Shown in pieces: positions 1-64,000 of a stretch of 64,000 bases of DNA. The DNA is taken from contig NZ_LUKD01000001.1 of assembly GCF_001592745.1 (NCBI RefSeq), positions 937,384 through 1,001,383 of the forward strand. Reading direction: 5' to 3'. A program made the translations under genes and the position numbers. Every line of letters begins with the position of its first letter. The first letter of the stretch is position 1. The notes under the pieces are model-generated. The model was not told the origin of the DNA. It saw only the letters and a program-made list of their open reading frames with translations, and ran no database searches. The DNA comes from Bdellovibrio bacteriovorus (GTDB lineage Bacteria > Bdellovibrionota > Bdellovibrionia > Bdellovibrionales > Bdellovibrionaceae).

Positions 1-198
1 CTGCCGAGTTTCCTTCTGCGGTGACTCTTTCACTTCCTTCGATTCTTTCGGGCTCTTTGCAGACATCTTGTCTTCGAGGGCCTTGCCGAATGAAGATTCG
101 GAGCCGGAACCTTTGAAGTCTTTATCCACCGTTCTTTCCGGTTGAGACCTCAAATCGGTCGCACCCACCATTGGGGGTCCGACGATACTTTGTAACAA
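1..198 (-). CDS. FliK-like hook-length control protein, N-terminal end only
   Basis: This is an open frame running off the left edge, with 66 codons visible. I chose the TTG at 198 because a strong Shine-Dalgarno stretch (GGAAGGAGG) sits a few bases upstream. The ATG at 169-171 is a weaker alternative. The visible part is hydrophilic, rich in Lys, Ser and Glu, and has no signal peptide or membrane segment. FliK N-termini are poorly conserved and disordered, and fliK commonly follows fliJ and a motE-like gene, so the name rests mainly on position as last gene seen in the flagellar operon. The conserved FliK C-terminal domain lies outside the window, so this cannot be confirmed here. Confidence 0.5.
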   Translation of the reverse strand, partial: MLQSIVGPPMVGATDLRSQPERTVDKDFKGSGSESSFGKALEDKMSAKSPKESKEVKESPQKETRQ

Positions 199-228
199 AC
201 CTTCCTCCTTCCTTGGAAAAAGTTTTAT

Positions 229-1038
229 TTATTTTGCGTCGCTTGCGGGACGTCTTTTATAGCCAGCGAACATCTCAGACAGAACCTGAGCCTTCTCTGG
301 TTTTAACAAATTCATAATATCAGCAGCGTTCTTCTTTTTCATACGACCAAGTATTTCAATTGCCAAATCCTCGTCCATTGTCTCAAAGACTTTGGCCGCT
401 TGTGGCGCTTTCATATTGGTGTACATCTGTACCAAGGTATCGACCTTCTGGTCGTCAGCCTTGACCCGTTCTTCAAGGATGCCGGAAATTTTCGCGCGCA
501 TCTCTTCAAGATCTTTCAAACGCTTTTCCAGTTCCACTTTCTGTACTTGAAGTTCCCCCTCCATACGGTTGAGTTCTTCTTCACGTGCATCAAGTTCTTT
601 TTTTCTTTCATTTAATTTTTGCAGGTGATCAATTTCAACGCTACTCATAGAAGCCGCCGCTGGAGCGCTTTCCACGGATTTTTCCACAGGCGCAGCTGCC
701 GCCGCTTTCGGTGCTTCTTCAGCATAGGCCTGACCGGTCATTTGAAATTCCACGCGCTTGATAATTCTTTCGACTTCTTCGTGATTTTGGAATCCCCAGA
801 TTGCCATCATCAAACCCATAAAAGAAACGCCCACCATCTTCCAAGGAATCGTGGCTTTTTTCTTCCTTTTTGGTTGAGACATTTTCATACGGCGGCGCAG
901 TTGTTGCTCAACGTCTTCCGATGCAAGATCCAAATGCAATTTTGTCGCTGCAGGTTTTTTATTGAACTTCATTCCACCTTGCTGTTGATCGGCGACTTTA
1001 CGTGCATTTTGGAAAAATTGATCGTATCCGTTTTTCAT
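229..1038 (-). CDS. MotE-like flagellar protein (membrane anchor, coiled coil, MgtE_N-like domain)
   Basis: The 269-residue protein has a basic cytoplasmic N-terminus, one transmembrane helix at about residues 64-83, an Ala/Pro-rich linker, a long charged coiled coil at about 135-195, and a helical C-terminal domain at about 200-258. That last domain contains AAKVFETMDEDLAIEILGRM, typical of the MgtE N-terminal/MotE superfamily. MotE-type proteins are periplasmic or membrane-anchored flagellar accessory factors, described as chaperones of the motor protein MotC, and are often encoded next to fliJ. Here the gene starts 3 bases after fliJ ends and precedes the fliK-like gene, which supports a flagellar role. 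The exact role (stator, rod or export) is inference. Confidence 0.78.
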   Translation of the reverse strand: MKNGYDQFFQNARKVADQQQGGMKFNKKPAATKLHLDLASEDVEQQLRRRMKMSQPKRKKKATIPWKMVGVSFMGLMMAIWGFQNHEEVERIIKRVEFQMTGQAYAEEAPKAAAAAPVEKSVESAPAAASMSSVEIDHLQKLNERKKELDAREEELNRMEGELQVQKVELEKRLKDLEEMRAKISGILEERVKADDQKVDTLVQMYTNMKAPQAAKVFETMDEDLAIEILGRMKKKNAADIMNLLKPEKAQVLSEMFAGYKRRPASDAK

Positions 1039-1041
1039 TCT

Positions 1042-1491
1042 TTAGGATTCCTTCACCGCTTTAAAGCGCAGGATGCTTTGCTCATCCATGTCTTTTTGGT
1101 CTTGCGCAAGTCTACCAAGTCGATATTCCTCGAACTTGTTTTCACGCATCTTCTCCATAATTTTATATTCCTGAGCGGCTTGTCGCAAAATCTCTCTTTT
1201 GGCCTCGACCAATTTTTCGATTTCTTGAACTTTTTGCTTTTGGCGCTGGATGCGGATTTGCTGCCCTTTTAAGAATTCATGAATCTGAGACAGAGCTGGA
1301 CCTTGGGCCCCGCCCTGATGCGCTAAAGCGCCGGCTTGCGCATGCGCTCCCGTCACTTGCTCATTCATCTGCTCAAGAAGCTCGTTTTCTTTGTTTAAAA
1401 GAAGCATGGCCCCCTGAAAGTCCTTCTGGGCCAGATTTTCCTTGATCTTACGATGTTCTAAGACTTTTTGGAGTGGAAATTTAAACTTCAT
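1042..1491 (-). CDS. fliJ: Flagellar export protein FliJ
   Basis: This is a 149-residue, almost wholly alpha-helical and highly charged protein. The N-terminal KFPLQKVLEHRK motif is typical of FliJ. FliJ is the central stalk of the flagellar type III export ATPase and escorts chaperones. It normally follows fliI, as it does here, with a gap of 45 bases. Length matches the family (about 145-150). Sequence conservation in FliJ is low, so the call combines motif, coiled-coil character and gene order. Confidence 0.85.
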   Translation of the reverse strand: MKFKFPLQKVLEHRKIKENLAQKDFQGAMLLLNKENELLEQMNEQVTGAHAQAGALAHQGGAQGPALSQIHEFLKGQQIRIQRQKQKVQEIEKLVEAKREILRQAAQEYKIMEKMRENKFEEYRLGRLAQDQKDMDEQSILRFKAVKES

Positions 1492-1536
1492 GTTTGCTTA
1501 CTCCAGCTTCGGGCCTCCGGCCCTTATACTTCACGC

Positions 1537-2865
1537 TTAAGCGTTCATAAGGATTTGCTGCATTTGACGGACGGTCTGGGTGAAATTTGTTGGGTCTTCG
1601 ACTCTTTGTTTTAAGAAGTCATTCACCGCATCGATCACTTTCACCGCTTTATCGATCTTAGGATTTGATCCCGGCTTATAGGCACCGATATTGATCAAAT
1701 CTTCGGCGTCTTTATAGACGGCTAAGGTTTCTCTGAGCTTCTGCGCGAGCTTAGCGTGTTCTGGCGAAGAAACCGCTCGCATCACCCGACTTGCACTTTG
1801 CATAACATCAATCGCTGGGAAATGACCTTTTTGCGCCAAAGCACGGCTTAAAACAATATGTCCATCGACGATGGAACGAACTGAATCCCCAATAGGATCA
1901 TTCATATCGTCACCTTCAACGAGAGTCGTATAGAAACCTGTGATACTGCCTTCTCCTTCAAAAGAACCGGCACGCTCTAAAAGTTTTGGCAAAGTAGCAA
2001 ACACACTCGGTGTATAACCTTTTTGTGAAGGCGGCTCTCCTGTGCTAAGACCGATTTCACGTTGAGCCATCGCAAAACGTGTGACGGAGTCCATCATTAA
2101 AAGAACATTTTTGCCCTGAGAACAGAAATACTCTGCCAAGGCTGTTGCCACATAGGCTCCACGCATACGAAGCAGCGGGCTTTGGTCACTGGTCACACAA
2201 ACAACCACAGATCGAGCCATTCCCTGCGGCCCCAAATCGTGTTCGATGAACTCCCGAACCTCACGCCCACGTTCACCAATCATCGCGATCACATTCACGT
2301 CGGCATTGGTGTTTCGGGCCATCATCCCCAAAAGGACAGACTTACCAACACCAGAACCTGCCATAATAGCGACACGCTGGCCCAGGCCCGCGGTTAATGC
2401 GCCATTGATAGCACGAATGCCCAAGTCAATAGGTTCGCGAATAGGGCGACGATCCAAAGGATTTCGCACTTCACTGTAAAGAGGAATTTCACGGAAATTT
2501 TCGACTTCGCCCTTGTCATCCAAAGGACGACCTAAGCCATCCACCACACGGCCTAAAAGCTCATCACCCGCACGGACCGTGGCAATCTGGCGAGCCAGAA
2601 TGATTTTAGAACCCAAAGCCACGCCACGCATGTCATTCAGGGCCATCATCAGAACATGTTTGTCTTTAAAACCAACAACCTCCGCCAGGAAGGACTTATC
2701 CATACCCGAGGGGATGATTTGCACGATACTTCCGACACTGGCACCTGGAAGATAGCCCTTAATCAGCATGCCATTTACTTCCGTCACTTTACCGCTATCG
2801 CGAGTCAAGTGGATGGAGCTGATGACATCAGAGTACTTCTCCAGATTCAGTTCAAGTTCGTTCAT
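1537..2865 (-). CDS. fliI: Flagellar export ATPase FliI
   Basis: The 442-residue F1-beta-like ATPase powers the flagellar type III export apparatus. Walker A is AGSGVGKS at residues 169-176. The Walker B strand is VLLMMD at about 254-259, followed by SVTRFAMAQREIG, and the conserved GERGREVREFIE segment is near residue 198. Length matches family members (about 440-460). It starts immediately after fliH, with start and stop overlapping, and precedes fliJ, so the export ATPase complex FliH-FliI-FliJ is encoded in one block. No missing key residue was seen. Confidence 0.97.
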   Translation of the reverse strand: MNELELNLEKYSDVISSIHLTRDSGKVTEVNGMLIKGYLPGASVGSIVQIIPSGMDKSFLAEVVGFKDKHVLMMALNDMRGVALGSKIILARQIATVRAGDELLGRVVDGLGRPLDDKGEVENFREIPLYSEVRNPLDRRPIREPIDLGIRAINGALTAGLGQRVAIMAGSGVGKSVLLGMMARNTNADVNVIAMIGERGREVREFIEHDLGPQGMARSVVVCVTSDQSPLLRMRGAYVATALAEYFCSQGKNVLLMMDSVTRFAMAQREIGLSTGEPPSQKGYTPSVFATLPKLLERAGSFEGEGSITGFYTTLVEGDDMNDPIGDSVRSIVDGHIVLSRALAQKGHFPAIDVMQSASRVMRAVSSPEHAKLAQKLRETLAVYKDAEDLINIGAYKPGSNPKIDKAVKVIDAVNDFLKQRVEDPTNFTQTVRQMQQILMNA

Positions 2866-3695
2866 TAGCTAGCAACCTTGTCTTTAACTTTCGGCATGTT
2901 TTCAGAAAGAGCGGTCCACAGTTGTTCAATACGCTGTTCAATGCGCGCATCGACTTCACCGTAGTTGGTTTCAACAATACAACCGCCGTCGGCGACTTCA
3001 GAACTTGGCTCAAAACGGATTTTCTTTACGAATTCCAACTCGCGGCCCGATTCTTTTTTCAGCTCCTCGAGGAATTCAAACTGTCCCGGAGAAACGCGCA
3101 CCGTGATATTTTCTTCGTCTTGAGAAAGACTGACGGCATCTTTGAGGATTTGGATCATCACTTCATTATTATTCTGAAGCTCCGTCTTCGCCAGACGAGC
3201 CGCCATGTGGAAAGCCAACTTGACCAAATGAGACTCATTGAATGCGGCCATCTCTGTTTTCATTTCTTTGATGCCGTTCAAAAGAACATCCATGGTTTCC
3301 ATGCGCGAAGCGATTTCCGCAGAAACTTTTTCAAAAGCCTCTTTGCGGCCTTCTTCCAACCCTAGGCGATAAGCCTCTTCATAAGCGCCCTCTTGAATCT
3401 CTTTTAGTTTTTCAAGAGCCGCTTCTTCGACCTTTTCTTCTTCACTGACTTGCTCGACATCATCAATACCCGTTTGCATACGGACGGCATCGTTCATTCG
3501 GAAGTCAGAACCCTTTTTCTTTTCGGCAAGATAGTTTAAAGCCTGCTCGGGAGTACCCAGATCGAAACGAACGGGTACAAACTCAAGCACGGTCTTTTCA
3601 GCCACTTCCTTAGGAAGAACTGACTTCGTCTTAGCATTAAGAGAGGCGTTAGAGCTCCCGGAGCCCGAACTAAGCTTGGAATTAGACCATTGCAT
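2865..3695 (-). CDS. fliH: Flagellar assembly protein FliH
   Basis: The negative regulator and stator-like partner of FliI is about 276 residues. The C-terminal half carries the FliH/V-ATPase-E-like pattern (EEAYRLGLEEGRKEAFEK near residue 115, then VRVSPGQFEFLEEL and ADGGCIVETNYGEVDARIEQ). The N-terminal third is low-complexity Ser/Lys. The gene overlaps the 3' end of fliG. A GTG at 3707 opens the frame, but the ATG at 3695 has an AGAGGTGG ribosome site 8 bases upstream, so I prefer it. The 3' end overlaps the fliI start. FliH recruits FliI to the export gate. Confidence 0.88.
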   Translation of the reverse strand: MQWSNSKLSSGSGSSNASLNAKTKSVLPKEVAEKTVLEFVPVRFDLGTPEQALNYLAEKKKGSDFRMNDAVRMQTGIDDVEQVSEEEKVEEAALEKLKEIQEGAYEEAYRLGLEEGRKEAFEKVSAEIASRMETMDVLLNGIKEMKTEMAAFNESHLVKLAFHMAARLAKTELQNNNEVMIQILKDAVSLSQDEENITVRVSPGQFEFLEELKKESGRELEFVKKIRFEPSSEVADGGCIVETNYGEVDARIEQRIEQLWTALSENMPKVKDKVAS

Positions 3696-4716
3696 CTTCT
3701 GAACCACCTCTTGCGATCAAGATCTTTCCTTCCGCCTCTAAGCGGCGAGCCACGTTGACGATCTCTTGTTGTGCAGACTCGACGTCTGACAAACGAGAAG
3801 GTCCCATGTTCGACAAATCTTCGCGCAACATATCTGCCGCACGTTGAGAAAGATTCTTGAGGATTTTTCCACGAATCTCTTCGCTGGCTGTCTTGAGTGC
3901 CAGAAGAAGTTTTTCGTTCGGCACTTCTTTGAGAAGCGCTTGAATACCACGGTCGTCGATTTTGACAACGTCGTCGAAAACGAACATGAGCTTGCGGATC
4001 TCTTCGGCAAGAAGAGGATCTTTTTCTTCCAAGCGGGACATGATCGCCGTCTCGGTATTCTTGTCCATAACGTTGAGCATTTCCGCCACCGGCTGAACAC
4101 CCCCCAAAGCGGCTTGTTCGACCGTTGCCGTATTGGACAATTGGTTTTTCAAAACTTTGTCGATTTCAGAAATCAATTCCGGATCTACGTGTTCCAAGTT
4201 CGCCATACGCAGTACCACTTCGGCTTGAAGGGCTTCTGGAAGACGTTTTAGAACCTCACCTTTTTTCTCAGGCTCTAGGTGCGCCAAGATCACAGCGACT
4301 GTCTGAGGATGTTCGTTCACTAAGAACGTCGCCAAAGATTTCGCATCGACCATTTCAAGAGACTCCAAAGAGCGCGATCCACCGGATGTGATATTCAAAC
4401 CACCCAGGATACCACGGGCTCTTTCCTCTCCCAAGGCATCGACGATCGTGTCTTTGGCAGAGATGCTTTCAGAGAAGATGTAATCTTCTGTTTCAGAGAT
4501 CATTTCATAGAACTCTTCCAACACACGCTTTGTCACGTGAACAGGAACGACACGCAATTTACTCATCTGATTGATAAGTTTGCGAATGTCAGCATCATCC
4601 ATGCGGCGAAGAAGGACTTTGACAGCGTCTTTACCCAGATAGTTGATAAGGATTGCGGCCTTATCAAAACCTTTGAGCTGTTCATACTCGATATTATCGG
4701 CCTTATGTAATTTCAT
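3682..4716 (-). CDS. fliG: Flagellar motor switch protein FliG
   Basis: The 344-residue rotor protein forms the top of the C ring. It contains the middle-domain EHPQTVAVILAHLEPEK motif and a C-terminal torque helix region with charged residues (KNLSQRAADMLREDLSNMGP) of the kind that contact MotA. Length is normal for the family (about 330-345). It starts within the fliF stop codon (TAATG overlap) and overlaps fliH, indicating translational coupling. FliG binds the C-terminal tail of FliF and reverses rotation with FliM/FliN, neither of which is encoded in this window. Confidence 0.97.
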   Translation of the reverse strand: MKLHKADNIEYEQLKGFDKAAILINYLGKDAVKVLLRRMDDADIRKLINQMSKLRVVPVHVTKRVLEEFYEMISETEDYIFSESISAKDTIVDALGEERARGILGGLNITSGGSRSLESLEMVDAKSLATFLVNEHPQTVAVILAHLEPEKKGEVLKRLPEALQAEVVLRMANLEHVDPELISEIDKVLKNQLSNTATVEQAALGGVQPVAEMLNVMDKNTETAIMSRLEEKDPLLAEEIRKLMFVFDDVVKIDDRGIQALLKEVPNEKLLLALKTASEEIRGKILKNLSQRAADMLREDLSNMGPSRLSDVESAQQEIVNVARRLEAEGKILIARGGSEDAMV

Positions 4717-6365
4717 TAGCCATCCTTCCTAACAAGCCACATACCAAAGGCATTGGCTGCTTTCTCTTCGTCTCGTGACATAGTCGCCATGATACGATCT
4801 TTGAGAAGTTCGCTTTCCGCTTTTTCTGGATCGATTGATTCCTGCAGGACAGGAAGAGCCGCCGACATACCAGGAAGCGTGTTATCCACGGATTGTAATT
4901 CTTCAAGTTCTTCAATTGTACGAGGCAACATTTCCTCCACAGAGTCTTGGAAGCTGTCTGTAATCCACTGCATGAATGGACGAACCACGATGAAGAAGAA
5001 CAGAGCCAAGCTGAATCCCAACAACGCCCATTTAAACAAGGCATGGATCAACTTCTTGCGTTCCAATGTCGTTAAGATCTTCTCTGCTTCAGAGAAGTCT
5101 TCTGGTTGGAACTGCATGCTTTCAATTTTAACACTGTCACCACGAGCTGTATTGAAACCGATCGCGTTTTTAACCAGGTCTTCGTACTTTTTAAGATCTT
5201 CCGCGCTGCGAGGTTGGTAAGTCGTCTCTGTTGTGCCGTCTTCTTTTGTTTTAGTAACGGCAATACCATCAACCACAACCGCGACACTCACGCGCTCTAA
5301 GTTCCCAGCGGCCTCACGAATGTTGCGCACTGTTTTTGGAACTTCATAGTTCGTCGTTTTGATTTCTTTTTTAACGTCTTGCTTGAAGCCTACAGTTCCT
5401 TGATCTTCCGCACCTGGAAGATTCGAACGAGACCCCGGAACGCCGGCTGGATTCACACGCGAACCATCTAAAGATTCTTCCTCAGATTGTTGTGAACGAA
5501 TCGCCGTTTTATCTGGATCAACCAATTCTTCAACCGAAGAGATCACACGGTGATTCAAAGTCGCATCCACTTTCGCAACGACTTTAGCGTGACCTACTAC
5601 TTTAGAAAGGATGTCTTCGATACGATTCTCAAGATCGCCTTCGATTTTTGCCTTTAGATCCAAAAGATCGTTAGAACCTGTCGTCGCGCCATTTTCCTGA
5701 CGAGTCAGAACTTTACCACGTTCATCAAGAACGGTGACTTTATCAGCATCCATACCTTCAACTGCATTCGCAACTAGGTAGCGGATACCACGAACTTGTT
5801 CCGGAGCAAGTTCTTTACCTTGATGAAGTTCAACCACAACCGAAGCTGATGCCTGGCCGCCTTCTTCAAGGAATGTTTTTTTATTTGGCAAAGCCAAGAT
5901 TACTTTGGACTGTTTTACGGCCGTCAAAGTGTTGATCGCTCTCATCAATTCACCTTGAAGGGCTCTTTGGTAATTGATTTTCTGAGCGTAAGAGTTCATC
6001 CCAAAATCTTGCTTATCGAAAATTTCAAGACCGATGGAACCCATTTTTGGAGAGCCGATTTCAGACATCAACGTCATTTGCGTTGAATGAAGAAGCTCTT
6101 TCGGAATAGCAACAGTTTTACCTTCGTCACGAAGTTGGAAGGGGATGTTCTTTTCATTCAGTTTTGCAACGATGGTAGAAACTTGTTCTGTCGGAATATT
6201 GGTGAAAAGCGGTACATAGTCTTTACCGGATGCCATGAAAAGCATCGTCAATAAAGCCACAACAGCTATGACTGTAACCGCAATGACTGAAAGTCTTTTG
6301 GTTGGCCCTAAATTCTTGAAGAACTCTCTAAACTGGACAACCAATCCGCCAAATATTTTGTTCAA
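4716..6365 (-). CDS. fliF: Flagellar MS-ring protein FliF
   Basis: The 549-residue inner-membrane ring protein has transmembrane helices at about residues 26-45 and 444-464, flanking the periplasmic ring-building domains (for example NYQRALQGELMRAINTL and VILALPNKKTF). The short cytoplasmic tail ends in EKAANAFGMWLV, the FliG-binding region. Length agrees with the family (about 530-570). The gene lies 43 bases downstream of fliE and overlaps the fliG start. The MS ring is the assembly base for rotor, rod and export gate. Confidence 0.97.
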   Translation of the reverse strand: MNKIFGGLVVQFREFFKNLGPTKRLSVIAVTVIAVVALLTMLFMASGKDYVPLFTNIPTEQVSTIVAKLNEKNIPFQLRDEGKTVAIPKELLHSTQMTLMSEIGSPKMGSIGLEIFDKQDFGMNSYAQKINYQRALQGELMRAINTLTAVKQSKVILALPNKKTFLEEGGQASASVVVELHQGKELAPEQVRGIRYLVANAVEGMDADKVTVLDERGKVLTRQENGATTGSNDLLDLKAKIEGDLENRIEDILSKVVGHAKVVAKVDATLNHRVISSVEELVDPDKTAIRSQQSEEESLDGSRVNPAGVPGSRSNLPGAEDQGTVGFKQDVKKEIKTTNYEVPKTVRNIREAAGNLERVSVAVVVDGIAVTKTKEDGTTETTYQPRSAEDLKKYEDLVKNAIGFNTARGDSVKIESMQFQPEDFSEAEKILTTLERKKLIHALFKWALLGFSLALFFFIVVRPFMQWITDSFQDSVEEMLPRTIEELEELQSVDNTLPGMSAALPVLQESIDPEKAESELLKDRIMATMSRDEEKAANAFGMWLVRKDG

Positions 6366-6408
6366 GGTAACCCCTCCGACCTAAAACCGAAATCTCAAAT
6401 AAATTAAA

Positions 6409-6744
6409 TCAAACCTGCATTTTCATGACTTCTTGGTACGCATCAATAATCTTGTTACGTACTTGCACCATCACTTTGAGGGCGATGTCTGCTTTTTCAG
6501 CGGCGATCATGACTTCTGCGACGTTGTCTGTTTTTCCAGTGGCCAAGTTTTGCATAGCCTTATCCGAAGACTTTTGCATCTCGTTCACACTGCTGACAGC
6601 GTCCTTCAGGGTGTCGGCGAAGCTCTTGCCAGTATCTGCTGTAGAACTCGTTGATTTAGGACCCTCGATGCTTAAAGACTTGGAGTCACGAATGACACCA
6701 GTATCGAGAAACCTGTTTGCATTTGATACAGTAAAACCCTCCAT
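6409..6744 (-). CDS. fliE: Flagellar hook-basal body protein FliE
   Basis: This 111-residue protein links the MS ring to the rod. The C-terminal region carries the FliE pattern SFADTLKDAVSSVNEMQ, then AEVMIAAEKADIALKVMVQV and NKIIDAYQEVMKMQV at the end. The start at 6744 is supported by an upstream GAGGAGAAGG ribosome site. The 99-base gap from flgC holds an A/T-rich stretch but no clear promoter or terminator, so it is probably co-transcribed with flgBC. Confidence 0.94.
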   Translation of the reverse strand: MEGFTVSNANRFLDTGVIRDSKSLSIEGPKSTSSTADTGKSFADTLKDAVSSVNEMQKSSDKAMQNLATGKTDNVAEVMIAAEKADIALKVMVQVRNKIIDAYQEVMKMQV

Positions 6745-6843
6745 GGCTTCACCTTCTCCTCTTACAAAAATTGTATAAAACTAAACTAAAAAAGTCCTTA
6801 AAATTTGCCCCAGTCTAGGAAAATTCCTCCTGGGCTTTCAGTC

Positions 6844-7287
6844 TTAGCGACCTATCTCCAAAGCACTCAGCGCCATATCTTTTGACGCTTGAAGAGCCGT
6901 CACATTCGCCTCATAGGAGCGAGTGGCCTGTATCATATTGGTCATCTCTTCCATAAGGTTGATATTGGGATAAGCGACGTATCCATCGGCATTTGCATCA
7001 GGATGATCTGGTTCATATTTCAACAATGGGGCTTTGCGATCCGAGATAATATCGGTGACCTGGACCCTTTGGAAATTTCCTTTGGGATCGGTCGAGGTGA
7101 TGATCTCACCAAAATTTTTGGCGTCGGGCATCGACTCGAAAACCACATCCTTACGGCGATACGGACCGCCTTCAGGTGTCTGAGTCGTATTGATATTCGC
7201 GATGTTGCTCGCAATAGTATTCATGCGCATTCTTTGCGCTGCCATACCACTGCTACTTACTCTCATCCCTGTCAGAAAATCAGCCAT
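6844..7287 (-). CDS. flgC: Flagellar proximal rod protein FlgC
   Basis: The 147-residue rod protein has the N-terminal flagellar rod signature SSSGMAAQRMRMNTIASNIA and the C-terminal FlgC motif NMIQATRSYEANVTALQASK. Both heptad-rich ends form the D0 coiled coil of rod/hook proteins. Length is slightly above E. coli FlgC (134). It follows flgB by 35 bases. Exported through the flagellar type III system, so no Sec signal is expected and none is seen. Confidence 0.96.
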   Translation of the reverse strand: MADFLTGMRVSSSGMAAQRMRMNTIASNIANINTTQTPEGGPYRRKDVVFESMPDAKNFGEIITSTDPKGNFQRVQVTDIISDRKAPLLKYEPDHPDANADGYVAYPNINLMEEMTNMIQATRSYEANVTALQASKDMALSALEIGR

Positions 7288-7322
7288 CCTGGCCTCCTCT
7301 CAGAACTCTCAAATCCTAAGTT

Positions 7323-7736
7323 CTATCTGCCGTCGTTCGCCGCGTATTTAAGAGCGGCCATTTTTTTATTGATCAGTTGCAGAGCTGCTTTGTACAGAAC
7401 CGCATTTTCTGATAACGCCGACATTTCTTTTTCTACGTCCACTGTGTTGCCATCGTTATTCACGGCACCTTCAGGGTCTTCATAGATATCAGGTCTAGTT
7501 TTTGAAACAGAAACCCCACCGATGCCGAAGTGCTGTGAATCACTTGTGCTTAGGGAGTTTGCGCCATCTAAATCCAGGGCTCTTTGCAACGCGCCTTCGA
7601 AATCCATTTTCTTAGCGTGATAGCCCGGAGTCTCGGCATTCGCGATATTCGAAGCCGTGACGTTGTGGCGGAGTTGTCTCATCGCCAACGATGTGGCGAG
7701 GGCATTGGTTGTTTTATCAAAAATTCCGTTACTCAT
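7323..7736 (-). CDS. flgB: Flagellar rod protein FlgB
   Basis: The 137-residue proximal rod protein has the N-terminal motif RQLRHNVTASNIANAETPGY, diagnostic for FlgB and related axial proteins, and a helical C-terminus. Its ATG overlaps the stop of the upstream AAA regulator gene (ATGA), so the two are translationally coupled. Length matches the family (about 130-140). Confidence 0.96.
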   Translation of the reverse strand: MSNGIFDKTTNALATSLAMRQLRHNVTASNIANAETPGYHAKKMDFEGALQRALDLDGANSLSTSDSQHFGIGGVSVSKTRPDIYEDPEGAVNNDGNTVDVEKEMSALSENAVLYKAALQLINKKMAALKYAANDGR

Positions 7737-8575
7737 AAAACACCGGCCTCCTTGTATTCGTTTAATTTATTTCTCAATGTTCTAATACTAATCCCTAACA
7801 TCTGAGCGGCTCGAGTACGGTTCTGCGCCGTCAACTCCAAGGTCTGTATGATAAGACGCTTTTCCACCTCAGAAAGGGACATTCCAGGGGCAAAATCCAG
7901 CTCCATATCCTCAACAATGGCCTCAAATTGAATAGATTCGGGGCCAATCAGTGAAGATTTTGCAAGAACGACGGATCTTTCAAGAACGTTTTCAAGTTCA
8001 CGGATGTTTCCCGGCCAGTTCCATGCCGTCAAACGCTCGTAAGCTTCGGCCGTCAAACGCAAGCCAGACTTCCCGTGCATGATTTGCGCGACTTCTAAAA
8101 TAAAAGTCACAATATTCTGAAAATCAGCCAAACGATCTTCAAGGCGAGGAACTTCTAAATGAACCACTGCTAATTTATAGAACAAATCCTGACGGAACTG
8201 TTCTTGCTTAACCAACGAGCGAAGATCACGTCGTGAAGTAGAAATAAAACGTGGGCGAGAAGAGCCCGCTCTTTCCACAAGCCTCATCAATTCATTTTGC
8301 AAAGCAGGATTTGCACAATCCAAATCCTCAATCAAAAGAGTGCCACCATCGACCTTTGAAAAATCAAAACCGCCGGCATTCTTACAGTCCAAAGTGTACA
8401 AACGGGCCGAACGGCTTTTAGCATAAATATAGCGAGCTAAACTGGTTTTTCCCACACCGGCTTCACCAAGAATCAGCAGGCTTGCTTGCGTTGCCGCCAA
8501 CTGCAAACTTAGCTGCTTTACTTCGTGCATTCTTCTGTCTTCGATGTGTATCGCATCAAAATCAAAGTACGACAT
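7733..8575 (-). CDS. Atypical sigma-54-activator-like AAA regulator lacking GAFTGA, with Fis-type HTH
   Basis: The protein is 280 residues from the ATG at 8575 (AGGGAG site 5 bases upstream; the TTG at 8578 is an alternative). It has Walker A GEAGVGKT at about 38-45, sensor II WPGNIRELEN at about 188-197, and a Fis-like helix-turn-helix at about 254-275 (RTRAAQMLGISIRTLRNKL). It resembles NtrC/FlrC-class bacterial enhancer-binding proteins but is degenerate. The whole stretch between Walker A and B is shortened and has no GAFTGA loop. The Walker B acidic pair appears as LLIEDLD instead of the usual DE order. The arginine-finger region reads FRQDLFYKL with Lys in the second position. No receiver domain is present. 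It lies in the flagellar operon between a TPR gene and flgB. It probably binds DNA, and normal sigma-54 activation is doubtful. Confidence 0.82.
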   Translation of the reverse strand: MSYFDFDAIHIEDRRMHEVKQLSLQLAATQASLLILGEAGVGKTSLARYIYAKSRSARLYTLDCKNAGGFDFSKVDGGTLLIEDLDCANPALQNELMRLVERAGSSRPRFISTSRRDLRSLVKQEQFRQDLFYKLAVVHLEVPRLEDRLADFQNIVTFILEVAQIMHGKSGLRLTAEAYERLTAWNWPGNIRELENVLERSVVLAKSSLIGPESIQFEAIVEDMELDFAPGMSLSEVEKRLIIQTLELTAQNRTRAAQMLGISIRTLRNKLNEYKEAGVL

Positions 8576-8584
8576 CAAATCTCC

Positions 8585-11362
8585 CTATTGCCCTTGCTCG
8601 TTCTCAGACATCGCTGGAATTCTTTGGATATATTTCTTGTAACCGTCGCGCCATTCGGAATTCTTCAGCTGCTCTTGCGCTAAGTTTTTCCAAAAGCCAC
8701 TTTTTTCACCTTTAAATTCATTCCAAACTTCGGCGGCTTTTTGCACTTCACCGCGTTTGAAATAAATTTGTCCAAGTTTGTAACGAATCGAAGAAAGAGG
8801 ACGGCTTTCTTCGTACTTTTCCAAAAGCTTTCCGTAAGCTTCGGTGGCTTTGGCTTCGTCGCCTTTATTGAGGTAAAGGTCGCCAATATTTTCTAAGGCT
8901 TTCGCATGCACGACAGTCGAAACCTTGCCAGAATCTTTTTGCAATTGATCCACCACTTCCAAAGCTTGCAATGCTTCGGTAGGGCGGTTTTGTTTCTGCT
9001 GAAGTTCTGCCAATTTCAAATACGGTTCAGCCACTAGTTCCGGTTGGCCTTTCCATGTGCGAAGAAGTTCGCCTAAGTAGCGAATCGCTGATTCATTGTC
9101 ACCGCGCTTTTCAAGAAGACGAACGGCAATGTTCACTCTTTCAATTTGCGCTGCTTCGGAAAGTTTCTCCGGAGTTTTGATGTTTTTTAGGTACTCATAG
9201 CCAAGATTCGATTTTCCTTCTTGAGTGAACACGGCCGCCAAACGAAGGTTCAATTCGTCTTCTGTTGGAATTTCTTCTTTTACTTGAACTTCTTTAGCTT
9301 CCGGAGTTCCACGAATGGCATACACACGGTTTAAAACATCTTTATAATATTTTTCGGCTTCAACCGGAGCTCCGCCCATTTCAAATGCCCGACCCACATT
9401 GTAACGAGTGTCCAGACGCTTAGAGTTTTTCAACCATGTGTCGGCATATTGACTGTGAGTTTTCAAAGCCTCGATGAAGTTCCCACGGTTCACTTCGGAT
9501 TCAAGCTTCGCGTTGATATTCGAAATAATTCTGTTCGTGATCAAAGGAACATCCACAGAAGTCGGATGCTCTTTGTAATACTTAGAAAGAAGATCAATAG
9601 ACTTTTGGAATTCGTTACGTTGCGTGTAACCATCCGCCACCATCACAGTTGCGAACTGTTCCATGTTAGGCAAATCCACCTTTTTCGCCAGTGACATGAT
9701 CTCACCAACGGCATTGTTCACTTCTTTCGGTTTCATACCTTTCATGCGACCGCTCAGTAAACGCAAACGAGAAATCACGGCACTTGGGCTTTCACCATAG
9801 CGGAAATAAGTTTCTAGATAAGCACCCATCACGCGGGATTTATCGGCACCAAAGATATCCAACAATTCTCCCATACGAGTCATCGCGTAAGGGGCATTGG
9901 CATTACTTGGGAATTTTTTAATAAATTCAAGGTAAGTATCCAAGCTTTGATTGTACTTATTCATCCAGAACAAAGATTCAGCCTGGTTGTAGTATGCATT
10001 CGGATAAGAGTTTTGACCTTCTGGGTATTTCTTAAGCGCACGCTGATATTCTTCAACAGCTTTAGAGTAATTTTTACCGCGCACCCACACATCACCACGA
10101 CGGAAAGCGGCTTCCACTTTCAGATCCCGATTCGTAGAGTTTTTCTCTATATCATCAAACTGAGCGACGGCTTCATTGTAGCGATTGAGCTTCATATAAG
10201 CCAAGGCAGTGCCCAAGCGAGCTAAGTCTTTCGACAATGCATTTTTATCCGGAAAGTTTTTATTACCAATATGCTCATTGAAAAGACGAAGCGCTCCAAG
10301 GAAGTCGCCTCTTTCCAAAGCCAAATAGCCAATTTTCAAAGACGTTCTTTCGGCCAACGGAGAACGCGGATACTTTTCAATCGCTTCCTTATAACGTTGG
10401 ACAGCTTCATCGTAATTTTGACTGTTGCCAGAGTCCTGCCATAAAGCCAGGTGTACATCGGCCGTCATATAATCAATGATTTCGTTGTACTCAGATTTTG
10501 GATATTTATCTTTAAACCAATTCTGAGTTTTCAAATAAACCGCATATCTTTGCTTTTCAAAAAGAGTCAGAAGCAAACGCGCCTGTTTATTTTCGTCCGT
10601 TGATTTTGCGGAAATTTCGTAAATCGTCGGAGTGACTTTCATCCTCTCCCAGTAACTCACCGGAGTTTCCAACATCGGAAACGGGATGTAGTAATTGTCC
10701 TTAGCGCGGATCAAAGCTTCTTCTTTGATCTCGTAGTCTTTGATAGAAAAGCGCTCATAATTAGGATCGCCGCCATCAAAGATTCCTGACTTCACGGGAT
10801 CTGAATTCATCGCCACTGCGGTACCTTGATTTGCGATATTCAAGACATCTGCCGTAGCGGGTTTTCTTTTCTTATCAGTTTTAGCTTTTGCCACCGATTT
10901 TGCAGGCTTAGCACTCTCTTCTGCGGGTGCTGTTTCGGATTTTTTGGCAACGGCTTTGATTTCTTTTTTAGGCTTGCTGTTTGGATTTACATAGAAATCC
11001 ATAATCAGTCTAGAGGGTTGGTCTGTTAGGTAATCAAAAGTGTCGATGTCATCGCCAGACAATGTGAAAGAGATCACGTGTTTACCATCTGGACCTTTAC
11101 GATCAACAGCAACACCCGTTACAAAATCACTTTTAAATGAAGAAAGAGCTTTGATGGTCGCATCATCCATCGCTGGCACCGTCATTTCGACAATAGTTTG
11201 GTTCTTTACTTCCAAACGTTTCACGTCGTAATCCCAGTTTTGCTGACCTGAGAGTTCCAAATGAACAGTATCGCCCTGATAATTAATCAAGCCACTGACT
11301 GTTTGAGCCTGTGCCGAAGCTAGACTTAAGATGAGGCATCCTGCCGCAACGAAAAATCGCAA
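8585..11362 (-). CDS. Exported TPR-repeat protein, first gene of the flagellar operon
   Basis: The protein is about 925 residues. I place the start at the TTG at 11362, which has AAGGAG 8 bases upstream and yields an immediate signal peptide (MRFFVAAGCLILSLASAQAQ). Longer frames from 11464 put a polar stretch before it. After the signal comes a beta-rich segment of about 100 residues ending in DQPSRLIMDFYV, resembling AMIN-type domains that bind the cell wall. A Lys/Ala/Ser linker follows, then more than ten TPR-like units (for example YDEAVQRYKEAIEKYPRSPL and YSKAVEEYQRALKKYPEGQ). It is probably a periplasmic scaffold. Its place directly behind the sigma-54 promoter and ahead of the rod and ring genes suggests a structural or assembly role in the flagellar motor. 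That role is inference. Confidence 0.85.
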   Translation of the reverse strand: MRFFVAAGCLILSLASAQAQTVSGLINYQGDTVHLELSGQQNWDYDVKRLEVKNQTIVEMTVPAMDDATIKALSSFKSDFVTGVAVDRKGPDGKHVISFTLSGDDIDTFDYLTDQPSRLIMDFYVNPNSKPKKEIKAVAKKSETAPAEESAKPAKSVAKAKTDKKRKPATADVLNIANQGTAVAMNSDPVKSGIFDGGDPNYERFSIKDYEIKEEALIRAKDNYYIPFPMLETPVSYWERMKVTPTIYEISAKSTDENKQARLLLTLFEKQRYAVYLKTQNWFKDKYPKSEYNEIIDYMTADVHLALWQDSGNSQNYDEAVQRYKEAIEKYPRSPLAERTSLKIGYLALERGDFLGALRLFNEHIGNKNFPDKNALSKDLARLGTALAYMKLNRYNEAVAQFDDIEKNSTNRDLKVEAAFRRGDVWVRGKNYSKAVEEYQRALKKYPEGQNSYPNAYYNQAESLFWMNKYNQSLDTYLEFIKKFPSNANAPYAMTRMGELLDIFGADKSRVMGAYLETYFRYGESPSAVISRLRLLSGRMKGMKPKEVNNAVGEIMSLAKKVDLPNMEQFATVMVADGYTQRNEFQKSIDLLSKYYKEHPTSVDVPLITNRIISNINAKLESEVNRGNFIEALKTHSQYADTWLKNSKRLDTRYNVGRAFEMGGAPVEAEKYYKDVLNRVYAIRGTPEAKEVQVKEEIPTEDELNLRLAAVFTQEGKSNLGYEYLKNIKTPEKLSEAAQIERVNIAVRLLEKRGDNESAIRYLGELLRTWKGQPELVAEPYLKLAELQQKQNRPTEALQALEVVDQLQKDSGKVSTVVHAKALENIGDLYLNKGDEAKATEAYGKLLEKYEESRPLSSIRYKLGQIYFKRGEVQKAAEVWNEFKGEKSGFWKNLAQEQLKNSEWRDGYKKYIQRIPAMSENEQGQ

Positions 11363-11407
11363 AGTGTTCACTCCTTGAACCCTACCTTTTCCCTTCCTTG
11401 TGCTGTT

Positions 11408-11422
11408 GCACATACGGTGCCA
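11408..11422 (-). promoter_or_regulatory. Sigma-54 (-24/-12) promoter of the flagellar operon
   Basis: On the minus strand the bases read TGGCACCGTATGTGC. Against the consensus TGGCACG-N4-TTGC, this has the invariant GG and GC with exact spacing and only two substitutions. Transcription would start near 11396, leaving a leader of about 34 bases before the TTG start at 11362, which carries an AAGGAG ribosome site. Confidence 0.75.
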
Positions 11423-11482
11423 GCATTTCTTTGGTCTATTGGCAAATATGTTCCAGATGGGCAAAAAGTTTCATAGATTTTC

Positions 11483-11496
11483 TGTCAGGCCTGACA
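11483..11496. promoter_or_regulatory. Perfect 14-bp palindrome, candidate enhancer site for the sigma-54 promoter
   Basis: TGTCAGGCCTGACA is its own reverse complement. It lies about 85-100 bases upstream of the predicted flagellar transcription start, the usual place for a binding site of a bacterial enhancer-binding protein. Which protein binds is unknown. Confidence 0.55.
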
Positions 11497-11531
11497 AATG
11501 GATGACAGTGGACTTAGGTCCTGTTTGCCAA

Positions 11532-11545
11532 CGTCAGGACTGAAT
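11532..11545. promoter_or_regulatory. Second, degenerate copy of the upstream palindrome
   Basis: CGTCAGGACTGAAT shares about 10-11 of 14 positions with the perfect palindrome at 11483-11496. It lies 49 bases from it centre to centre. Together they look like a tandem activator site. This copy also lies just upstream of the divergent lipoprotein gene at 11578. Confidence 0.4.
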
Positions 11546-11577
11546 ATTTACCTTAAGTATTCCGATAGATAGGTGCT

Positions 11578-12066
11578 ATGAGAAACCACGTCTTTGTCTG
11601 CATCATGTTTTTGCTTCTTGGAAGTTGTGTGTCGGTTCAATTACCCGGCGGGAAAGTCACGTCTGCAAAGGATGTCAGCTTTTCGGCTCCTTCCTCTCCG
11701 TTCAACGAAATAAAATCTGACAGCTCTGACAAAGCCTGGATCAGCGGAAAAACGGGAAATACGATTTCATATCTTTCCGAATGTGGCGGCAAGAATGAGC
11801 CTACTTTGCAACAGTTGGAAAGTGATTCTTTGAGCGCGCTGAACTCTTTGAAAGTCCTAAAATCTGAAGACACCTCCTTCAACGGCCGAGCCGCCCGCCA
11901 AACTTTAGCACAAGGGTTTGTCGATGGCGTCTCTGTCCAACTTTCTCTTCTCGTATTTAAAAAGAACGGGTGCAATTACACGCTGACTTACGGAGGCGTT
12001 GAAAAAAACTTTCAAAATGAACTCGGCACTTTTGAAAACTTCAAAACGAACTTCAAGGCACCTTAA
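11578..12066 (+). CDS. Small lipoprotein encoded ahead of the Mla-type transporter
   Basis: The 162-residue protein has a lipoprotein signal (lipobox LLGSC, lipidated Cys at 17) followed by a short mature domain with no motif I recognise. The gene ends within the start of the mlaE-like gene (TAATG overlap), so it is translationally coupled to the lipid transporter. In other bacteria, lipoproteins encoded beside MlaE/F/D can be outer-membrane partners. Whether this one replaces MlaA is inference. It diverges from the flagellar operon, and the two promoters share 11423-11577. Confidence 0.75.
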   Translation: MRNHVFVCIMFLLLGSCVSVQLPGGKVTSAKDVSFSAPSSPFNEIKSDSSDKAWISGKTGNTISYLSECGGKNEPTLQQLESDSLSALNSLKVLKSEDTSFNGRAARQTLAQGFVDGVSVQLSLLVFKKNGCNYTLTYGGVEKNFQNELGTFENFKTNFKAP

Positions 12067-12851
12067 TGAATTCAATTAATACGCCTCTGACAGCCTTTAT
12101 GCTTGAGATCCTCCGCTTCGTCGGGGGTGTGGGCCTATTGTCTGCAGATGTGTTTAAGCAAATTTTCAAGGGCCGTTTCTATTGGAAGCTCTTGGTGGAG
12201 CAAATCTATCAAATTGGGATTCGCTCTATGCCTTTAATCATCGTCACGGCCGTCAGTATCGGGATGGTGATGTCTTTGCAGTTTGGTTTGGGTCTAGAAA
12301 AATTTGGCGGAAAGCTTTACGTCCCAAAACTTTTAGCCGTCACCATCTTGCGAGAAATCGGTCCGGTTTTTACAAGTCTTATGCTCGCCGCTCGTGTTGG
12401 TGCGGGTATCGCCAGTGAAATTGGGAGTATGGTCGTCACTCAGCAAATCGATGCGATTCGCGCATTAGGCACTTCACCAATTAAAAAAATCGTGATCCCA
12501 AGAGTGCTGGCTTGCCTAATCGTACTTCCTATCTTGGTGTCGATTGCCAATATCGTAGGAAATGCAGGCGGCCTTTTAGTCGGCGCGACAGAGCTGAATC
12601 TGGATCCTAATTTTTATCTGCTTAAAGTAATCACGACTTCCAGCATGCAAGATTACCTTTCTGGTTTTGGAAAGACGTTCTTCTTTGCTTTATTTATTGC
12701 AATTCCATCTTGTTACTTCGGACTTAATGTCAAAGAAGGTACGAAAGAAGTGGGTATTGCGACGACGAAGGCTGTCGTCGTTTCTTCGATTCTGATTTTA
12801 GTGGGCGACTTCTTCTTATCAAAACTTTTCTGGATCGTGGAGAAACTATGA
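12066..12851 (+). CDS. mlaE: MlaE-family ABC transporter permease
   Basis: The 261-residue inner-membrane permease has five or six hydrophobic segments. The family signature around REIGPVFTSLMLAARVGAG and EIGSMVVTQQIDAIRALG is present at about 96-140. MlaE permeases pair with an MlaF ATPase and an MlaD MCE-domain protein to move phospholipids between the inner and outer membranes. All three genes are consecutive here, and the stop overlaps the start of the ATPase gene. No STAS-domain mlaB or periplasmic mlaC follows within the block. Confidence 0.93.
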   Translation: MNSINTPLTAFMLEILRFVGGVGLLSADVFKQIFKGRFYWKLLVEQIYQIGIRSMPLIIVTAVSIGMVMSLQFGLGLEKFGGKLYVPKLLAVTILREIGPVFTSLMLAARVGAGIASEIGSMVVTQQIDAIRALGTSPIKKIVIPRVLACLIVLPILVSIANIVGNAGGLLVGATELNLDPNFYLLKVITTSSMQDYLSGFGKTFFFALFIAIPSCYFGLNVKEGTKEVGIATTKAVVVSSILILVGDFFLSKLFWIVEKL

Positions 12852-13597
12852 ACGAATCCAGGAAAGGCTTTATCGAAGTCGTAAACTTTCACAAATCCTT
12901 CGGCTCTAAAAAAGTTCATAGCGGTGTGAGCTTTTATGTTCGTAAAGGCGAATGCCTTGGACTTATCGGGGGCTCTGGAACCGGAAAGAGCGTGTTACTG
13001 CGCAGCTTGGTGGGTCTTGAAAAGCCGGATCAAGGACAAATCATTATTGATGGTACTGATATCGCACGCATGAGAGAACGAGAACTCAACGAGATTCGCA
13101 AAAAAGTGGCTTACGCCTTCCAAGGAGGCGCTCTTTTTGACTCTATGAGCGTTTATGAAAACCTCGCCTACCCTTTACGCGAACACTTTAATTTGAGTGA
13201 AAAAGAAATCGCCGATAAAATCCGCGAACAACTGGCAGAATTTGGGCTAGCCGGTTCGGAGCATTTGTTGCCCGGCAATATTTCAGGCGGTATGCAAAAG
13301 CGCGTGGGGTTAGCACGAGCCATGATGATGCATCCTGAAGTCGTTCTGTACGATGAACCGACAGCGGGTTTAGACCCCTACAATACGAAACGTATTCAAG
13401 AATCTATCCTGGCTTTAAAGGCCAAGGGTGTGACTTCTATCCTCGTTACTCACGATATGCCGACGGTCTATGCGGTTTGTGACAAAGTCGCATTGCTACA
13501 ACACGGTAAAATCGGAGAGCAATACACTATTGATAAGTTGAAAGAGGCTCCAGATGACGGAGCCATGAGCCAGTTCATTAACGGAGAAAGTGCCTAA
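12848..13597 (+). CDS. mlaF: MlaF-family ABC transporter ATP-binding protein
   Basis: This 249-residue ABC ATPase has Walker A GGSGTGKS at about 38-45, ABC signature ISGGMQKR, Walker B VVLYDEPTAGLDP and the switch His in LVTHDMP. The PTAGLDP form and the MQKRVGLARA helix are typical of MlaF. It overlaps mlaE upstream and mlaD downstream by a few bases, so the three subunits are coupled. It energises phospholipid movement at the inner membrane. Confidence 0.94.
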   Translation: MNESRKGFIEVVNFHKSFGSKKVHSGVSFYVRKGECLGLIGGSGTGKSVLLRSLVGLEKPDQGQIIIDGTDIARMRERELNEIRKKVAYAFQGGALFDSMSVYENLAYPLREHFNLSEKEIADKIREQLAEFGLAGSEHLLPGNISGGMQKRVGLARAMMMHPEVVLYDEPTAGLDPYNTKRIQESILALKAKGVTSILVTHDMPTVYAVCDKVALLQHGKIGEQYTIDKLKEAPDDGAMSQFINGESA

Positions 13598-14412
13598 TGG
13601 AATCACAAACAAGCACCCAATTGAAAGTCGGAATCTTTCTTTCTATCGGGATCATCTTCATTTTGGGATCCATCTTTCTGCTGGGTGCGGATCGCGCCCT
13701 TTTCACGAGCTACATCCGAGTGCATGCACACTTTGATCAGGTCCAAGGTCTTTCGGAGGGCAGCGTGGTTTCTTTATCCGGTGTTCCCGTCGGTAACGTC
13801 GAGAAAATTACTTTCTTGTCAGAGAAGAATGCTCTGGATGTGCAGATGCGCATTAATGAAGAATTCATCGGACGCGTTCGTCAAGGTTCTCAGGTTGAAG
13901 TGCGCACTCAAGGTGCGCTGGGTGATAAGTTTGTCTTCATTATTCCGGGTGATCCCTCAAGCCCCGTGGTTAAAGAAGGCGAAGTCTTAGATATCGCAAA
14001 ACCCACCGATTTGATTGGCATTATTTCTGAACGCGGTAACGAAACTAACCGAATCTTTGATACCATCAACGAGCTCTATAAGCTGACGGCAAGTTTGAAT
14101 GCTGACAATCGCCTGGTGCGCATTATGGGTAATCTAGAAACAGCGAGCTCTAACATGAGCCAGATGAGCAAAGAGGCTCATCGTGTCCTTACCAATATGA
14201 ATGAAGGCGGCACGGGTGATAAGCTGACTCGCTCTGTGGAAAAGCTAGACTCTATCCTTACGAAAATTGATAAAGGCCAAGGCACATTAGGTGCTTTGAT
14301 CAACGATCCTAGCGTCCACAATCAATTAAAAGCGATGCTTGGCGGATCGACTCAGCAAAATCGTGTGAAGTCATTGCTTCGTACTTCCATCGAAAAAGAG
14401 ACGAAGGACTAA
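13597..14412 (+). CDS. mlaD: MCE-domain protein MlaD
   Basis: The 271-residue protein has an N-terminal membrane anchor at about residues 12-32 and one MCE domain at about 40-118 (FDQVQGLSEGSVVSLSGVPV, and LGDKFVFIIPGDP). A long helical C-terminal region follows, with repeated Leu/Asn-rich segments. MlaD forms a hexameric ring in the periplasm attached to MlaE. It is longer than E. coli MlaD (about 180), mostly in the C-terminal helical part, as in many non-enteric MCE proteins. Confidence 0.92.
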   Translation: MESQTSTQLKVGIFLSIGIIFILGSIFLLGADRALFTSYIRVHAHFDQVQGLSEGSVVSLSGVPVGNVEKITFLSEKNALDVQMRINEEFIGRVRQGSQVEVRTQGALGDKFVFIIPGDPSSPVVKEGEVLDIAKPTDLIGIISERGNETNRIFDTINELYKLTASLNADNRLVRIMGNLETASSNMSQMSKEAHRVLTNMNEGGTGDKLTRSVEKLDSILTKIDKGQGTLGALINDPSVHNQLKAMLGGSTQQNRVKSLLRTSIEKETKD

Positions 14413-14497
14413 GCTCCAGTGTTAAGAATCTAAGCTTTCAATGTGTGAAAAAAATTGAATCGTCGTTAGCATGAGGGTGAAAACAAGGAGGGCCATC

Positions 14498-14887
14498 ATG
14501 CCTAGAGGTTCAAAAGAAAAATACACGAGCAAACAAAAACGCCAAGCAGAACACATCGAAGAGAGCGCGAAAAAACGCGGCTATTCAGCAAAGCGCGCCG
14601 CCCAAATCGGCTGGGCCACAGTGAATAAAGAAACTGGCGGCGCAGGTAAAAAAGTTTCTAACACCGAGCCTTCGAAACTCGGCGGTAAAAGAGGCGGAAA
14701 AGCCGCGGCGAAATCCAAGTCATCTTCTTCCACTAAATCGGCTTCTTCAAAATCAGCCTCATCCAGATCATCTTCAAAATCTTCATCAAAATCGACACAA
14801 TCACATGCATCACGCGTGCGTGCTGCGAAGAAGGGCTGGCAAACAAGACGCCACAGCGGCGGCGCTACTCACCACGCTTCCCACTAA
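14498..14887 (+). CDS. Small basic protein: conserved stress-type N-terminal domain plus histone-H1-like tail
   Basis: The protein is 129 residues from the ATG at 14498, which has AAGGAGG 6 bases upstream. An upstream in-frame ATG at 14471 lacks a ribosome site. The first 50 residues (MPRGSKEKYTSKQKRQAEHI, then WATVNKETGG) match a widespread small family often labelled plasmid stabilisation protein, with no proven function. The rest is almost only Lys, Ser, Ala, Thr and Arg, like histone H1 or Hc1-type nucleoid proteins, and ends in RVRAAKKGWQTRRHS. It could bind nucleic acid. A GGCCCTT hairpin follows. Confidence 0.8.
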   Translation: MPRGSKEKYTSKQKRQAEHIEESAKKRGYSAKRAAQIGWATVNKETGGAGKKVSNTEPSKLGGKRGGKAAAKSKSSSSTKSASSKSASSRSSSKSSSKSTQSHASRVRAAKKGWQTRRHSGGATHHASH

Positions 14888-14902
14888 CCTCTATTCCACT
14901 AA

Positions 14903-14926
14903 GGCCCTTCCTGAAAAGTAAGGGCC
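14903..14926 (+). terminator. Hairpin after the basic-protein gene, likely terminator
   Basis: A perfect 7-bp stem (GGCCCTT / AAGGGCC) with a 10-base loop lies 16 bases after the stop codon. The following sequence is only loosely T-rich until a run of six T at about 14941, so this may be a weak terminator. Confidence 0.45.
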
Positions 14927-15035
14927 ATTCATTTCGCACCTTTTTTGTCACCGTGTACAACTTCGAAGCTTCGTAATCAAAACAATCTGTTCTTGGATAG
15001 GTTCGTTAATTGCTTTGCTCTTAAGAATACGAATA

Positions 15036-15055
15036 TTTCATTGTGTTTCATTGTG
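15036..15055. repeat. Tandem 10-bp direct repeat upstream of the exported-protein cluster
   Basis: TTTCATTGTG occurs twice back to back, ending 15 bases before the start codon at 15071. It sits in the promoter or leader of the three-gene secreted cluster and could be a protein-binding site or a chance repeat. Confidence 0.6.
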
Positions 15056-15070
15056 AGACGAAGGGAAAGT

Positions 15071-16798
15071 ATGAAAACGGCCGTGGTCTTTTTTATCTTA
15101 TTGAATGGTCTCAATTCCATTGCACTTGCGGATAGGCCGACTTCACGGACGGGAGTTATTCCGGCACCCCCGGTTCAAAACAGCGGCATCTCTTTTGGAC
15201 CTGTCAGAGAAGTCACTCGTTGCAAAACCTACGTCGTTAATCCCGAAGCATCGAAAGCAGATGAAGGATTGATGGACGCTGGAAACATGGACCACCTTGT
15301 GAACACCACCAAAGACATCACAAAAAGAAACCAGCTAAATCGCATCGCCCTTCAACAATGTGTTACCTGCGACTTCTATGACCTTAGCAAAGGCGACAGT
15401 GCCTCGGACAAAATGACTTGCTTAAAAGCGCAGGCCGACAGATTGATGAATGTAAAAAAACGCAATTGGTATCCTTATCCGGGTCAATGGTTCGAAGCAT
15501 TGCTGTTAAATTCGGTGGAGCAAAACGTCTTAACTAAGAATGCGTATGACCCGAACTACAAAAACTTTCAACGCCTTTTCGCAGAGGAAAGGAACACTCC
15601 TTTTTACAACATAGATGGCACCGGTGGATATGTGAACTACTACACCCAAGACAATGCCCGCTTGTGGTTCGTAGAACCCTATCGCTCTTTGATATTTCAT
15701 GGTTTTGTCTTCGCTCAGAAGAAAGACAGCTTTACTAAATATTTCAACACACTTTCTGCTGACGACCAAAGAACTGTGCTGCGTGGATTTTTGAACAAGG
15801 TCCTGGAGGGATGGAACTTTGGCGATGAAGTGGGGCGCCTGATGGGTCAATCGAAGCTGTTCGATGAAATAGCTTCAACTAAAATGGATCAAATTGAACG
15901 CACCTACTTGGAAAGAGGCGCTTCCTCAGGATTGGATTTGTGGTTGGTATCGACATATTCCGATTCCAAGCTAGAACGAATCAAAAAATCAATTCAAGTG
16001 GAAGCCGATCTGCATGCCATGAGATTGCATATTTTGAAGGGCACAACCGGTTTGACCTTGAGCCAGGAAAACCTAGATGCACTCGGTGCAGACTCACGAA
16101 AGAAAGTGGAAGAGCTTCTTGCGAGAATCAATAGCTCTGGCGCCGATTCTCAATTTGCAATGGTGCAACATCTGAACAGAGTGATCACGCAGTTAGCTTT
16201 AAAAAATGATTTGGATCTGAGTGCCTATCTTAAAAATCTAAAAAAGATGACCGAACATATGCATGTTGACGGTCGCGCAGTTACGTTGAAGGCCCTGCTG
16301 TGGACGGGACAAGGTGAATACTTTGCTTATGAATCCGCAGAAATTATTAAGTCACTTCCCTACGCATTTAACAAAGAAGATCTTTATCTGAAATTAAAAA
16401 AGGATTTGCCGGAATTTAAATCTGTGCTTCGTCGTCTGGGGGCTTTACTTCAAGACGTAGATACATTGGAAATAAACGACTCTGACAGCGTTGATGCGGC
16501 CGTAGAATCGCTAATCAATCTTTTGTCGGAAAATAACGAGTTTGGCGACTCTGACGTGCGCGCCAATCTTTTAAGTGAATTAACAAATTCAATTATGGAT
16601 GACTCTGCAACAAAGCTTGAAGTATTTCGCACAGTGAAGGCACATTATCGAGAACGCATCGCCGCTTTTCATGCAGATATCACAAAAGGACTTCAAGCAC
16701 TTGATGGATTAGACGCAGCCTATGCGATCGTGCCCCAAGCGCCCAAGGGTCTTCCCTGTCCACCGAATCAGCCCTGCATTCCAGGACCGATGAGATAG
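15071..16798 (+). CDS. Exported protein of unknown function, first gene of the toxin-like cluster
   Basis: The mature protein is about 555 residues after a clear signal peptide (MKTAVVFFILLNGLNSIALA). The ATG at 15071 is chosen because it has an AAGGGAAAG site and starts the signal peptide directly. The frame upstream to 14945 codes for no recognisable sequence. The N-terminal third contains Cys residues, including a CVTC pair. The middle and C-terminal parts are mostly helical and charged, and the protein ends in a Pro/Cys-rich tail (PCPPNQPCIPGP). I recognise no family. The next gene starts 2 bases after the stop, and the two following genes are also exported proteins, so they form one transcription unit. 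Confidence 0.8.
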   Translation: MKTAVVFFILLNGLNSIALADRPTSRTGVIPAPPVQNSGISFGPVREVTRCKTYVVNPEASKADEGLMDAGNMDHLVNTTKDITKRNQLNRIALQQCVTCDFYDLSKGDSASDKMTCLKAQADRLMNVKKRNWYPYPGQWFEALLLNSVEQNVLTKNAYDPNYKNFQRLFAEERNTPFYNIDGTGGYVNYYTQDNARLWFVEPYRSLIFHGFVFAQKKDSFTKYFNTLSADDQRTVLRGFLNKVLEGWNFGDEVGRLMGQSKLFDEIASTKMDQIERTYLERGASSGLDLWLVSTYSDSKLERIKKSIQVEADLHAMRLHILKGTTGLTLSQENLDALGADSRKKVEELLARINSSGADSQFAMVQHLNRVITQLALKNDLDLSAYLKNLKKMTEHMHVDGRAVTLKALLWTGQGEYFAYESAEIIKSLPYAFNKEDLYLKLKKDLPEFKSVLRRLGALLQDVDTLEINDSDSVDAAVESLINLLSENNEFGDSDVRANLLSELTNSIMDDSATKLEVFRTVKAHYRERIAAFHADITKGLQALDGLDAAYAIVPQAPKGLPCPPNQPCIPGPMR

Positions 16799-16800
16799 TT

Positions 16801-17955
16801 ATGAAAGCACTTCTGGCGTTGATAATCATCTTTACGGTCGTTGAAGGACAAGCAAATTGCTATGCTAATCCCTCTCGCGAAACCTTAAAAAGCAAGCAAG
16901 GCGAAAAAGTCACGGGTGACATCGTGGCCGCCTGTCAGGCGGAAGGCGAGCCCGTTCGCATGGGCATTAAGGAACTCACTAACGTTCAAAACCTTATTAA
17001 TGCGGCGGAAAAAGACCGTAAGTATCTAGATGAATATTTCGACACGCTGACACAGCTCTTAAATCTGCAAGCACAAAGCAATAATCTCGTCTCTGAAATA
17101 TCCAACTTCAAAGGAAGCTATGAAACAGAGACAGCACAAATCAGTCTTTGGAGCGCACAGCTGGGTTATATCTCTGGCGCCACATCGAAATTGATCGGAA
17201 CATACGAAAAAGCCACCGTCTTGCCGGAAGAACATCCACTTAAAAAACTTCTGGCAGCTCAACGTGCGGCGGAATTTGATGAGACCTTCGAGATCATCGA
17301 GGAATATTTAAAAAGATATCCTGAAGGGCTCCTCAAAGCAAAAACTGCAGATTGGACCCCAATAAAGAAGCTGGAAAAAGACGTCGCCGACGCTAAAGCC
17401 GCATTTGCGCTGGCTCGTCAGCGTTTAGATAAGAGGTCTGCAGATTTCTATAACGGGTTGACGCAGATTCACGGCCCCGAAGTCTCAGCAGTTCGCATCC
17501 AAAGCATTTACTCGAAATTCCGTGACGAAAGTCAGTTGAGTGAGCTTGTTCGTTCTTATCGCTTGCTCCTAGCTCAAGGCATCTATTTGACGGTCAAGGA
17601 CGATATTGAAGGTCAAAAGATTCGCCTCAAAGCGGTGATCGAACGATTAGGTAAGAACGCGCAGTATGTTGACACTGAAATTCAACGAGACCTGAATCTG
17701 CTTATGAAGGCAGAGACGGTATCTGCCGCAAGCACCGCTGAAAAAAGCTATAAACTTCTTCAATCAGCATTAAAGGCTCAGAAGAGTTCACTGCAAAAGA
17801 GCAAACTAACGGCATCTTCAATTGTCAGTCAAAAGATCGAGAGCTGGTTGAAAGAGTCAAACGAAAAGGGTTATGCAACTATTCTTCAACTGAAAGGCGA
17901 GATCCTCTATCGTGAAGCGCAGGCCGCTCTGAAAGTTTCAAAGGTGGCAAAATGA
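16801..17955 (+). CDS. Exported helical protein of unknown function, second gene of the toxin-like cluster
   Basis: The 384-residue protein has an N-terminal signal peptide (MKALLALIIIFTVVEGQANC) and an otherwise mostly helical mature part with several coiled-coil-like stretches. Only two further Cys occur near the N-terminus. No enzyme motif is visible. It begins 2 bases after the previous gene and overlaps the next gene start by 4 bases (ATGA type), so it is tightly coupled to the toxin-like protein. It may act as a scaffold, chaperone or delivery partner. That is inference from position only. Confidence 0.8.
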   Translation: MKALLALIIIFTVVEGQANCYANPSRETLKSKQGEKVTGDIVAACQAEGEPVRMGIKELTNVQNLINAAEKDRKYLDEYFDTLTQLLNLQAQSNNLVSEISNFKGSYETETAQISLWSAQLGYISGATSKLIGTYEKATVLPEEHPLKKLLAAQRAAEFDETFEIIEEYLKRYPEGLLKAKTADWTPIKKLEKDVADAKAAFALARQRLDKRSADFYNGLTQIHGPEVSAVRIQSIYSKFRDESQLSELVRSYRLLLAQGIYLTVKDDIEGQKIRLKAVIERLGKNAQYVDTEIQRDLNLLMKAETVSAASTAEKSYKLLQSALKAQKSSLQKSKLTASSIVSQKIESWLKESNEKGYATILQLKGEILYREAQAALKVSKVAK

Positions 17956-19511
17956 GATTCCTCGTTTTGCTTTTGATTTCATTCTTCACCGCCGCGACTG
18001 CACTGGCTGCGGATTATGGCCGTATAAAAGTGCGCGTCCTTTCACCCAATACGGCCCATCATTGGAAGGTCAGCTTAGCGGCCAACCGCAGTTCTTTGGC
18101 TCAATTTGCTCACGCAACTAGCGGCGATCTCACCGTCAGCTTGAGTCGTCATCATTTGAACTCTTATGGAAGTACGACTGAAATTAGCGCGAACTATGGT
18201 GAGTTTGGTCACCAAGACCAATGTAGTTTTGAATATATCTTGATGTTTTCTTTAGACGGCAAAAGTTGGATGAACATCGGACAGTTCTCGGCACCAAATG
18301 CAGGGGATAGGACGACCATTCCCATCGGTCTTTGCGGTGGAGAGATTTGTTCTTCTGACGGCCGTTTACAAGCCAATATTGACCAACAAAAAATTGAGAT
18401 ACGACAGCAGCGCATTCAAAATGCTCGCAATAATCTGCAAGCTCAGTATCGACAGTTAGAAAACTTAAAAAATTCTTTGAAGAACAAAGCGAAAAGTCCA
18501 GATCTTACAAAAGGATCTCGTGAGCTGGATTTACGCATGAAAGAAAACGAAAAGGACGCCTCAGATAAAAAGAAGCTAGAAGAGCTTAAAAAACTTGAAG
18601 AACAGATGAAACAGGATGTGCCCACAGAGGGACTGGCTGATGAAGCCATGGCGGAAGCCTTGCTTACTGAATCTAACAAGGCTCTAGCTAAAGAACAAAT
18701 GGCGGATCTTAACGGCGTTCTGCCAGAAGAAGCGAGCGATTTAACAGAAGCGTTAAGCGGAGAAAAAGCCCTGTCGGAATTGTCGGCCCAAGAACAAGCC
18801 GCACAAAGAAAGCTGCGAGACTCAGAACCCGAAGACGTTATGGATCTGCTGGAAGATATGTCCATGGCAAAGGCTCAACGCTACTTAATGACTCATCCCG
18901 AAGTCTTTAAAGAGGCCTTGGCTCTGGGCATTCGTTTAACGCCTGCAGGGGACCTCATAGACGCGTGCGAGGCAATCACCGGAACCGAGAACTGTATGCC
19001 GGGCGGTCGCAAGCTCAGCACCACAGAACGCGTTTATGCTGCTGCGGGTGTCGCTATGGGGAATCGACAGATTTGGTCTGGGGTTTCCAAAGGCATCTCA
19101 AAGATGGTGGATGATGTCGGTGATGGTGTTGTTCGAGGATTAGGAAATATCGGCGACTCACCGACCGCACGTGCGATGATGCGACAAGAGGAAGTCACGT
19201 TCAAAGTCGCAGACCGTGTTCAAGGCCAACTGAGTGACCCAAGACTGAAACACCTTCAAGGGAAGTTGACCGTCGACGACATCCAAAAAATGGTTCGTAA
19301 CAAAAATGCGACAGTTGTATATGATACAGAACGAGCTACCATTAACGTGTATCAGCACGTGGACGGCGTACCCGTCAGAATCACGGTCGTGGGTGATCAG
19401 TATAAAATCATCAGTGTTGGACCCTATAATGAAGCCAACACACTAAACCGATTGAAAAGAGGTCGTGATATCCCGATCAATCCAGAAGCAAGGAAGTTGG
19501 ACTATGAGTAA
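17952..19511 (+). CDS. Exported toxin-like protein: beta domain, coiled coil, pre-toxin-like segment, C-terminal toxin-like domain
   Basis: The 519-residue protein has four parts. Residues 1-20 are a Sec signal peptide. Residues 21-140 are a beta-rich domain with three Cys. Residues 145-220 are a Gln/Lys/Glu coiled coil. Residues 328-380 contain LTPAGDLIDACEAITGTENC, which resembles the TG motif of pre-toxin (PT-TG) segments of polymorphic toxins. The last 110 residues form a separate, basic alpha-beta domain (DDIQKMVRNKNATVVYDTE, VDGVPVRITVVGD, KIISVGPYNE). That order resembles the DUF4258/BECR RNase fold. The nuclease idea is inference. An 8-base overlap couples it to a small acidic immunity-like gene. 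Substrate, delivery route and target are unknown. Confidence 0.75.
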   Translation: MRFLVLLLISFFTAATALAADYGRIKVRVLSPNTAHHWKVSLAANRSSLAQFAHATSGDLTVSLSRHHLNSYGSTTEISANYGEFGHQDQCSFEYILMFSLDGKSWMNIGQFSAPNAGDRTTIPIGLCGGEICSSDGRLQANIDQQKIEIRQQRIQNARNNLQAQYRQLENLKNSLKNKAKSPDLTKGSRELDLRMKENEKDASDKKKLEELKKLEEQMKQDVPTEGLADEAMAEALLTESNKALAKEQMADLNGVLPEEASDLTEALSGEKALSELSAQEQAAQRKLRDSEPEDVMDLLEDMSMAKAQRYLMTHPEVFKEALALGIRLTPAGDLIDACEAITGTENCMPGGRKLSTTERVYAAAGVAMGNRQIWSGVSKGISKMVDDVGDGVVRGLGNIGDSPTARAMMRQEEVTFKVADRVQGQLSDPRLKHLQGKLTVDDIQKMVRNKNATVVYDTERATINVYQHVDGVPVRITVVGDQYKIISVGPYNEANTLNRLKRGRDIPINPEARKLDYE

Positions 19512-19776
19512 GTTTGAAATGGGTTCTGATGTCGAAATTAAGAAGCGACAAAATGACCTTGAAAAACTTTTGATTCTGGTTGAGCCCAATAAGGAGCTTT
19601 GGCCGTGGTTTCTTGCTGACGAAGCCACGTTTATGGACATTTATGATGGAAGCTCCGCCGAAGGGGTGGAGCTCTTGCAGAAAAGCTTCCCAGATAAAAA
19701 AATCCGTCTTGAACATGTTTCCTGGGACCTTCCCCGACTTCTAGATTTTCTGTTCGACAAAAAAGCCCTTATCTAG
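19504..19776 (+). CDS. Small acidic protein, candidate immunity protein for the upstream toxin
   Basis: The protein is 90 residues from the ATG at 19504, which overlaps the toxin stop codon (ATGAGTAA). It has no signal peptide or membrane segment, so it stays in the cytoplasm. It is net acidic and helical, and Trp-rich for its size (WPW, and SWDLPRLLDFLF). Size, charge, location and translational coupling are those of an immunity protein. I know no family match. A longer frame opening at 19465 lies inside the toxin coding sequence and is less likely. Confidence 0.68.
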   Translation: MSKFEMGSDVEIKKRQNDLEKLLILVEPNKELWPWFLADEATFMDIYDGSSAEGVELLQKSFPDKKIRLEHVSWDLPRLLDFLFDKKALI

Positions 19777-19870
19777 AGTTGCATTTTAGGTCGCCTATCA
19801 AAACTTTAGACACCTAATAAAGAACCTGTTTTCGCTCTGCCGAGCCAGTTTTTTGCAAGTCTCCGTCGAC

Positions 19871-20698
19871 ATGAGAAAATGGCTCGTTCTTTCCCTTTTG
19901 TTAAGTGCCTGTCAAAGCGACATCCAACCCTCCCCGGCCTTGATTGCGCACGCGGATTCACCGGCTATTGTGGGTGGCGCTGAAGTTTCACATGAAGACG
20001 CCATGACTCGAAAAGCGCTGCACCTTCGTTCCCTTTACAATAAGCAGGTGAAAGACGATGGCAACAAGATCACCACATCCTACAAAGTGCAAGAGTGCAC
20101 GGCGGCGGCTATTTCACCAAGAATCATCCTGACAGCGGCTCATTGTATCGTTGAAAATGCCAACATCGTTCGTATTGAGTTGCCAGTGGAAGACAAAAAG
20201 GCGCTTTATAACGTCATAAAAATCGTGCCCCACCCCGACTACCCCAAAGAAGATACGTCAGACTTGGCTATGATGCTTTTAGAGATTTCGTTGCCTGAAG
20301 ATATAACTATCATGACCTTGCCTGACGCTAAAAAAAACTTAGAACTTAAAACCGTCACGGCCGCAGGTTTTGGCCGAACCAACGGAAAAAAATCTTTGCC
20401 AGGAAATGCAGGGATACTTAGAACCGTCGATCTTGAGATCGCCTCTTATGATCCTAACCTTCCCACTTTTGAAGTCGATCAAACAAAAGGGAGAGGCGTT
20501 TGCCAAGGCGATTCTGGTGGACCGGCAATGGTCACCACCGGCAACGACACGATGATTGTCGGCGTAGTTTCAAAGTCTTTGATTCCACAAACGGAAGATC
20601 CAGATCCCGATTGGTGCAGTTATCGCGGTCAGTACATCAATGTTCAGAACCATATGGACTGGATTCAAAAAACTTTTAACGCTTTATCTTTAGAGTAG
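19871..20698 (+). CDS. Trypsin-like serine protease lipoprotein (S1 family)
   Basis: The protein is about 275 residues. The signal ends in a lipobox (LLLSAC, Cys near residue 13). The mature start IVGGAEVSHE resembles the activation site of trypsins. The catalytic triad is visible: His in LTAAHC, Asp in DTSDLAMMLLE, Ser in GDSGGPA. Cys residues around His and Ser fit the usual disulfides. The ATG at 19871 is chosen over the TTG at 19853 because it begins the signal peptide; neither has a good ribosome site. S1 proteases are common in predatory bacteria. It could process neighbouring exported proteins, but that is inference. Confidence 0.9.
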   Translation: MRKWLVLSLLLSACQSDIQPSPALIAHADSPAIVGGAEVSHEDAMTRKALHLRSLYNKQVKDDGNKITTSYKVQECTAAAISPRIILTAAHCIVENANIVRIELPVEDKKALYNVIKIVPHPDYPKEDTSDLAMMLLEISLPEDITIMTLPDAKKNLELKTVTAAGFGRTNGKKSLPGNAGILRTVDLEIASYDPNLPTFEVDQTKGRGVCQGDSGGPAMVTTGNDTMIVGVVSKSLIPQTEDPDPDWCSYRGQYINVQNHMDWIQKTFNALSLE

Positions 20699-20704
20699 AG
20701 ATAC

Positions 20705-21922
20705 ATGAAACAAGTCAAAGCCTTCTTAATTTTATTAGGACTTTGTGGTGCCATGAGCGCCCAGGCTTTGACGTCCACGAACGTTCTTCCCGAAGGCATC
20801 AACAGTCCTTCCTTCCGCTTTGGCAAAATTGATGGCATCGATGAAAAGTACATCGAAGACGGTACGCTGATGAAGCTCGGTGACTATAAGTCCGTCGTCT
20901 TTGATGCGCCGACTTTAGCTAAGTTTAATTCCGATGCGAAAAGATTGATCGATGCTTTGAATAGTTTCGGCGCTCACAGCTTGGGAAGCGATTTCAATTT
21001 AGGTGTTTTACGTGTTCACACGAAACCCACCGTCCAATATTTTGCTCCGGTCTTCGCAAGAGGTCTCACTAAAAAATGGACTCTGGGCCTAGGGCTTCCT
21101 GTTGTCACCTATAAAAACACCGTTTCGATTTCCCAGCAGTTTTCCAACATCGAATACTACCGCGAGCAATTTTCCGGACTCAGTGCAGAGCTCGATAGCG
21201 CTTTAAATACGAATTTAGCCGTGGCTACTCAACAGACGCTGAAGCAAAAAGGTTATCAACCTTTAGCAAATCAGGACGAAACTTTTTTAGGGGACGTGCA
21301 ACTTGCCAGCGTTTACAAGTTTTATGAAGACGGCAAACAAGCCATTGTCTATCAAGCCCAGGTGAATTTACCGACGGGACCCGCCTACGATCCAGACAAT
21401 CTTGCTGCTTTAAATATTTTTGGAAGAACAAATATCAATAACACGATCGCCTATTCACGAAAAATGGGAAAGAGTTTCAGCCTCGTTCCCTATCTTTCTT
21501 ATATCTATAACGTTCCAGATAAAATCACGGCGCGTGTTCCTTTGGACGAGGACGACACTTTGCCAGATCTCGCATCCAAAGAAGAAGTGAATCGCGCCTT
21601 GGGTGATACCACAACACTGGGAAGCAACTTGTTTTATGAAATGAGTGACAGTTGGACCTTTGGTGGTGGCTATGAATACTCCACAAAGTTTGAAGATCAA
21701 TTCTCAGGAACAAAAAATTCTCGCTATGATCTGCTGGCGCTGAACACCGAGATGCGCGCGCAAAGGGTGAAAGCGGAAGTTTCTTACAGTTCCGTGAAAT
21801 CGTATTTCAAAAAAACCGCGGTCATTCCAATGATTGTGTCCCTGGAAGTTTCTGACGTGATTGCGGGCGTGAATGTAGAGCGCCAGTTAGTGCAAGAGCT
21901 GAACTTGATGATGTTTTTTTAA
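20705..21922 (+). CDS. Outer-membrane beta-barrel protein
   Basis: The 405-residue protein has a signal peptide (MKQVKAFLILLGLCGAMSAQ). The mature part has many alternating hydrophobic, aromatic-ended strands (VQYFAPVFARGLTKKWTLGL, WTFGGGYEYSTKF) and ends in Phe (LNLMMFF), as expected for a BAM-inserted barrel. It starts 6 bases after the protease stop, in the same operon. The substrate or pore function is not visible from the sequence. Confidence 0.78.
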   Translation: MKQVKAFLILLGLCGAMSAQALTSTNVLPEGINSPSFRFGKIDGIDEKYIEDGTLMKLGDYKSVVFDAPTLAKFNSDAKRLIDALNSFGAHSLGSDFNLGVLRVHTKPTVQYFAPVFARGLTKKWTLGLGLPVVTYKNTVSISQQFSNIEYYREQFSGLSAELDSALNTNLAVATQQTLKQKGYQPLANQDETFLGDVQLASVYKFYEDGKQAIVYQAQVNLPTGPAYDPDNLAALNIFGRTNINNTIAYSRKMGKSFSLVPYLSYIYNVPDKITARVPLDEDDTLPDLASKEEVNRALGDTTTLGSNLFYEMSDSWTFGGGYEYSTKFEDQFSGTKNSRYDLLALNTEMRAQRVKAEVSYSSVKSYFKKTAVIPMIVSLEVSDVIAGVNVERQLVQELNLMMFF

Positions 21923-21932
21923 AGGATTTTAA

Positions 21933-24500
21933 ATGAAAGCCGGCATTAAAATTCTTATTTCATCCCTTCTCGCTTTGAGTGCATGTGCGCCGAAGCCCGA
22001 AGAGCGTCGTTTCGAGAGTCCACGAAGCACTTTTGGTCCCAAGTCGAAGGATGCTGATTTAAACGCACGTCTTCGCTCTTTCAATCGGGAAGCGCCTCCC
22101 CTGACGTGGCAGGGCACTGTTTTAACTGCTGACTTCTTTGAACAAGCTGAAAATCTAATTGCGCTTGGCAACCTTCGCGACGATGAAGCCTTAAAGAATA
22201 AAGGACTTCAATGGATTCAAAATTTCTATGCGCAACCGAATGCAACGACGTTGGTGCCTTTGGCTCAAACTCCGTTTGCCTCTTTGGCTGCCGCCCAAAC
22301 TCAGGAAGAAGTCCGAAAGACCTTAGAAGAAGTCGCTATTGACCTAGAAAAATCAAGACTTGTTCTTTCAGGAGCCATCTTAAATTTGGGCCATGGCTAC
22401 CCCTGGCCTCAGCAGCCAGAAACTCTGGCGGGACTGCTTTTACATGTAGAAAGATTCGCCGAAGCCATTCTTGGTTCGATCGACGGGTTGGACATGCCTG
22501 ACATGATTAAGGATGGCGTGAAAACAGAACTTCGTCTTCAAACGAAGCCTTTGTTTTCAGACCTTCAGCGCTTGATGGTCGATTTGCAAAACGCTAAGAC
22601 CCTGAATCAAACTTTAAACCTTGTTGAAAAAGTCATTAAAGACTTCGAAGTGGCAGTTCCCCCGGAACTTCAAAAAAGCTTACAGCAGGGCCGCCTGATC
22701 GCAACGGGTTTAGATGCAATTCAAGAAGAACCTCAAGCCGGACTCACAGTCCTCATCGATATCTGGAAAATTCTTACCCCGGCCGAAAAGGAAAGTTACT
22801 TTAAGCCGGTCAATGAAGACCTTTACGACTTCCTGACAAATCAAGACGACAAAGAACTGGATTGCCTAAGAAAAGAAGGCTGTTCGGGTGGCCTGTTTAA
22901 AGGTATTGCGAAGAAAGTCTTCATTCTGCCAAAAATAAAAAAGTATGGACTGCAACAACTACGTCAAGAGATGAACGAAAAGACCAAGGGTTATGTTCAA
23001 TCTGAAATTGAGAAGTTTGCGCAAAATTTCGTGAAAGAGCTTCCAGCCCTCTTCGTGGAAAAAATTGATGCGGGCTTGGTTGCAAAAAGCAAAGAGCTTG
23101 CCGGCGTACAATCAAATTATGGTGATTACATCAAAAAGCTTTTTGCGACCTGGTCCGAAAAAGTTCTGCCAGAGACGAAAGGTCAATTGCCTGGTTTTGA
23201 AGCCTCGCACATCAAAGTTCAGCTTTCGAACAAAACAGCGCTGACCTTGCAGCCTCAAGGTTCCATCACAGAAGTCCAAGCTGAAAATATTGGACCTTCT
23301 TTAAGTGCAAATAGCATTCTTCTGGAATACGGTGCTCCGGAAACAGCTCAAAGTTTTCAGGCGGCGTTATCCCAAGTTAACAAGCTTGTCAGCATTGGCG
23401 GGTATCGTGATGTGAACGGCAACTTGATCCCGGCTCTTCTGTCTCCGGTAGAATCGGCGAAGACACCTTTAGACATCATGAATCTCGCTGAGTCCGAATT
23501 TTCATACCGCATTCCCGACAAGATCCGTCTGCAGGATGGCTTTCATGCGAATGAAGAAATGGCTTACGAAAAGAACTTTTCAGCGGCTGCCTTTGCGTCA
23601 CAAATTCACGGTCTCAGCCGCATGATGCGCGTGATGGCAGACTGGAAGGATACGAATTTTGATAAAACACTGGGAAAAATTAAAGCGCAAGAATTGACCG
23701 GTGAAATTCAGGCCGAGGCTTTGAACCGGTCTCTTTTCCCCAAAGATATGCTCTTCACTTTGAATTTGGGTGACGTTGCGGTTTTGCTTCAAGATATTAC
23801 AAAAAAATCGACACCGGTGTTTTTACTAACACTCGATAAAAAATTATTGTGGGCCGATCAATATGCGACGACCACAGAGACAGCGGTGATGGGTGGAATT
23901 GTCGACATTAAGGCCGGAAGAAAATCCAATGCCGTAAAAACTCGAGACATGGCTAAGTTTATCCTCGCCATTGCCGAGTTCTTAGAGGCCACAGAAGGTG
24001 TAGAGAACACCAAATCGTCAATTCTTCGAGAAAAGAACGCGGAAGGATTAAGTGCCTTAGACACATTGCTGGACGGACGACGCGACCTCAAACTTCTGAC
24101 CGTAGCCCTTGCTAACTTTTTATCGAATCAATTGATGAATGAAAAGTCATTGCTACCGTCTTATTATTATCTCAATAAGCTTCAACCTTCGAATAATCCC
24201 GAAGTGAATGCCGAAGAGCAGGCCCTGAGCATCCGCGCGCTTCTGAAGGCGGCAGAAGTAACCGAGTTAGAAACATACAAGTGGTCGGCGCTCGAAATTT
24301 ATTACGGCATGAATAGGCATCTTTATAACGATAAAGAGGGGTTTTATATTCATGGCGATGGAACGAAACTGGATTTCCCGCAGAAGGTGAACGTAATCCT
24401 AGCGTTAGAAACAGTTCGTCCACATCTGAACAAAGAAAGCCGTCAGCAATTGGATAAAATCCAACTGCCGTGGATTCGCTCTTTACAGTCTTTGAAGTGA
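21933..24500 (+). CDS. Large lipoprotein of unknown function
   Basis: The 855-residue protein has a lipobox (LLALSAC, Cys near 19). The mature part is largely helical with no enzyme motif I recognise. It begins 10 bases after the beta-barrel gene and ends 1 base before the convergent DciA-like gene. As the third gene in the protease/barrel/lipoprotein set it may be surface-exposed or periplasmic and work with the barrel. Function unknown. Confidence 0.8.
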   Translation: MKAGIKILISSLLALSACAPKPEERRFESPRSTFGPKSKDADLNARLRSFNREAPPLTWQGTVLTADFFEQAENLIALGNLRDDEALKNKGLQWIQNFYAQPNATTLVPLAQTPFASLAAAQTQEEVRKTLEEVAIDLEKSRLVLSGAILNLGHGYPWPQQPETLAGLLLHVERFAEAILGSIDGLDMPDMIKDGVKTELRLQTKPLFSDLQRLMVDLQNAKTLNQTLNLVEKVIKDFEVAVPPELQKSLQQGRLIATGLDAIQEEPQAGLTVLIDIWKILTPAEKESYFKPVNEDLYDFLTNQDDKELDCLRKEGCSGGLFKGIAKKVFILPKIKKYGLQQLRQEMNEKTKGYVQSEIEKFAQNFVKELPALFVEKIDAGLVAKSKELAGVQSNYGDYIKKLFATWSEKVLPETKGQLPGFEASHIKVQLSNKTALTLQPQGSITEVQAENIGPSLSANSILLEYGAPETAQSFQAALSQVNKLVSIGGYRDVNGNLIPALLSPVESAKTPLDIMNLAESEFSYRIPDKIRLQDGFHANEEMAYEKNFSAAAFASQIHGLSRMMRVMADWKDTNFDKTLGKIKAQELTGEIQAEALNRSLFPKDMLFTLNLGDVAVLLQDITKKSTPVFLLTLDKKLLWADQYATTTETAVMGGIVDIKAGRKSNAVKTRDMAKFILAIAEFLEATEGVENTKSSILREKNAEGLSALDTLLDGRRDLKLLTVALANFLSNQLMNEKSLLPSYYYLNKLQPSNNPEVNAEEQALSIRALLKAAEVTELETYKWSALEIYYGMNRHLYNDKEGFYIHGDGTKLDFPQKVNVILALETVRPHLNKESRQQLDKIQLPWIRSLQSLK

Positions 24501-24501
24501 T

Positions 24502-24897
24502 TTAGTCGTTGTCGTCTTCGGGAGCGATCTTTTGAATCATCTCTCGGAAACCCTGTTGATCCGCCGAAGGAACTTCGCGGCGGTCCAGAGTGAACTTGAT
24601 ATATTTTACAAAATTCTTCTCAAATTTTTGGTTGATGGTGTCACGAATGTGATTCCCCATAAAACTCATCTGTTGCATCCAGGTTGAGTTTCGCACCCAA
24701 ACATACAAAACACCGCGCTGAAAACCGACAGGCTCGGCATTTTTCGCAATGGTGGGCCCCACGACTTCTTCCCATTTCGCCCACAATTTCCAACGCATAA
24801 ATTGCTCTGACAATGGCGACTTGCCATTTTCAAAAAGACTCTGTAGTACTTCCGAGCCGATAGAAAATTTACGCTTGGGTTTGTTTGTGTAATCCAT
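24502..24897 (-). CDS. DUF721 (DciA-like) protein
   Basis: The 131-residue protein carries the DUF721 pattern (KLWAKWEEVVGPTIAKNAEP, then VLYVWVRNSTWMQQMSFM). DciA, in the same superfamily, loads the replicative helicase in bacteria that lack DnaC. Whether this small version does so is not shown. It diverges from trmFO with only 23 bases between the two starts, so each promoter must overlap the other gene. Confidence 0.8.
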   Translation of the reverse strand: MDYTNKPKRKFSIGSEVLQSLFENGKSPLSEQFMRWKLWAKWEEVVGPTIAKNAEPVGFQRGVLYVWVRNSTWMQQMSFMGNHIRDTINQKFEKNFVKYIKFTLDRREVPSADQQGFREMIQKIAPEDDND

Positions 24898-24920
24898 CTC
24901 AGAAAAGGTCTACCACAAAG

Positions 24921-26243
24921 ATGACAAATTTCACTCAAAATCAAAAAATTACAGTGGTTGGTGCAGGGCTCGCAGGCTCGGAATGCGCATTACAATTGGC
25001 TGACATGGGATATCAAGTCGTTCTTTACGAAATGCGCGACAAAACCATGACGCCTGCTCATAAAACTCACAAGTTCGCAGAGCTTGTTTGTTCGAATTCT
25101 TTTGGCAGTTTGGGAGAGCACTCCGCACCAGGACAATTGAAGTGGGAAGCAAAAAAAATGAATTCCCACATCTTGGATGCGGCCTTCAAAGCTCAAGTTC
25201 CAGCAGGCCAAGCTTTAGGAATGGACCGCGAAGTCTTTTCTGAAATCGTCACCGAGAAAATTAAAAATCATCCTCGAATCGAAGTTCGCAACGATGTGGT
25301 AACATCGCTGAGTTCACTTCCGCGCCCGACCGTCATCGCCACGGGCCCTTTGACTCATGACGAACTCGCCGAAGACATGCGCAAACATTTCGGCGACGAA
25401 TTTCTTTACTTCTTCGACGCCATTGCGCCAATCATTGACGCCGATACCATCAACACGGAAATCGCGTGGAAAGCCGACCGTTACGATAAAGGCACGGGCG
25501 ACTACTACAACTGTCCGATGAACAAAGAAGAATACAATCGGTTCATCGAAGAAATCAAAAACGCACGTAAGATCGAACCAAAACATTTCGAGACGACGAA
25601 CTTTTTTGAAGGCTGCATGCCGATTGAAGTGATGGTGGACCGTGGTCCTCAGACTCTGCGTTTCGGTCCCATGAAACCGATCGGCTTGGATGATCCACGC
25701 ACAGGTCGTTATCCTTGGGCCGTCGTCCAATTAAGACAAGACAACAAAGAAGGCACGGCCTACAACATGGTCGGCTTTCAAACTCGCATGGCGTACGGAG
25801 AACAAGTGCGCGTCTTCCGCATGATTCCAGGGTTAGAAAATGCAGAGTTCCTAAAGCTAGGAAGCATTCACCGCAACCTCTTCATCAATTCTCCGAAAAG
25901 ATTGAATCAAGATTTGTCCTCCAAGAATGATCCTTGGTTGTTCTTTGCGGGCCAAATCACAGGTGTCGAAGGATACTTCGAATCGACGTGTACGGGACTG
26001 ATGGTCGCGCATTTCTTGAATCAAAAACTTCAAGACCGCCCTTTCACACCACCACCAAGAGCCAGCGCCTTTGGTTCTTTGTTAGAAGCAATCACGGATC
26101 CTACAAGAGCAGAGCACTTCCAACCTACGAACATCAACTTCGCCCTTCTTCCACCATTGGCAGAAAAAGAGCGCGACAAAGAACTTCGCAAGAAAAAGCA
26201 AATCACTTTAGCTCGCGAAGCTTTGCAAAACTGGAATCCCTAA
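24921..26243 (+). CDS. trmFO: tRNA (m5U54) methyltransferase TrmFO
   Basis: The protein is 440 residues from the ATG at 24921. A longer frame from 24885 adds a polar stretch before the FAD fold. The N-terminal dinucleotide-binding motif is VVGAGLAGSECA. Family signatures VCSNSFGSL, NCPMNKEEYNRF and QITGVEGYFEST are present. TrmFO uses methylenetetrahydrofolate and FAD to methylate uridine 54 in the tRNA T loop. Length matches the family (about 435-450). Confidence 0.96.
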   Translation: MTNFTQNQKITVVGAGLAGSECALQLADMGYQVVLYEMRDKTMTPAHKTHKFAELVCSNSFGSLGEHSAPGQLKWEAKKMNSHILDAAFKAQVPAGQALGMDREVFSEIVTEKIKNHPRIEVRNDVVTSLSSLPRPTVIATGPLTHDELAEDMRKHFGDEFLYFFDAIAPIIDADTINTEIAWKADRYDKGTGDYYNCPMNKEEYNRFIEEIKNARKIEPKHFETTNFFEGCMPIEVMVDRGPQTLRFGPMKPIGLDDPRTGRYPWAVVQLRQDNKEGTAYNMVGFQTRMAYGEQVRVFRMIPGLENAEFLKLGSIHRNLFINSPKRLNQDLSSKNDPWLFFAGQITGVEGYFESTCTGLMVAHFLNQKLQDRPFTPPPRASAFGSLLEAITDPTRAEHFQPTNINFALLPPLAEKERDKELRKKKQITLAREALQNWNP

Positions 26244-26255
26244 GGGCCAAAGCCT

Positions 26256-26870
26256 TTAGGAGATTTCCATTTCACGTTTTAATTTCCAATCTAATGTCGG
26301 CTGATCCACTTCAGGCTTGAAGTGGTCACGGCAACGAGCTTCATAAGAATCATGAGCCCCAACAAGAACCTGATTGTCTCCACCTGAAGTTCTTTGCGTA
26401 CGGCTAGCTTGAGCACCACAAACCACGCACACCGCGTGTTGCTTCGTCACGCTTTCAGCAATCGCCATCAAAGTCGGCATCGGCTCAAAAGGCTTCCCCT
26501 GCCAATCCGTATCCAAACCCGCAATAATCACACGAAGCCCACGATCAGCAAGATCCTGGGCCACCTGCACCAGGTTCGCAGAAAAGAACTGCCCCTCATC
26601 AATACCGACAACTTTAGTTCCCGGCTTCAAATGACTCCAAATCTCTTCCGCATCATGAATCGGCAAAGAATCCATCGTCGTCATATTATGAGAAGTCACT
26701 GCCATCTCATTATAACGTTTATCAATAATAGGCTTAAAAACCTGAATCTGAAGCCGAGCAAACTCCGCCCGACGCAATCGACGAATCAACTCTTCAGTCT
26801 TCCCACTGAACATCGACCCAACAACGATTTCAATCCACCCTCTACTTTGAACATAAGAAAACTCAGACAC
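26256..26870 (-). CDS. tdk: Thymidine kinase
   Basis: The protein is 204 residues from the GTG at 26870, which has GAGGGG 5 bases upstream. The frame opens further at 26906 but without a ribosome site. It has P-loop GSMFSGKT, VVGIDEGQFF (the acidic Walker-B-like site), and two zinc-binding pairs (CVVCG, and CRDH near the C-terminus) as in type II thymidine kinases. It salvages thymidine to TMP. It is convergent with trmFO, 12 bases away. Confidence 0.94.
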   Translation of the reverse strand: MSEFSYVQSRGWIEIVVGSMFSGKTEELIRRLRRAEFARLQIQVFKPIIDKRYNEMAVTSHNMTTMDSLPIHDAEEIWSHLKPGTKVVGIDEGQFFSANLVQVAQDLADRGLRVIIAGLDTDWQGKPFEPMPTLMAIAESVTKQHAVCVVCGAQASRTQRTSGGDNQVLVGAHDSYEARCRDHFKPEVDQPTLDWKLKREMEIS

Positions 26871-27090
26871 TTGACCCCTCACTGTCTTCAGCCAAAGACG
26901 ATCCAAGAATCCCCACCGCGAGTCACCAACTAACGCAAACCGTCCCCACCAAAAAATCCCAAGAAAGCATGTCTATATATAGAGAAGACCAAAAAATAAA
27001 ACTGCCGCTCTTTTAAGCTGCAACACTTCGAAAACCACTTCATCCAATTCACTGGCCCAAATACAAATCGGAAGAACCCAAGAACCTGGT

Positions 27091-27246
27091 TTCGATTCCG
27101 TGGATTGGCGAAGGCATTTTCCCTGGCAGATGACGAAGGGACCTCCGGCCCGCCAGGATGGCGTATTCAAGGCCGGCGAGGGCAGGATGCCCGCGTCCCG
27201 AAGTCAGCTGACAGGGAAAATGCCTTCGACAAGCCGCGGAATCGAA
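27091..27246. repeat. Large palindromic (REP/MITE-like) intergenic element
   Basis: Arms 27091-27134 and 27203-27246 match as reverse complements at about 39 of 44 positions, including a perfect 17-bp core (cgaaggcattttccctg / cagggaaaatgccttcg). Between the arms, GGGAC pairs with GTCCC and CCGGCC with GGCCGG. Two small hairpins, CGCC-AGGAT-GGCG and GGGC-AGGAT-GCCC, have the same AGGAT loop. The element is richer in GC than its flanks. It could be a mobile palindromic repeat or a structured RNA. Confidence 0.75.
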
Positions 27247-27372
27247 GGACCCGCGTTACAATCGCGAGCTTCTCCCAATTTCGTAACACGGGACCGCAAC
27301 CCCACACTGAGACTGAAGTTTTTTCTAATTCACCACGGAGTTCTTCCAAAAACCGTCAGTTTTTCACAATTT

Positions 27373-27393
27373 TAAGGGTCTGAACCACCCTTA
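27373..27393 (+). other. Hairpin in the mltF leader
   Basis: TAAGGGT and ACCCTTA form a perfect 7-bp stem with a 7-base loop, about 45 bases before the mltF start. No T tract follows, so it is not a typical terminator. Role unknown. Confidence 0.4.
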
Positions 27394-27437
27394 TGGCTTG
27401 CGACTGCGGCGCGTCGTCGGATACTCAGGGCGAACAC

Positions 27438-28817
27438 ATGGGAATGTTTTTAAGATTTCGACAGAAATTAACCAAGGTCGCTCTAGTCAGCGCTTTGGGT
27501 TTTACGACGATCGCAATGAATGGCTGTGACGCCATTTATTGGGACGAGCAAGAAACTTTGTCCCGTGTTCAAGCTAAAGGCGAAGTTGTTGTCCTCACCA
27601 CGCAAAGTCCTCTTATATATAGTAAGCCGAAAAAAGGGGTGGCGTTCGGAATCGACCACGATCTGTTAGAAAACTTCGCTCACCGCTACAACCTCAAGAT
27701 CCGTTACGTGGTTCTTCCTGATGAAGACTCGGTGATAAGGGCTTTGATGAAGGGTGAGGGCGATATTGCGGCCGCTCGTTTGAGGACTCCTCGCAATAAT
27801 ACAGGCTTTTTGAAAAGCCCGGCCTATGAAGAGACTTTCTTAAGTCTTTACTGCCACAAAAAATCCCAAGTTCAAAATATCCAGGATCTTAACGGCAAAC
27901 GCATCCAGCTTCTTAATAAAGACAACTACTTCGGTCTTTCACAACGCCTGCTTCAACTTTCTCCGTCAGTCCAACTTGAAATTTTAGAAAACACGAAAAC
28001 TCAGGATTTATTCACGGGTCTTCCGCAACGTAAAACGGATTGCGTGATCGCTGAAAACTTCAGTGGAGATTTCTATACGCGCTATCACACCTCCGTAGAA
28101 AAAGTGACGGCCCTGACGGAGTCTTATTCATTAAGCTGGCTTTTAACTCCAGATAATTATGATCTCGTGCAGTTAATGAATGCTTGGTATCAGCAAGCCT
28201 CTCGCGATGATGAAATCATGCGTACCTTGGATCGTTACAAAACTTATCTGGCACAACTGGATAAACGCGACATCGCTCAATTCTTTAAAAAGATTCGTTC
28301 GACACTTCCTCTTTACCGCCAGGCTTTCAAAGATGCCGGTGAAGAGCATGGTCTTCCTTGGCAGTTGATTGCTTCCGTAGCTTATCAAGAATCTCATTGG
28401 AATCCCGATGCTCGCAGTTTTACTGGCGTGCGCGGACTGATGCAGCTAACGACAGAGACAGCCGATCACGTGGGAATCGAAGATCGCACCGACCCTATGC
28501 AAAGTATTTGGGGCGGATCGAAGTATCTTCGTTACTTGTGGAATCGCACTCCGAATGATTTAAATCCCAAAGACCGCCTGGCTTTAACTTTAGCGGCTTA
28601 TAATGTCGGCGTCGCGCACTTGAAAGATGCTCAGAAGTTGGCTGAAAAAATGGGGCGAAATCCGAATTCCTGGAGACACTTGCGTGAAGTACTTCCGCTT
28701 CTAGCAAATCCTGATTATGCGGCTGAGCTTGAATACGGGCCGGCACGTGGTTACGAAACGGTGGATTTTGTAGAGCGAGTGAAGTCCTTCTATAACTTGA
28801 TGAATTCTGGCGTTTAA
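27438..28817 (+). CDS. mltF: Membrane-bound lytic transglycosylase MltF
   Basis: The protein is about 459 residues from the ATG at 27438 (the ATG at 27444 is equally possible). The signal ends in MNGC, a weak lipobox. An SBP_bac_3-like regulatory domain follows (GEVVVLTTQSPLIY, through the middle of the protein), then the C-terminal SLT domain with catalytic Glu in AYQESHWNPDA, then GVRGLMQLT and LTLAAYNVGVAHL. MltF cleaves the glycan strand of peptidoglycan, leaving anhydro-MurNAc ends. A bidirectional terminator separates it from glmS. In a predator it may act on self or prey wall. Confidence 0.92.
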   Translation: MGMFLRFRQKLTKVALVSALGFTTIAMNGCDAIYWDEQETLSRVQAKGEVVVLTTQSPLIYSKPKKGVAFGIDHDLLENFAHRYNLKIRYVVLPDEDSVIRALMKGEGDIAAARLRTPRNNTGFLKSPAYEETFLSLYCHKKSQVQNIQDLNGKRIQLLNKDNYFGLSQRLLQLSPSVQLEILENTKTQDLFTGLPQRKTDCVIAENFSGDFYTRYHTSVEKVTALTESYSLSWLLTPDNYDLVQLMNAWYQQASRDDEIMRTLDRYKTYLAQLDKRDIAQFFKKIRSTLPLYRQAFKDAGEEHGLPWQLIASVAYQESHWNPDARSFTGVRGLMQLTTETADHVGIEDRTDPMQSIWGGSKYLRYLWNRTPNDLNPKDRLALTLAAYNVGVAHLKDAQKLAEKMGRNPNSWRHLREVLPLLANPDYAAELEYGPARGYETVDFVERVKSFYNLMNSGV

Positions 28818-28838
28818 ATCTTTTGAAATTCAGAAATA

Positions 28839-28866
28839 AAAAAGCCCTCTTTTTAGAGGGCTTTTT
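28839..28866. terminator. Bidirectional terminator between mltF and glmS
   Basis: The strong stem AAGCCCTC / GAGGGCTT is flanked by A and T runs on both sides, so it serves the convergent mltF and glmS genes. Confidence 0.9.
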
Positions 28867-28869
28867 CGT

Positions 28870-30756
28870 TTATTCAACAGTCACTGATTTTGCGAGGTTG
28901 CGTGGTTGATCCACATCGTAACCAAGGTTGCAAGCCAAGTGGTAAGACATCAGCTGCAATGGGATAACCGTCAAGATAGACTCTACGGTCCAGTGAGCTT
29001 TTGGAATAGCCAAATAGTATTCACTGATCGCACGAAGTTTTTCATTTTCGCCAGTCCCGATAGAAATCACTTTACCGCCACGGGCACGCGCTTCTTCCAG
29101 ATTGCTGATCGTTTTTTCATAAAGGTGATCTGTCGGAGCCACCATGACAATAGCCATGCGCTCGTCAATCAACGCCAACGGACCGTGCTTCATTTCACCT
29201 GCGGCATAACCTTCAGCGTGCATGTAAGCAAGTTCCTTCAACTTCAAAGCACCTTCCATTGCGATCGGGAAGCTTGTGCCACGACCCATATACAAGAAGC
29301 CGCGGAACAGCTTCAAACCTGAAGCGGCTTCTTCGAAATATTTGTCATAAGCCAACACACCTTCCATCTGACTTGGAACCGCTAGCAAAGATTTCACCAA
29401 TTCTTTTTCGGTTGCTTCATCCATCGCACCACGAGCGCGCGCCAATGAAATCGCGAAGCAGTTAAGAACAGCCATTGTACTGGTGAAAGCTTTTGTCGAC
29501 GCCACACCAATCTCTGGGCCCGAGTTCATGTACAAGTGACCATGAGCTTCACGATCAATTGTCGAGTTGCGCACGTTACAGATACTCAAAGTCGTCGCAC
29601 CCAGCTCTTTCGCCATACGAATCGCCGCCAAAGTATCGGCAGTTTCACCACTTTGAGAGATCGTCATTACCAAGCTGCGAGGAGGAATCACCGGATTGCG
29701 ATAACGGAATTCACTTGCGATATCACATTCAACTGGAACTTTCGCCAACTGTTCGATCAGGTATTTACCGACCATGCCGGCATAATTACTTGTACCGCAG
29801 GCAATGATGAAAACGCGATCGATGTTCTTAAAGACTTCCTGAGTTTTAGCCCAGTCTGCCTTCGCATCAAGCTCATCCAATTTTTGAACAGGCTGGCCGC
29901 CAAAGCCGACATTTTTTAGAGCCACAGAGAAATTCTCTGGATTCACGTGCGGCTCAATCGCTGCCGCGACGGCGCGAGGCTGCTCATAAATTTCTTTAAG
30001 CATGTAGTGAGCATAACCCTGTTTTTCAACCATCTCTGGATTCCAGTTCAGCTCAACCACTTTCTTTTGAATGGGGAAGCCATTGGCAGAGAAGAATTGA
30101 ACATCGGCACCTTTGATCGACACGATTTCGCGGTCATCCAAATAAACGAATTTTTTCGTGTACTGAATCAAGGCTTGCACGTCGCTAGCCACAAACATTT
30201 CTTTTTCACCGATACCAACAACAAGCGGTGGACCGTCTTTGAAAGCCACAAGGCGATCCGGATCCTGTTCCCACATCACAAGGATCGAGAACGCACCACG
30301 AATCTTTTGCAGAACACCTTCAACGGCTTTGAAAAGATCTTTTGTCACTTCCACTTCGTTGGCGATCAAATGCGCGACAAGTTCAGAGTCTGTGTCTGAA
30401 GTGATCTCAGCGCCTTGAGCCAGAAGCTCTTCACGAATTTCAAGGTAGTTTTCGATAATACCATTGTGAACAAGATTGATGCCGCGAACTTGGTGAGGAT
30501 GGGCATTTCTTTCAGAAGGTTTACCATGAGTCGCCCAACGAGTATGCCCGATGCCAATACGGCCATCGAATTTCTCGGACGTCAGTTTTTCTTCCAAATT
30601 CTTAAGTTTACCTTGAGCGCGCACACGTTTTGTTTTGCCGCCGTCAAGAATAGCCACACCCGCGCTGTCGTATCCACGGTATTCTAATTTTTTAAGACCG
30701 CTGATAATGACATCTTTTGGATTTTGAGGGCCTAAATAGCCAACGATACCACACAT
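28870..30756 (-). CDS. glmS: Glutamine-fructose-6-phosphate aminotransferase GlmS
   Basis: The 628-residue enzyme is slightly longer than most (about 600-610). The N-terminal class II glutaminase begins MCGIVGYLG, with nucleophile Cys2. Two SIS domains follow (IIACGTSNYAGMVGKYLIE, TISQSGETADTLAA, MGRGTSFPIAMEGALKLKEL), and the end reads DQPRNLAKSVTVE. It makes glucosamine-6-phosphate for UDP-GlcNAc. It lies 8 bases downstream of glmU, so one operon makes the amino-sugar precursor of peptidoglycan and LPS. Confidence 0.98.
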   Translation of the reverse strand: MCGIVGYLGPQNPKDVIISGLKKLEYRGYDSAGVAILDGGKTKRVRAQGKLKNLEEKLTSEKFDGRIGIGHTRWATHGKPSERNAHPHQVRGINLVHNGIIENYLEIREELLAQGAEITSDTDSELVAHLIANEVEVTKDLFKAVEGVLQKIRGAFSILVMWEQDPDRLVAFKDGPPLVVGIGEKEMFVASDVQALIQYTKKFVYLDDREIVSIKGADVQFFSANGFPIQKKVVELNWNPEMVEKQGYAHYMLKEIYEQPRAVAAAIEPHVNPENFSVALKNVGFGGQPVQKLDELDAKADWAKTQEVFKNIDRVFIIACGTSNYAGMVGKYLIEQLAKVPVECDIASEFRYRNPVIPPRSLVMTISQSGETADTLAAIRMAKELGATTLSICNVRNSTIDREAHGHLYMNSGPEIGVASTKAFTSTMAVLNCFAISLARARGAMDEATEKELVKSLLAVPSQMEGVLAYDKYFEEAASGLKLFRGFLYMGRGTSFPIAMEGALKLKELAYMHAEGYAAGEMKHGPLALIDERMAIVMVAPTDHLYEKTISNLEEARARGGKVISIGTGENEKLRAISEYYLAIPKAHWTVESILTVIPLQLMSYHLACNLGYDVDQPRNLAKSVTVE

Positions 30757-30764
30757 AACTTCAC

Positions 30765-32171
30765 CTATTTGCTTTCAGTCTCGGCCACTTCTTGTTCAGC
30801 GGCTTTGACAGCGTAGTTTTCTTTAACGAATTGTTTGCCACGAGCGACGGCCAAAGCTTTCGCTGGGACATTTTTAGTAATCGTCGATCCGGAACCGATG
30901 ATGGCGTCATCACCGACTTCGATAGGAGCCACGAACTGAGTGTCACTGCCTACGAAGACACGGTTTCCAATCTTCGTTTTATATTTCTTTCTGTCAGCTG
31001 CGTAATTACAAGTTATAGTTCCGCAACCTACATTCACTTCTTCACCGATCTCGGCGTCGCCAAGATACGTCAGGTGACCCGCTTTCGACTTTTTACCGAA
31101 CTTCACTTTCTTCATCTCGACGAAGTTTCCAACGTGGGCTTCTTCAAAGATTTCTGTCTCAGGACGAAGACGAGCGTAAGGTCCGACAGAAACCTTATTG
31201 TGAAGCTTTGATTGCTCAAGGTAGCTTCCGCCGCGCACTTGAACGCTGTCGCCGATTTCAGAATCAGAAATAAAACTGTTCGACTCGATCACCGTGAAAG
31301 AGCCCACTTTGGAACGACCACGAATAAAGACGTTCGGGTAAAGCACTGTGCCCGCGCCGATCTCCACACTGTCTTCCACATAGACCGTGCGAGGATCAAT
31401 CATCAAAACGCCTTCTTCCATTAAGCGCAAAGCTTTGCGCTTAAACAAAAGACGCGTCGCTTTCGCCAGCTCCACTTGGTTGTTTACACCCACAGCGACT
31501 TTCGGAGTCGACTGAATAGCTTGAACACGCAACTTGTCCGAGATGCACAAGGAAATAAGATCCGTGATGTAGAATTCTTTTTTCGCGTTGTTATTTGAAA
31601 TCTTCGGAAGGTATTCCGCAAGTACAGAGCCCTTTACGACATAAATGCCAGTGTTGATCTCTTTGATCTTCAGAGTTTCAGCCGAAGCATCTTTTGCTTC
31701 AACAATGGCCGCCAGCTCACCACGGTGGCGTACGATACGTCCGAACTCGCCCGGAGTTTTAATAACTGCTGTTACTACCGCAAGATCACATTTTTCATCA
31801 CGGAAGTGACGGACGAAGTCTTTGATATCCGAAGCTTCAATCAAAGGATGGTCGCCGTTCATGATAACAACGTCACCTTCGATGGTTTCTGGTTTTGCGC
31901 AACGAACCGCGTGGGCGGTGCCCAATTGTTCGTCTTGAACATAACATGCGACACCCATGGGCTCGACGACCTGGCGGACGAGATTTTGTCCATGACCTAC
32001 GATCACACGAACTTCGGCAGCACCGGCCCCTTTAGAAGCCTGGATTACTTTTTCAATCATCGGGCGTCCTGCCACGGGATGAAGAACTTTAGGAAGTGGT
32101 GATTTCATACGTGTGCCCTTACCGGCAGCAAGAGCGATCACAGTTAACTTCTCAGATGAATTGACTGACAT
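30765..32171 (-). CDS. glmU: Bifunctional GlmU: GlcN-1-P acetyltransferase / UDP-GlcNAc pyrophosphorylase
   Basis: The 468-residue enzyme has an N-terminal nucleotidyltransferase domain (LAAGKGTRMKSPLPKVLHPV, then GDHPL and EFYITDL) and a C-terminal left-handed beta-helix of hexapeptide repeats with acetyltransferase motifs (LRPETEIFEEAHVGNFVEMK and GSGSTITKNVPAKALAVARG). It catalyses the last two steps to UDP-GlcNAc. First gene of the glmU-glmS pair, divergent from the carboxypeptidase gene at 32229. Confidence 0.97.
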   Translation of the reverse strand: MSVNSSEKLTVIALAAGKGTRMKSPLPKVLHPVAGRPMIEKVIQASKGAGAAEVRVIVGHGQNLVRQVVEPMGVACYVQDEQLGTAHAVRCAKPETIEGDVVIMNGDHPLIEASDIKDFVRHFRDEKCDLAVVTAVIKTPGEFGRIVRHRGELAAIVEAKDASAETLKIKEINTGIYVVKGSVLAEYLPKISNNNAKKEFYITDLISLCISDKLRVQAIQSTPKVAVGVNNQVELAKATRLLFKRKALRLMEEGVLMIDPRTVYVEDSVEIGAGTVLYPNVFIRGRSKVGSFTVIESNSFISDSEIGDSVQVRGGSYLEQSKLHNKVSVGPYARLRPETEIFEEAHVGNFVEMKKVKFGKKSKAGHLTYLGDAEIGEEVNVGCGTITCNYAADRKKYKTKIGNRVFVGSDTQFVAPIEVGDDAIIGSGSTITKNVPAKALAVARGKQFVKENYAVKAAEQEVAETESK

Positions 32172-32228
32172 TTAGAAACATCCTTTTAAAAGCTTTTCTT
32201 CTCTGAAAAAAACAGGCTTAATTGTCTC

Positions 32229-32927
32229 ATGCAAGGAAAAATTTTTCACCAAACTTCTTGGGCTCAAACCTCTCTTGGAACTTCTATCGAATTGTATAAA
32301 AAATCACACAGTTTGAGTGACTTTTCCGAACGGCCCATTTTGTTTATCGGAGGAGTTCATGGTGACGAGCCCGAGGGGGTTCGTCTGGCTCAAGAACTGA
32401 TCCAATGGCTGAAACAGGCCGAGACCACGCACTATGAATCCATCCGCCCTTGGCTGCTCATTCCCTGCATCAATCCCGACGGCTACGCGAAAAACCAAAG
32501 GGTGAATGCCCGTGGTGTGGACCTCAACCGTAATTTTCCTTCTCGGGACTGGTCCTCGGAAGCCAAGGCACCCCGATATTATCCTGGCCCTTCGCCTGGA
32601 AGTGAGAAGGAAGTGCAGGCCTTGGTAAAACTCATTGAGGACGAAAAGCCACAGCTCATAGTACACTTTCACTCGTGGGAGCCTTGCGTTGTCTATACGG
32701 GCCAACCGGGAAAAAAAGCCGCCGAGATTTTGGCGACTGACACAGGTTACGAGGCGCGCGAAGATATTGGCTATCCGACGCCGGGAAGCCTTGGACAGTA
32801 CGGCTGGATGGAGCATCAGATTCCGGTGATCTGCATTGAAGAACAAGAACACATAGACCTGAATTTGGTATGGCCTCACTTTAAAAAAGGTTTGGAACTT
32901 CTGCTAACAGGAAAGTCAATTTCATGA
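32229..32927 (+). CDS. MpaA-like M14 zinc carboxypeptidase (murein peptide amidase)
   Basis: The 232-residue cytoplasmic protein (no signal peptide) has zinc ligands in GGVHGDEPEG (H44, E47) and the VHFHSW strand (about 146-148), substrate Arg in GVDLNRNFPS, and an acidic segment ICIEEQEH near the end. It is most like MpaA, which removes the terminal diaminopimelate-containing part of murein tripeptides during wall recycling. It overlaps the next gene (ATGA). Beside glmS/glmU and with the NamZ-like gene at 51 kb, it suggests peptidoglycan reuse. Substrate not proven. Confidence 0.82.
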   Translation: MQGKIFHQTSWAQTSLGTSIELYKKSHSLSDFSERPILFIGGVHGDEPEGVRLAQELIQWLKQAETTHYESIRPWLLIPCINPDGYAKNQRVNARGVDLNRNFPSRDWSSEAKAPRYYPGPSPGSEKEVQALVKLIEDEKPQLIVHFHSWEPCVVYTGQPGKKAAEILATDTGYEAREDIGYPTPGSLGQYGWMEHQIPVICIEEQEHIDLNLVWPHFKKGLELLLTGKSIS

Positions 32928-33607
32928 GTAAGTATAAATCCATCGCCTTCGACCTCGACGACACCTTGCTGGACACCTCTGGTATTCTGGTTCCAGCAGC
33001 GGCCCGTCGTTCTTGTGAAGCCATGCTGGCTGCCGGCTTGCGATGTGATTTAGAGACTTGTTTGCAGATGCGCCATGAATTGGCCTCGCAATTTTCTCAT
33101 ACGGAAATTTTCACAAAAATCGTCGATAAATTCGGTACGAATCAAAAAGGCAAAGCCATCCACGACGCCTTAGAGCATTTTTATAATCCCGAGATTCCTG
33201 AAAAACTTCCGCTGATGCCCGGTTCCTTGGAAAACATCCAAAAACTGCGCGAGTCTCACAATTTATTTTTAGTGACGATGGGTTCGCCCGAAGCGCAGGC
33301 ACAAAAGATTCGTTCTTTGGGCATCGCTCCCCTTTTCAAAAAAATTTACATTCTGAATGGTTTTATCGGAGAGAAAAAAGAATCCGCATTCTTAGACATC
33401 GTGCAAAGTGAAGGTCATAGACCCGAGGAACTTCTCAGTATCGGAAATCGTCTTTCTAGTGAAATTCGTGATGGCAAAAGAATAGGTGCAGACACTTGCT
33501 ACTTTGCCTACGGCGAACACGTGGGCGAAATCCCACAGTACCCTGAAGATCATCCTGATTTTACAATCACTCAACACCAGGATTTAATCCCGACATGCGG
33601 ACTTTAA
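32924..33607 (+). CDS. HAD-family hydrolase
   Basis: The 227-residue protein has the HAD motif I FDLDDTLLD near residue 10, motif II around VTMGSPEAQAQK, and a late motif SIGNRLSSEIRDGKRIG where the usual Asp pair is Asn and Glu. It is probably a phosphatase, substrate unknown. It overlaps the carboxypeptidase gene upstream and the histidine kinase gene downstream, so all three are one transcription unit. The Asn/Glu change at motif IV may alter metal binding. Confidence 0.85.
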   Translation: MSKYKSIAFDLDDTLLDTSGILVPAAARRSCEAMLAAGLRCDLETCLQMRHELASQFSHTEIFTKIVDKFGTNQKGKAIHDALEHFYNPEIPEKLPLMPGSLENIQKLRESHNLFLVTMGSPEAQAQKIRSLGIAPLFKKIYILNGFIGEKKESAFLDIVQSEGHRPEELLSIGNRLSSEIRDGKRIGADTCYFAYGEHVGEIPQYPEDHPDFTITQHQDLIPTCGL

Positions 33608-35436
33608 AAGCCAGTTTTCTTTTGATCGGTCCGTGGGACGCGCGTTTGCAAGAGTTAGGAGCGCATATTGCGACTGACCTACAGCAGGCCTGGCATTGGA
33701 TTCAAGATTCCACTTACGATGTTGTTGCCGTGTCGATCACGTTGGTTTTAGGAAAAAAGTTTCCCGAATTTTATCAGGCCATCAAAGAAAGTTCGCCTTC
33801 AACACAATTTATCGCAGTCGTGCCAGAGGATTTTTCCGCTCATCAGCTTTCATTCTTGCATGAAGAGTTTTCATTTTTCCGAGTGATGTCGAGCTACCAA
33901 GATGCCGACTTGGAAACTCATTTGTTTTCCGCCTTGGAAGAAGCAAATCAACGCAAGCAGGATGAAAATTTAGCTCTTTTGATTCGCGAGCAGACGGCGC
34001 AACTCAAGCGTTTGCAAATTGAACTTGAAGAGCGCGTGCAAAAAAGAACAAAGTTCCTGACAGAAGCGCGCCGCAAACTATTTTTGACTAATTCCCGCAT
34101 TGAGGGTTTCAAACGAGCGTTGATGGCTGTGCATCAGGCAAGTTCCGTCGGTGAAATTGAACAACTCCTTAATGAATCGATGGCGGCGACAGTTCATACA
34201 TCCTGGATCCGATTGTTTTATCATCCTCAAGATGAACTGTTTTCAAGACAAGTGCAGGCGCAGCTGAATTTCACTCAATTGCAAGTGCCCCTGTTCCGTC
34301 ATCACGAAAAAGTCGGTTCGATCTTTTTCTTGCGAGGCCCCGATCACCCTTTCACTAAGGAAGAAAGTGATTTTTTAACTCGTGTGGCTGAAGCCGTCGC
34401 CTTGGCGCTAGATAGAATTCAGAAACTTAAAGAATCAGAATCATTGAAAGAACAGTGGGAAGCGACCTTCAACTCGATGTCGGACCCTGTCGTTCTTATT
34501 GATACCAATTACGACATCATTCAGTCGAACAAAGCATTAGATGATCGCCTTCGTGAACAAAATCGCGAACACACTTCGCGCAAATGCTATCAAGTTTTGT
34601 ACAACCGAGAAGAGCCATGTCCGGGTTGCCAGCGCGGAACCAATTTCCGCGTGCAAAGCCAAAGCTCTTCACCCCGAACTTTTGAAGTCTTCAGCCAAAG
34701 TCTGCCGCTGGATTCCGAAAAACCACCTGTATTCGTAAATCTTTATCACGATGTGACCCAGCAGCTGAAAATGGAAAAGCAGATCTTAGAATCCGCAAAA
34801 ATGGCGGAGCTAGGAACCATCGGATCCAGCATTGCGCATGAGCTGAACAATCCCTTAGGCGGCATACTATCTTTCACTCAGTTGATTAAGATGGACATGA
34901 GTCCAGACAATCCCCTTTACCCGGATATCGTCGAAATGGAAGCCGGCGTTCAACGCTGCAAAGAGATCGTGCAAAATCTGTTGGGCTTTACTCGTAATCC
35001 CAACGCCGATCAGATTGGTGATATCAGTCTAAAAGAGGCCTGCCTGCGCGCTCTTAAGATCGTCGAGCTGCAAACCAAATCACAGGGCATTGAAGTGAAG
35101 CTGCACTTCCCGGGGGATGAAATCTTAGTGCGCGGACATTTGAACTTACTAGCCCAAGCCTTGAAAAATGTCCTGCAGAGTGCGATTGACCACGTGACAG
35201 ATCGTTCACGCAATGAAAAGGGCTTTCGTCCAATTCTAGATATCGAAATTTCTTCTGGCGCCGAACTGACATATATTTTAGTCAAGGATAACGGTACGCC
35301 AGAAAAAAACCCTAGTCTTCCTATCGGCTTAGGCCTTTCAGTGGCCTCGCAGATCTTGCGGGACTTCGATGGGACGCTGGAGTTTTCTCTGAGCCAAGAC
35401 CACGAGAATATAGCGCGCATTGCTTTTTCACTTTAA
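33595..35436 (+). CDS. Sensor histidine kinase with pseudo-receiver, GAF and Cys-rich PAS domains
   Basis: The 613-residue soluble kinase has an N-terminal receiver-like fold (about 5-125) with Ser where the phosphate-accepting Asp would be (YDVVAVSITL). A coiled coil and a GAF-like domain (about 175-285) follow, then a PAS domain (about 300-400) with CYQVLYNREEPCPGC, a Cys pattern seen in many PAS kinases. The dimerisation domain has phospho-acceptor His in SIAHELNNPLGG. The ATP-binding domain is atypical: the N box reads NVLQSAIDHV with Ser where the usual second Asn lies, and the G1 box reads DNGTPE. No membrane segment. A hybrid kinase and a receiver gene follow. Confidence 0.88.
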   Translation: MRTLKASFLLIGPWDARLQELGAHIATDLQQAWHWIQDSTYDVVAVSITLVLGKKFPEFYQAIKESSPSTQFIAVVPEDFSAHQLSFLHEEFSFFRVMSSYQDADLETHLFSALEEANQRKQDENLALLIREQTAQLKRLQIELEERVQKRTKFLTEARRKLFLTNSRIEGFKRALMAVHQASSVGEIEQLLNESMAATVHTSWIRLFYHPQDELFSRQVQAQLNFTQLQVPLFRHHEKVGSIFFLRGPDHPFTKEESDFLTRVAEAVALALDRIQKLKESESLKEQWEATFNSMSDPVVLIDTNYDIIQSNKALDDRLREQNREHTSRKCYQVLYNREEPCPGCQRGTNFRVQSQSSSPRTFEVFSQSLPLDSEKPPVFVNLYHDVTQQLKMEKQILESAKMAELGTIGSSIAHELNNPLGGILSFTQLIKMDMSPDNPLYPDIVEMEAGVQRCKEIVQNLLGFTRNPNADQIGDISLKEACLRALKIVELQTKSQGIEVKLHFPGDEILVRGHLNLLAQALKNVLQSAIDHVTDRSRNEKGFRPILDIEISSGAELTYILVKDNGTPEKNPSLPIGLGLSVASQILRDFDGTLEFSLSQDHENIARIAFSL

Positions 35437-35445
35437 AGGGTTTTT

Positions 35446-37647
35446 GTGGAAATCAAAATCACCAATCGCTTGATTCAGGGAATCTTTGCCCTTGGCACTA
35501 TCGTCACACTTTCAATTCTTGTTTTAAACTTTCTTTCTTTGCGCGATTATCGTCGCTCCATTCGTGAACAGGAAAAAAGCGAAGCTCTTATCGTCGTCAT
35601 GGATGAGCTGGTAAAAACCGTGGTCGACTTAGAAACCGGTCAACGTGGATACATTCTAACTTCCAATAGTGAATTCCTTGAGCCTTACGATAAAGCGCGC
35701 ATTCATATTCCTCGCCACTTAGATGCTTTGGATCAGGGAGTCCCGCCGGATATTAAAAGCATGGTGGAATACAAAGAAATCCGTGGGCTCGTCACTAAAA
35801 AAATCGAACTGTCGCGTGAAATGATTGCCCTTGTGAATACGGGCCAAGCTAAAAAGGCTCAAGACAAAGTGCGCTCGGGTCAAGGAAAAGAAGTGATGGA
35901 TCAACTTCGCGCCGCCGTCGACGCGGTCAAAGGTGTGGAGCGAGCCAAAGTCGACGAACATCGCAAAATCGCAGAATCCAAAGGACGTATCAACCGTGAT
36001 TGGACCATTCTTGGGAGCGGACTTTGTTTTGCGATTATTGTTCTAGCGTATCTTCTGACGGACATGGAAAATCGCCGTCGCACCAAGGTCGAACAAGAAC
36101 TAGCGCTTGCGAAAGATGCCGCTGTTGAAGCTTCTAAACACAAGTCGGAATTCTTGGCCAATATGAGTCACGAAATTCGCACACCGATGAATGGTATTCT
36201 AGGAATGTCTGAAGTGATGCTAGCAGAGATGCCTGAGGGAAGTCAGCGCAGCAAACTAGAGAAAATTCGTGATGCCGGTATGGCTTTACTCACCTTGATC
36301 AATGGAATTTTAGATCTTTCTAAAATTGAATCGGGAAAATTGGAACTGGAAGAAAACTACTTTGAACTCCCGAAGCTCGTTCAGGAAGTTTATAATACTT
36401 TGGAATACTCTGCGAAATCCAAAGGACTGGAATTTGAAACTTCGATTTCAGATAATACTCCTCGTTCCTTTTCTGGAGATGCCCTTCGCATCCGACAAAT
36501 TCTTATCAACCTTTTAGGAAATTCCATCAAGTTTAGCTCTTCCGGCAAAGTCGCCTTGCGAATCAGTTCTTACCGAGCGGAAAGTTCAAAAACCATGTTG
36601 CAAGTGCAGGTCTCAGACAATGGGCCTGGCATGACTGAAGACACCGTAAAAAAACTTTTTGTGCCTTTTGAGCAAGGGGACAAAAGCACCACACGAAAAT
36701 ACGGTGGAACTGGTTTAGGACTATCCATCACAAAAAAACTTGTGGATCTTATGGGTGGAAAGATAGATGTGGAAAGCAAGATAGGAGAAGGCACATCCTT
36801 TTGGATAAACATTCCTCTCGAAGCGGTGAATTCCATGCCGAGCACCAACCACCCAACGTCACCCGTGACGTCGGCTTTCTTATCCTCATTGGCCCCTTTA
36901 AAAGTTTTGGTTGCCGAAGACAACGCCACAAACCAAGAAGTGATCAAGGTTATGCTGAGACGTCTGGGGCATACATTTACCGTCGTCGAAAACGGTCGCG
37001 AAGCCATCGCGGCTTACGAAAAAGAAAAGCCCGATGTCATTTTAATGGACTGTCACATGCCGGAAATGGACGGTTATGAAGCTGCCAAACAGATTACGAC
37101 GGAACAAGGGACCCTATGGAGCCAAGGTGTTCCGGTGATCGCTGTCACCGCCAATGCCGTTCGCGGAGACAAAGAAGACTGCATGCGTGCAGGGATGTGT
37201 GACTATCTCTCTAAACCTCTGACCATGAATGAACTGGATGATAAACTCGCGATGTGGTCGCCAAAACTTGACGCCGTAGACACCCAGATTATTGATCCCC
37301 GCGCGATGGAACGTCTTCGTCAAATCAGCGAAACACAAGCACCTGTTCTAATGGCCCAGATACGTGGTGAATGGCTTAAAGAGGCCCCCGAATCTTTAGA
37401 GAAGATGAAAGTACTTATCGAGCAATCGGCATGGAGCGATGTCAGTAAAACCGCTCATCATTTAAAGTCTACCTGCGCGAATGCGGGCTTCCGGCGTATG
37501 ACTCAATTCTGCTCTAAAATTGAAGAAGACATCGCTTCAAATAAGTTTGATGAAGTCATGTATCTGTTTTTACAACTGCGTTCTGAATATAAACTTGCGT
37601 GTTTGCATTTAGAAAGGGAGACTAGAAATCAAGGTCTGGCATCTTAG
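35446..37647 (+). CDS. Hybrid histidine kinase with CHASE3 sensor, receiver and HPt domains
   Basis: The 733-residue protein starts at a GTG with AAAGGG 5 bases upstream. It has two transmembrane helices (about 10-30 and 185-205) around a CHASE3 sensor containing ETGQRGYILTSNSEFLEPY. A HisKA domain follows (MSHEIRTPMNGILGMS), a complete ATPase domain (NLLGNSIKFSSSG, DNGPGM, GGTGLGLSITKK), a receiver domain (VLMAEDN-type start VAEDNATNQE, acceptor Asp in ILMDCHMPEMDG), and a C-terminal HPt with His in AHHLKSTCANAG. A full four-step phosphorelay is thus in one protein. A single-receiver gene follows 9 bases later. Confidence 0.95.
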   Translation: MEIKITNRLIQGIFALGTIVTLSILVLNFLSLRDYRRSIREQEKSEALIVVMDELVKTVVDLETGQRGYILTSNSEFLEPYDKARIHIPRHLDALDQGVPPDIKSMVEYKEIRGLVTKKIELSREMIALVNTGQAKKAQDKVRSGQGKEVMDQLRAAVDAVKGVERAKVDEHRKIAESKGRINRDWTILGSGLCFAIIVLAYLLTDMENRRRTKVEQELALAKDAAVEASKHKSEFLANMSHEIRTPMNGILGMSEVMLAEMPEGSQRSKLEKIRDAGMALLTLINGILDLSKIESGKLELEENYFELPKLVQEVYNTLEYSAKSKGLEFETSISDNTPRSFSGDALRIRQILINLLGNSIKFSSSGKVALRISSYRAESSKTMLQVQVSDNGPGMTEDTVKKLFVPFEQGDKSTTRKYGGTGLGLSITKKLVDLMGGKIDVESKIGEGTSFWINIPLEAVNSMPSTNHPTSPVTSAFLSSLAPLKVLVAEDNATNQEVIKVMLRRLGHTFTVVENGREAIAAYEKEKPDVILMDCHMPEMDGYEAAKQITTEQGTLWSQGVPVIAVTANAVRGDKEDCMRAGMCDYLSKPLTMNELDDKLAMWSPKLDAVDTQIIDPRAMERLRQISETQAPVLMAQIRGEWLKEAPESLEKMKVLIEQSAWSDVSKTAHHLKSTCANAGFRRMTQFCSKIEEDIASNKFDEVMYLFLQLRSEYKLACLHLERETRNQGLAS

Positions 37648-37656
37648 GGGTGGTTC

Positions 37657-38058
37657 GTGGAAAATAAAAATTTCAGCAAAGTACGTGTGTTAATTAGTGA
37701 TGACAACACCACCGATCGAATGATTCTTGCTGCCGCCCTGAATGAACTTGGTTTTCAGAATGTGATTCAGGCAGAAGATGGCGCTGTCGCATTGGCAAAA
37801 ATCGAGCGAGCCCACGATATGGGTGCAAGTATCAATCTTCTTTTCTTGGATTGGCAAATGCCAAAGCGTAACGGCCTCAGTCTTTTGACAGATCTGCGTC
37901 GTTCTCAGCGCCATAAAAATATCAAGATCGTGATGACGACTAATGTGGCTGATGAAAAGTCAGTTAAAGAGGCGCTCAATCAAGGCTTGGATGCTTATAT
38001 TATAAAGCCTCTTTCTCTGGATACATTGAAAGCCAAGCTTCTTGCGATGGAGCTTTAG
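37657..38058 (+). CDS. Single-domain response regulator (CheY-like)
   Basis: The 133-residue receiver has no output domain. The acidic pocket is in VLISDDNTTDRM, the phospho-acceptor Asp in LFLDWQMPKRNG, the Thr in MTTNVADEKS, and the Lys in IIKPLSLD. The start is the GTG at 37657 with AGGGGTGG just upstream. It probably receives phosphate from the preceding hybrid kinase HPt, or acts as a phosphate sink. The output is unknown. Confidence 0.94.
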   Translation: MENKNFSKVRVLISDDNTTDRMILAAALNELGFQNVIQAEDGAVALAKIERAHDMGASINLLFLDWQMPKRNGLSLLTDLRRSQRHKNIKIVMTTNVADEKSVKEALNQGLDAYIIKPLSLDTLKAKLLAMEL

Positions 38059-38113
38059 GGCGCCTTCCTGACTGTTGCCAGCGACAATGAAATCCCGTTC
38101 CTAGTTGCTCCAA

Positions 38114-38136
38114 CGTTTTCTAAAGTAAAGAAAACG
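38114..38136. promoter_or_regulatory. Inverted repeat in the DUF1254 gene promoter region, candidate operator
   Basis: CGTTTTCT and AGAAAACG form a perfect 8-bp inverted repeat around a 7-base A/T-rich spacer, ending 11 bases before the start codon at 38147. Position and symmetry suggest a repressor or activator site. Confidence 0.45.
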
Positions 38137-38146
38137 AGGAGTTGTT

Positions 38147-39490
38147 ATGAAACTCAAAAAGTCATTGATAGCCTTCTGCCTCCTGTTCCTTTCTCCGCTG
38201 AGTTTGTTAGCGCAAAATAATCAAAACACGATCAGCGATAAGGATATTGTGGATGCTTATCACTATTTCATTGGACGATTGTTGGTGCTGCGCCAAGAAC
38301 ATATCGACTTTAAAGATGGTGGTTTTAAGTGGAATGAAATTTATCACCGTGAACCGGGCGGAGTTACTTGGGCGAATCCGAATCTAGATGTCGTTTACAG
38401 CGAAGCGTGGCTGGCGCTAGATCCGAAAACTTGCGTGCTTGTGGATATACCGAAAATTGATAAAAGATATTACACCTTTCAGGTCTTGAATAGTTGGGGC
38501 GAAACACTTTCCAACATCAACGAAAGGACGTTCCCACGACGTCCTTATGGTAAGTTTGCATACTGCCAAGAAAATGCGGCCGTAAAAATCCCTTCCAGCA
38601 CTGAGCGCATCAATGTTGTAGGAAATAAATTTCGTGTCCTAGCCAGAATTGAGATTGGAAAAAGCCAAAAAGAAGCCGTAAGCCTTCAGAAGCGGATTAA
38701 AATTACTCCAACGGCGGTCGCCCAAGTTGAAACACCGGTGCAAATTCCTCTTTTTTCAAATAAGGAACTCCCGACAGTAGTGGCATTTGAAAATGCCGAA
38801 GCCATTCTAAAAAGCGAACCGGATACCAACGATGGAATGGTTCCTTTGCAAGAAAAAACATTGTTGATCAGTCGCAATTTAGGTGATGAAGCGTTCCGAG
38901 CAAGAGTCGATGAAGTCATACGTAAAGAGGCCATTCCGTCTTTCTTGCGCGCTCTGGTCAGCGAGGGCACACATAAAAATGGTTGGGGCGCCACACCAGC
39001 CGCAGGAAAGTATGGCAGTAACTACCTTTGGCGTTCCCTTGTGAACTACGGAGGAATATGGGCGAATACTTCGGAAGAGGTTGTTTACTATCGTACAAAT
39101 ACGGACGGCACGAATACGCCTTTGAATGGCAGCGAAACTTACACTATGACTTTTCCCGCAGATCAACTGCCACAGACCTTGGTAAAATTCTTTTGGTCCG
39201 TCATTGTTGTCGACAGCGAAAAGTTTTTAGTGGTGCCCAACCCTTTAAAAAAATACTTGGTGAACAGCCAGTCAAAATTGCAGAAGAACAAGGATGGCTC
39301 TTTAACAATCGTCTTCGCGAATAAACAGCCGAAAAATTATCCACAAACAAATTGGCTGCCCACACCTGCAAAAGCCAACTATCATCTGACATTCCGTTTT
39401 TACGGCCCAGAACTTCCGGTGGTCAAAGGACAGTATTTCCCGCCACCACTGCAAAAAGTCACAACATCCCTTTCCAAAAATGAACTTTGA
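38147..39490 (+). CDS. Exported DUF1254/DUF1214 protein
   Basis: The 447-residue protein has a signal peptide (MKLKKSLIAFCLLFLSPLSL, cleaved near LLAQ). It contains the DUF1254 region (GGVTWANPNLDVVYSEAWLA, then YYTFQVLNSWGE) and a C-terminal DUF1214-like domain (TYTMTFPADQLPQTLVKFFW). The function of the family is poorly known; members are secreted. An AGGAG ribosome site precedes the start. A candidate operator lies upstream and a strong terminator follows, so it is transcribed alone. Confidence 0.9.
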   Translation: MKLKKSLIAFCLLFLSPLSLLAQNNQNTISDKDIVDAYHYFIGRLLVLRQEHIDFKDGGFKWNEIYHREPGGVTWANPNLDVVYSEAWLALDPKTCVLVDIPKIDKRYYTFQVLNSWGETLSNINERTFPRRPYGKFAYCQENAAVKIPSSTERINVVGNKFRVLARIEIGKSQKEAVSLQKRIKITPTAVAQVETPVQIPLFSNKELPTVVAFENAEAILKSEPDTNDGMVPLQEKTLLISRNLGDEAFRARVDEVIRKEAIPSFLRALVSEGTHKNGWGATPAAGKYGSNYLWRSLVNYGGIWANTSEEVVYYRTNTDGTNTPLNGSETYTMTFPADQLPQTLVKFFWSVIVVDSEKFLVVPNPLKKYLVNSQSKLQKNKDGSLTIVFANKQPKNYPQTNWLPTPAKANYHLTFRFYGPELPVVKGQYFPPPLQKVTTSLSKNEL

Positions 39491-39504
39491 ATTTCGGTTA
39501 ATCA

Positions 39505-39538
39505 AAAAGGCAGATTTCTTAAATCTGCCTTTTTTTTA
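39505..39538 (+). terminator. Rho-independent terminator after the DUF1254 gene
   Basis: The perfect stem AAGGCAGATTT / AAATCTGCCTT has a 3-base loop and is followed by a T run. It begins 15 bases after the stop codon. Confidence 0.9.
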
Positions 39539-39653
39539 ATCATGACGAGGAATATCTCGAATTTTTATCAGGTCTAGTTTCCAAAAAGGCGGCATTTTTT
39601 TCCATTCCCCGTCCAGTTTTATGGTCCTGAAAGCCTTACCTGGCGCGGATTTT

Positions 39654-39683
39654 TTGACAGTCCCGTCAAAAATACCCTAAGCT
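39654..39683 (+). promoter_or_regulatory. Possible sigma-70-type promoter of the NtrC-type regulator gene
   Basis: A perfect -35 hexamer TTGACA (39654-39659) is followed after 18 bases by TAAGCT (39678-39683). The -10 is only a partial match, so this is tentative. The leader to the ATG at 39732 would be about 40 bases. Confidence 0.4.
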
Positions 39684-39731
39684 TTAGAAAGTACTGAATC
39701 AGTACAAGAACCCACCATGGAAGGAAGGTTC

Positions 39732-41135
39732 ATGCGAAGCCAAAGAGTCCTAATATTAGATGACGAGTCCTCCTTAAGAACCGCACTTTTTAGAGTGCTT
39801 GATCGCAAAGGCCTGAACGTCATCACTGCCAACAAAATCGAAGAAGCCAAAGTTTTGTGCCAGGGTGATACTCCCATCGATTTAGCTATTGTTGATTTGA
39901 ATCTTCCCGATGGCGACGGCATTGAATTCATGACTCATCTTAAATCTCTAAGTCCGGCGACCGAAGTCATCATTCTGACGGGTCATGCGACCATCGAATC
40001 CGCTATTCGCGCAACACAAAAAGGGGCCTTCCACTTCGTCACGAAGCCTTTCAATCTTGAAGAACTGATGAGCTTGATTGAAAAAGCTCTGACTCACAAA
40101 AAACTTCAGCAAGAAAATCAGCAGCTTCGTTCTGAATTGAACAAGAAATATAAATTCGATCAAATCGTCGGAAACTCTGATCAAATTCAAAACGTATTGC
40201 GCTTGATTGAAAGAGTGGCTGATTCCGATTCGACAGTTCTTGTGACTGGTGAATCAGGAACCGGTAAAGAACTTATCGCACGCGCGATTCACTATAACTC
40301 TCCACGCGCGCAAGGTCCTTTCATTCCTATCAACTGTGGCGCCATTCCTGCGGAACTTTTGGAAAGTGAACTTTTCGGACACATCAAAGGGGCTTTCACT
40401 GGCGCAATTGCCAATCGCGTAGGCCGTTTTGAAATGGCCGATGGCGGAACGATCTTCCTAGACGAAATCGGAGATCTAGAGCCGTCTTTGCAAGTGAAAC
40501 TTCTTCGTGCTTTGCAGGAACGCAGCTTTGAACCTGTAGGCTCTACTAAAACCGTGACCGTGAATGTGCGCGTGATCGCAGCGACAAATATCAATTTGGA
40601 AGAGGCTGTAGATAACGGTCGATTCCGTGAAGATCTTTTCTATCGCTTGAATGTCATTCCGTTGCCAGTTCCGGCGTTGCGTGAACGTAAAACAGATATC
40701 CCTTTGTTATTGAACCATTTCATGGAAATTTTCAATAAGAGCAAAGGCCGTGGTCTTTCAGGTATTACTCCAGACGCTTTAGATTGCCTCGTGAACTACG
40801 CTTGGCCCGGAAATATCCGTGAACTTGAAAATCTTGTTGAGCGCATGACCATTCTTAAAGGCCAAGGACAGATTGATATTTCTGACCTTCCATTGAAGTA
40901 CAAGTCCGGCAAAACTGCTTCTTCCGAAGTCGGTGGTTTGGAAATTCCAGATGCAGGCATGGACTTTAACTCGGCTGTCGATGCCTATGAAAACGCGTTG
41001 ATCTTAAAAGCGCTTGAAAAAACCGGTTGGAACCGCAACCAAGCGGCGGCTCTTTTAAGACTGAACCGCACAACTTTGGTGGAGAAGATCAAAAAGAAAG
41101 GTCTTATCCCGCCGAACGAAATCACTCCCACATAA
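39732..41135 (+). CDS. NtrC-family sigma-54-dependent response regulator
   Basis: The protein is 467 residues from the ATG at 39732, with AAGGAAGG 4 bases upstream (the ATG at 39717 is less likely). It has an N-terminal receiver with acceptor Asp in AIVDLNLPDGDG and Lys in FVTKPF. The AAA domain has Walker A GESGTGKE, intact GAFTGA, Walker B FLDEIGDLE, and FREDLFYRLNV. A C-terminal Fis-type helix-turn-helix follows (NRNQAAALLRLNRTTLVEKI). Complete and normal, so it can activate sigma-54 promoters. No cognate kinase is adjacent on the same transcript, though kinases lie 2-6 kb upstream. Confidence 0.96.
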   Translation: MRSQRVLILDDESSLRTALFRVLDRKGLNVITANKIEEAKVLCQGDTPIDLAIVDLNLPDGDGIEFMTHLKSLSPATEVIILTGHATIESAIRATQKGAFHFVTKPFNLEELMSLIEKALTHKKLQQENQQLRSELNKKYKFDQIVGNSDQIQNVLRLIERVADSDSTVLVTGESGTGKELIARAIHYNSPRAQGPFIPINCGAIPAELLESELFGHIKGAFTGAIANRVGRFEMADGGTIFLDEIGDLEPSLQVKLLRALQERSFEPVGSTKTVTVNVRVIAATNINLEEAVDNGRFREDLFYRLNVIPLPVPALRERKTDIPLLLNHFMEIFNKSKGRGLSGITPDALDCLVNYAWPGNIRELENLVERMTILKGQGQIDISDLPLKYKSGKTASSEVGGLEIPDAGMDFNSAVDAYENALILKALEKTGWNRNQAAALLRLNRTTLVEKIKKKGLIPPNEITPT

Positions 41136-41144
41136 CTTACATAG

Positions 41145-41178
41145 AAGAAAGCCCGCCAAAAGCGGGCTTTCTTGTTTT
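41145..41178 (+). terminator. Terminator after the NtrC-type gene
   Basis: The strong stem AGAAAGCCCGC / GCGGGCTTTCT has a short loop and a T-rich tail. A-rich sequence on the other side may let it act on the opposing BON gene as well. Confidence 0.88.
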
Positions 41179-41212
41179 GGGCTGAACTGCGTCCCTCACT
41201 ACGATTGAAACT

Positions 41213-41629
41213 TTATTCCTTAATCAAAACTTTATTATTCACAGAGTTAATGCCTTCGACAGCCATCACTTTCTGACGAATCGATTCTTTTTCTTCAGGT
41301 GAAGCCGCTTGACCCTGCAAAGTCGCACGTCCATTCTGGACACGAATATTTACGTTGCGGGCTTCGGATGATAGTGATGTATCGCTTTGCAAACTTCGGC
41401 GAGCCATAGCTTGAATTTCGGAATCAGATTTAGCTGGCATATTCATCGCCGAATCTCCAGCAGGCATGGATGTCGCAGTGCTTGTTGCTTCACTATCAAC
41501 TCCTGTGGGTGCTGATTCGTACATAGAGTCACGGTCATAAGAATGTTTCGCTTTATCATCGGAAGTGTCAGCGAATGCTGTGCCACCTAAAACAGTCAGA
41601 GCTAATAATGTCACAAGTTGCGTTTTCAT
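41213..41629 (-). CDS. Exported BON-domain protein
   Basis: The 138-residue protein has a signal peptide (MKTQLVTLLALTVLGGTAFA), a Ser/Thr/Met-rich linker, and one BON domain at about 72-138 (NVNIRVQNGRATLQGQAASP, then VEGINSVNNKVLI). BON domains bind lipid or membrane and are common in periplasmic stress proteins such as OsmY. A good promoter lies just upstream. Confidence 0.9.
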   Translation of the reverse strand: MKTQLVTLLALTVLGGTAFADTSDDKAKHSYDRDSMYESAPTGVDSEATSTATSMPAGDSAMNMPAKSDSEIQAMARRSLQSDTSLSSEARNVNIRVQNGRATLQGQAASPEEKESIRQKVMAVEGINSVNNKVLIKE

Positions 41630-41664
41630 TAGATCCTCCTCGTTGTTCTTCTTTTAACAATTTC

Positions 41665-41693
41665 ATTGTACCCCCGGATCTCCTTTTACACAA
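41665..41693 (-). promoter_or_regulatory. Promoter of the BON-domain gene
   Basis: On the minus strand TTGTGT and TACAAT are spaced by 17 bases. The -10 differs from TATAAT at one position. Transcription would start about 30 bases before the ATG, whose leader carries AGGAGG. Confidence 0.6.
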
Positions 41694-41862
41694 AAAATCT
41701 GCAACATTTGCGAACTGCCACTTGCCGAAAGCGGTATTCATTTCAACCGCGAAAAGAAAAAGGATCTGGCCTTGAACCGGACAGGTTCCTTTCCCGCTAC
41801 ACAATGTGACTTCTCTCAAATCGCGCGGATCTTTGCAGAAGCTTTCCGACAAGGAGACCATT

Positions 41863-42357
41863 ATGAAAAAACTCATTTTTACTTTTGTCTTGTTCACCGC
41901 ACTCAATTCGCAGGCGGCACTTCCTTTAGACTTAACGCCGTCTTTACAAAATTTGAGAAATGAGTGTCAGCGAACCGAAGAAGACTTTCCTGATTTCGCC
42001 TGTCTGAAGTTTGAATTCTTTCAAAGCAGCCCCGAAAGAATAGAAGAAGACCTTCAGGCCCTAATTGAGATGAACGAATACAATCTTCAAAGAACAAGTT
42101 CGTCAGAAATGCTCCGCCTTTTAATGGCCTCCATGGACGCTCAGATTTATCGTTACCAAAAAAAGGAACACGTAGAAGCCTTACGCAGATTGAAAGCTAA
42201 AAATCACTGGGAGCTTTTGAAAGCCAAAAAGGATTTAGACCGTTTTATGTGGGATCCTCACACCTACTGGTACCCCAGCGTGAATGCGATGAGCTTTATC
42301 GCCATAAATCAAAGTCGGAGTGTGATCGCCGTGATTTCTCACGGCGAAAGAAATTAA
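41863..42357 (+). CDS. Small exported protein of unknown function
   Basis: The protein is 164 residues from the ATG at 41863, with AAGGAG 6 bases upstream. The frame opens earlier at 41806 without a ribosome site. The signal peptide is MKKLIFTFVLFTALNSQAA. The mature part is charged and helical (RIEEDLQALIEMNEYNLQ, VEALRRLKAKNHWELLKAKK), with two Cys near its start (NECQRTEEDFPDFACLKF). No family recognised. It is convergent with the agmatinase-like gene, 1 base away. Confidence 0.75.
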   Translation: MKKLIFTFVLFTALNSQAALPLDLTPSLQNLRNECQRTEEDFPDFACLKFEFFQSSPERIEEDLQALIEMNEYNLQRTSSSEMLRLLMASMDAQIYRYQKKEHVEALRRLKAKNHWELLKAKKDLDRFMWDPHTYWYPSVNAMSFIAINQSRSVIAVISHGERN

Positions 42358-42358
42358 T

Positions 42359-43294
42359 TTATTTATTCTTCGGGAACAGATGGAGCATTTCAAACAAGGC
42401 ATCCATCCCCGCCAAGGCAGTAATATCGCCATGGTCAAAAGGTGGAGAGATCTCTACCACATCCCCGCCCACAAGATTTGGAATCTTCAAGGCGCGGAAG
42501 ATACGTTGAACTTCATAAGTCGTAAGGCCTCCGGGAACGGGCGTTCCTGTTCCTGGAGCACAGCTTGGATCCAAATTGTCGATGTCGTAACTAATGTAAG
42601 TTGGCGTATCGTCAAAAACAGGAAGCGTGCGCAAAAATTCGTTCAACGGTTGATTGCGAACATCATCGACCGTGATAACACGAATGCCGTTGGCACGAAC
42701 GAAATTCAAATCGTCCCCTCCGGCAAGCGGGCCGCGAATTCCGATTTGCACCATCTTCTTCGGATCCACTAAACCTTCTTCGACCGCATGGCGAGCAAAA
42801 GCACCATGATGATATTCACAGCCCCACGCCGCTGGGTAAGTATCTAAGTGCGCATCAAAGTGAATGAACGCCAATGGCTTGCCGTATTTTTTACGAAGAG
42901 CCCGTAACACAGGAAGCGTTGTTGAGTGATCTCCGCCCACAGCTAAAAAACGTTTGTTGTGATTTAAAATTTCAGTCACAAATTTTTCAATACGCTCGTA
43001 GGTCTGCCCCTGATCAATGGGTACCGTTGGACAGTCGCCGATATCAGCAACTTTTAAGTTTTCAAAAAAGTTTTCAGCACGGGTCATATGGAAGCCACGT
43101 CCCAAAGCCGAAACTTCGCGTAATTTTGTTGGCGCAAAGCGCGCCCCTGGTCGGTAGGAAACTCCCCCATCGTAAGGAATGCCAAAGATTCCAACTTCAT
43201 AGTCGGCTTCTAATGAAACGTAGGGCAACCGGAAGAAAGTCTTGATCGCAGAAAAACGGGGAAACTCACGTCCGCTTAAGGGTTTGTATTCCAT
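42359..43294 (-). CDS. speB: Agmatinase/arginase-family ureohydrolase, probably agmatinase
   Basis: The 311-residue protein has the manganese-binding motifs of the ureohydrolase family: GGDHSTTLPV, HFDAHLDTY, and SYDIDNLDPSCAPGTGTPVP. Agmatinase (agmatine to putrescine and urea) is the likeliest member by length and the GGLTTYEV end. Guanidinobutyrase or a related enzyme cannot be excluded. It is divergent from mutY with 38 bases between starts. Confidence 0.88.
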   Translation of the reverse strand: MEYKPLSGREFPRFSAIKTFFRLPYVSLEADYEVGIFGIPYDGGVSYRPGARFAPTKLREVSALGRGFHMTRAENFFENLKVADIGDCPTVPIDQGQTYERIEKFVTEILNHNKRFLAVGGDHSTTLPVLRALRKKYGKPLAFIHFDAHLDTYPAAWGCEYHHGAFARHAVEEGLVDPKKMVQIGIRGPLAGGDDLNFVRANGIRVITVDDVRNQPLNEFLRTLPVFDDTPTYISYDIDNLDPSCAPGTGTPVPGGLTTYEVQRIFRALKIPNLVGGDVVEISPPFDHGDITALAGMDALFEMLHLFPKNK

Positions 43295-43332
43295 ATTGAC
43301 TCCTCAAATACCGTACGACTACATTACCGCGG

Positions 43333-44316
43333 ATGAGCTCAAATTACGACTACAAACTCGACCACAAGCAACTTACGCAATGGTACAAAAAAAACCAGCG
43401 CGCCCTTCCCTGGAGAGAAAACAAAGACCCTTATCGTATTTGGCTTTCAGAAGTTATGTTGCAACAAACAACCGTTGTTGCGGTCATTCCTTACTTCGAA
43501 AAATTTCTTAAGAAGTTCCCGACGGTGCAGGACCTGGCTCAGGCTCCTGAAAATGAAGTCCTCGAAGCTTGGGCGGGCTTAGGTTATTACTCTCGTGCCC
43601 GCAATCTTCACAAAGCCGCTAAAGCTTTGGCGGAAAATGGTTTTCCTAAAACAGCTGCAGAACTTTTAGAGCTTCCTGGTTTCGGCCCGTATACGTCCCG
43701 TGCCGTTGCCAGCATTGCTTTCGGAGAAAAAGTCGGCGTTCTAGATGGCAACGTTATTCGCGTGCTTTCACGTCGCTATGGTTTGAAACTAGAATGGTGG
43801 AACAACAAAGGCCGCGAGACTCTGCAAAAAATCTCTGACGAGCTGTCGTTGTTAGGAAACGCGGACGTTGTTAACCAAGGCCTGATGGAGCTAGGGGCCA
43901 CGGTATGTACACCCCAAAAAGTGACCTGCATGTTGTGTCCGTGGGTGAATACGTGTGTGTCACGTGAAAAAAATCTAGTTGAGAAATTACCTCTAAAAAA
44001 ACCACGCAAAGAAAGTGAAGTCTGGGTCTGGAAGCCCTTCGTCGCGATCAAAGACCGGAAGGTCGCCTTGGTGAAAAACGACTATGCGCCGTTCTTGAAA
44101 GGACAGATGATTTTCCCTGGAGAAATCGCCATGGAAAAAAACAAGCCCAAGGACTATGATGTCAAACACAACATCACACATCATGATATCTTTATTCAGA
44201 TTCATTCGAAAAAATCCGTTAGTGGTAAGAACATCGAATGGGTGGAACTTAAAGAACTGAAGAAGGTCAACCCTTCCTCCCTGTTACAGAAAGTGCTGCA
44301 TAAGGTAGATATATGA
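43333..44316 (+). CDS. mutY: A/G-specific adenine glycosylase MutY
   Basis: The 327-residue enzyme has the helix-hairpin-helix region ELLELPGFGPYTSRAVASIA, catalytic Glu in SEVMLQQTTV and Asp in VLDGNVIRVLSRR. The 4Fe-4S cluster Cys pattern is C-x6-C-x2-C-x5-C (CTPQKVTCMLCPWVNTC). It removes adenine mispaired with 8-oxoguanine. The C-terminal NUDIX-like domain is short but present. It overlaps the next gene by 4 bases. Confidence 0.95.
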   Translation: MSSNYDYKLDHKQLTQWYKKNQRALPWRENKDPYRIWLSEVMLQQTTVVAVIPYFEKFLKKFPTVQDLAQAPENEVLEAWAGLGYYSRARNLHKAAKALAENGFPKTAAELLELPGFGPYTSRAVASIAFGEKVGVLDGNVIRVLSRRYGLKLEWWNNKGRETLQKISDELSLLGNADVVNQGLMELGATVCTPQKVTCMLCPWVNTCVSREKNLVEKLPLKKPRKESEVWVWKPFVAIKDRKVALVKNDYAPFLKGQMIFPGEIAMEKNKPKDYDVKHNITHHDIFIQIHSKKSVSGKNIEWVELKELKKVNPSSLLQKVLHKVDI

Positions 44317-45338
44317 AGTGGATCCAGTGGAAAGTTGCAGGTGTATTTTTTCTTCTTTCAGCCTGCACACACTTGAGCGTTACAAAAGACGTTTTAACTT
44401 CTGACTTTTTACTGACCAAAAATACAAAACAAATCACGTTCCTGGGCGATAATGATCATCCTCGTTTTTCAGAGGATGGAAAGCGACTTATATACAGCAG
44501 CCGTTCCCGTGCGTCTCACAAAGGCTGGCAAGTGTATGAGATGGACCTTGAAAACAACAAGGAACGTCGCGTGACCTTTTCTGATGGCGACGCCTTCGAT
44601 GCCATCTACATTTCGAAGTCAGAAATTCTATACGCTTCGACAACAGATGAAATTAAAGAAAGTCCGCTGCAAAATAAGAATTTCGACAAAGAGTTTCCAC
44701 CCTCAGATCTTTACATGAGTGATCTATATGGCACGAATATTCTGCGCGTGACGCAACAGCCGGGCTTTGATGCTCAGCCTTTTTTCGTGTCTCACCCGAC
44801 AAAACCTTCGATCTATTTTACGTCCCGACGTGGAGAGCTTTCGGGAATTTACCGCTTGGATTTAAAAAAAGTCCCGGTCAGTTTGATTTCCGCTGAAAAA
44901 GACAAAGAGAAACGCTTCCCTGCTATCACTCCCGACCGCACTCAAGTGGCTTGGGCTGAAAAGAATCTAAAAACAGGCGAAGAAAGCTTGGTTCTTTACA
45001 ATCTAAAAACAAAGATTCCGTTTATGCTGAAGTCCAATGAGGGAATTTATCGTGATCTTTTCTTCTCTCCGCGCAATCCTCAGCGTCTTTTTTATAGCAT
45101 TTTACGTAAGGGTGAAAAGCGTTACCAAATCGAGGTCTATGACATCGAAAAGCACTGCACGCAGGTTGTTTTTAAGGGCAATGACTCTTTGTCATCTCCG
45201 TCTATTTCGAATGACGAGCCTGAACGCGTCGCCTTCTCGCGCTTATTCCAGGATAAGAAACAAATTTACATTGTGAATCTGCCAGTTGATTTAGGGCCTT
45301 GCCTTGAACCAGCCACGCAAGCTACTCTTAAGGAGTGA
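44313..45338 (+). CDS. TolB-like beta-propeller lipoprotein
   Basis: The 341-residue protein has a lipobox (FLLSAC). The mature part is made of WD40/TolB-like repeats (HPRFSEDGKRLIYSSRSR, DAQPFFVSHPTKPSIYFTSR, FPAITPDRTQVAWAEK). It is probably a periplasmic or outer-membrane propeller protein. It overlaps mutY by 4 bases and the next gene by 4 bases, so it is co-transcribed. Not TolB itself: there is no Pal or Tol neighbour. Confidence 0.85.
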   Translation: MKWIQWKVAGVFFLLSACTHLSVTKDVLTSDFLLTKNTKQITFLGDNDHPRFSEDGKRLIYSSRSRASHKGWQVYEMDLENNKERRVTFSDGDAFDAIYISKSEILYASTTDEIKESPLQNKNFDKEFPPSDLYMSDLYGTNILRVTQQPGFDAQPFFVSHPTKPSIYFTSRRGELSGIYRLDLKKVPVSLISAEKDKEKRFPAITPDRTQVAWAEKNLKTGEESLVLYNLKTKIPFMLKSNEGIYRDLFFSPRNPQRLFYSILRKGEKRYQIEVYDIEKHCTQVVFKGNDSLSSPSISNDEPERVAFSRLFQDKKQIYIVNLPVDLGPCLEPATQATLKE

Positions 45339-45910
45339 AATCCTTAGTCGCCTTTCTGACATTTTGGTCCTCTATAGCGTTGGCAGCTCCGCATCCCGCG
45401 ACGAGCTCTTCTGCTTTCACCGCGCCGGAAAAAGGGCTTTATTTTCTGCACAAAGGTTTCACCTTAAAGACCGAGGGCACGAACTGGGTTCCAGTAGCAA
45501 GCAGCGAAGAAAGCCTTCTAGACACGGTTCGCTTCGCTCCTCGCGACAATCAAACGGAAGGCAGTCTTAGCATTCGTACGGATAAAGTCGCAAAGAACGC
45601 CTCTTTAGAGCTTTATACCCGCAAGTGGATGCGCGATTACCCGAACTATGGTTTTGAGGTTATTTCCGCCAAGAATTTCACTTTGAATGGCAGTCCCGCT
45701 TTAGTTGTGGATATGCTTTCAAGATCAAAGAACAAACAGATCCGCCAAGTGGTTTTAAAAAATGAAGACCGTGTGGCTATTATGACCTGCCTCGATGACA
45801 AGACTCGTTTCACCAAAGCTCTGCAAAGCTGCAATCAGATCATGAAGACCTTCGCTTGGACGACCTCCGAGGCACCTGCCAGCAAAGAACCGGCTCCGGT
45901 TAAAAAATAA
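45335..45910 (+). CDS. Exported protein of unknown function
   Basis: The 191-residue protein starts at a GTG that overlaps the previous gene, with AAGGAG just upstream. The signal peptide is MKSLVAFLTFWSSIALAAPH. The single small domain is alpha/beta (LELYTRKWMRDYPNYGFEVI, SPALVVDMLSRS), followed by a Pro/Ala/Lys tail. No family recognised. Its 3' end overlaps the convergent outer-membrane gene by 11 bases. Confidence 0.8.
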   Translation: MKSLVAFLTFWSSIALAAPHPATSSSAFTAPEKGLYFLHKGFTLKTEGTNWVPVASSEESLLDTVRFAPRDNQTEGSLSIRTDKVAKNASLELYTRKWMRDYPNYGFEVISAKNFTLNGSPALVVDMLSRSKNKQIRQVVLKNEDRVAIMTCLDDKTRFTKALQSCNQIMKTFAWTTSEAPASKEPAPVKK

Positions 45911-46685
45911 AGCTGAACTGCACACGAAAACCCCATTCAGAAGCTTCTTCGGGCCCTGACACCAAATATTTAAATCCTGCCCCTAACTCCGCCTCATCCG
46001 TTTGCGAATACGAAAAGATATGCGAATAACTAAGAATGGCGGGATGAGTCCACTCTTCCTGTTCGCCATTATAGACGGACTCAAACATTAAATTCACCGC
46101 TCGCCCGTCGCCAAATCGATAGTTATAAAACGGTTGGACCGAAGCCAGGCTGATATCGCTGCGATCTTCTTCACCCGCAAAAGACCAAAGGTAGTGAGCC
46201 AAGATTCCAAATGTGTACTGAAACTCTTCATAGGCGACGGAAACAGCGGGTCCAGCCGCCCACTTTCCTGCGCCTAGAAAAGTATCTGTGGCCGTAGGTG
46301 CTTCAAACGCAGCTCCGGCAGCCCAACTCCACTGTGAATTCGGTTTTGCCGGAGTGAGCAGAAATGTTTGCACAAGATCGCCTAAACCAAACTCATAGTC
46401 GGAAGAAGGGAAAGCCTTCTCATGATAAAGCACCGGCAAGAAACTGCGAGAAACCAAGTTCCAGTCGGTTCCCATGTCTAAAGAAAGATGAGGTCGCAAA
46501 GCCATTTCTAAAACGCTGCCGTTTTCAAGAGGGCCGACGCGATAGTTATTTGTGATTTGAATAGGAAAGCGATCCAAGCGGGAGTGAGGACTGGCGAAGT
46601 CTTTGGCAAGTTCATCCACGTTTTTTGCAAAAACGGTGTCAGTAAAAATCAAAGCACCTACAAGAATCAAAACTGTCTTCAGCAT
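45900..46685 (-). CDS. Outer-membrane beta-barrel protein
   Basis: The 261-residue protein has a signal peptide (MLKTVLILVGALIFTDTVFA). It has repeated short aromatic strands (WSWAAGAAFEAPTATDTFLG, FQYTFGILAHYLWSF, ELGAGFKYLVSG) and ends in Phe (QFSFIF), the classic outer-membrane C-terminus. A small transporter-like or porin-like barrel; substrate unknown. Confidence 0.8.
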   Translation of the reverse strand: MLKTVLILVGALIFTDTVFAKNVDELAKDFASPHSRLDRFPIQITNNYRVGPLENGSVLEMALRPHLSLDMGTDWNLVSRSFLPVLYHEKAFPSSDYEFGLGDLVQTFLLTPAKPNSQWSWAAGAAFEAPTATDTFLGAGKWAAGPAVSVAYEEFQYTFGILAHYLWSFAGEEDRSDISLASVQPFYNYRFGDGRAVNLMFESVYNGEQEEWTHPAILSYSHIFSYSQTDEAELGAGFKYLVSGPEEASEWGFRVQFSFIF

Positions 46686-46756
46686 AAATCCCCCTGATTA
46701 AGTCTCCTCAGGGAATTTAAGACGAGCAATGCATTCTTTCCTGGCTAGTTAACTGA

Positions 46757-46790
46757 CAAAAAAAAAGAGCCAAGATAACTTGGCTCTTGA
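46757..46790 (-). terminator. Terminator of the M15-like lipoprotein gene
   Basis: On the minus strand the perfect stem AAGAGCCAAG / CTTGGCTCTT has a 4-base loop and runs into nine T. It lies 30 bases after the stop of the M15-like gene. Confidence 0.9.
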
Positions 46791-46819
46791 GATAACAATC
46801 GATATGGCTATATGGAAAA

Positions 46820-47539
46820 CTAGTTACAACGTTTACCCCATGTGTTGGCTGTTTTATCACCCACACCGATGTGTAAAGACGCACTTCCATAGTGACCGAT
46901 CGCGCGCAATCTTTTTTGGGCGCGCATTTTACAAAGCTCACGGAACGCGCGGTCGGCTTCGCTGTTGCTCGCGAAACGTACGTCGATAGAAGTTCCGTAA
47001 GGATGACGACCTTTTGCACCACCCACGTTTTTGTTGTAGGGCTCCGGTCTCCACCAATTATAGATGTGGCTGATTTTAATTCCTCTAGCAGAAAGATCCT
47101 GAAGGATTTTTACGCCTGCAATAGGATATTGCCATGTCTTTTCATCAGGGTGAATCAACTGATGTTCTTGGCTTGATCCGTATGTACAGCGAAATGTCGA
47201 AGCGGAATTTTTGTTCGGTCGAACAAGCTGGCTGCACCAAGAAGAGTTGTTTGTCTCTTTAGCGCAACGTTGAAGAAATTCTTCTTCTTTTGTATTTCCT
47301 AAATTTACTTGGGCTTTCTGGCTGGAAGAAGCTTTCACACAACCTAAAGACTCAATCTCTGGATCAATGGCTTCTTCACTGTCATTATGAATGTGGTCTG
47401 CGATGTCCTCTGAAGCGCCGTCTTCAATAGCGGCCGTGGTTTCTTCATTCAGAGCATCGCCTGAGCTCGCTGGTTGACATCCAATTTGGCCTAGACCTAA
47501 TGCAAACATCAACGTTAGCGTCGTCATTTTAAACTTCAT
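46820..47539 (-). CDS. M15-like peptidase lipoprotein
   Basis: The 239-residue protein has a lipoprotein signal (Cys21 in GQIGC), an acidic linker at 30-70, and a C-terminal domain with the zinc-ligand layout of M15/extensin-type D,D- or L,D-peptidases: H179 and D186 in GRHPYGTSIDV, and H223 in SLHIGVGD. Seven Cys in the mature part suggest disulfides. Such enzymes cut peptide bonds in murein. In a predator this may be a self- or prey-wall enzyme anchored at the membrane; that is inference. Confidence 0.8.
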   Translation of the reverse strand: MKFKMTTLTLMFALGLGQIGCQPASSGDALNEETTAAIEDGASEDIADHIHNDSEEAIDPEIESLGCVKASSSQKAQVNLGNTKEEEFLQRCAKETNNSSWCSQLVRPNKNSASTFRCTYGSSQEHQLIHPDEKTWQYPIAGVKILQDLSARGIKISHIYNWWRPEPYNKNVGGAKGRHPYGTSIDVRFASNSEADRAFRELCKMRAQKRLRAIGHYGSASLHIGVGDKTANTWGKRCN

Positions 47540-47757
47540 CCATTCTCCTTGCTCGGGTTAATTCTTCGTAATGAGTTGCTAGGCTACACGCCTTACGAAG
47601 TTTTAATCCACCCTTTGAAAGGCAGTTCTAGAGCTAAGTTCAGGGGAATGTGAGTGAGTTCCTCATTCGCAAAAATACAAATATGAATGGATTCTTATTC
47701 ACTTGTTTAGATCTTCACGAAGCCTCAGGATTTTTAGATCAGGAGAGGAGTCTTCCA

Positions 47758-50667
47758 ATGAACGTTAATGAGCTTCAAGCTGAATTGATCACCCCGGATG
47801 CCGCCAATTTTCTAATTTCTCTTCACGAAAAATTCGATGGTCTTCGTCGTCACATGTTGATGAAACGAAAAACCTTGGTGAATGAATTCTGTGAAGGAGC
47901 GCGCCCCCAGTTCCTAGAGAAAACACGCAGTATTCGTGAATCTGACTGGAAAGTCGTAGAGGCCCCTCAAGATCTTCAAGATCGTCGTGTTGAAATTACG
48001 GGTCCTGCAGAACCCAAAATGATCATCAATGCGCTGAACTCAGGCGCTCAAGTTTTCATGGCGGACTTTGAAGACTCCCTAAGTCCGACGTGGTTCAATC
48101 TTTTAAACGGACAAGAAGCGCTTCAAAAAGCCGTTCGTCGCACGCTCACTCATCGCAACGAAAACGGCAAAGAGTACAAGCTCAATAAAAATATCGCCAC
48201 TCTGGTAGTGCGGCCCCGCGGTCTGCATTTAGATGAACAGCACTTTATGATTCGCGGAGAACCGATTTCGGGAGCGCTGTTTGATTTCGGCCTTTTCATG
48301 TTCCACAACGCCAAAGAATTGATGAAACGAGGGACCGGACCCTACTTCTATTTGGCTAAATTAGAAAATCATGAAGAAGCGACTTGGTGGTCCGATGTCT
48401 TTAAATTTGCTGAAGAGAAGTTAGACATTCCCGCTGGGACTATTCGCGCGACGGTTTTAATTGAAACCATCACTGCGGCTTTTGAAATGGATGAAATTCT
48501 TTTTGCTTTAAAGGACTATGCTTCGGGCCTCAATGCCGGTCGTTGGGATTATATTTTCAGTTTGATTAAAAAATTTCATGCTTGTCCTGAGTTCGTTCTT
48601 TCAGAACGTGCGCGAGTCACAATGACAACTCCGTTCATGGAGTCGTACTGCAAGCTCTTGGTTCAAACTTGTCACAAACGCGGAGCCCATGCGATGGGCG
48701 GCATGGCGGCCTTTATCCCAAATCGCCAAGATCCTGATCTGACGAAGAATGCAATTCACAAGGTCGCCGAGGATAAATCCCGCGAAGTGCGTTTGGGATT
48801 TGATGGGACCTGGGTGGCTCATCCCGATTTAGTTCCAGTGGCGTTTGCAGAGTTCACCCGAGTGTTAGGTGACCGCCCCCACCAGAAACATGTGGCGCCT
48901 CGCGGGCCGGTTTTTGCCGAAGATCTTTTAAAAGTGCCTAAGGACGTTCATGTCTCTGAAGAAGGCGTGCGCACGAATATCTCTATCACTCTCCGCTATT
49001 TGGATAAGTGGCTCTCTGGTATCGGTGCGGCCGCTTTAGACAACTTGATGGAAGACGCCGCGACCGCAGAGATCTCGCGCAGCCAGCTTTGGCAGTGGCT
49101 GCATCACCATGTTGTTTTAACGGATGGCTCGCCTTTAACTTACGGACGATACAAGCTGCTTTTGCAGGAAGAAATTTTTAATTTGGAATCTCAGGACGTA
49201 CCGCATTTGAAAAAGGCAGTTTCGCTTTTAAATTATATGGTTCTTACTGAGGACTTCCCAAATTTCCTAACCACGATGGCTTATGAACAATTAACTAAAG
49301 CGGAATCAAAGGAGATTGAGATGGTGAACGGCATGGAAGCTCATAAAAAATCAGTGGATGCTCAATGGGCCACAGACGAACGATGGAAAGGTGTGAAACG
49401 CAACTACGGCTCGGCCGAAGTGGCGAAACTGCGCACGACGATTCCAGTTCAATACACCCTTGCGGAAATGGGCGCAAAAAAACTTTGGGGCCTTTTAAAG
49501 AACTCCCCTTACGTGAATACATTTGGGGCGATGACCGGAGGACAAGCTGCACAAATGGTGAAAGCCGGACTGCAAGCAATTTATGTGAGCGGTTGGCAGG
49601 TGGCCGCTGACGCGAATCTTTCTGGTCAGACTTATCCAGATCAAAGCCTTTATCCTTCTAACAGCGTTCCCAATTTAGTCCGACGTATTAACAACTCTTT
49701 CATGCGTGCTGACCAAATCGCGAATCAAACAGGCAAAGACATGCGCGGTGAAGATTGGTATGCACCGATCGTTGCTGACGCCGAAGCGGGCTTTGGGGGT
49801 CCCCTTCACGCTTTTGAATTGATGAAGTCCATGATCGAAGCCGGAGCCGCCGGAGTGCACTTTGAAGATCAATTAGCCGCAGAAAAGAAATGCGGTCACA
49901 TGGCAGGTAAAGTTCTTATTCCAACCAGCAATTTCATTCGCACACTCCAGGCCGCCCGCTTAGCAACAGACGTTTTGGGTGTTCCCACAGTGATCATCGC
50001 CCGAACCGATGCCTTAAGTGCGACACTGATGACGTCGGATATTGATCCTGCCGATCATGCTTTCTTAACGGGTGAAAGAACTCCAGAAGGTTACCATGTG
50101 ATTCGTGGAGGCCTCGAATACGCCATCGCGCGCGCGATCGCTTATGCTCCTTGGGCTGACGTACTTTGGTTTGAGACGTCAAAGCCCGATATGAAAGAAG
50201 CAGAAACATTTGCCAAAGAAGTTCACAAAAAGTATCCAGAAAAAATTCTAGCTTACAATTGCTCGCCTTCATTTAATTGGAAGTTGCATTTAAGTGATGG
50301 AGAAATCGCTGAGTTCCAAGATCACTTAGGTAAACTGGGCTACAAATTCCAATTTATCACTCTGGCCGGTTGGCATTTAGTAAACTACCACACTTTCGAT
50401 TTGGCTCATCGCTACTCGACAGATGGCATGACGGCTTACGTGGAGCTGCAAGAGCAAGAATTCGAAGCTGCGGAAAAAGGTTACACGGCAGTGAAACATC
50501 AAGCCGAAGTGGGAACGGGATATTTCGATGAAGTTCTTCAAGTGATAACCGAAGGTCAAGGATCTACAGGGGCTTTGAAGGGATCTACCGAAGAGCAATT
50601 CCATAAAGGTTCATCAAATCAGCCACCGCCTCCACCCGAGACAGTGACCCAACCCCTTCAGCACTAA
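47758..50667 (+). CDS. Fused malate synthase-isocitrate lyase (bifunctional glyoxylate-cycle enzyme)
   Basis: The protein is 969 residues from the ATG at 47758, with AGGAGAGGAG upstream. A frame opening at 47650 adds an unlikely leader. Residues about 1-520 are malate synthase A ([58 protein letters not shown]). Residues about 525-950 are isocitrate lyase, with the catalytic KKCGHMAGK (Cys712) and [21 protein letters not shown] short Pro-rich tail ends the protein. The two glyoxylate-shunt steps sit on one chain, which allows net carbon gain from acetyl-CoA. Such fusions are known in some eukaryotes. No reading-frame break was seen at the junction. Confidence 0.95.
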
Positions 50668-50674
50668 TTACTAA

Positions 50675-50706
50675 AAAAAGAGATCTGGGTTTCCAGATCT
50701 CTTTTT
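50675..50706. terminator. Bidirectional terminator between the glyoxylate gene and the NamZ-like gene
   Basis: The perfect stem AGAGATCTGG / CCAGATCTCT is flanked by A and T runs on both sides, serving the two convergent genes. Confidence 0.9.
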
Positions 50707-50710
50707 CTTT

Positions 50711-51904
50711 TTAGTACAACAGATACTTTTTTCTTTCCTTAGCCCAGGATTTTTCATCCACCGCCAAGGCCTTATCCAGATCTTTCGGAGTGGCCTTGCT
50801 ATCTTCAATCCACTCTCTTAAAGCGGGCCCACCATTGATCACGTCAAACGCCAAACGGTCTTTCACATATTCATAGGCGAAGTCGCGATAAATTGGATAC
50901 TGAGGATGCATTTCGCGAATCACTTTCAGCATCAGCGCCGTCAAACGGAAGGGCTTAAACTGATCGTGCTTATAGGCTTTGCTGTCGGTGTGAAACTGAA
51001 ATCCGTGACAAAGTTTTCCCACGTGCTTGTGGAATGTGGGCTCGAAGAAACACTCGCGAAGCACAACACCTTTAAACCACTGCGGAGCTTTCTTTTTCAT
51101 GCGCTTTAAAACTTCGCTGAAATCAATATCAGAGGCGCCGATGATTTCTAAAGCTCGTGTTGTCCCACGCGCCTCGGACAAAGTGGTTCCTTCGATCAAA
51201 ACTGTTCCAGAGTATGCACGTGCCATATTCAAAGAAGCCGCGTTCGGAGAAGGATTCACCCATGGACGAGAAAGATCCCAACCATAACCAGGCTTTTTAT
51301 CAGGCGCATAGCCTTTCATTTTCACGACTTTCAAGTCCAAGTTCATTTTGTAAAAGTCTTTGAAGTAGAGCGCAAGTTCTCCGACTGTCAGTCCATGGCG
51401 CATGGGAATGGGAGCCGCACCCACAAAGGATTCCCAGCCCGGAAGCATTTTAAAACCTTCGATCGGTCGGCCCGCTGGATTTGGGCGATCTAAAACGATC
51501 ACACCTTTACCGAGCTTCGCGCACTCTTCCATCACGTACAGCAAGGTCGTGATGAAAGTGTAAATACGACAACCTAAATCTTGAAGATCAAAAAGAACCA
51601 CATCAAAGCTGTCCATCATCTTTGCTGTGGGACGACGAACTTCGCCGTAAAGGCTGAACACAGGGATTTTATGAACCGGGTCGATGAAGTCCGGGCTTTC
51701 GATCATGTTGTCTTGCTTATCACCGCGCACACCGTGCTGAGGTCCAAAAGCGCAAGACAGTTTTATTTTTTTAGAAAGTAAATCCAGACTGTGCTGAAGA
51801 TTTTCATCGACACTGGCAGGATGGCAAACCAGACCAACACGTTTGCCTTTCAAAGATTTTAAAAGCGGAGCACTGGATAAAAGAACCTCAACACCTAACT
51901 TCAT
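50711..51904 (-). CDS. namZ: NamZ-like (DUF1343) exo-beta-N-acetylmuramidase
   Basis: The 397-residue protein has the DUF1343 signatures VGLVCHPASVD, FGPQHGVRGDKQDNM, DSFDVVLFDLQDLGCRIYTF and VLDRPNPAGRPIEG. NamZ-type enzymes remove terminal MurNAc from glycan fragments. No signal peptide is seen, so it likely acts in the cytoplasm on imported murein pieces. It is transcribed alone. Beside hemB but not obviously linked to heme. Confidence 0.88.
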   Translation of the reverse strand: MKLGVEVLLSSAPLLKSLKGKRVGLVCHPASVDENLQHSLDLLSKKIKLSCAFGPQHGVRGDKQDNMIESPDFIDPVHKIPVFSLYGEVRRPTAKMMDSFDVVLFDLQDLGCRIYTFITTLLYVMEECAKLGKGVIVLDRPNPAGRPIEGFKMLPGWESFVGAAPIPMRHGLTVGELALYFKDFYKMNLDLKVVKMKGYAPDKKPGYGWDLSRPWVNPSPNAASLNMARAYSGTVLIEGTTLSEARGTTRALEIIGASDIDFSEVLKRMKKKAPQWFKGVVLRECFFEPTFHKHVGKLCHGFQFHTDSKAYKHDQFKPFRLTALMLKVIREMHPQYPIYRDFAYEYVKDRLAFDVINGGPALREWIEDSKATPKDLDKALAVDEKSWAKERKKYLLY

Positions 51905-51973
51905 AACAACGTCCTTGTTAAAGGAAAATTGTAATAACGGAAGCAGGTGCTGTCAAAAAGGTTCAGGGCAAGA

Positions 51974-52960
51974 CTAGTTGACGTTCTTACGCAACCACTC
52001 CGCCATTGGCAGAGCGAAATAGGTAAAGATCACGTCAGCTCCGGCACGGCGGATGGAATAAAGTGTCTCAACCATCGCACGTGTTTCATCCAGAAAGCCG
52101 GCTTTAGCGCCCGCTTTAATAATGCCGTATTCACCACTCACATTATAAGCCGCTACCGGCAAGTGGGTGTGTGATTTCACGAGGCTGATGATATCCAAAT
52201 AGCTTAACGCCGGTTTCACCATCACCATGTCCGCACCTTCAAGCTCGTCGAGTTCGATCTCGCGCAAGGCTTCACGCGCATTGCGGAAATCCATCTGATA
52301 AGTTTTTTTATCGCCAAACTTGGGAGCTGAATCCAAGGCTTCACGAAATGGTCCGTAAAAACTAGAAGCATATTTTGCCGAATAAGAAAGAATGCCTACA
52401 TCTGTAAAACCTTCGTCATCCAAGGCCTCGCGGATAGCGCCCACACGACCATCCATCATATCCGAAGGCGACACGATGTCGGCGCCGTTTTGGGCGTGGA
52501 CGATCGACATTTTCGCCAAGATCTCGACAGTTTCATCATTCAAAATCTTGCCATTTTTAACAACACCATCGTGGCCGTCAGAAGAATAAGGGTCCAGGGC
52601 CACATCCGAGATCAACGTCACGTCGGGGAACTTATCGCGAATCATTCTCAAAGTGGTCGGCAAAAGCCCGTTTTGGTTTAAAGATTCTTTTCCGTAAGAG
52701 TCCTTGAGTGTCTCGGAAATAGCCGGAAAAAGATCGAAGGACTTCACACCCAATTCGACCGCTTTTTGCACTTCTTGCAACAGCATATCCGGACTCATGC
52801 GGTAAATTCCCGGCATAGATTGAATAGCTTGTTTTTCACCCTTACCGTCGACAACAAAAAGAGGCAATACGAGCTGAGAGGGTCTCAAATCGGTCTCTGC
52901 CACCATTTGGCGCAGAGCTTCAGTTTTACGGTTTCTACGTGGTCTTTGAGTGAGCTTCAT
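51974..52960 (-). CDS. hemB: Porphobilinogen synthase HemB
   Basis: The 328-residue enzyme has the Schiff-base lysines in YSAKYASSFYGPFREA and MVMVKPALSYLDII. It condenses two 5-aminolevulinate molecules into porphobilinogen. It diverges from hemA, so 52961-53067 must hold promoters for both directions. The SDVALDPYSSDGHDGVV segment lacks the Cys-rich zinc site of mammalian enzymes and looks like the magnesium-dependent bacterial type. Confidence 0.96.
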   Translation of the reverse strand: MKLTQRPRRNRKTEALRQMVAETDLRPSQLVLPLFVVDGKGEKQAIQSMPGIYRMSPDMLLQEVQKAVELGVKSFDLFPAISETLKDSYGKESLNQNGLLPTTLRMIRDKFPDVTLISDVALDPYSSDGHDGVVKNGKILNDETVEILAKMSIVHAQNGADIVSPSDMMDGRVGAIREALDDEGFTDVGILSYSAKYASSFYGPFREALDSAPKFGDKKTYQMDFRNAREALREIELDELEGADMVMVKPALSYLDIISLVKSHTHLPVAAYNVSGEYGIIKAGAKAGFLDETRAMVETLYSIRRAGADVIFTYFALPMAEWLRKNVN

Positions 52961-53026
52961 ATAATCTCCATCCCCTGCCTATTTTCCAGGCATTACAGCA
53001 ATTTTCATTCTTCGGATGACAATTGG

Positions 53027-53056
53027 ATGACACTTAATTGAAAGTTTAGTGATAAA
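53027..53056 (+). promoter_or_regulatory. Possible hemA promoter, perhaps giving a leaderless transcript
   Basis: ATGACA (53027-53032, five of six to TTGACA) and GATAAA (53051-53056, four of six to TATAAT) are 18 bases apart. The hemA ATG is only 11 bases beyond the -10 and has no ribosome site, so transcription would start at or next to the AUG. The GGATGACA motif is also present twice here (53014-53021 and 53025-53032). Confidence 0.4.
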
Positions 53057-53067
53057 CCTTTCTGTAC

Positions 53068-53967
53068 ATGGAAGATATACTTCTCGTTCACAGAAAATCC
53101 AATAGAAACTTCTCGGAGTCTCTCCAAGATGCAGCGATCTGGAAAACCTGCCTTCGCAAAATTCTTTTTTGCACTGAAGGTGAGTTGGCAGGTTACGCGG
53201 ATGTTCTGGAAAAAGAAGATCACATCCTTCGCGGCGAACAAGCACTGAGCTTGTTGTTAGAAATCCTTTGCGGTCTGCACTCACCGATTGTTGGTGAGAC
53301 AGAAGTCTTCGGACAATTTAAAAACTTTGTTGAGTCACGTAAACAATTGGGTGACACGCTTTTTGGAGATCACCAAAAATGGTTGAACTTCATCATGGCC
53401 GAAGTGAAGAAGACGCGCGCAGAGCATCTTGTCGGTATTGGCTCGCAAAGCTACGGAAGCCTTTTGCGCAGATACACAAAAGATCTAGAGACCGTTACAA
53501 TGTGCGGCTCGGGTCAATTGGCACAAGAGATTCTTCCTTGGCTGGCTCACAAGAAAGCGCTTCAAGCGATCTGCCGTGATCCTGCAAAATTGCAAAATTT
53601 TTCAGAGAAATACAACAATCTGACTATCACGACTTACAATGAATCATACATTCATGGCGAGGCGATGGTGATTGCGGCTCCTTTGAGCGACGCACGTATC
53701 TTGGAACTCATGAGCAAACAGGACACACGTCCGACAGCTGTTTTTGATTTGCGCGGAGAAGAAAACGAATTGGATTCTTTGATCGCAGAAAAGTTCCCCC
53801 ACGTGGTTTTCATGGGGCTTCATCAATTCTTTGCAGAGATTGAAGAAACGAAAAAGGATACTCACAACAAGATTCAGGCTTTGAAAGCACATCTTCTTGA
53901 AAAAGCCGTAGCCTTTATGCAAAGAACGGAGCTTCGCCCACTTGGTTGGGACGATCTATGCGCATAA
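53068..53967 (+). CDS. hemA: Short glutamyl-tRNA reductase HemA lacking the C-terminal dimerisation domain
   Basis: This is a 299-residue protein; typical HemA is about 410-450. The catalytic Cys aligns with C35 in KILFCTEGELAGYA, the conserved GLHSPIVGETEVFGQFK segment is present, and the NADPH fold has CGSGQLAQEI at about 146-154. The sequence stops after the nucleotide-binding domain, without the long helical dimerisation domain. Stops lie directly upstream of the ATG, and no remnant of the missing domain follows, since the next gene overlaps the 3' end by 10 bases. First step of the C5 pathway, making glutamate-1-semialdehyde from glutamyl-tRNA. Confidence 0.85.
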   Translation: MEDILLVHRKSNRNFSESLQDAAIWKTCLRKILFCTEGELAGYADVLEKEDHILRGEQALSLLLEILCGLHSPIVGETEVFGQFKNFVESRKQLGDTLFGDHQKWLNFIMAEVKKTRAEHLVGIGSQSYGSLLRRYTKDLETVTMCGSGQLAQEILPWLAHKKALQAICRDPAKLQNFSEKYNNLTITTYNESYIHGEAMVIAAPLSDARILELMSKQDTRPTAVFDLRGEENELDSLIAEKFPHVVFMGLHQFFAEIEETKKDTHNKIQALKAHLLEKAVAFMQRTELRPLGWDDLCA

Positions 53968-55466
53968 AAATTTCCGCTCGCAAGAGCGATTTGGCTCGCC
54001 TTCAGGCTTACACCGTTGGCGAAGCACTTCAAAAAAAACATCCTGCTTTGGAAGTCGAATACCGTTTCAAAGAATCCCTGGGTGATATCAATCTGACAGA
54101 TCCTTTGTGGAAAATTCCTGAAAAAGGTGTCTTCACTGAAGATTTCTACGGCGAGCTTTTGCGCGACGAAACCGATATGGTTGTGCACTCTTGGAAAGAC
54201 CTTCCTACAGAGGGCAAAGTCGACACTCTGATTGCCGCGACTTTGCCGCGCGCGGATCAAAGAGATCTTTTACTTTTAAAAACTTCGCACTTTGAGAAAA
54301 TCAAAGCGAACAGAGCTTTGAAAGTTTTCAGCTCTTCTCCTCGTCGTGAATACAACCTCACCGACTTTTTTAAATCTCATCTTCCGTTTAATTTGCAGTC
54401 CGTGAAGTTTGAAAGCGTGCGTGGAAATATCCCTACTCGCGTTCGTAAACTTTTAGAAAGCTCTGAAACCGATGGCCTGATCGTGGCCAAAGCGGCTTTA
54501 GACCGTCTGTTAACAGCCCCTCAGGCCGAGTTTAAAGAAGTTCAAGAATTGTTGCGCGGTTATATGCAACAACTGACTTGGGCTGTACTGCCATTAAGTA
54601 TAAATCCGAATGCGGCTGCTCAAGGGGCTTTGGCGGTAGAAATCCTGACAACTCGCCGTGACCTCAATGATCTTTTGAAATCCATCCATGATGAAGACAC
54701 ATACCGCTGCGCTCAAAAAGAGCGTGAGATTCTTTCGAGTTTCGGTGGTGGCTGCCATCAAAAAATCGGCGTCGCCGTGATGACCCGCCCTTATGGCGAT
54801 ATCACTTTGCTTAAAGGCCTGACCGATCAGGGGCAAGTCTTGGATGCCCGCGAGCTTCAGCTGAAAGATAAAGCGCCTCAGTTTAATGAAAACCAAATGT
54901 GGTCAAGTGACGTCAAAGCCGACCGCAACAATCTGCACTTTTCTGGATTGCCAGTGAACACGAACGCGGTTTTCGTGGCTCGTAGTGAAGCTTGGCCTTC
55001 CGAACTTCAATCCCCCGGATTTGTTTGGACTGCAGGGCTTAAAACATGGAAAAACTTGGCCCAAAAAGGTATATGGGTTCACGGCTCTTCAGAAAGCCTG
55101 GGGGAGCAAGAAAACGCACGCATTGATATTCTTGCGGGAACATCTTTGCAGTGGGCGAAACTTTCGCACGACGAAGGCTTTGCTGCGAACTCCGCTGAAC
55201 TTCCTTTGGTAGCGACTTACACGTTGAAACCAACAGGCAGTTTGGAAGGCTTAACTGATAAAGAAAGCTTTTTCTGGAGTAGCGGCAGCCAGTTCTTGCA
55301 AGCTGCGCAAGAGGCGCCAGAAATTTTAAACAAAAACCACGCCTGTGGCCCGGGCAACACTTACAAAGTGATCCGCGCTTACATGGAAAATAAAAACGCT
55401 TTTGATCCTTCCCGCTTAAGAATTTTCTTGGATCAAGACGACTGGAGAAAACAATGCACAAAGTAA
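53958..55466 (+). CDS. hemC: Porphobilinogen deaminase HemC fused to a HemD-like uroporphyrinogen-III synthase domain
   Basis: The protein is 502 residues from the ATG at 53958. Residues 1-310 are Hem[14 protein letters not shown] at the start, catalytic Asp81 in [19 protein letters not shown], and the cofactor-binding Cys266 in GGGCHQKIG. From about 330 to 500 a second domain appears ([43 protein letters not shown]) with a pattern like HemD. No separate hemD is present in this otherwise complete cluster, so the fused domain probably supplies it. The 5' end overlaps hemA and the 3' end overlaps hemL. Confidence 0.88.
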
Positions 55467-56734
55467 CCTCTGAAGAATTATTCCAACGCGCTTTGAATGT
55501 CGCTCCGGGTGGAGTTCACTCCCCTGTTCGTTCTTTTAAAGGCTTGGATCGCGCTCCGGTATTCTTCAAAAAAGCGGAGGGCGCTTACCTGACGTCTGTT
55601 GAAGACAAAAAGTATATCGACTTCTGCCAAAGCTTTGGTCCATTGATCTTGGGTCACTTAGATCCCGAAGTAAAAGAAGAAGTTCACCGCATGGTCGACA
55701 CCGCTTGGACTTTCGGAGCCACAGAGATTTACTCTTTGGAACTTGCGGAGTGGATCACGAGCACATTGCCTTTCATGGAAAAATTACGTTTCGTTTCTTC
55801 AGGAACAGAAGCGGTAATGAGTGCTTTGCGCGTGGCTCGCGCGGCGACAGGTCGTAATAAGATTTTAAAATTCGAAGGCTGCTATCACGGTCACGTCGAC
55901 AATCTTTTGGTAAAAGCCGGAAGCGGACTTGCGGGTGCAGCGGCTTCTTCGAGTGCCGGCATTCCCGCGGAAGTCGCCGCACAAACTGTCGTGACTCCGT
56001 TAGATGACGAACAAAAACTTCAAGAGGTCTTCCACAATTTCGGTAAAGACATCGCGGCAGTTATCATTGAACCACTTCCTGCCAACTATGGTCTTTTAGT
56101 TCAAAGACAAGAATTCTTAAAGAAAGTCGCTGAACTTTGCGAAAAGAACGGAAGCCTTTTGATTTTTGATGAAGTCATTTCTGGTTTCCGCGTCGGACTT
56201 CAAGGCATGGTTGAAAAAACCGGCATCCGCCCTGACCTTGTGACTTACGGTAAAATTATCGGTGGTGGTTTCCCTGTAGGTTGTTACGGTGGAAAAAAAG
56301 AATTGATGAACATGGTCGCTCCAAGCGGAGACGTTTATCAAGCTGGCACGTTGAGTGCGAATCCAATTGGCATGCGCGCCGGCCTTACGACTCTTAAAAA
56401 AATGCAGCGCTTGGATGGTTGGAATGTTCTTGAAAAAAGAACTCAAAAATTCACCGACACTGTCCGCGCGGGTTTTGCGAAAAAAGGACTTCCTTTAGAA
56501 GTCAGTCATTCGGCTTCTTTGTTCTGGATTCACGGTCCTTCTAAAACTCCTATTCGCACGATTGAACAAATTCCGGGGAATCAAGGAGCGACTTTCAAAG
56601 GTCTCTTCCTGAAGTCTTTGGAAAAAGGCGTTTACCTGGCTCCAAATGCTTACGAAGTCGGATTTGTTTCTATGGCTCATACAGATGAGATTTTAGAACA
56701 AGCTGCTCAAGCTATTATCGACGCCGCTGAATAG
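55454..56734 (+). CDS. hemL: Glutamate-1-semialdehyde 2,1-aminomutase HemL
   Basis: The 426-residue PLP enzyme has the lysine (K267) in [33 protein letters not shown], and the signature [19 protein letters not shown]. It converts glutamate-1-semialdehyde to 5-aminolevulinate, following HemA in the C5 pathway. Start overlaps hemC; a histidine-kinase gene follows after 9 bases. Confidence 0.97.
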
Positions 56735-56743
56735 GACGTGGTG

Positions 56744-57619
56744 ATGTTACAGAAGCTCCTTAAACCTCAAGTGAAAACAGCCTTGGCCATTGTGTGGTTT
56801 GTGTTCACGTTTTCACTTGTGGCTTGGTGGTGGGTCTTCTTTTTACTTCGCTTAAATCCCAACACGACAACCTTAGAACAAATGAAGATGTCTCACCGTA
56901 TGTTCGTATGGGAAGGTTCGATCTTGCTTGCCGCCATTCTTTTTGGTGGCGTCTCTTTGGTAGTATTTACATATCGCGATCAAAAACGTCATCAACGTCT
57001 GCGTTTTTTCTTTTCGACATTCAGTCACGATATTAAAACTTCAATTGCGCGTCTGCGCTTACAAGCCGAAGTGCTTGAAGAAGAAACGACAAATGCCAGC
57101 AGTCCTATCTTGAAGCGTTTGATCTCCGATATCCAACGCTTGGATTTGCAGTTAGAAAATTCTTTGTTATTGGCCAATCTCGAAGATGGTGAACTCTTGC
57201 ATGAGGATGTTTCCTTAAGATCCATCTTTTCTAGTCTGCGCAACGAATTTCCTGAGCTTTCCATTGAGCTAGAGCGCGAGGCGACAATTCGTGGCGACCA
57301 CCGTGCTTTATTAAGTGTTTTCAAAAATCTTTTGCAAAACTCTGTCTTGCACGGGAAAGCCACCACAGTACGGATCAAAATCAAAACTCTGTCTGACAAC
57401 CGCATCGAGCTGCAAATGCAAGATGATGGACTGGGCTTTAAAGGGCCGGTGCATAAGTTGGGCTCGGAAATTTTGAAATCTCAGGATGCAAGAAGCAATG
57501 GCCTGGGGCTTTTGATTACCAGCCGTCTTTTAAATCGCATGAACGGTCATATCCGTTATGACTCTCGTGAAAATGAAGGCTTTAGATCCTTCATCGAACT
57601 GGAAGGACAGCTAAAATGA
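56744..57619 (+). CDS. Membrane histidine kinase inside the heme operon
   Basis: The protein is 291 residues from the ATG at 56744 (AGGA upstream; GTG codons at 56738 and 56741 are alternatives). Two transmembrane helices at about 12-35 and 60-80 bracket a short periplasmic loop. The phospho-acceptor His is in FSHDIKTSIARL. The ATPase domain has KNLLQNSVLHG, QDDGLGF and NGLGLLITSRLLNRMNG. It overlaps the response regulator start by 4 bases. With hemL upstream and hemE downstream it may sense heme, oxygen or porphyrin status. That is inference. Confidence 0.92.
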   Translation: MLQKLLKPQVKTALAIVWFVFTFSLVAWWWVFFLLRLNPNTTTLEQMKMSHRMFVWEGSILLAAILFGGVSLVVFTYRDQKRHQRLRFFFSTFSHDIKTSIARLRLQAEVLEEETTNASSPILKRLISDIQRLDLQLENSLLLANLEDGELLHEDVSLRSIFSSLRNEFPELSIELEREATIRGDHRALLSVFKNLLQNSVLHGKATTVRIKIKTLSDNRIELQMQDDGLGFKGPVHKLGSEILKSQDARSNGLGLLITSRLLNRMNGHIRYDSRENEGFRSFIELEGQLK

Positions 57620-58290
57620 GAAAGATCCTTTTAGTCGAAGATGATACTTCCTTGGGTGAAACGCTGACGGAACGTCTTAAAAAGGAATATGACGTCAGTT
57701 GGGCGAAGTCTTTATCAGAAGGCTGGACGACGTTTAACCACAGCAAAGATTTTGATCTGGTTATTTTGGATGTCGGCTTGCCTGATGGAACTGGGTTCGA
57801 GCTGGCCGCAAAAATACGTCAGATTTCAAACGTCTTATTTCTATTCCTGACTGCGCAAGCCGATGCAGAATCCCGCTTAAAAGGATTTGAACTGGGAGCT
57901 CAGGAGTACATTCCTAAGCCCTTCCATCTTAAAGAGCTTTTGATTCGCGTGAAACATGTTCTGGATGCTCATGCTCCGGCTCGTGAAGTGGAATTGGAAA
58001 CTTGCACTGTGAACTTCACGAACATGACGGTGCAAAAAAAATCAGGCCAGATCGAATATCCACCTGTGACGGACCTCAAAATCCTACAGCTATTAATTGA
58101 AAAAGCCCCCCGCGTTCTTAGCCGCGATGAAATCATGAACGAAATCTGGGGTGTAGATAAAAATCCAAGTCATCGCACTATCGATAATATTATTGTCCGC
58201 CTTCGCCAGCTTTTGGGCGATGACGGTGAAAAACACATCCGTTCTGTACGGGGTGTGGGTTACCAATGGTCCGTGGAGGAAAATGTATGA
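57616..58290 (+). CDS. OmpR-family response regulator inside the heme operon
   Basis: The 224-residue protein has a receiver with acidic pocket LLVEDDTSLG, acceptor Asp in LVILDVGLPDGTG and Lys in YIPKPFHLKE. A winged-helix DNA-binding domain follows (about 125-222) with SHRTIDNIIVRLRQLLGDD and IRSVRGVGYQWS. It is coupled to the kinase upstream, and its stop overlaps the hemE start (ATGA), so it is fixed in the heme operon. Targets unknown. Confidence 0.94.
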   Translation: MRKILLVEDDTSLGETLTERLKKEYDVSWAKSLSEGWTTFNHSKDFDLVILDVGLPDGTGFELAAKIRQISNVLFLFLTAQADAESRLKGFELGAQEYIPKPFHLKELLIRVKHVLDAHAPAREVELETCTVNFTNMTVQKKSGQIEYPPVTDLKILQLLIEKAPRVLSRDEIMNEIWGVDKNPSHRTIDNIIVRLRQLLGDDGEKHIRSVRGVGYQWSVEENV

Positions 58291-59312
58291 ATTCACTTTT
58301 TAAAAACTCTCTTCAAAGAACTCCGCAGGCTGTTCCTCCTATCTGGTTCATGCGTCAAGCTGGCCGTTATCACCAGCACTACCAAGGCTTGCGTGCAAAA
58401 CATTCTTTCATGGAGCTTTGTAAGCAGCCGGAACTAGCGGCGCAGGTCGCACTAGGCCCTGTCGCTGAATTTGATTTCGACGTTTCCATTCTTTTTAGTG
58501 ATATCTTATTCCCGTTAGAAGCATTGGGAATGGGACTTGATTACACGGATCATGGGCCCCAATTGGGTTTCAAATTAAATCCGCAGACCATGGCAAAGCT
58601 TGGGCCTGTGGACGAAGCTATCGAATTTATGAAATTCCAAAAGGCCGCGGTGAAAGCGACTCGCGAAGTTCTGCCCTCAAATAAAAGTTTGATCGGCTTT
58701 GTTGGTGGTCCTTGGACTTTGTTTGTCTATGCCGTGGAAGGTTCGCACGCGGGGTCTTTGATTCAGTCTAAAACACTGATCAATATGTTCCCGCAGTTCC
58801 TGGAAAAAATGTATCCACTTCTTAAAGAAAACATCCGCCTGCAATTTGAAGGTGGCGCTGAGATCGTGATGATCTTTGATACGGCAGCCGGCGAAGTGTC
58901 CCCTCTGTTCTTCCAAGAATGGATTCAACCCGTGTTGACTCGTCTGTCTCAAGATTATCCTGGCAAGATCGGCTATTATTCTAAAGGCACTCAACCGGTG
59001 TTCTTTAATAAAGCTTTCACGGATTTACCTTGGGCGGGCCAGGGTTTTGACCATCGCTGCTATTTGCCGGATTCTTTCAAAATTCAAAACAAAGGGTTCG
59101 TTCAAGGAAACTTTGATCAAAGTCTTCTTTTCATGGACGACGCTGATTTTAAAAAAGCCTTATCTCACTTCTTAGCTCCAATGAAAGCCATGAGCCCTGT
59201 AGAACGTGCGGGATGGGTTTGCGGCTTAGGCCATGGAGTTCTTCCAAAGACTCCAGAAAAGAATGTGAAACTCTTCGTGGACACTGTCCGTAAGGAGCTC
59301 TCTCATGATTAA
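58287..59312 (+). CDS. hemE: Uroporphyrinogen decarboxylase HemE
   Basis: The protein is 341 residues from the ATG at 58287, preceded by GGAGGAAAATGT. It has the N-terminal signature PPIWFMRQAGRYHQHYQGLR and the GFVGGPWTLFVYAVEG segment. It decarboxylates uroporphyrinogen III to coproporphyrinogen III. Length matches the family (about 345-355). It overlaps hemN by 8 bases. Confidence 0.97.
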   Translation: MNSLFKNSLQRTPQAVPPIWFMRQAGRYHQHYQGLRAKHSFMELCKQPELAAQVALGPVAEFDFDVSILFSDILFPLEALGMGLDYTDHGPQLGFKLNPQTMAKLGPVDEAIEFMKFQKAAVKATREVLPSNKSLIGFVGGPWTLFVYAVEGSHAGSLIQSKTLINMFPQFLEKMYPLLKENIRLQFEGGAEIVMIFDTAAGEVSPLFFQEWIQPVLTRLSQDYPGKIGYYSKGTQPVFFNKAFTDLPWAGQGFDHRCYLPDSFKIQNKGFVQGNFDQSLLFMDDADFKKALSHFLAPMKAMSPVERAGWVCGLGHGVLPKTPEKNVKLFVDTVRKELSHD

Positions 59313-60654
59313 AGATCTTCTAGCCAAATATGATGTTCCCGCTCCTCGCTACACGTCTTACCCGACGGTTCCATACTGGGAAACAAATCCGACGAAGGAT
59401 CAATGGATTCAGCATTTGCGTGCCACGTTAAATGAGCGTGATGGTGCATGGTCCTTGTATCTGCACGTTCCTTATTGCGAATCACTTTGTACTTTCTGTG
59501 GCTGCAATAACATCATCACCAAAGACCATAAGCGTGAGCAGCCTTACGTGGATATGGTTGTAAAAGAGTGGGAACTTTACACACAACAAGTCCCCGAGCT
59601 TTTAGAAAAACCTTTGAAGCATATTCATATTGGCGGTGGGACGCCGACGTTCCTATCGGCAGAATCATTGTTAAAACTTCTTCGACCGATCATGAATCGC
59701 GTGAACGTCGATAAAAATGATTTCGAAGGATCTATCGAAGTCGATCCTCGTCGTACAAATGTGGATCAACTTAAAGCCTTGCGCGACCTGGGTTTTAACC
59801 GCGTCAGTATGGGCGTTCAAGATTTCCACCCGGAAGTGCAACGTCTAGTGAACCGTATTCAACCTTTAGAGATCACGCAAAAATTGACACAAGCGGCGCG
59901 TGACCTTGGTTATACGTCCGTGAACTTTGACTTGATCTATGGTTTGGCAAAACAAACGCCTGAAACTATTCGCGAGACAGCGCATGCCACAGTGAAACTT
60001 CGTCCTGACCGCATTGCACTTTATAGTTTCGCATTAGTTCCTTGGATTAAACCCGCACAAAGACTTTTCAAAGATGAAGACCTTCCGAAGTCCGCTGAAA
60101 AACGCGAGCTTTACGAAATCGCTCGCGACATTCTTCTAGCGAATGATTATGTAGAAGTCGGTATGGATCACTTTGCTTTAAAGACAGACAATTTGTCTTT
60201 AGCAATGAATGAAAAACGCCTGCACCGCAATTTCATGGGTTACACGGATCAGCGCACTGATGTTCTTTTGGGTTTAGGTGTTTCTTCAATTTCTGAAACT
60301 CCTTACAGCTTCCATCAAAATGAAAAAGTTTTGCCATTGTATGAAGCGGCGTTAAACGAAGGTCGTATTCCGACATTGCGCGGACACGTTTTGACTGAAG
60401 AAGACCGTATTCGTCGTCAGCAAATTTTGAAGCTGATGACAGAGTTCGAAGTCGAATTCACGGATGCAGATCAAGAAGCAAAGTCGAAAGAGTTCTTAAG
60501 CGAAATGCTGAAAGATCATTTGGTTGAGATCAAAGATCACAAGCTGCTTGTTAAAGAAGAGGGCCGCCCTTTCTTGCGCAATGCCTGTGTTTTCTTCGAC
60601 GAACGTTTAAAATCAAAACAACCACAGACTAAGATATTCTCTCAATCTATATGA
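59305..60654 (+). CDS. hemN: Oxygen-independent coproporphyrinogen III dehydrogenase HemN
   Basis: The 449-residue radical SAM enzyme has its 4Fe-4S cluster in C-x3-C-x2-C form (CESLCTFCGC, C58, C62, C65). The N-terminal PRYTSYPTVPYWE is typical of true HemN rather than the HemW relatives. It makes protoporphyrinogen IX without oxygen. No oxygen-dependent hemF is seen in the window. Confidence 0.96.
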   Translation: MIKDLLAKYDVPAPRYTSYPTVPYWETNPTKDQWIQHLRATLNERDGAWSLYLHVPYCESLCTFCGCNNIITKDHKREQPYVDMVVKEWELYTQQVPELLEKPLKHIHIGGGTPTFLSAESLLKLLRPIMNRVNVDKNDFEGSIEVDPRRTNVDQLKALRDLGFNRVSMGVQDFHPEVQRLVNRIQPLEITQKLTQAARDLGYTSVNFDLIYGLAKQTPETIRETAHATVKLRPDRIALYSFALVPWIKPAQRLFKDEDLPKSAEKRELYEIARDILLANDYVEVGMDHFALKTDNLSLAMNEKRLHRNFMGYTDQRTDVLLGLGVSSISETPYSFHQNEKVLPLYEAALNEGRIPTLRGHVLTEEDRIRRQQILKLMTEFEVEFTDADQEAKSKEFLSEMLKDHLVEIKDHKLLVKEEGRPFLRNACVFFDERLKSKQPQTKIFSQSI

Positions 60655-61877
60655 AAAAAATCAGCGTGATTGGCGCAGGGTTTGCGGGCTTAAGCCTCTC
60701 CCTGCGACTGGCTCAAAAAGGCTTTGAAGTTGATATCTACGAACAAGGTCCCCGCGTCGGAGGCCTTATCGGAACAGATAAAAATCAGTTCGGCCTTGCC
60801 GAACAGGCGGCGAATTCAATGATTCGTACAGCCCACGCCGAAGCCCTGTTCAAAGATATTGGGCTCACGCCACTGAGCGCTCTTGAATCCTCAAAAAAAC
60901 GATTTATCTTCCGAGAAAAACCGCGTCCTTGGCCGCTTTATTTCTCGGAAACAGTGAAATTCATCGGTAAGCTTTTGTTTAATCTTACCCGGGGAAAGAA
61001 GAATTTTTCCCCGCGCGAAAACGAAACTTTGCAGAGCTGGGGTTACCGTATTATCGGCGCACCGGCGACGCAGTTTATTCTCAGTCCGGGCATGCAAGGT
61101 ATTTATGGGAATGCCACGGATGAACTGAGTGCAAGCCTGATTCTTGGACCCTTGATTAACCGTAAAAAGAAGGACAAGTCGCAGCCTCAGTACAAGGGTA
61201 TTATGACGGGACCTGAGGGCATGCAGGATGTGATCGATCATCTTGAAGCAAAGCTGAAAGAGCTCGGGGTTCGCATTCATTTGAATTCTAATGTTAAAGT
61301 AAAAGAGTTAAGTGGACCCGTTGTTGTTGCTACTTCCGCTCAGTCTGCAAGCGAAATTTTAAAGTCCTCACATGCGGATGTCGCAGCAAAGCTTTCTCGT
61401 ATTCAAATGTCTTCTTTAATGAGTGTAACGGTTTACTTTGCCAAAGCCCAAAATACATACCCTGGATTTGGCTGCTTGATTCCCCGGTACTATGGCCTTA
61501 AAGCCTTGGGGATCTTGATGAACTCTTACATCTTTGCAGGACGAGACAAAACTTATTCCGAGACATGGATCTTTGGTGGTGCCCATGACAACTCTATTTT
61601 AGACATGTCTGATGCCGAAGTTTTGAAAACCATTGCGACAGAAAGATTCCGTGTCTTAGGAAATAAAGAAACCTTGCTAGATTATCGTATCTTCCGCTGG
61701 CGCAATGCTCTTCCGTTCTATAATGTCGAACTTGAAAAGACTTTAAAGGATCTAAATTCTCAAGAGCTTCCTGAGGGTCTGTTCTTGCATGGGAATTACT
61801 TAGGCGGAATCGGCTTAAGCAAAATCTTAGAGCGCGGTGATAAACTTGCAGAAGAAATCGCAGGTCGTTATGTCTAA
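60651..61877 (+). CDS. hemG: Protoporphyrinogen oxidase (FAD-dependent HemY/HemG type)
   Basis: The 408-residue flavoprotein has the FAD motif VIGAGFAGLSLSLRLAQKG and EQGPRVGGLIGT. The C-terminal FAD motif LFLHGNYLGGIGLSK is present. It oxidises protoporphyrinogen IX to protoporphyrin IX. By fold it is the HemY class, not the small flavodoxin HemG of E. coli. It overlaps hemN by 4 bases and hemH by 8 bases. Confidence 0.92.
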   Translation: MKKISVIGAGFAGLSLSLRLAQKGFEVDIYEQGPRVGGLIGTDKNQFGLAEQAANSMIRTAHAEALFKDIGLTPLSALESSKKRFIFREKPRPWPLYFSETVKFIGKLLFNLTRGKKNFSPRENETLQSWGYRIIGAPATQFILSPGMQGIYGNATDELSASLILGPLINRKKKDKSQPQYKGIMTGPEGMQDVIDHLEAKLKELGVRIHLNSNVKVKELSGPVVVATSAQSASEILKSSHADVAAKLSRIQMSSLMSVTVYFAKAQNTYPGFGCLIPRYYGLKALGILMNSYIFAGRDKTYSETWIFGGAHDNSILDMSDAEVLKTIATERFRVLGNKETLLDYRIFRWRNALPFYNVELEKTLKDLNSQELPEGLFLHGNYLGGIGLSKILERGDKLAEEIAGRYV

Positions 61878-62883
61878 AAAAGGCGTTTTGCTTTTAAATA
61901 TTGGAAGTCCCCGCACTTATCAAGTTGACGATGTGAAGGCCTACCTTAAGACCTTCCTAATGGATAAAGATATTATTAACATCCCCTTCTTCGTGCGCTG
62001 GCCTTTGGTTCACGGGATCATCGTTCCTCGTCGCGCTCCTTTTTCGGCCGAAAATTATAAGAAGATCTGGATGGAAAACGAGGGCTCTCCGCTAACCGTA
62101 TATACAAATCGTTTTGCCAAGGCTTTGCAGGAGTCCTTGGGCACTGGTTACAGCGTAAAAGTGGGAATGCGCTATTCTGACCCGCTTATAGGCAAAGCTT
62201 TGGAAGAGTTTTCGAGCGAAGGCATTTCTTCTCTTTTGATAGTGCCTCTGTATCCCCAATACGCCGAGGCGACGACAGGTTCTTCTGTCAAAGAAGTAAA
62301 TCGCTGGTTGAAAAAGCTGAATCTAGACACACCTACCAGCGTTCTTCCTCCGTTTTATGCGGATGATTCTTTCATCAAGCCTTCCGTAAGATTAGTGAAA
62401 GAATCCACATCGGGAAAAAACTTTGATCACTACTTGTTTTCTTTCCATGGTTTGCCTGAAAGCCAAGTGCGCAAAGTTCACGGTTGTCTTCGTACGGAAG
62501 ACTGCTGTTTTGATCAAGATGCTTGCGCAAAGAATTGTTACCGCGCCCAATGTTATGCCACGGCCACTAAGATGGCCGAAAGCTTGAATCTTCCAGACAG
62601 TCATTGGAGCGTTTCTTTTCAATCAAGACTAGGAAGAGCGGAGTGGATTAAACCTGCAACGGATCATACCTTAGAAGTGCTTGCGCAAAAGGGTAAAAAA
62701 TCCGTCGCTGTGGTCTGCCCTTCCTTTGTTGCTGATTGCATCGAAACTTTAGAAGAGATTGGCATCGGTGGCCAAGAGATCTTTGAGCACAATGGCGGCA
62801 CCGACTATCAGTTAGTTCCCTGTGTGAACGACGATCGCGAATGGATCGAAGGCTTTGCCGGTCTTTTAAGGAATCAAAAATAA
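61870..62883 (+). CDS. hemH: Ferrochelatase HemH with a Cys-rich insertion
   Basis: The protein is 337 residues from the ATG at 61870. It has the catalytic His in FHGLPESQV (H193), LLLNIGSPRT at the start, and a Cys-rich insertion (C206, C212, C213, C219, C223, C228) of the kind that binds a 2Fe-2S cluster in many bacterial ferrochelatases. It inserts ferrous iron into protoporphyrin IX. The 3' end overlaps the convergent lrgB-like gene by 18 bases. Confidence 0.95.
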   Translation: MSKKGVLLLNIGSPRTYQVDDVKAYLKTFLMDKDIINIPFFVRWPLVHGIIVPRRAPFSAENYKKIWMENEGSPLTVYTNRFAKALQESLGTGYSVKVGMRYSDPLIGKALEEFSSEGISSLLIVPLYPQYAEATTGSSVKEVNRWLKKLNLDTPTSVLPPFYADDSFIKPSVRLVKESTSGKNFDHYLFSFHGLPESQVRKVHGCLRTEDCCFDQDACAKNCYRAQCYATATKMAESLNLPDSHWSVSFQSRLGRAEWIKPATDHTLEVLAQKGKKSVAVVCPSFVADCIETLEEIGIGGQEIFEHNGGTDYQLVPCVNDDREWIEGFAGLLRNQK

Positions 62884-63546
62884 CAAAAGCGGAATCAAGA
62901 TGGCGGTCATAAGTCCATTGAGCGCCATCGCTAATCCCGCAAAAGCACCAGCCATTTCATTCACCTGAAACGCTCTGAAAGTTCCCAAGCCATGGGCCGA
63001 TAGACCCATGGAAAATCCTTTCACCAAAGGATCGTGAATTTTCATAAGCTTCATCACAGTGCCGGCCGCAATCGCTCCAACAATTCCCGTGATCATCACA
63101 AACACGGTCGATAAAGCCGGAGCTCCCCCGATTTTTTCCGCAATTCCCATTGCTATTGGAGTCGTGACGGATTTAGGAGACAGCGACAATAAAATATCGT
63201 GAGGCAACCCCAATGCCGCCCCTATCAAAACCGCACTAAAGATTCCCACAAAAGATCCAACCGCTAAAGCTAAGATTAAAGGTTTCAAAACTCGTTTCAG
63301 TCGGGCCATCTGATTGAACAATGGCAAAGCAAAGCCCACGGTCGCGGGGCCCAACATAAAATGAATGGGTCGAACTCCTGCAAAGTAGTCTTTGTAGGGA
63401 ATATTAAAAACCATAAGCACGCAAACAATGGCAAACATCGTGATGACGGGCGGGCTTAAGAAAGGATGCTCTTTCCCCCACGTGCTAAGGCGTCGCGCGA
63501 TAAGATAAAATCCCAAGGTCATGATTAAAGAGAGGAGCTCAATCAT
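62866..63546 (-). CDS. lrgB: LrgB/CidB-family membrane protein
   Basis: The 226-residue protein has six to eight hydrophobic segments. The signature LSPKSVTTPIAMGIAEKIGG is diagnostic for the LrgB family. Together with the LrgA-like gene upstream (overlap of 8 bases) it forms the usual LrgAB/CidAB pair, described as holin-like systems that affect murein turnover or pyruvate/metabolite transport. The role here is not shown. Confidence 0.92.
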   Translation of the reverse strand: MIELLSLIMTLGFYLIARRLSTWGKEHPFLSPPVITMFAIVCVLMVFNIPYKDYFAGVRPIHFMLGPATVGFALPLFNQMARLKRVLKPLILALAVGSFVGIFSAVLIGAALGLPHDILLSLSPKSVTTPIAMGIAEKIGGAPALSTVFVMITGIVGAIAAGTVMKLMKIHDPLVKGFSMGLSAHGLGTFRAFQVNEMAGAFAGLAMALNGLMTAILIPLLLFLIP

Positions 63547-63901
63547 GCTTTGGCTCCTGCTCGGGATGCATCTTGAGAAGCAGATTAAAAAACCATGCGG
63601 TCACACCCAAGGTAATCAGTGTACTGACAATAAGAGTGATGGCCATGGCCCAGCCATAACGACCAAATAAATCAAAGTAATCGATGATTCCTACACCCGC
63701 AGGCACAAAGAATAGCGCCAGGTGAGCATTCATAAAACGGCTGAGTGCTTCCACTTTTTCTTTCAAGGGCGGCCATAACACTAAAGCAATAAAGAAGTAC
63801 ACCATCCCTAAAACCGGCCCCGGGATAAAAAGGTTTAAGAGAGCGACCGTACCCTCTCCTAAGAATTGAAATGTCAGCAGAATCAACAGCGCTAATATCA
63901 T
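63539..63901 (-). CDS. lrgA: LrgA/CidA-family membrane protein
   Basis: The protein is 120 residues from the ATG at 63901. A longer frame from 63982 adds a polar leader unlike the family. Four hydrophobic segments are seen, with LFIPGPVLGMVYFF and the ALFFVPAGVGIIDYF motif typical of LrgA. It is holin-like in topology. It overlaps lrgB by 8 bases, so the pair is co-transcribed. Confidence 0.88.
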   Translation of the reverse strand: MILALLILLTFQFLGEGTVALLNLFIPGPVLGMVYFFIALVLWPPLKEKVEALSRFMNAHLALFFVPAGVGIIDYFDLFGRYGWAMAITLIVSTLITLGVTAWFFNLLLKMHPEQEPKHD

Positions 63902-64000
63902 GCTTAAAGACTCTAGCGATCCCTCAAGCGTCAGGCAACGAGCTTCCCAAGGATTTCGTGTCCTTTCACATAGCGGGGCCATTTCACTTTATAGAGGCCT

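Follow-up and report, generated by a model that had tools for sequence, protein, structure and literature searches.

A flgB-linked FlbD-type regulator lacking its sigma-54-contacting loop as a probable remnant of a flagellar activator in the Bdellovibrio family

Introduction

The closest described counterparts of the regulator analyzed in this study, a 280-aa protein encoded within a flagellar operon of Bdellovibrio bacteriovorus, are FlbD of Caulobacter and its Desulfovibrio homologue DVU1063. These share with it the flagellar context and the group of Fis-type HTH domains, and FlbD is also its best NCBIfam match (NF050807), with a score far under the cut-off of that family. FlbD acts on an early flagellar operon, and its homologues in Desulfobacterota are linked to flgB, as is the 280-aa gene. 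In detail, FlbD acts on the early fliF operon as a repressor, and on later genes as an activator (PMC3930126). It carries a receiver domain and the GAFTGA motif and activates sigma-54, whereas the 280-aa protein possesses neither the receiver domain nor GAFTGA.

Relatives of such activators that are devoid of the loop have been described before: (i) TyrR, DhaR, HupR and VpsR (PMC3162934), and (ii) Caulobacter NtrC, Rhodobacter capsulatus NtrC and NtrX (PMC10274813). In all of them, as in the 280-aa protein, the sigma-54-contacting loop is gone and the DNA-binding domain is kept. The change in the NtrC cases described (8 residues in Caulobacter NtrC) and the small deletions in DhaR, TyrR and VpsR concern L1, while here both L1 and L2 are gone. 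The 280-aa protein further differs from the known GAFTGA-less regulators in having no sensory domain and in having relatives that erode to the HTH or to nothing.

Two other groups of proteins are of relevance. FleQ and FlrA, flagellar master regulators of which FleQ acts at sigma-54 and other promoters, share the AAA fold with the 280-aa protein, but FleQ retains its loop, and the FleQ-type protein of the window (the whole analyzed stretch of 64,000 nt) is the product of a separate gene. Fis is of the small HTH dimer type and matches HTH_8, and the 145-aa remnants described below approach it in make-up; it is, however, not orthologous to the 280-aa protein, which retains the AAA core. Morett and Bork reportedly proposed in 1998 that Fis arose from an NtrC-type HTH. 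As regards Bdellovibrio itself, the accessible parts of the papers on its sigma factors name an RpoN-like gene (bd0843) and do not describe the 280-aa regulator, and a literature search combining Bdellovibrio with GAFTGA returned nothing on it.

Results and Discussion

Location and architecture of the gene

The flagellar operon begins with a gene for a TPR-repeat protein, followed by the 280-aa gene and then by flgB (Table 1). The 280-aa gene starts with ATG at position 8575, 9 nt past the stop codon of the TPR gene, and its own stop codon, at 7733, overlaps the flgB start (ATGA). The order flgB-flgC-fliE-fliF is the same in every family locus with an orthologue of this gene. Pfam searches with the 280-aa protein identified Sigma54_activat (in pieces), AAA_lid_14 and HTH_8, and a receiver domain (REC) is missing both from the Pfam results and from the sequence. 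In the AlphaFold2 model, which is of high confidence (pLDDT 90.8, pTM 0.73), a normal AAA domain is predicted together with the lid and the HTH. Comparison of this model with the AAA domain of FlrC gave 210 aligned residues of 245 (Z 23.4, 2.1 A), the 35 unaligned ones equalling the sum of the 25 and 10 residues that are deleted in the 280-aa protein, and the structures of NtrC1, FleQ, NtrX and VpsR were matched nearly as well. Elsewhere in the window (14471-14887, plus strand) there is a gene for a short protein rich in Lys, Ser and Ala, which has KGG-like repeats at its N-terminus and ends in a tail of low complexity.

Table 1. Positions of the genes, protein motifs and regulatory elements within the window.
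Feature	Position	Strand	Remarks
flgB, flgC, fliE, fliF	4716..7736	-	immediately 3' of the 280-aa gene
GAFTGA-less NtrC/FlbD-type gene	7733..8575	-	280 aa; AAA core, lid, Fis-type HTH
Recognition stretch GISIRTLRNKLNEY	7754-7795	-	almost no variation between Desulfobacterota and the 145-aa remnants
HTH_8 DNA-binding domain	7754..7876	-	Pfam, alignments
Sensor II GNIREL	7994..8011	-	retained across the genus
Arginine-finger region FRQDLFYKL	8171..8197	-	second Arg replaced by Lys
Sensor I region STSRRD	8225..8242	-	catalytic Asn replaced by Arg
Junction of the 10-residue deletion of L2 (pre-sensor I)	8263..8264	-	between aa 104 and 105; spacing 31 vs 41
Walker B GGTLLIED	8324..8347	-	aa 77-84; E-D in place of D-E
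Junction of the 25-residue deletion (helix 3, L1/GAFTGA)	8374..8375	-	between aa 67 and 68; A-B spacing 40 vs 65
Walker A GEAGVGKT	8444..8467	-	aa 37-44; GKE in intact relatives
TPR-repeat protein, first gene of the operon	8585..11371	-	GTG start, about 928 aa
Sigma-54 -24/-12 promoter TGGCACCGTATGTGCA	11407..11422	-	aligned in 20/20 genus sequences
Conserved block TTTTTGCCCA-N..-ATTTGCCAA, flanked by enhancer and promoter	11439..11467	-	candidate operator of the 280-aa protein
Perfect palindrome TTTGTCAGGCCTGACA	11483..11498	.	sole perfect copy in the genome
FleQ/FlrA-type box GTCA-N6-TGTC	11493..11506	-	84 bp upstream of the -24 element
REC-AAA-HTH activator (GAFTGA present; recognition helix RTTLVEK, of FleQ type)	39717..41135	+	candidate activator of the operon

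Loss of the pore loops and of catalytic residues

The initial annotation of this locus had proposed that the protein lost the GAFTGA loop while keeping Walker A, sensor II and the Fis-type DNA-binding domain, that the Walker B acids are swapped (ED instead of DE) and that one arginine finger is Lys. All of these points were borne out by alignments and Pfam. The distance between Walker A and Walker B is 40 residues in 12/12 tabulated genus members, compared with 65 in 15/15 intact proteins, the swapped acids and the Lys occur in all 12 of these members as well, and no displaced GAFTGA-like loop was found when it was looked for in the alignment and the sequence of the 280-aa protein. The 25-residue deletion responsible removes helix 3 and L1/GAFTGA.

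Several further changes had been missed in the initial annotation. A second deletion, of 10 residues, corresponds to the L2 (pre-sensor I) loop and shortens the distance between Walker B and sensor I to 31 residues in the genus (41 in intact proteins). The glutamate switch, sensor I and Walker A (GKE to GKT) are also affected: among the 12 genus members, the Walker A Lys is retained and the following Glu is replaced by Thr (Ser in one), the glutamate-switch Asn by Asp or Glu, the sensor I Asn by Arg and the second arginine finger by Lys, while the first arginine finger and sensor II are unchanged. Of the bEBP hallmarks, the AAA+ core with Walker A, the lid and sensor II are present, L1 and L2 are missing, and the catalytic set (Walker B D-E, the Asn switch, the sensor I Asn and the two arginine fingers) is no longer complete. 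Outside the genus but within the family, Walker B is often E-N, the sensor II Arg is often gone, and the Walker A Lys is changed to Arg in five loci (L117, L126, L128, L131 and L133).

All orthologues fetched from the genus (23 distinct genomes, with identities of 71-100%) share the loop-less state, as does the rest of the family, and therefore this state is not a product of chance or of a sequencing error. In bEBPs, the loops and the catalytic residues are needed for the remodelling of sigma-54 polymerase, and from this established mechanism we infer that the 280-aa protein would be unable to perform it.

Orthologues in a single syntenic slot

The slot TPR-EBP-flgB-flgC-fliE-fliF is common to the intact (320-aa) and the loop-less forms of the protein, and its occupants can be arranged as follows: (i) in Desulfobacterota and other phyla, a REC-AAA-HTH protein of ~460 aa, equipped with the loop, is often encoded just before flgB; (ii) in the other families of the order, the protein is an AAA-HTH of ~320 aa, and in 30/30 loci examined its gene adjoins flgB and keeps the loop (G[AS]FTGA in 29 of them and GAFTNA in one); (iii) in the Bdellovibrio family, the GAFTGA loop was found in no locus examined; (iv) in orthologues from the genus g17 (~250 aa), the AAA core is mostly gone; (v) four g17 genomes (L132 and L297-L299) contain ORFs of ~143-155 aa that comprise the lid and HTH only; and (vi) eight flagellated genomes (L291-L296, L300 and L301) have no such gene, and the TPR gene leads straight into flgB with a gap of -10 to +22 nt. 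The exact loss of the gene in these eight flagellated relatives speaks against an essential assembly checkpoint, a role that had been considered in the initial annotation besides those of a DNA-binding co-regulator and an antagonist.

In the protein tree, the family proteins group in a single clade with full support, and the 13 other activators of the genome fall outside it. A tree of neighbouring proteins places four changes of gene presence in the family, two of which are forced by well supported branches. On these comparisons, the 280-aa gene is what remains of the flagellar sigma-54 activator of FlbD type whose gene precedes flgB both in this order and in Desulfobacterota.

Selection on the DNA-binding domain

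The HTH is the most constrained part of the protein in every group, the 145-aa remnants included, with dS near saturation in many pairs. Within the genus, the median dN/dS amounts to 0.09 for the part preceding the HTH and to 0.025 for the HTH itself, and here also dS is near saturation for many pairs. Such low values, lowest in the HTH, argue that the gene is not a pseudogene in Bdellovibrio and suggest that its retained function is DNA binding. Alignment, tree and dN/dS are all in agreement with an origin from a sigma-54 activator in which the sigma-54-contacting loop disappeared and the HTH stayed under strong purifying selection. The 13 other activators of the genome all lack the stretch ISIRTLRNKLNEY, and because the recognition stretch is unlike theirs, the protein is presumably no mere copy of the specificity of another activator.

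Promoter, enhancer and candidate operator

The gene had also been placed inside an operon with a sigma-54 promoter, assigned to positions 11483-11545. The operon does possess a conserved -24/-12 element, located elsewhere (Table 1); the GG and GC of this element are invariant across 20 genus sequences, and an equivalent site occurs family-wide and beyond. The interval 11483-11545 was rejected as the promoter, as no -24/-12 is found there; it lies upstream of the conserved element and holds a FleQ-type box and a palindrome. The -24/-12 elements are conserved at the fliF and flgF operons, and rpoN was found in 52 of 53 good family genomes, which suggests that sigma-54 control persists although the 280-aa protein would not contact sigma-54. 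Upstream of flgF (G000:C1:1951084; L255, L262), the -24/-12 lies ~40 nt before the start in most family genomes, and GTCTAG/CTAGAC-like elements differing among genera are also present. A genome scan for sigma-54 sites with TGGCAY-N6-TGCW gave 38 matches versus 28 in a reversed control and is, alone, not discriminating.

The box of the family, GTCA-N6-TG[TG]C, is typically located at -85 from the -24 element, or else at -96 or -108. These positions are about one helical turn apart, as expected of a looping enhancer. The box is similar to the motifs of a Desulfovibrio FlrA-like regulator and of Vibrio FlrA, GTCA-N6-TGAC/TGGC (PMC4641369), and of FleQ, GTCAAT-NN-ATTGAC (PMC10723142). It was detected in 20/20 genus promoters and in 19/26 other gene-bearing ones (about 0.18 and 0.14 were expected), as well as in 4/8 gene-less promoters; it was missed in 7/26 and 4/8, respectively, and some of the sequences are incomplete.

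A candidate for binding this box is the REC-AAA-HTH activator encoded in the same window. The best PDB match of its C-terminal domain with the HTH is FleQ (E 0.0009), and among the orthologues fetched TTLVEK is present in 30/30 and the exact GAFTGA in 28/30. All 66 family genomes contain a match at E 1e-100 or better, and orthologues with 59-100% identity (four of them partial) occur in nearly all of them, the exceptions numbering about three (G011, G026 and G058, in which the matches are weaker and at the level of paralogues). Judging from the resemblance of its HTH, this protein is the most likely one to fire the operon via the FleQ-type box. A GAFTGA-bearing FleQ-type activator together with a FleQ-type box would explain how the sigma-54 promoter still fires.

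Other activators of the genome were also inspected. One of them (G000:C1:573082-573579, L154; REC-AAA-HTH, 458 aa) has GAMPGV for GAFTGA and an altered Walker B (IAEI), and it may also be without sigma-54 contact. Another (G000:C1:599362-600249, L143/L151), with a 397-aa frame, GSFTGA and the HTH ITIKTLYNKLHEYG, is located away from flagellar genes here, occurs order-wide and shows ~49% identity to the intact flgB-linked protein; it is possibly an activator of other sigma-54 flagellar genes. The orthologues of a second REC-AAA-HTH activator (G000:C6:195929-197299) contain, in five genus members (G004, G019, G020, G023 and G024), one in-frame TAA located at or close to one of the two ends of the frame that was matched, and this codon is missing in others.

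Between the enhancer and the promoter lies a conserved block, a candidate operator of the 280-aa protein. It occupies the position from which a protein that bends DNA would influence the loop. The core of the block, TTT[TGC]CC[TC] (TTTKCCY), was found in 20/20 genus promoters, in 21/26 other gene-bearing ones, and in 0/8 gene-less and 0/8 outgroup promoters. For gene-bearing versus gene-less promoters the Fisher p is 7e-5, uncorrected for relatedness or for discovery by eye; as gene loss amounts to only 2-4 independent events on the tree, the co-occurrence falls short of formal significance and is to be treated as a lead rather than as proof. A search of flgF promoters for independent confirmation found the block in the genus and no clear copy in other genera. 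The FlbD motif GGCA-N4/5-TGCC had no match in the window, and the block itself contains TGCC half-sites only, without the complete motif GGCA-N4-TGCC. The palindrome listed in Table 1 was also considered as the operator of the 280-aa protein, but it is not favoured because similar palindromes remain in two gene-less genomes (L308 and L309) and the genome holds only a single perfect copy.

Proposed role and alternative explanations

Taken together, these observations make it probable that the 280-aa protein is a remnant without sigma-54 activation, that a FleQ-type protein fires the operon, and that the remnant acts as a DNA-bound modulator independent of ATP hydrolysis. With both pore loops and most of the catalytic residues lost in the Bdellovibrio family, sigma-54 remodelling would no longer occur, and the promoter would be fired by the FleQ-type activator through the GTCA-N6-TGNC box, 84-108 bp upstream. 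The 280-aa protein would still bind DNA by its unchanged HTH, without ATP hydrolysis, near the promoter of its own operon. The most promising site for this is the conserved TTTTKCCY block, which separates the enhancer from the promoter; by bending or occupying the looping DNA there, the protein may tune the transcription of the early flagellar operon. As to the sign of this regulation, mild autorepression is slightly preferred, since FlbD does so at fliF; the dual role of FlbD implies that its DNA-binding half alone could preserve repression. Tentatively, one may go further and propose that the former activator now serves, at a promoter that it once could fire, as an architectural factor of the Fis kind dedicated to this promoter, setting, between the FleQ-bound enhancer and the -24/-12, the ease of looping, with the second activator as the ATPase.

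Known loop-less relatives act at sigma-70 promoters, and thus, like VpsR, R. capsulatus NtrC and Caulobacter NtrC, the protein might instead regulate promoters of the sigma-70 or sigma-28 type, with ATP binding rather than hydrolysis as the switch and with its main targets elsewhere in the genome. Walker A and the sensor II Arg are present in all tabulated genus members, and the now canonical GKT of Walker A fits nucleotide binding. Outside the genus, however, the HTH persists where the sensor II Arg has been lost and where, in several lines, the Walker A Lys has been lost as well, which argues that nucleotide binding is not generally needed; moreover, no target of this kind was found, and we consider this explanation unlikely. 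An AAA fold that is intact in the model and a first arginine finger retained in the genus would also suit an inhibitory or tethering subunit that joins a GAFTGA-bearing activator in mixed rings or dimers. A ring partner would need the core, though, and relatives in which it is largely or wholly deleted retain the HTH, so that such a role appears very improbable.

The graded erosion to lid and HTH, the precise loss in eight flagellated genomes and the stop/start overlap with flgB might be taken as signs that the gene is a relic in decay, has little regulatory function and is retained chiefly for the translational coupling of its 3' end to flgB. This seems quite improbable in view of the dN/dS in the genus of ~0.09 before the HTH and 0.025 in it, given that coupling alone would conserve neither a 41-residue HTH nor the amino acids in the 145-aa remnants, and that in gene-less genomes the TPR gene couples directly to flgB. 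It is hardly credible that the protein still activates sigma-54 polymerase through an unrecognised loop: both pore loops, Walker B, sensor I and the glutamate switch are altered or gone and no displaced GAFTGA-like sequence is present, even though the loop-less NtrC of Caulobacter can influence sigma-54 flagellar genes once its DNA binding is lost (PMC12421884).

Conclusions

What is new in the probable remnant described here, compared with the known loop-less regulators, is that it represents a flagellar, FlbD-type case in which both pore loops are lost, with a graded series leading to gene loss in one slot and with the sigma-54 promoter intact. Were the tentative architectural role true, one syntenic slot in the family would hold the intermediates between an NtrC-type activator and a Fis-type small DNA-binding protein. 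The locus illustrates how a flagellar hierarchy may be rewired with promoter and operon fixed: the ATPase function would have been dropped and DNA binding kept, and another activator apparently carries the promoter. With each stage represented in living species, from the full regulator through loss of the receiver, of the pore loops and of the core to loss of the gene, it can be tested directly which functions an activator can do without. The locus also adds one more putative regulator for a predator in which the transcription of flagellar genes is still poorly understood.
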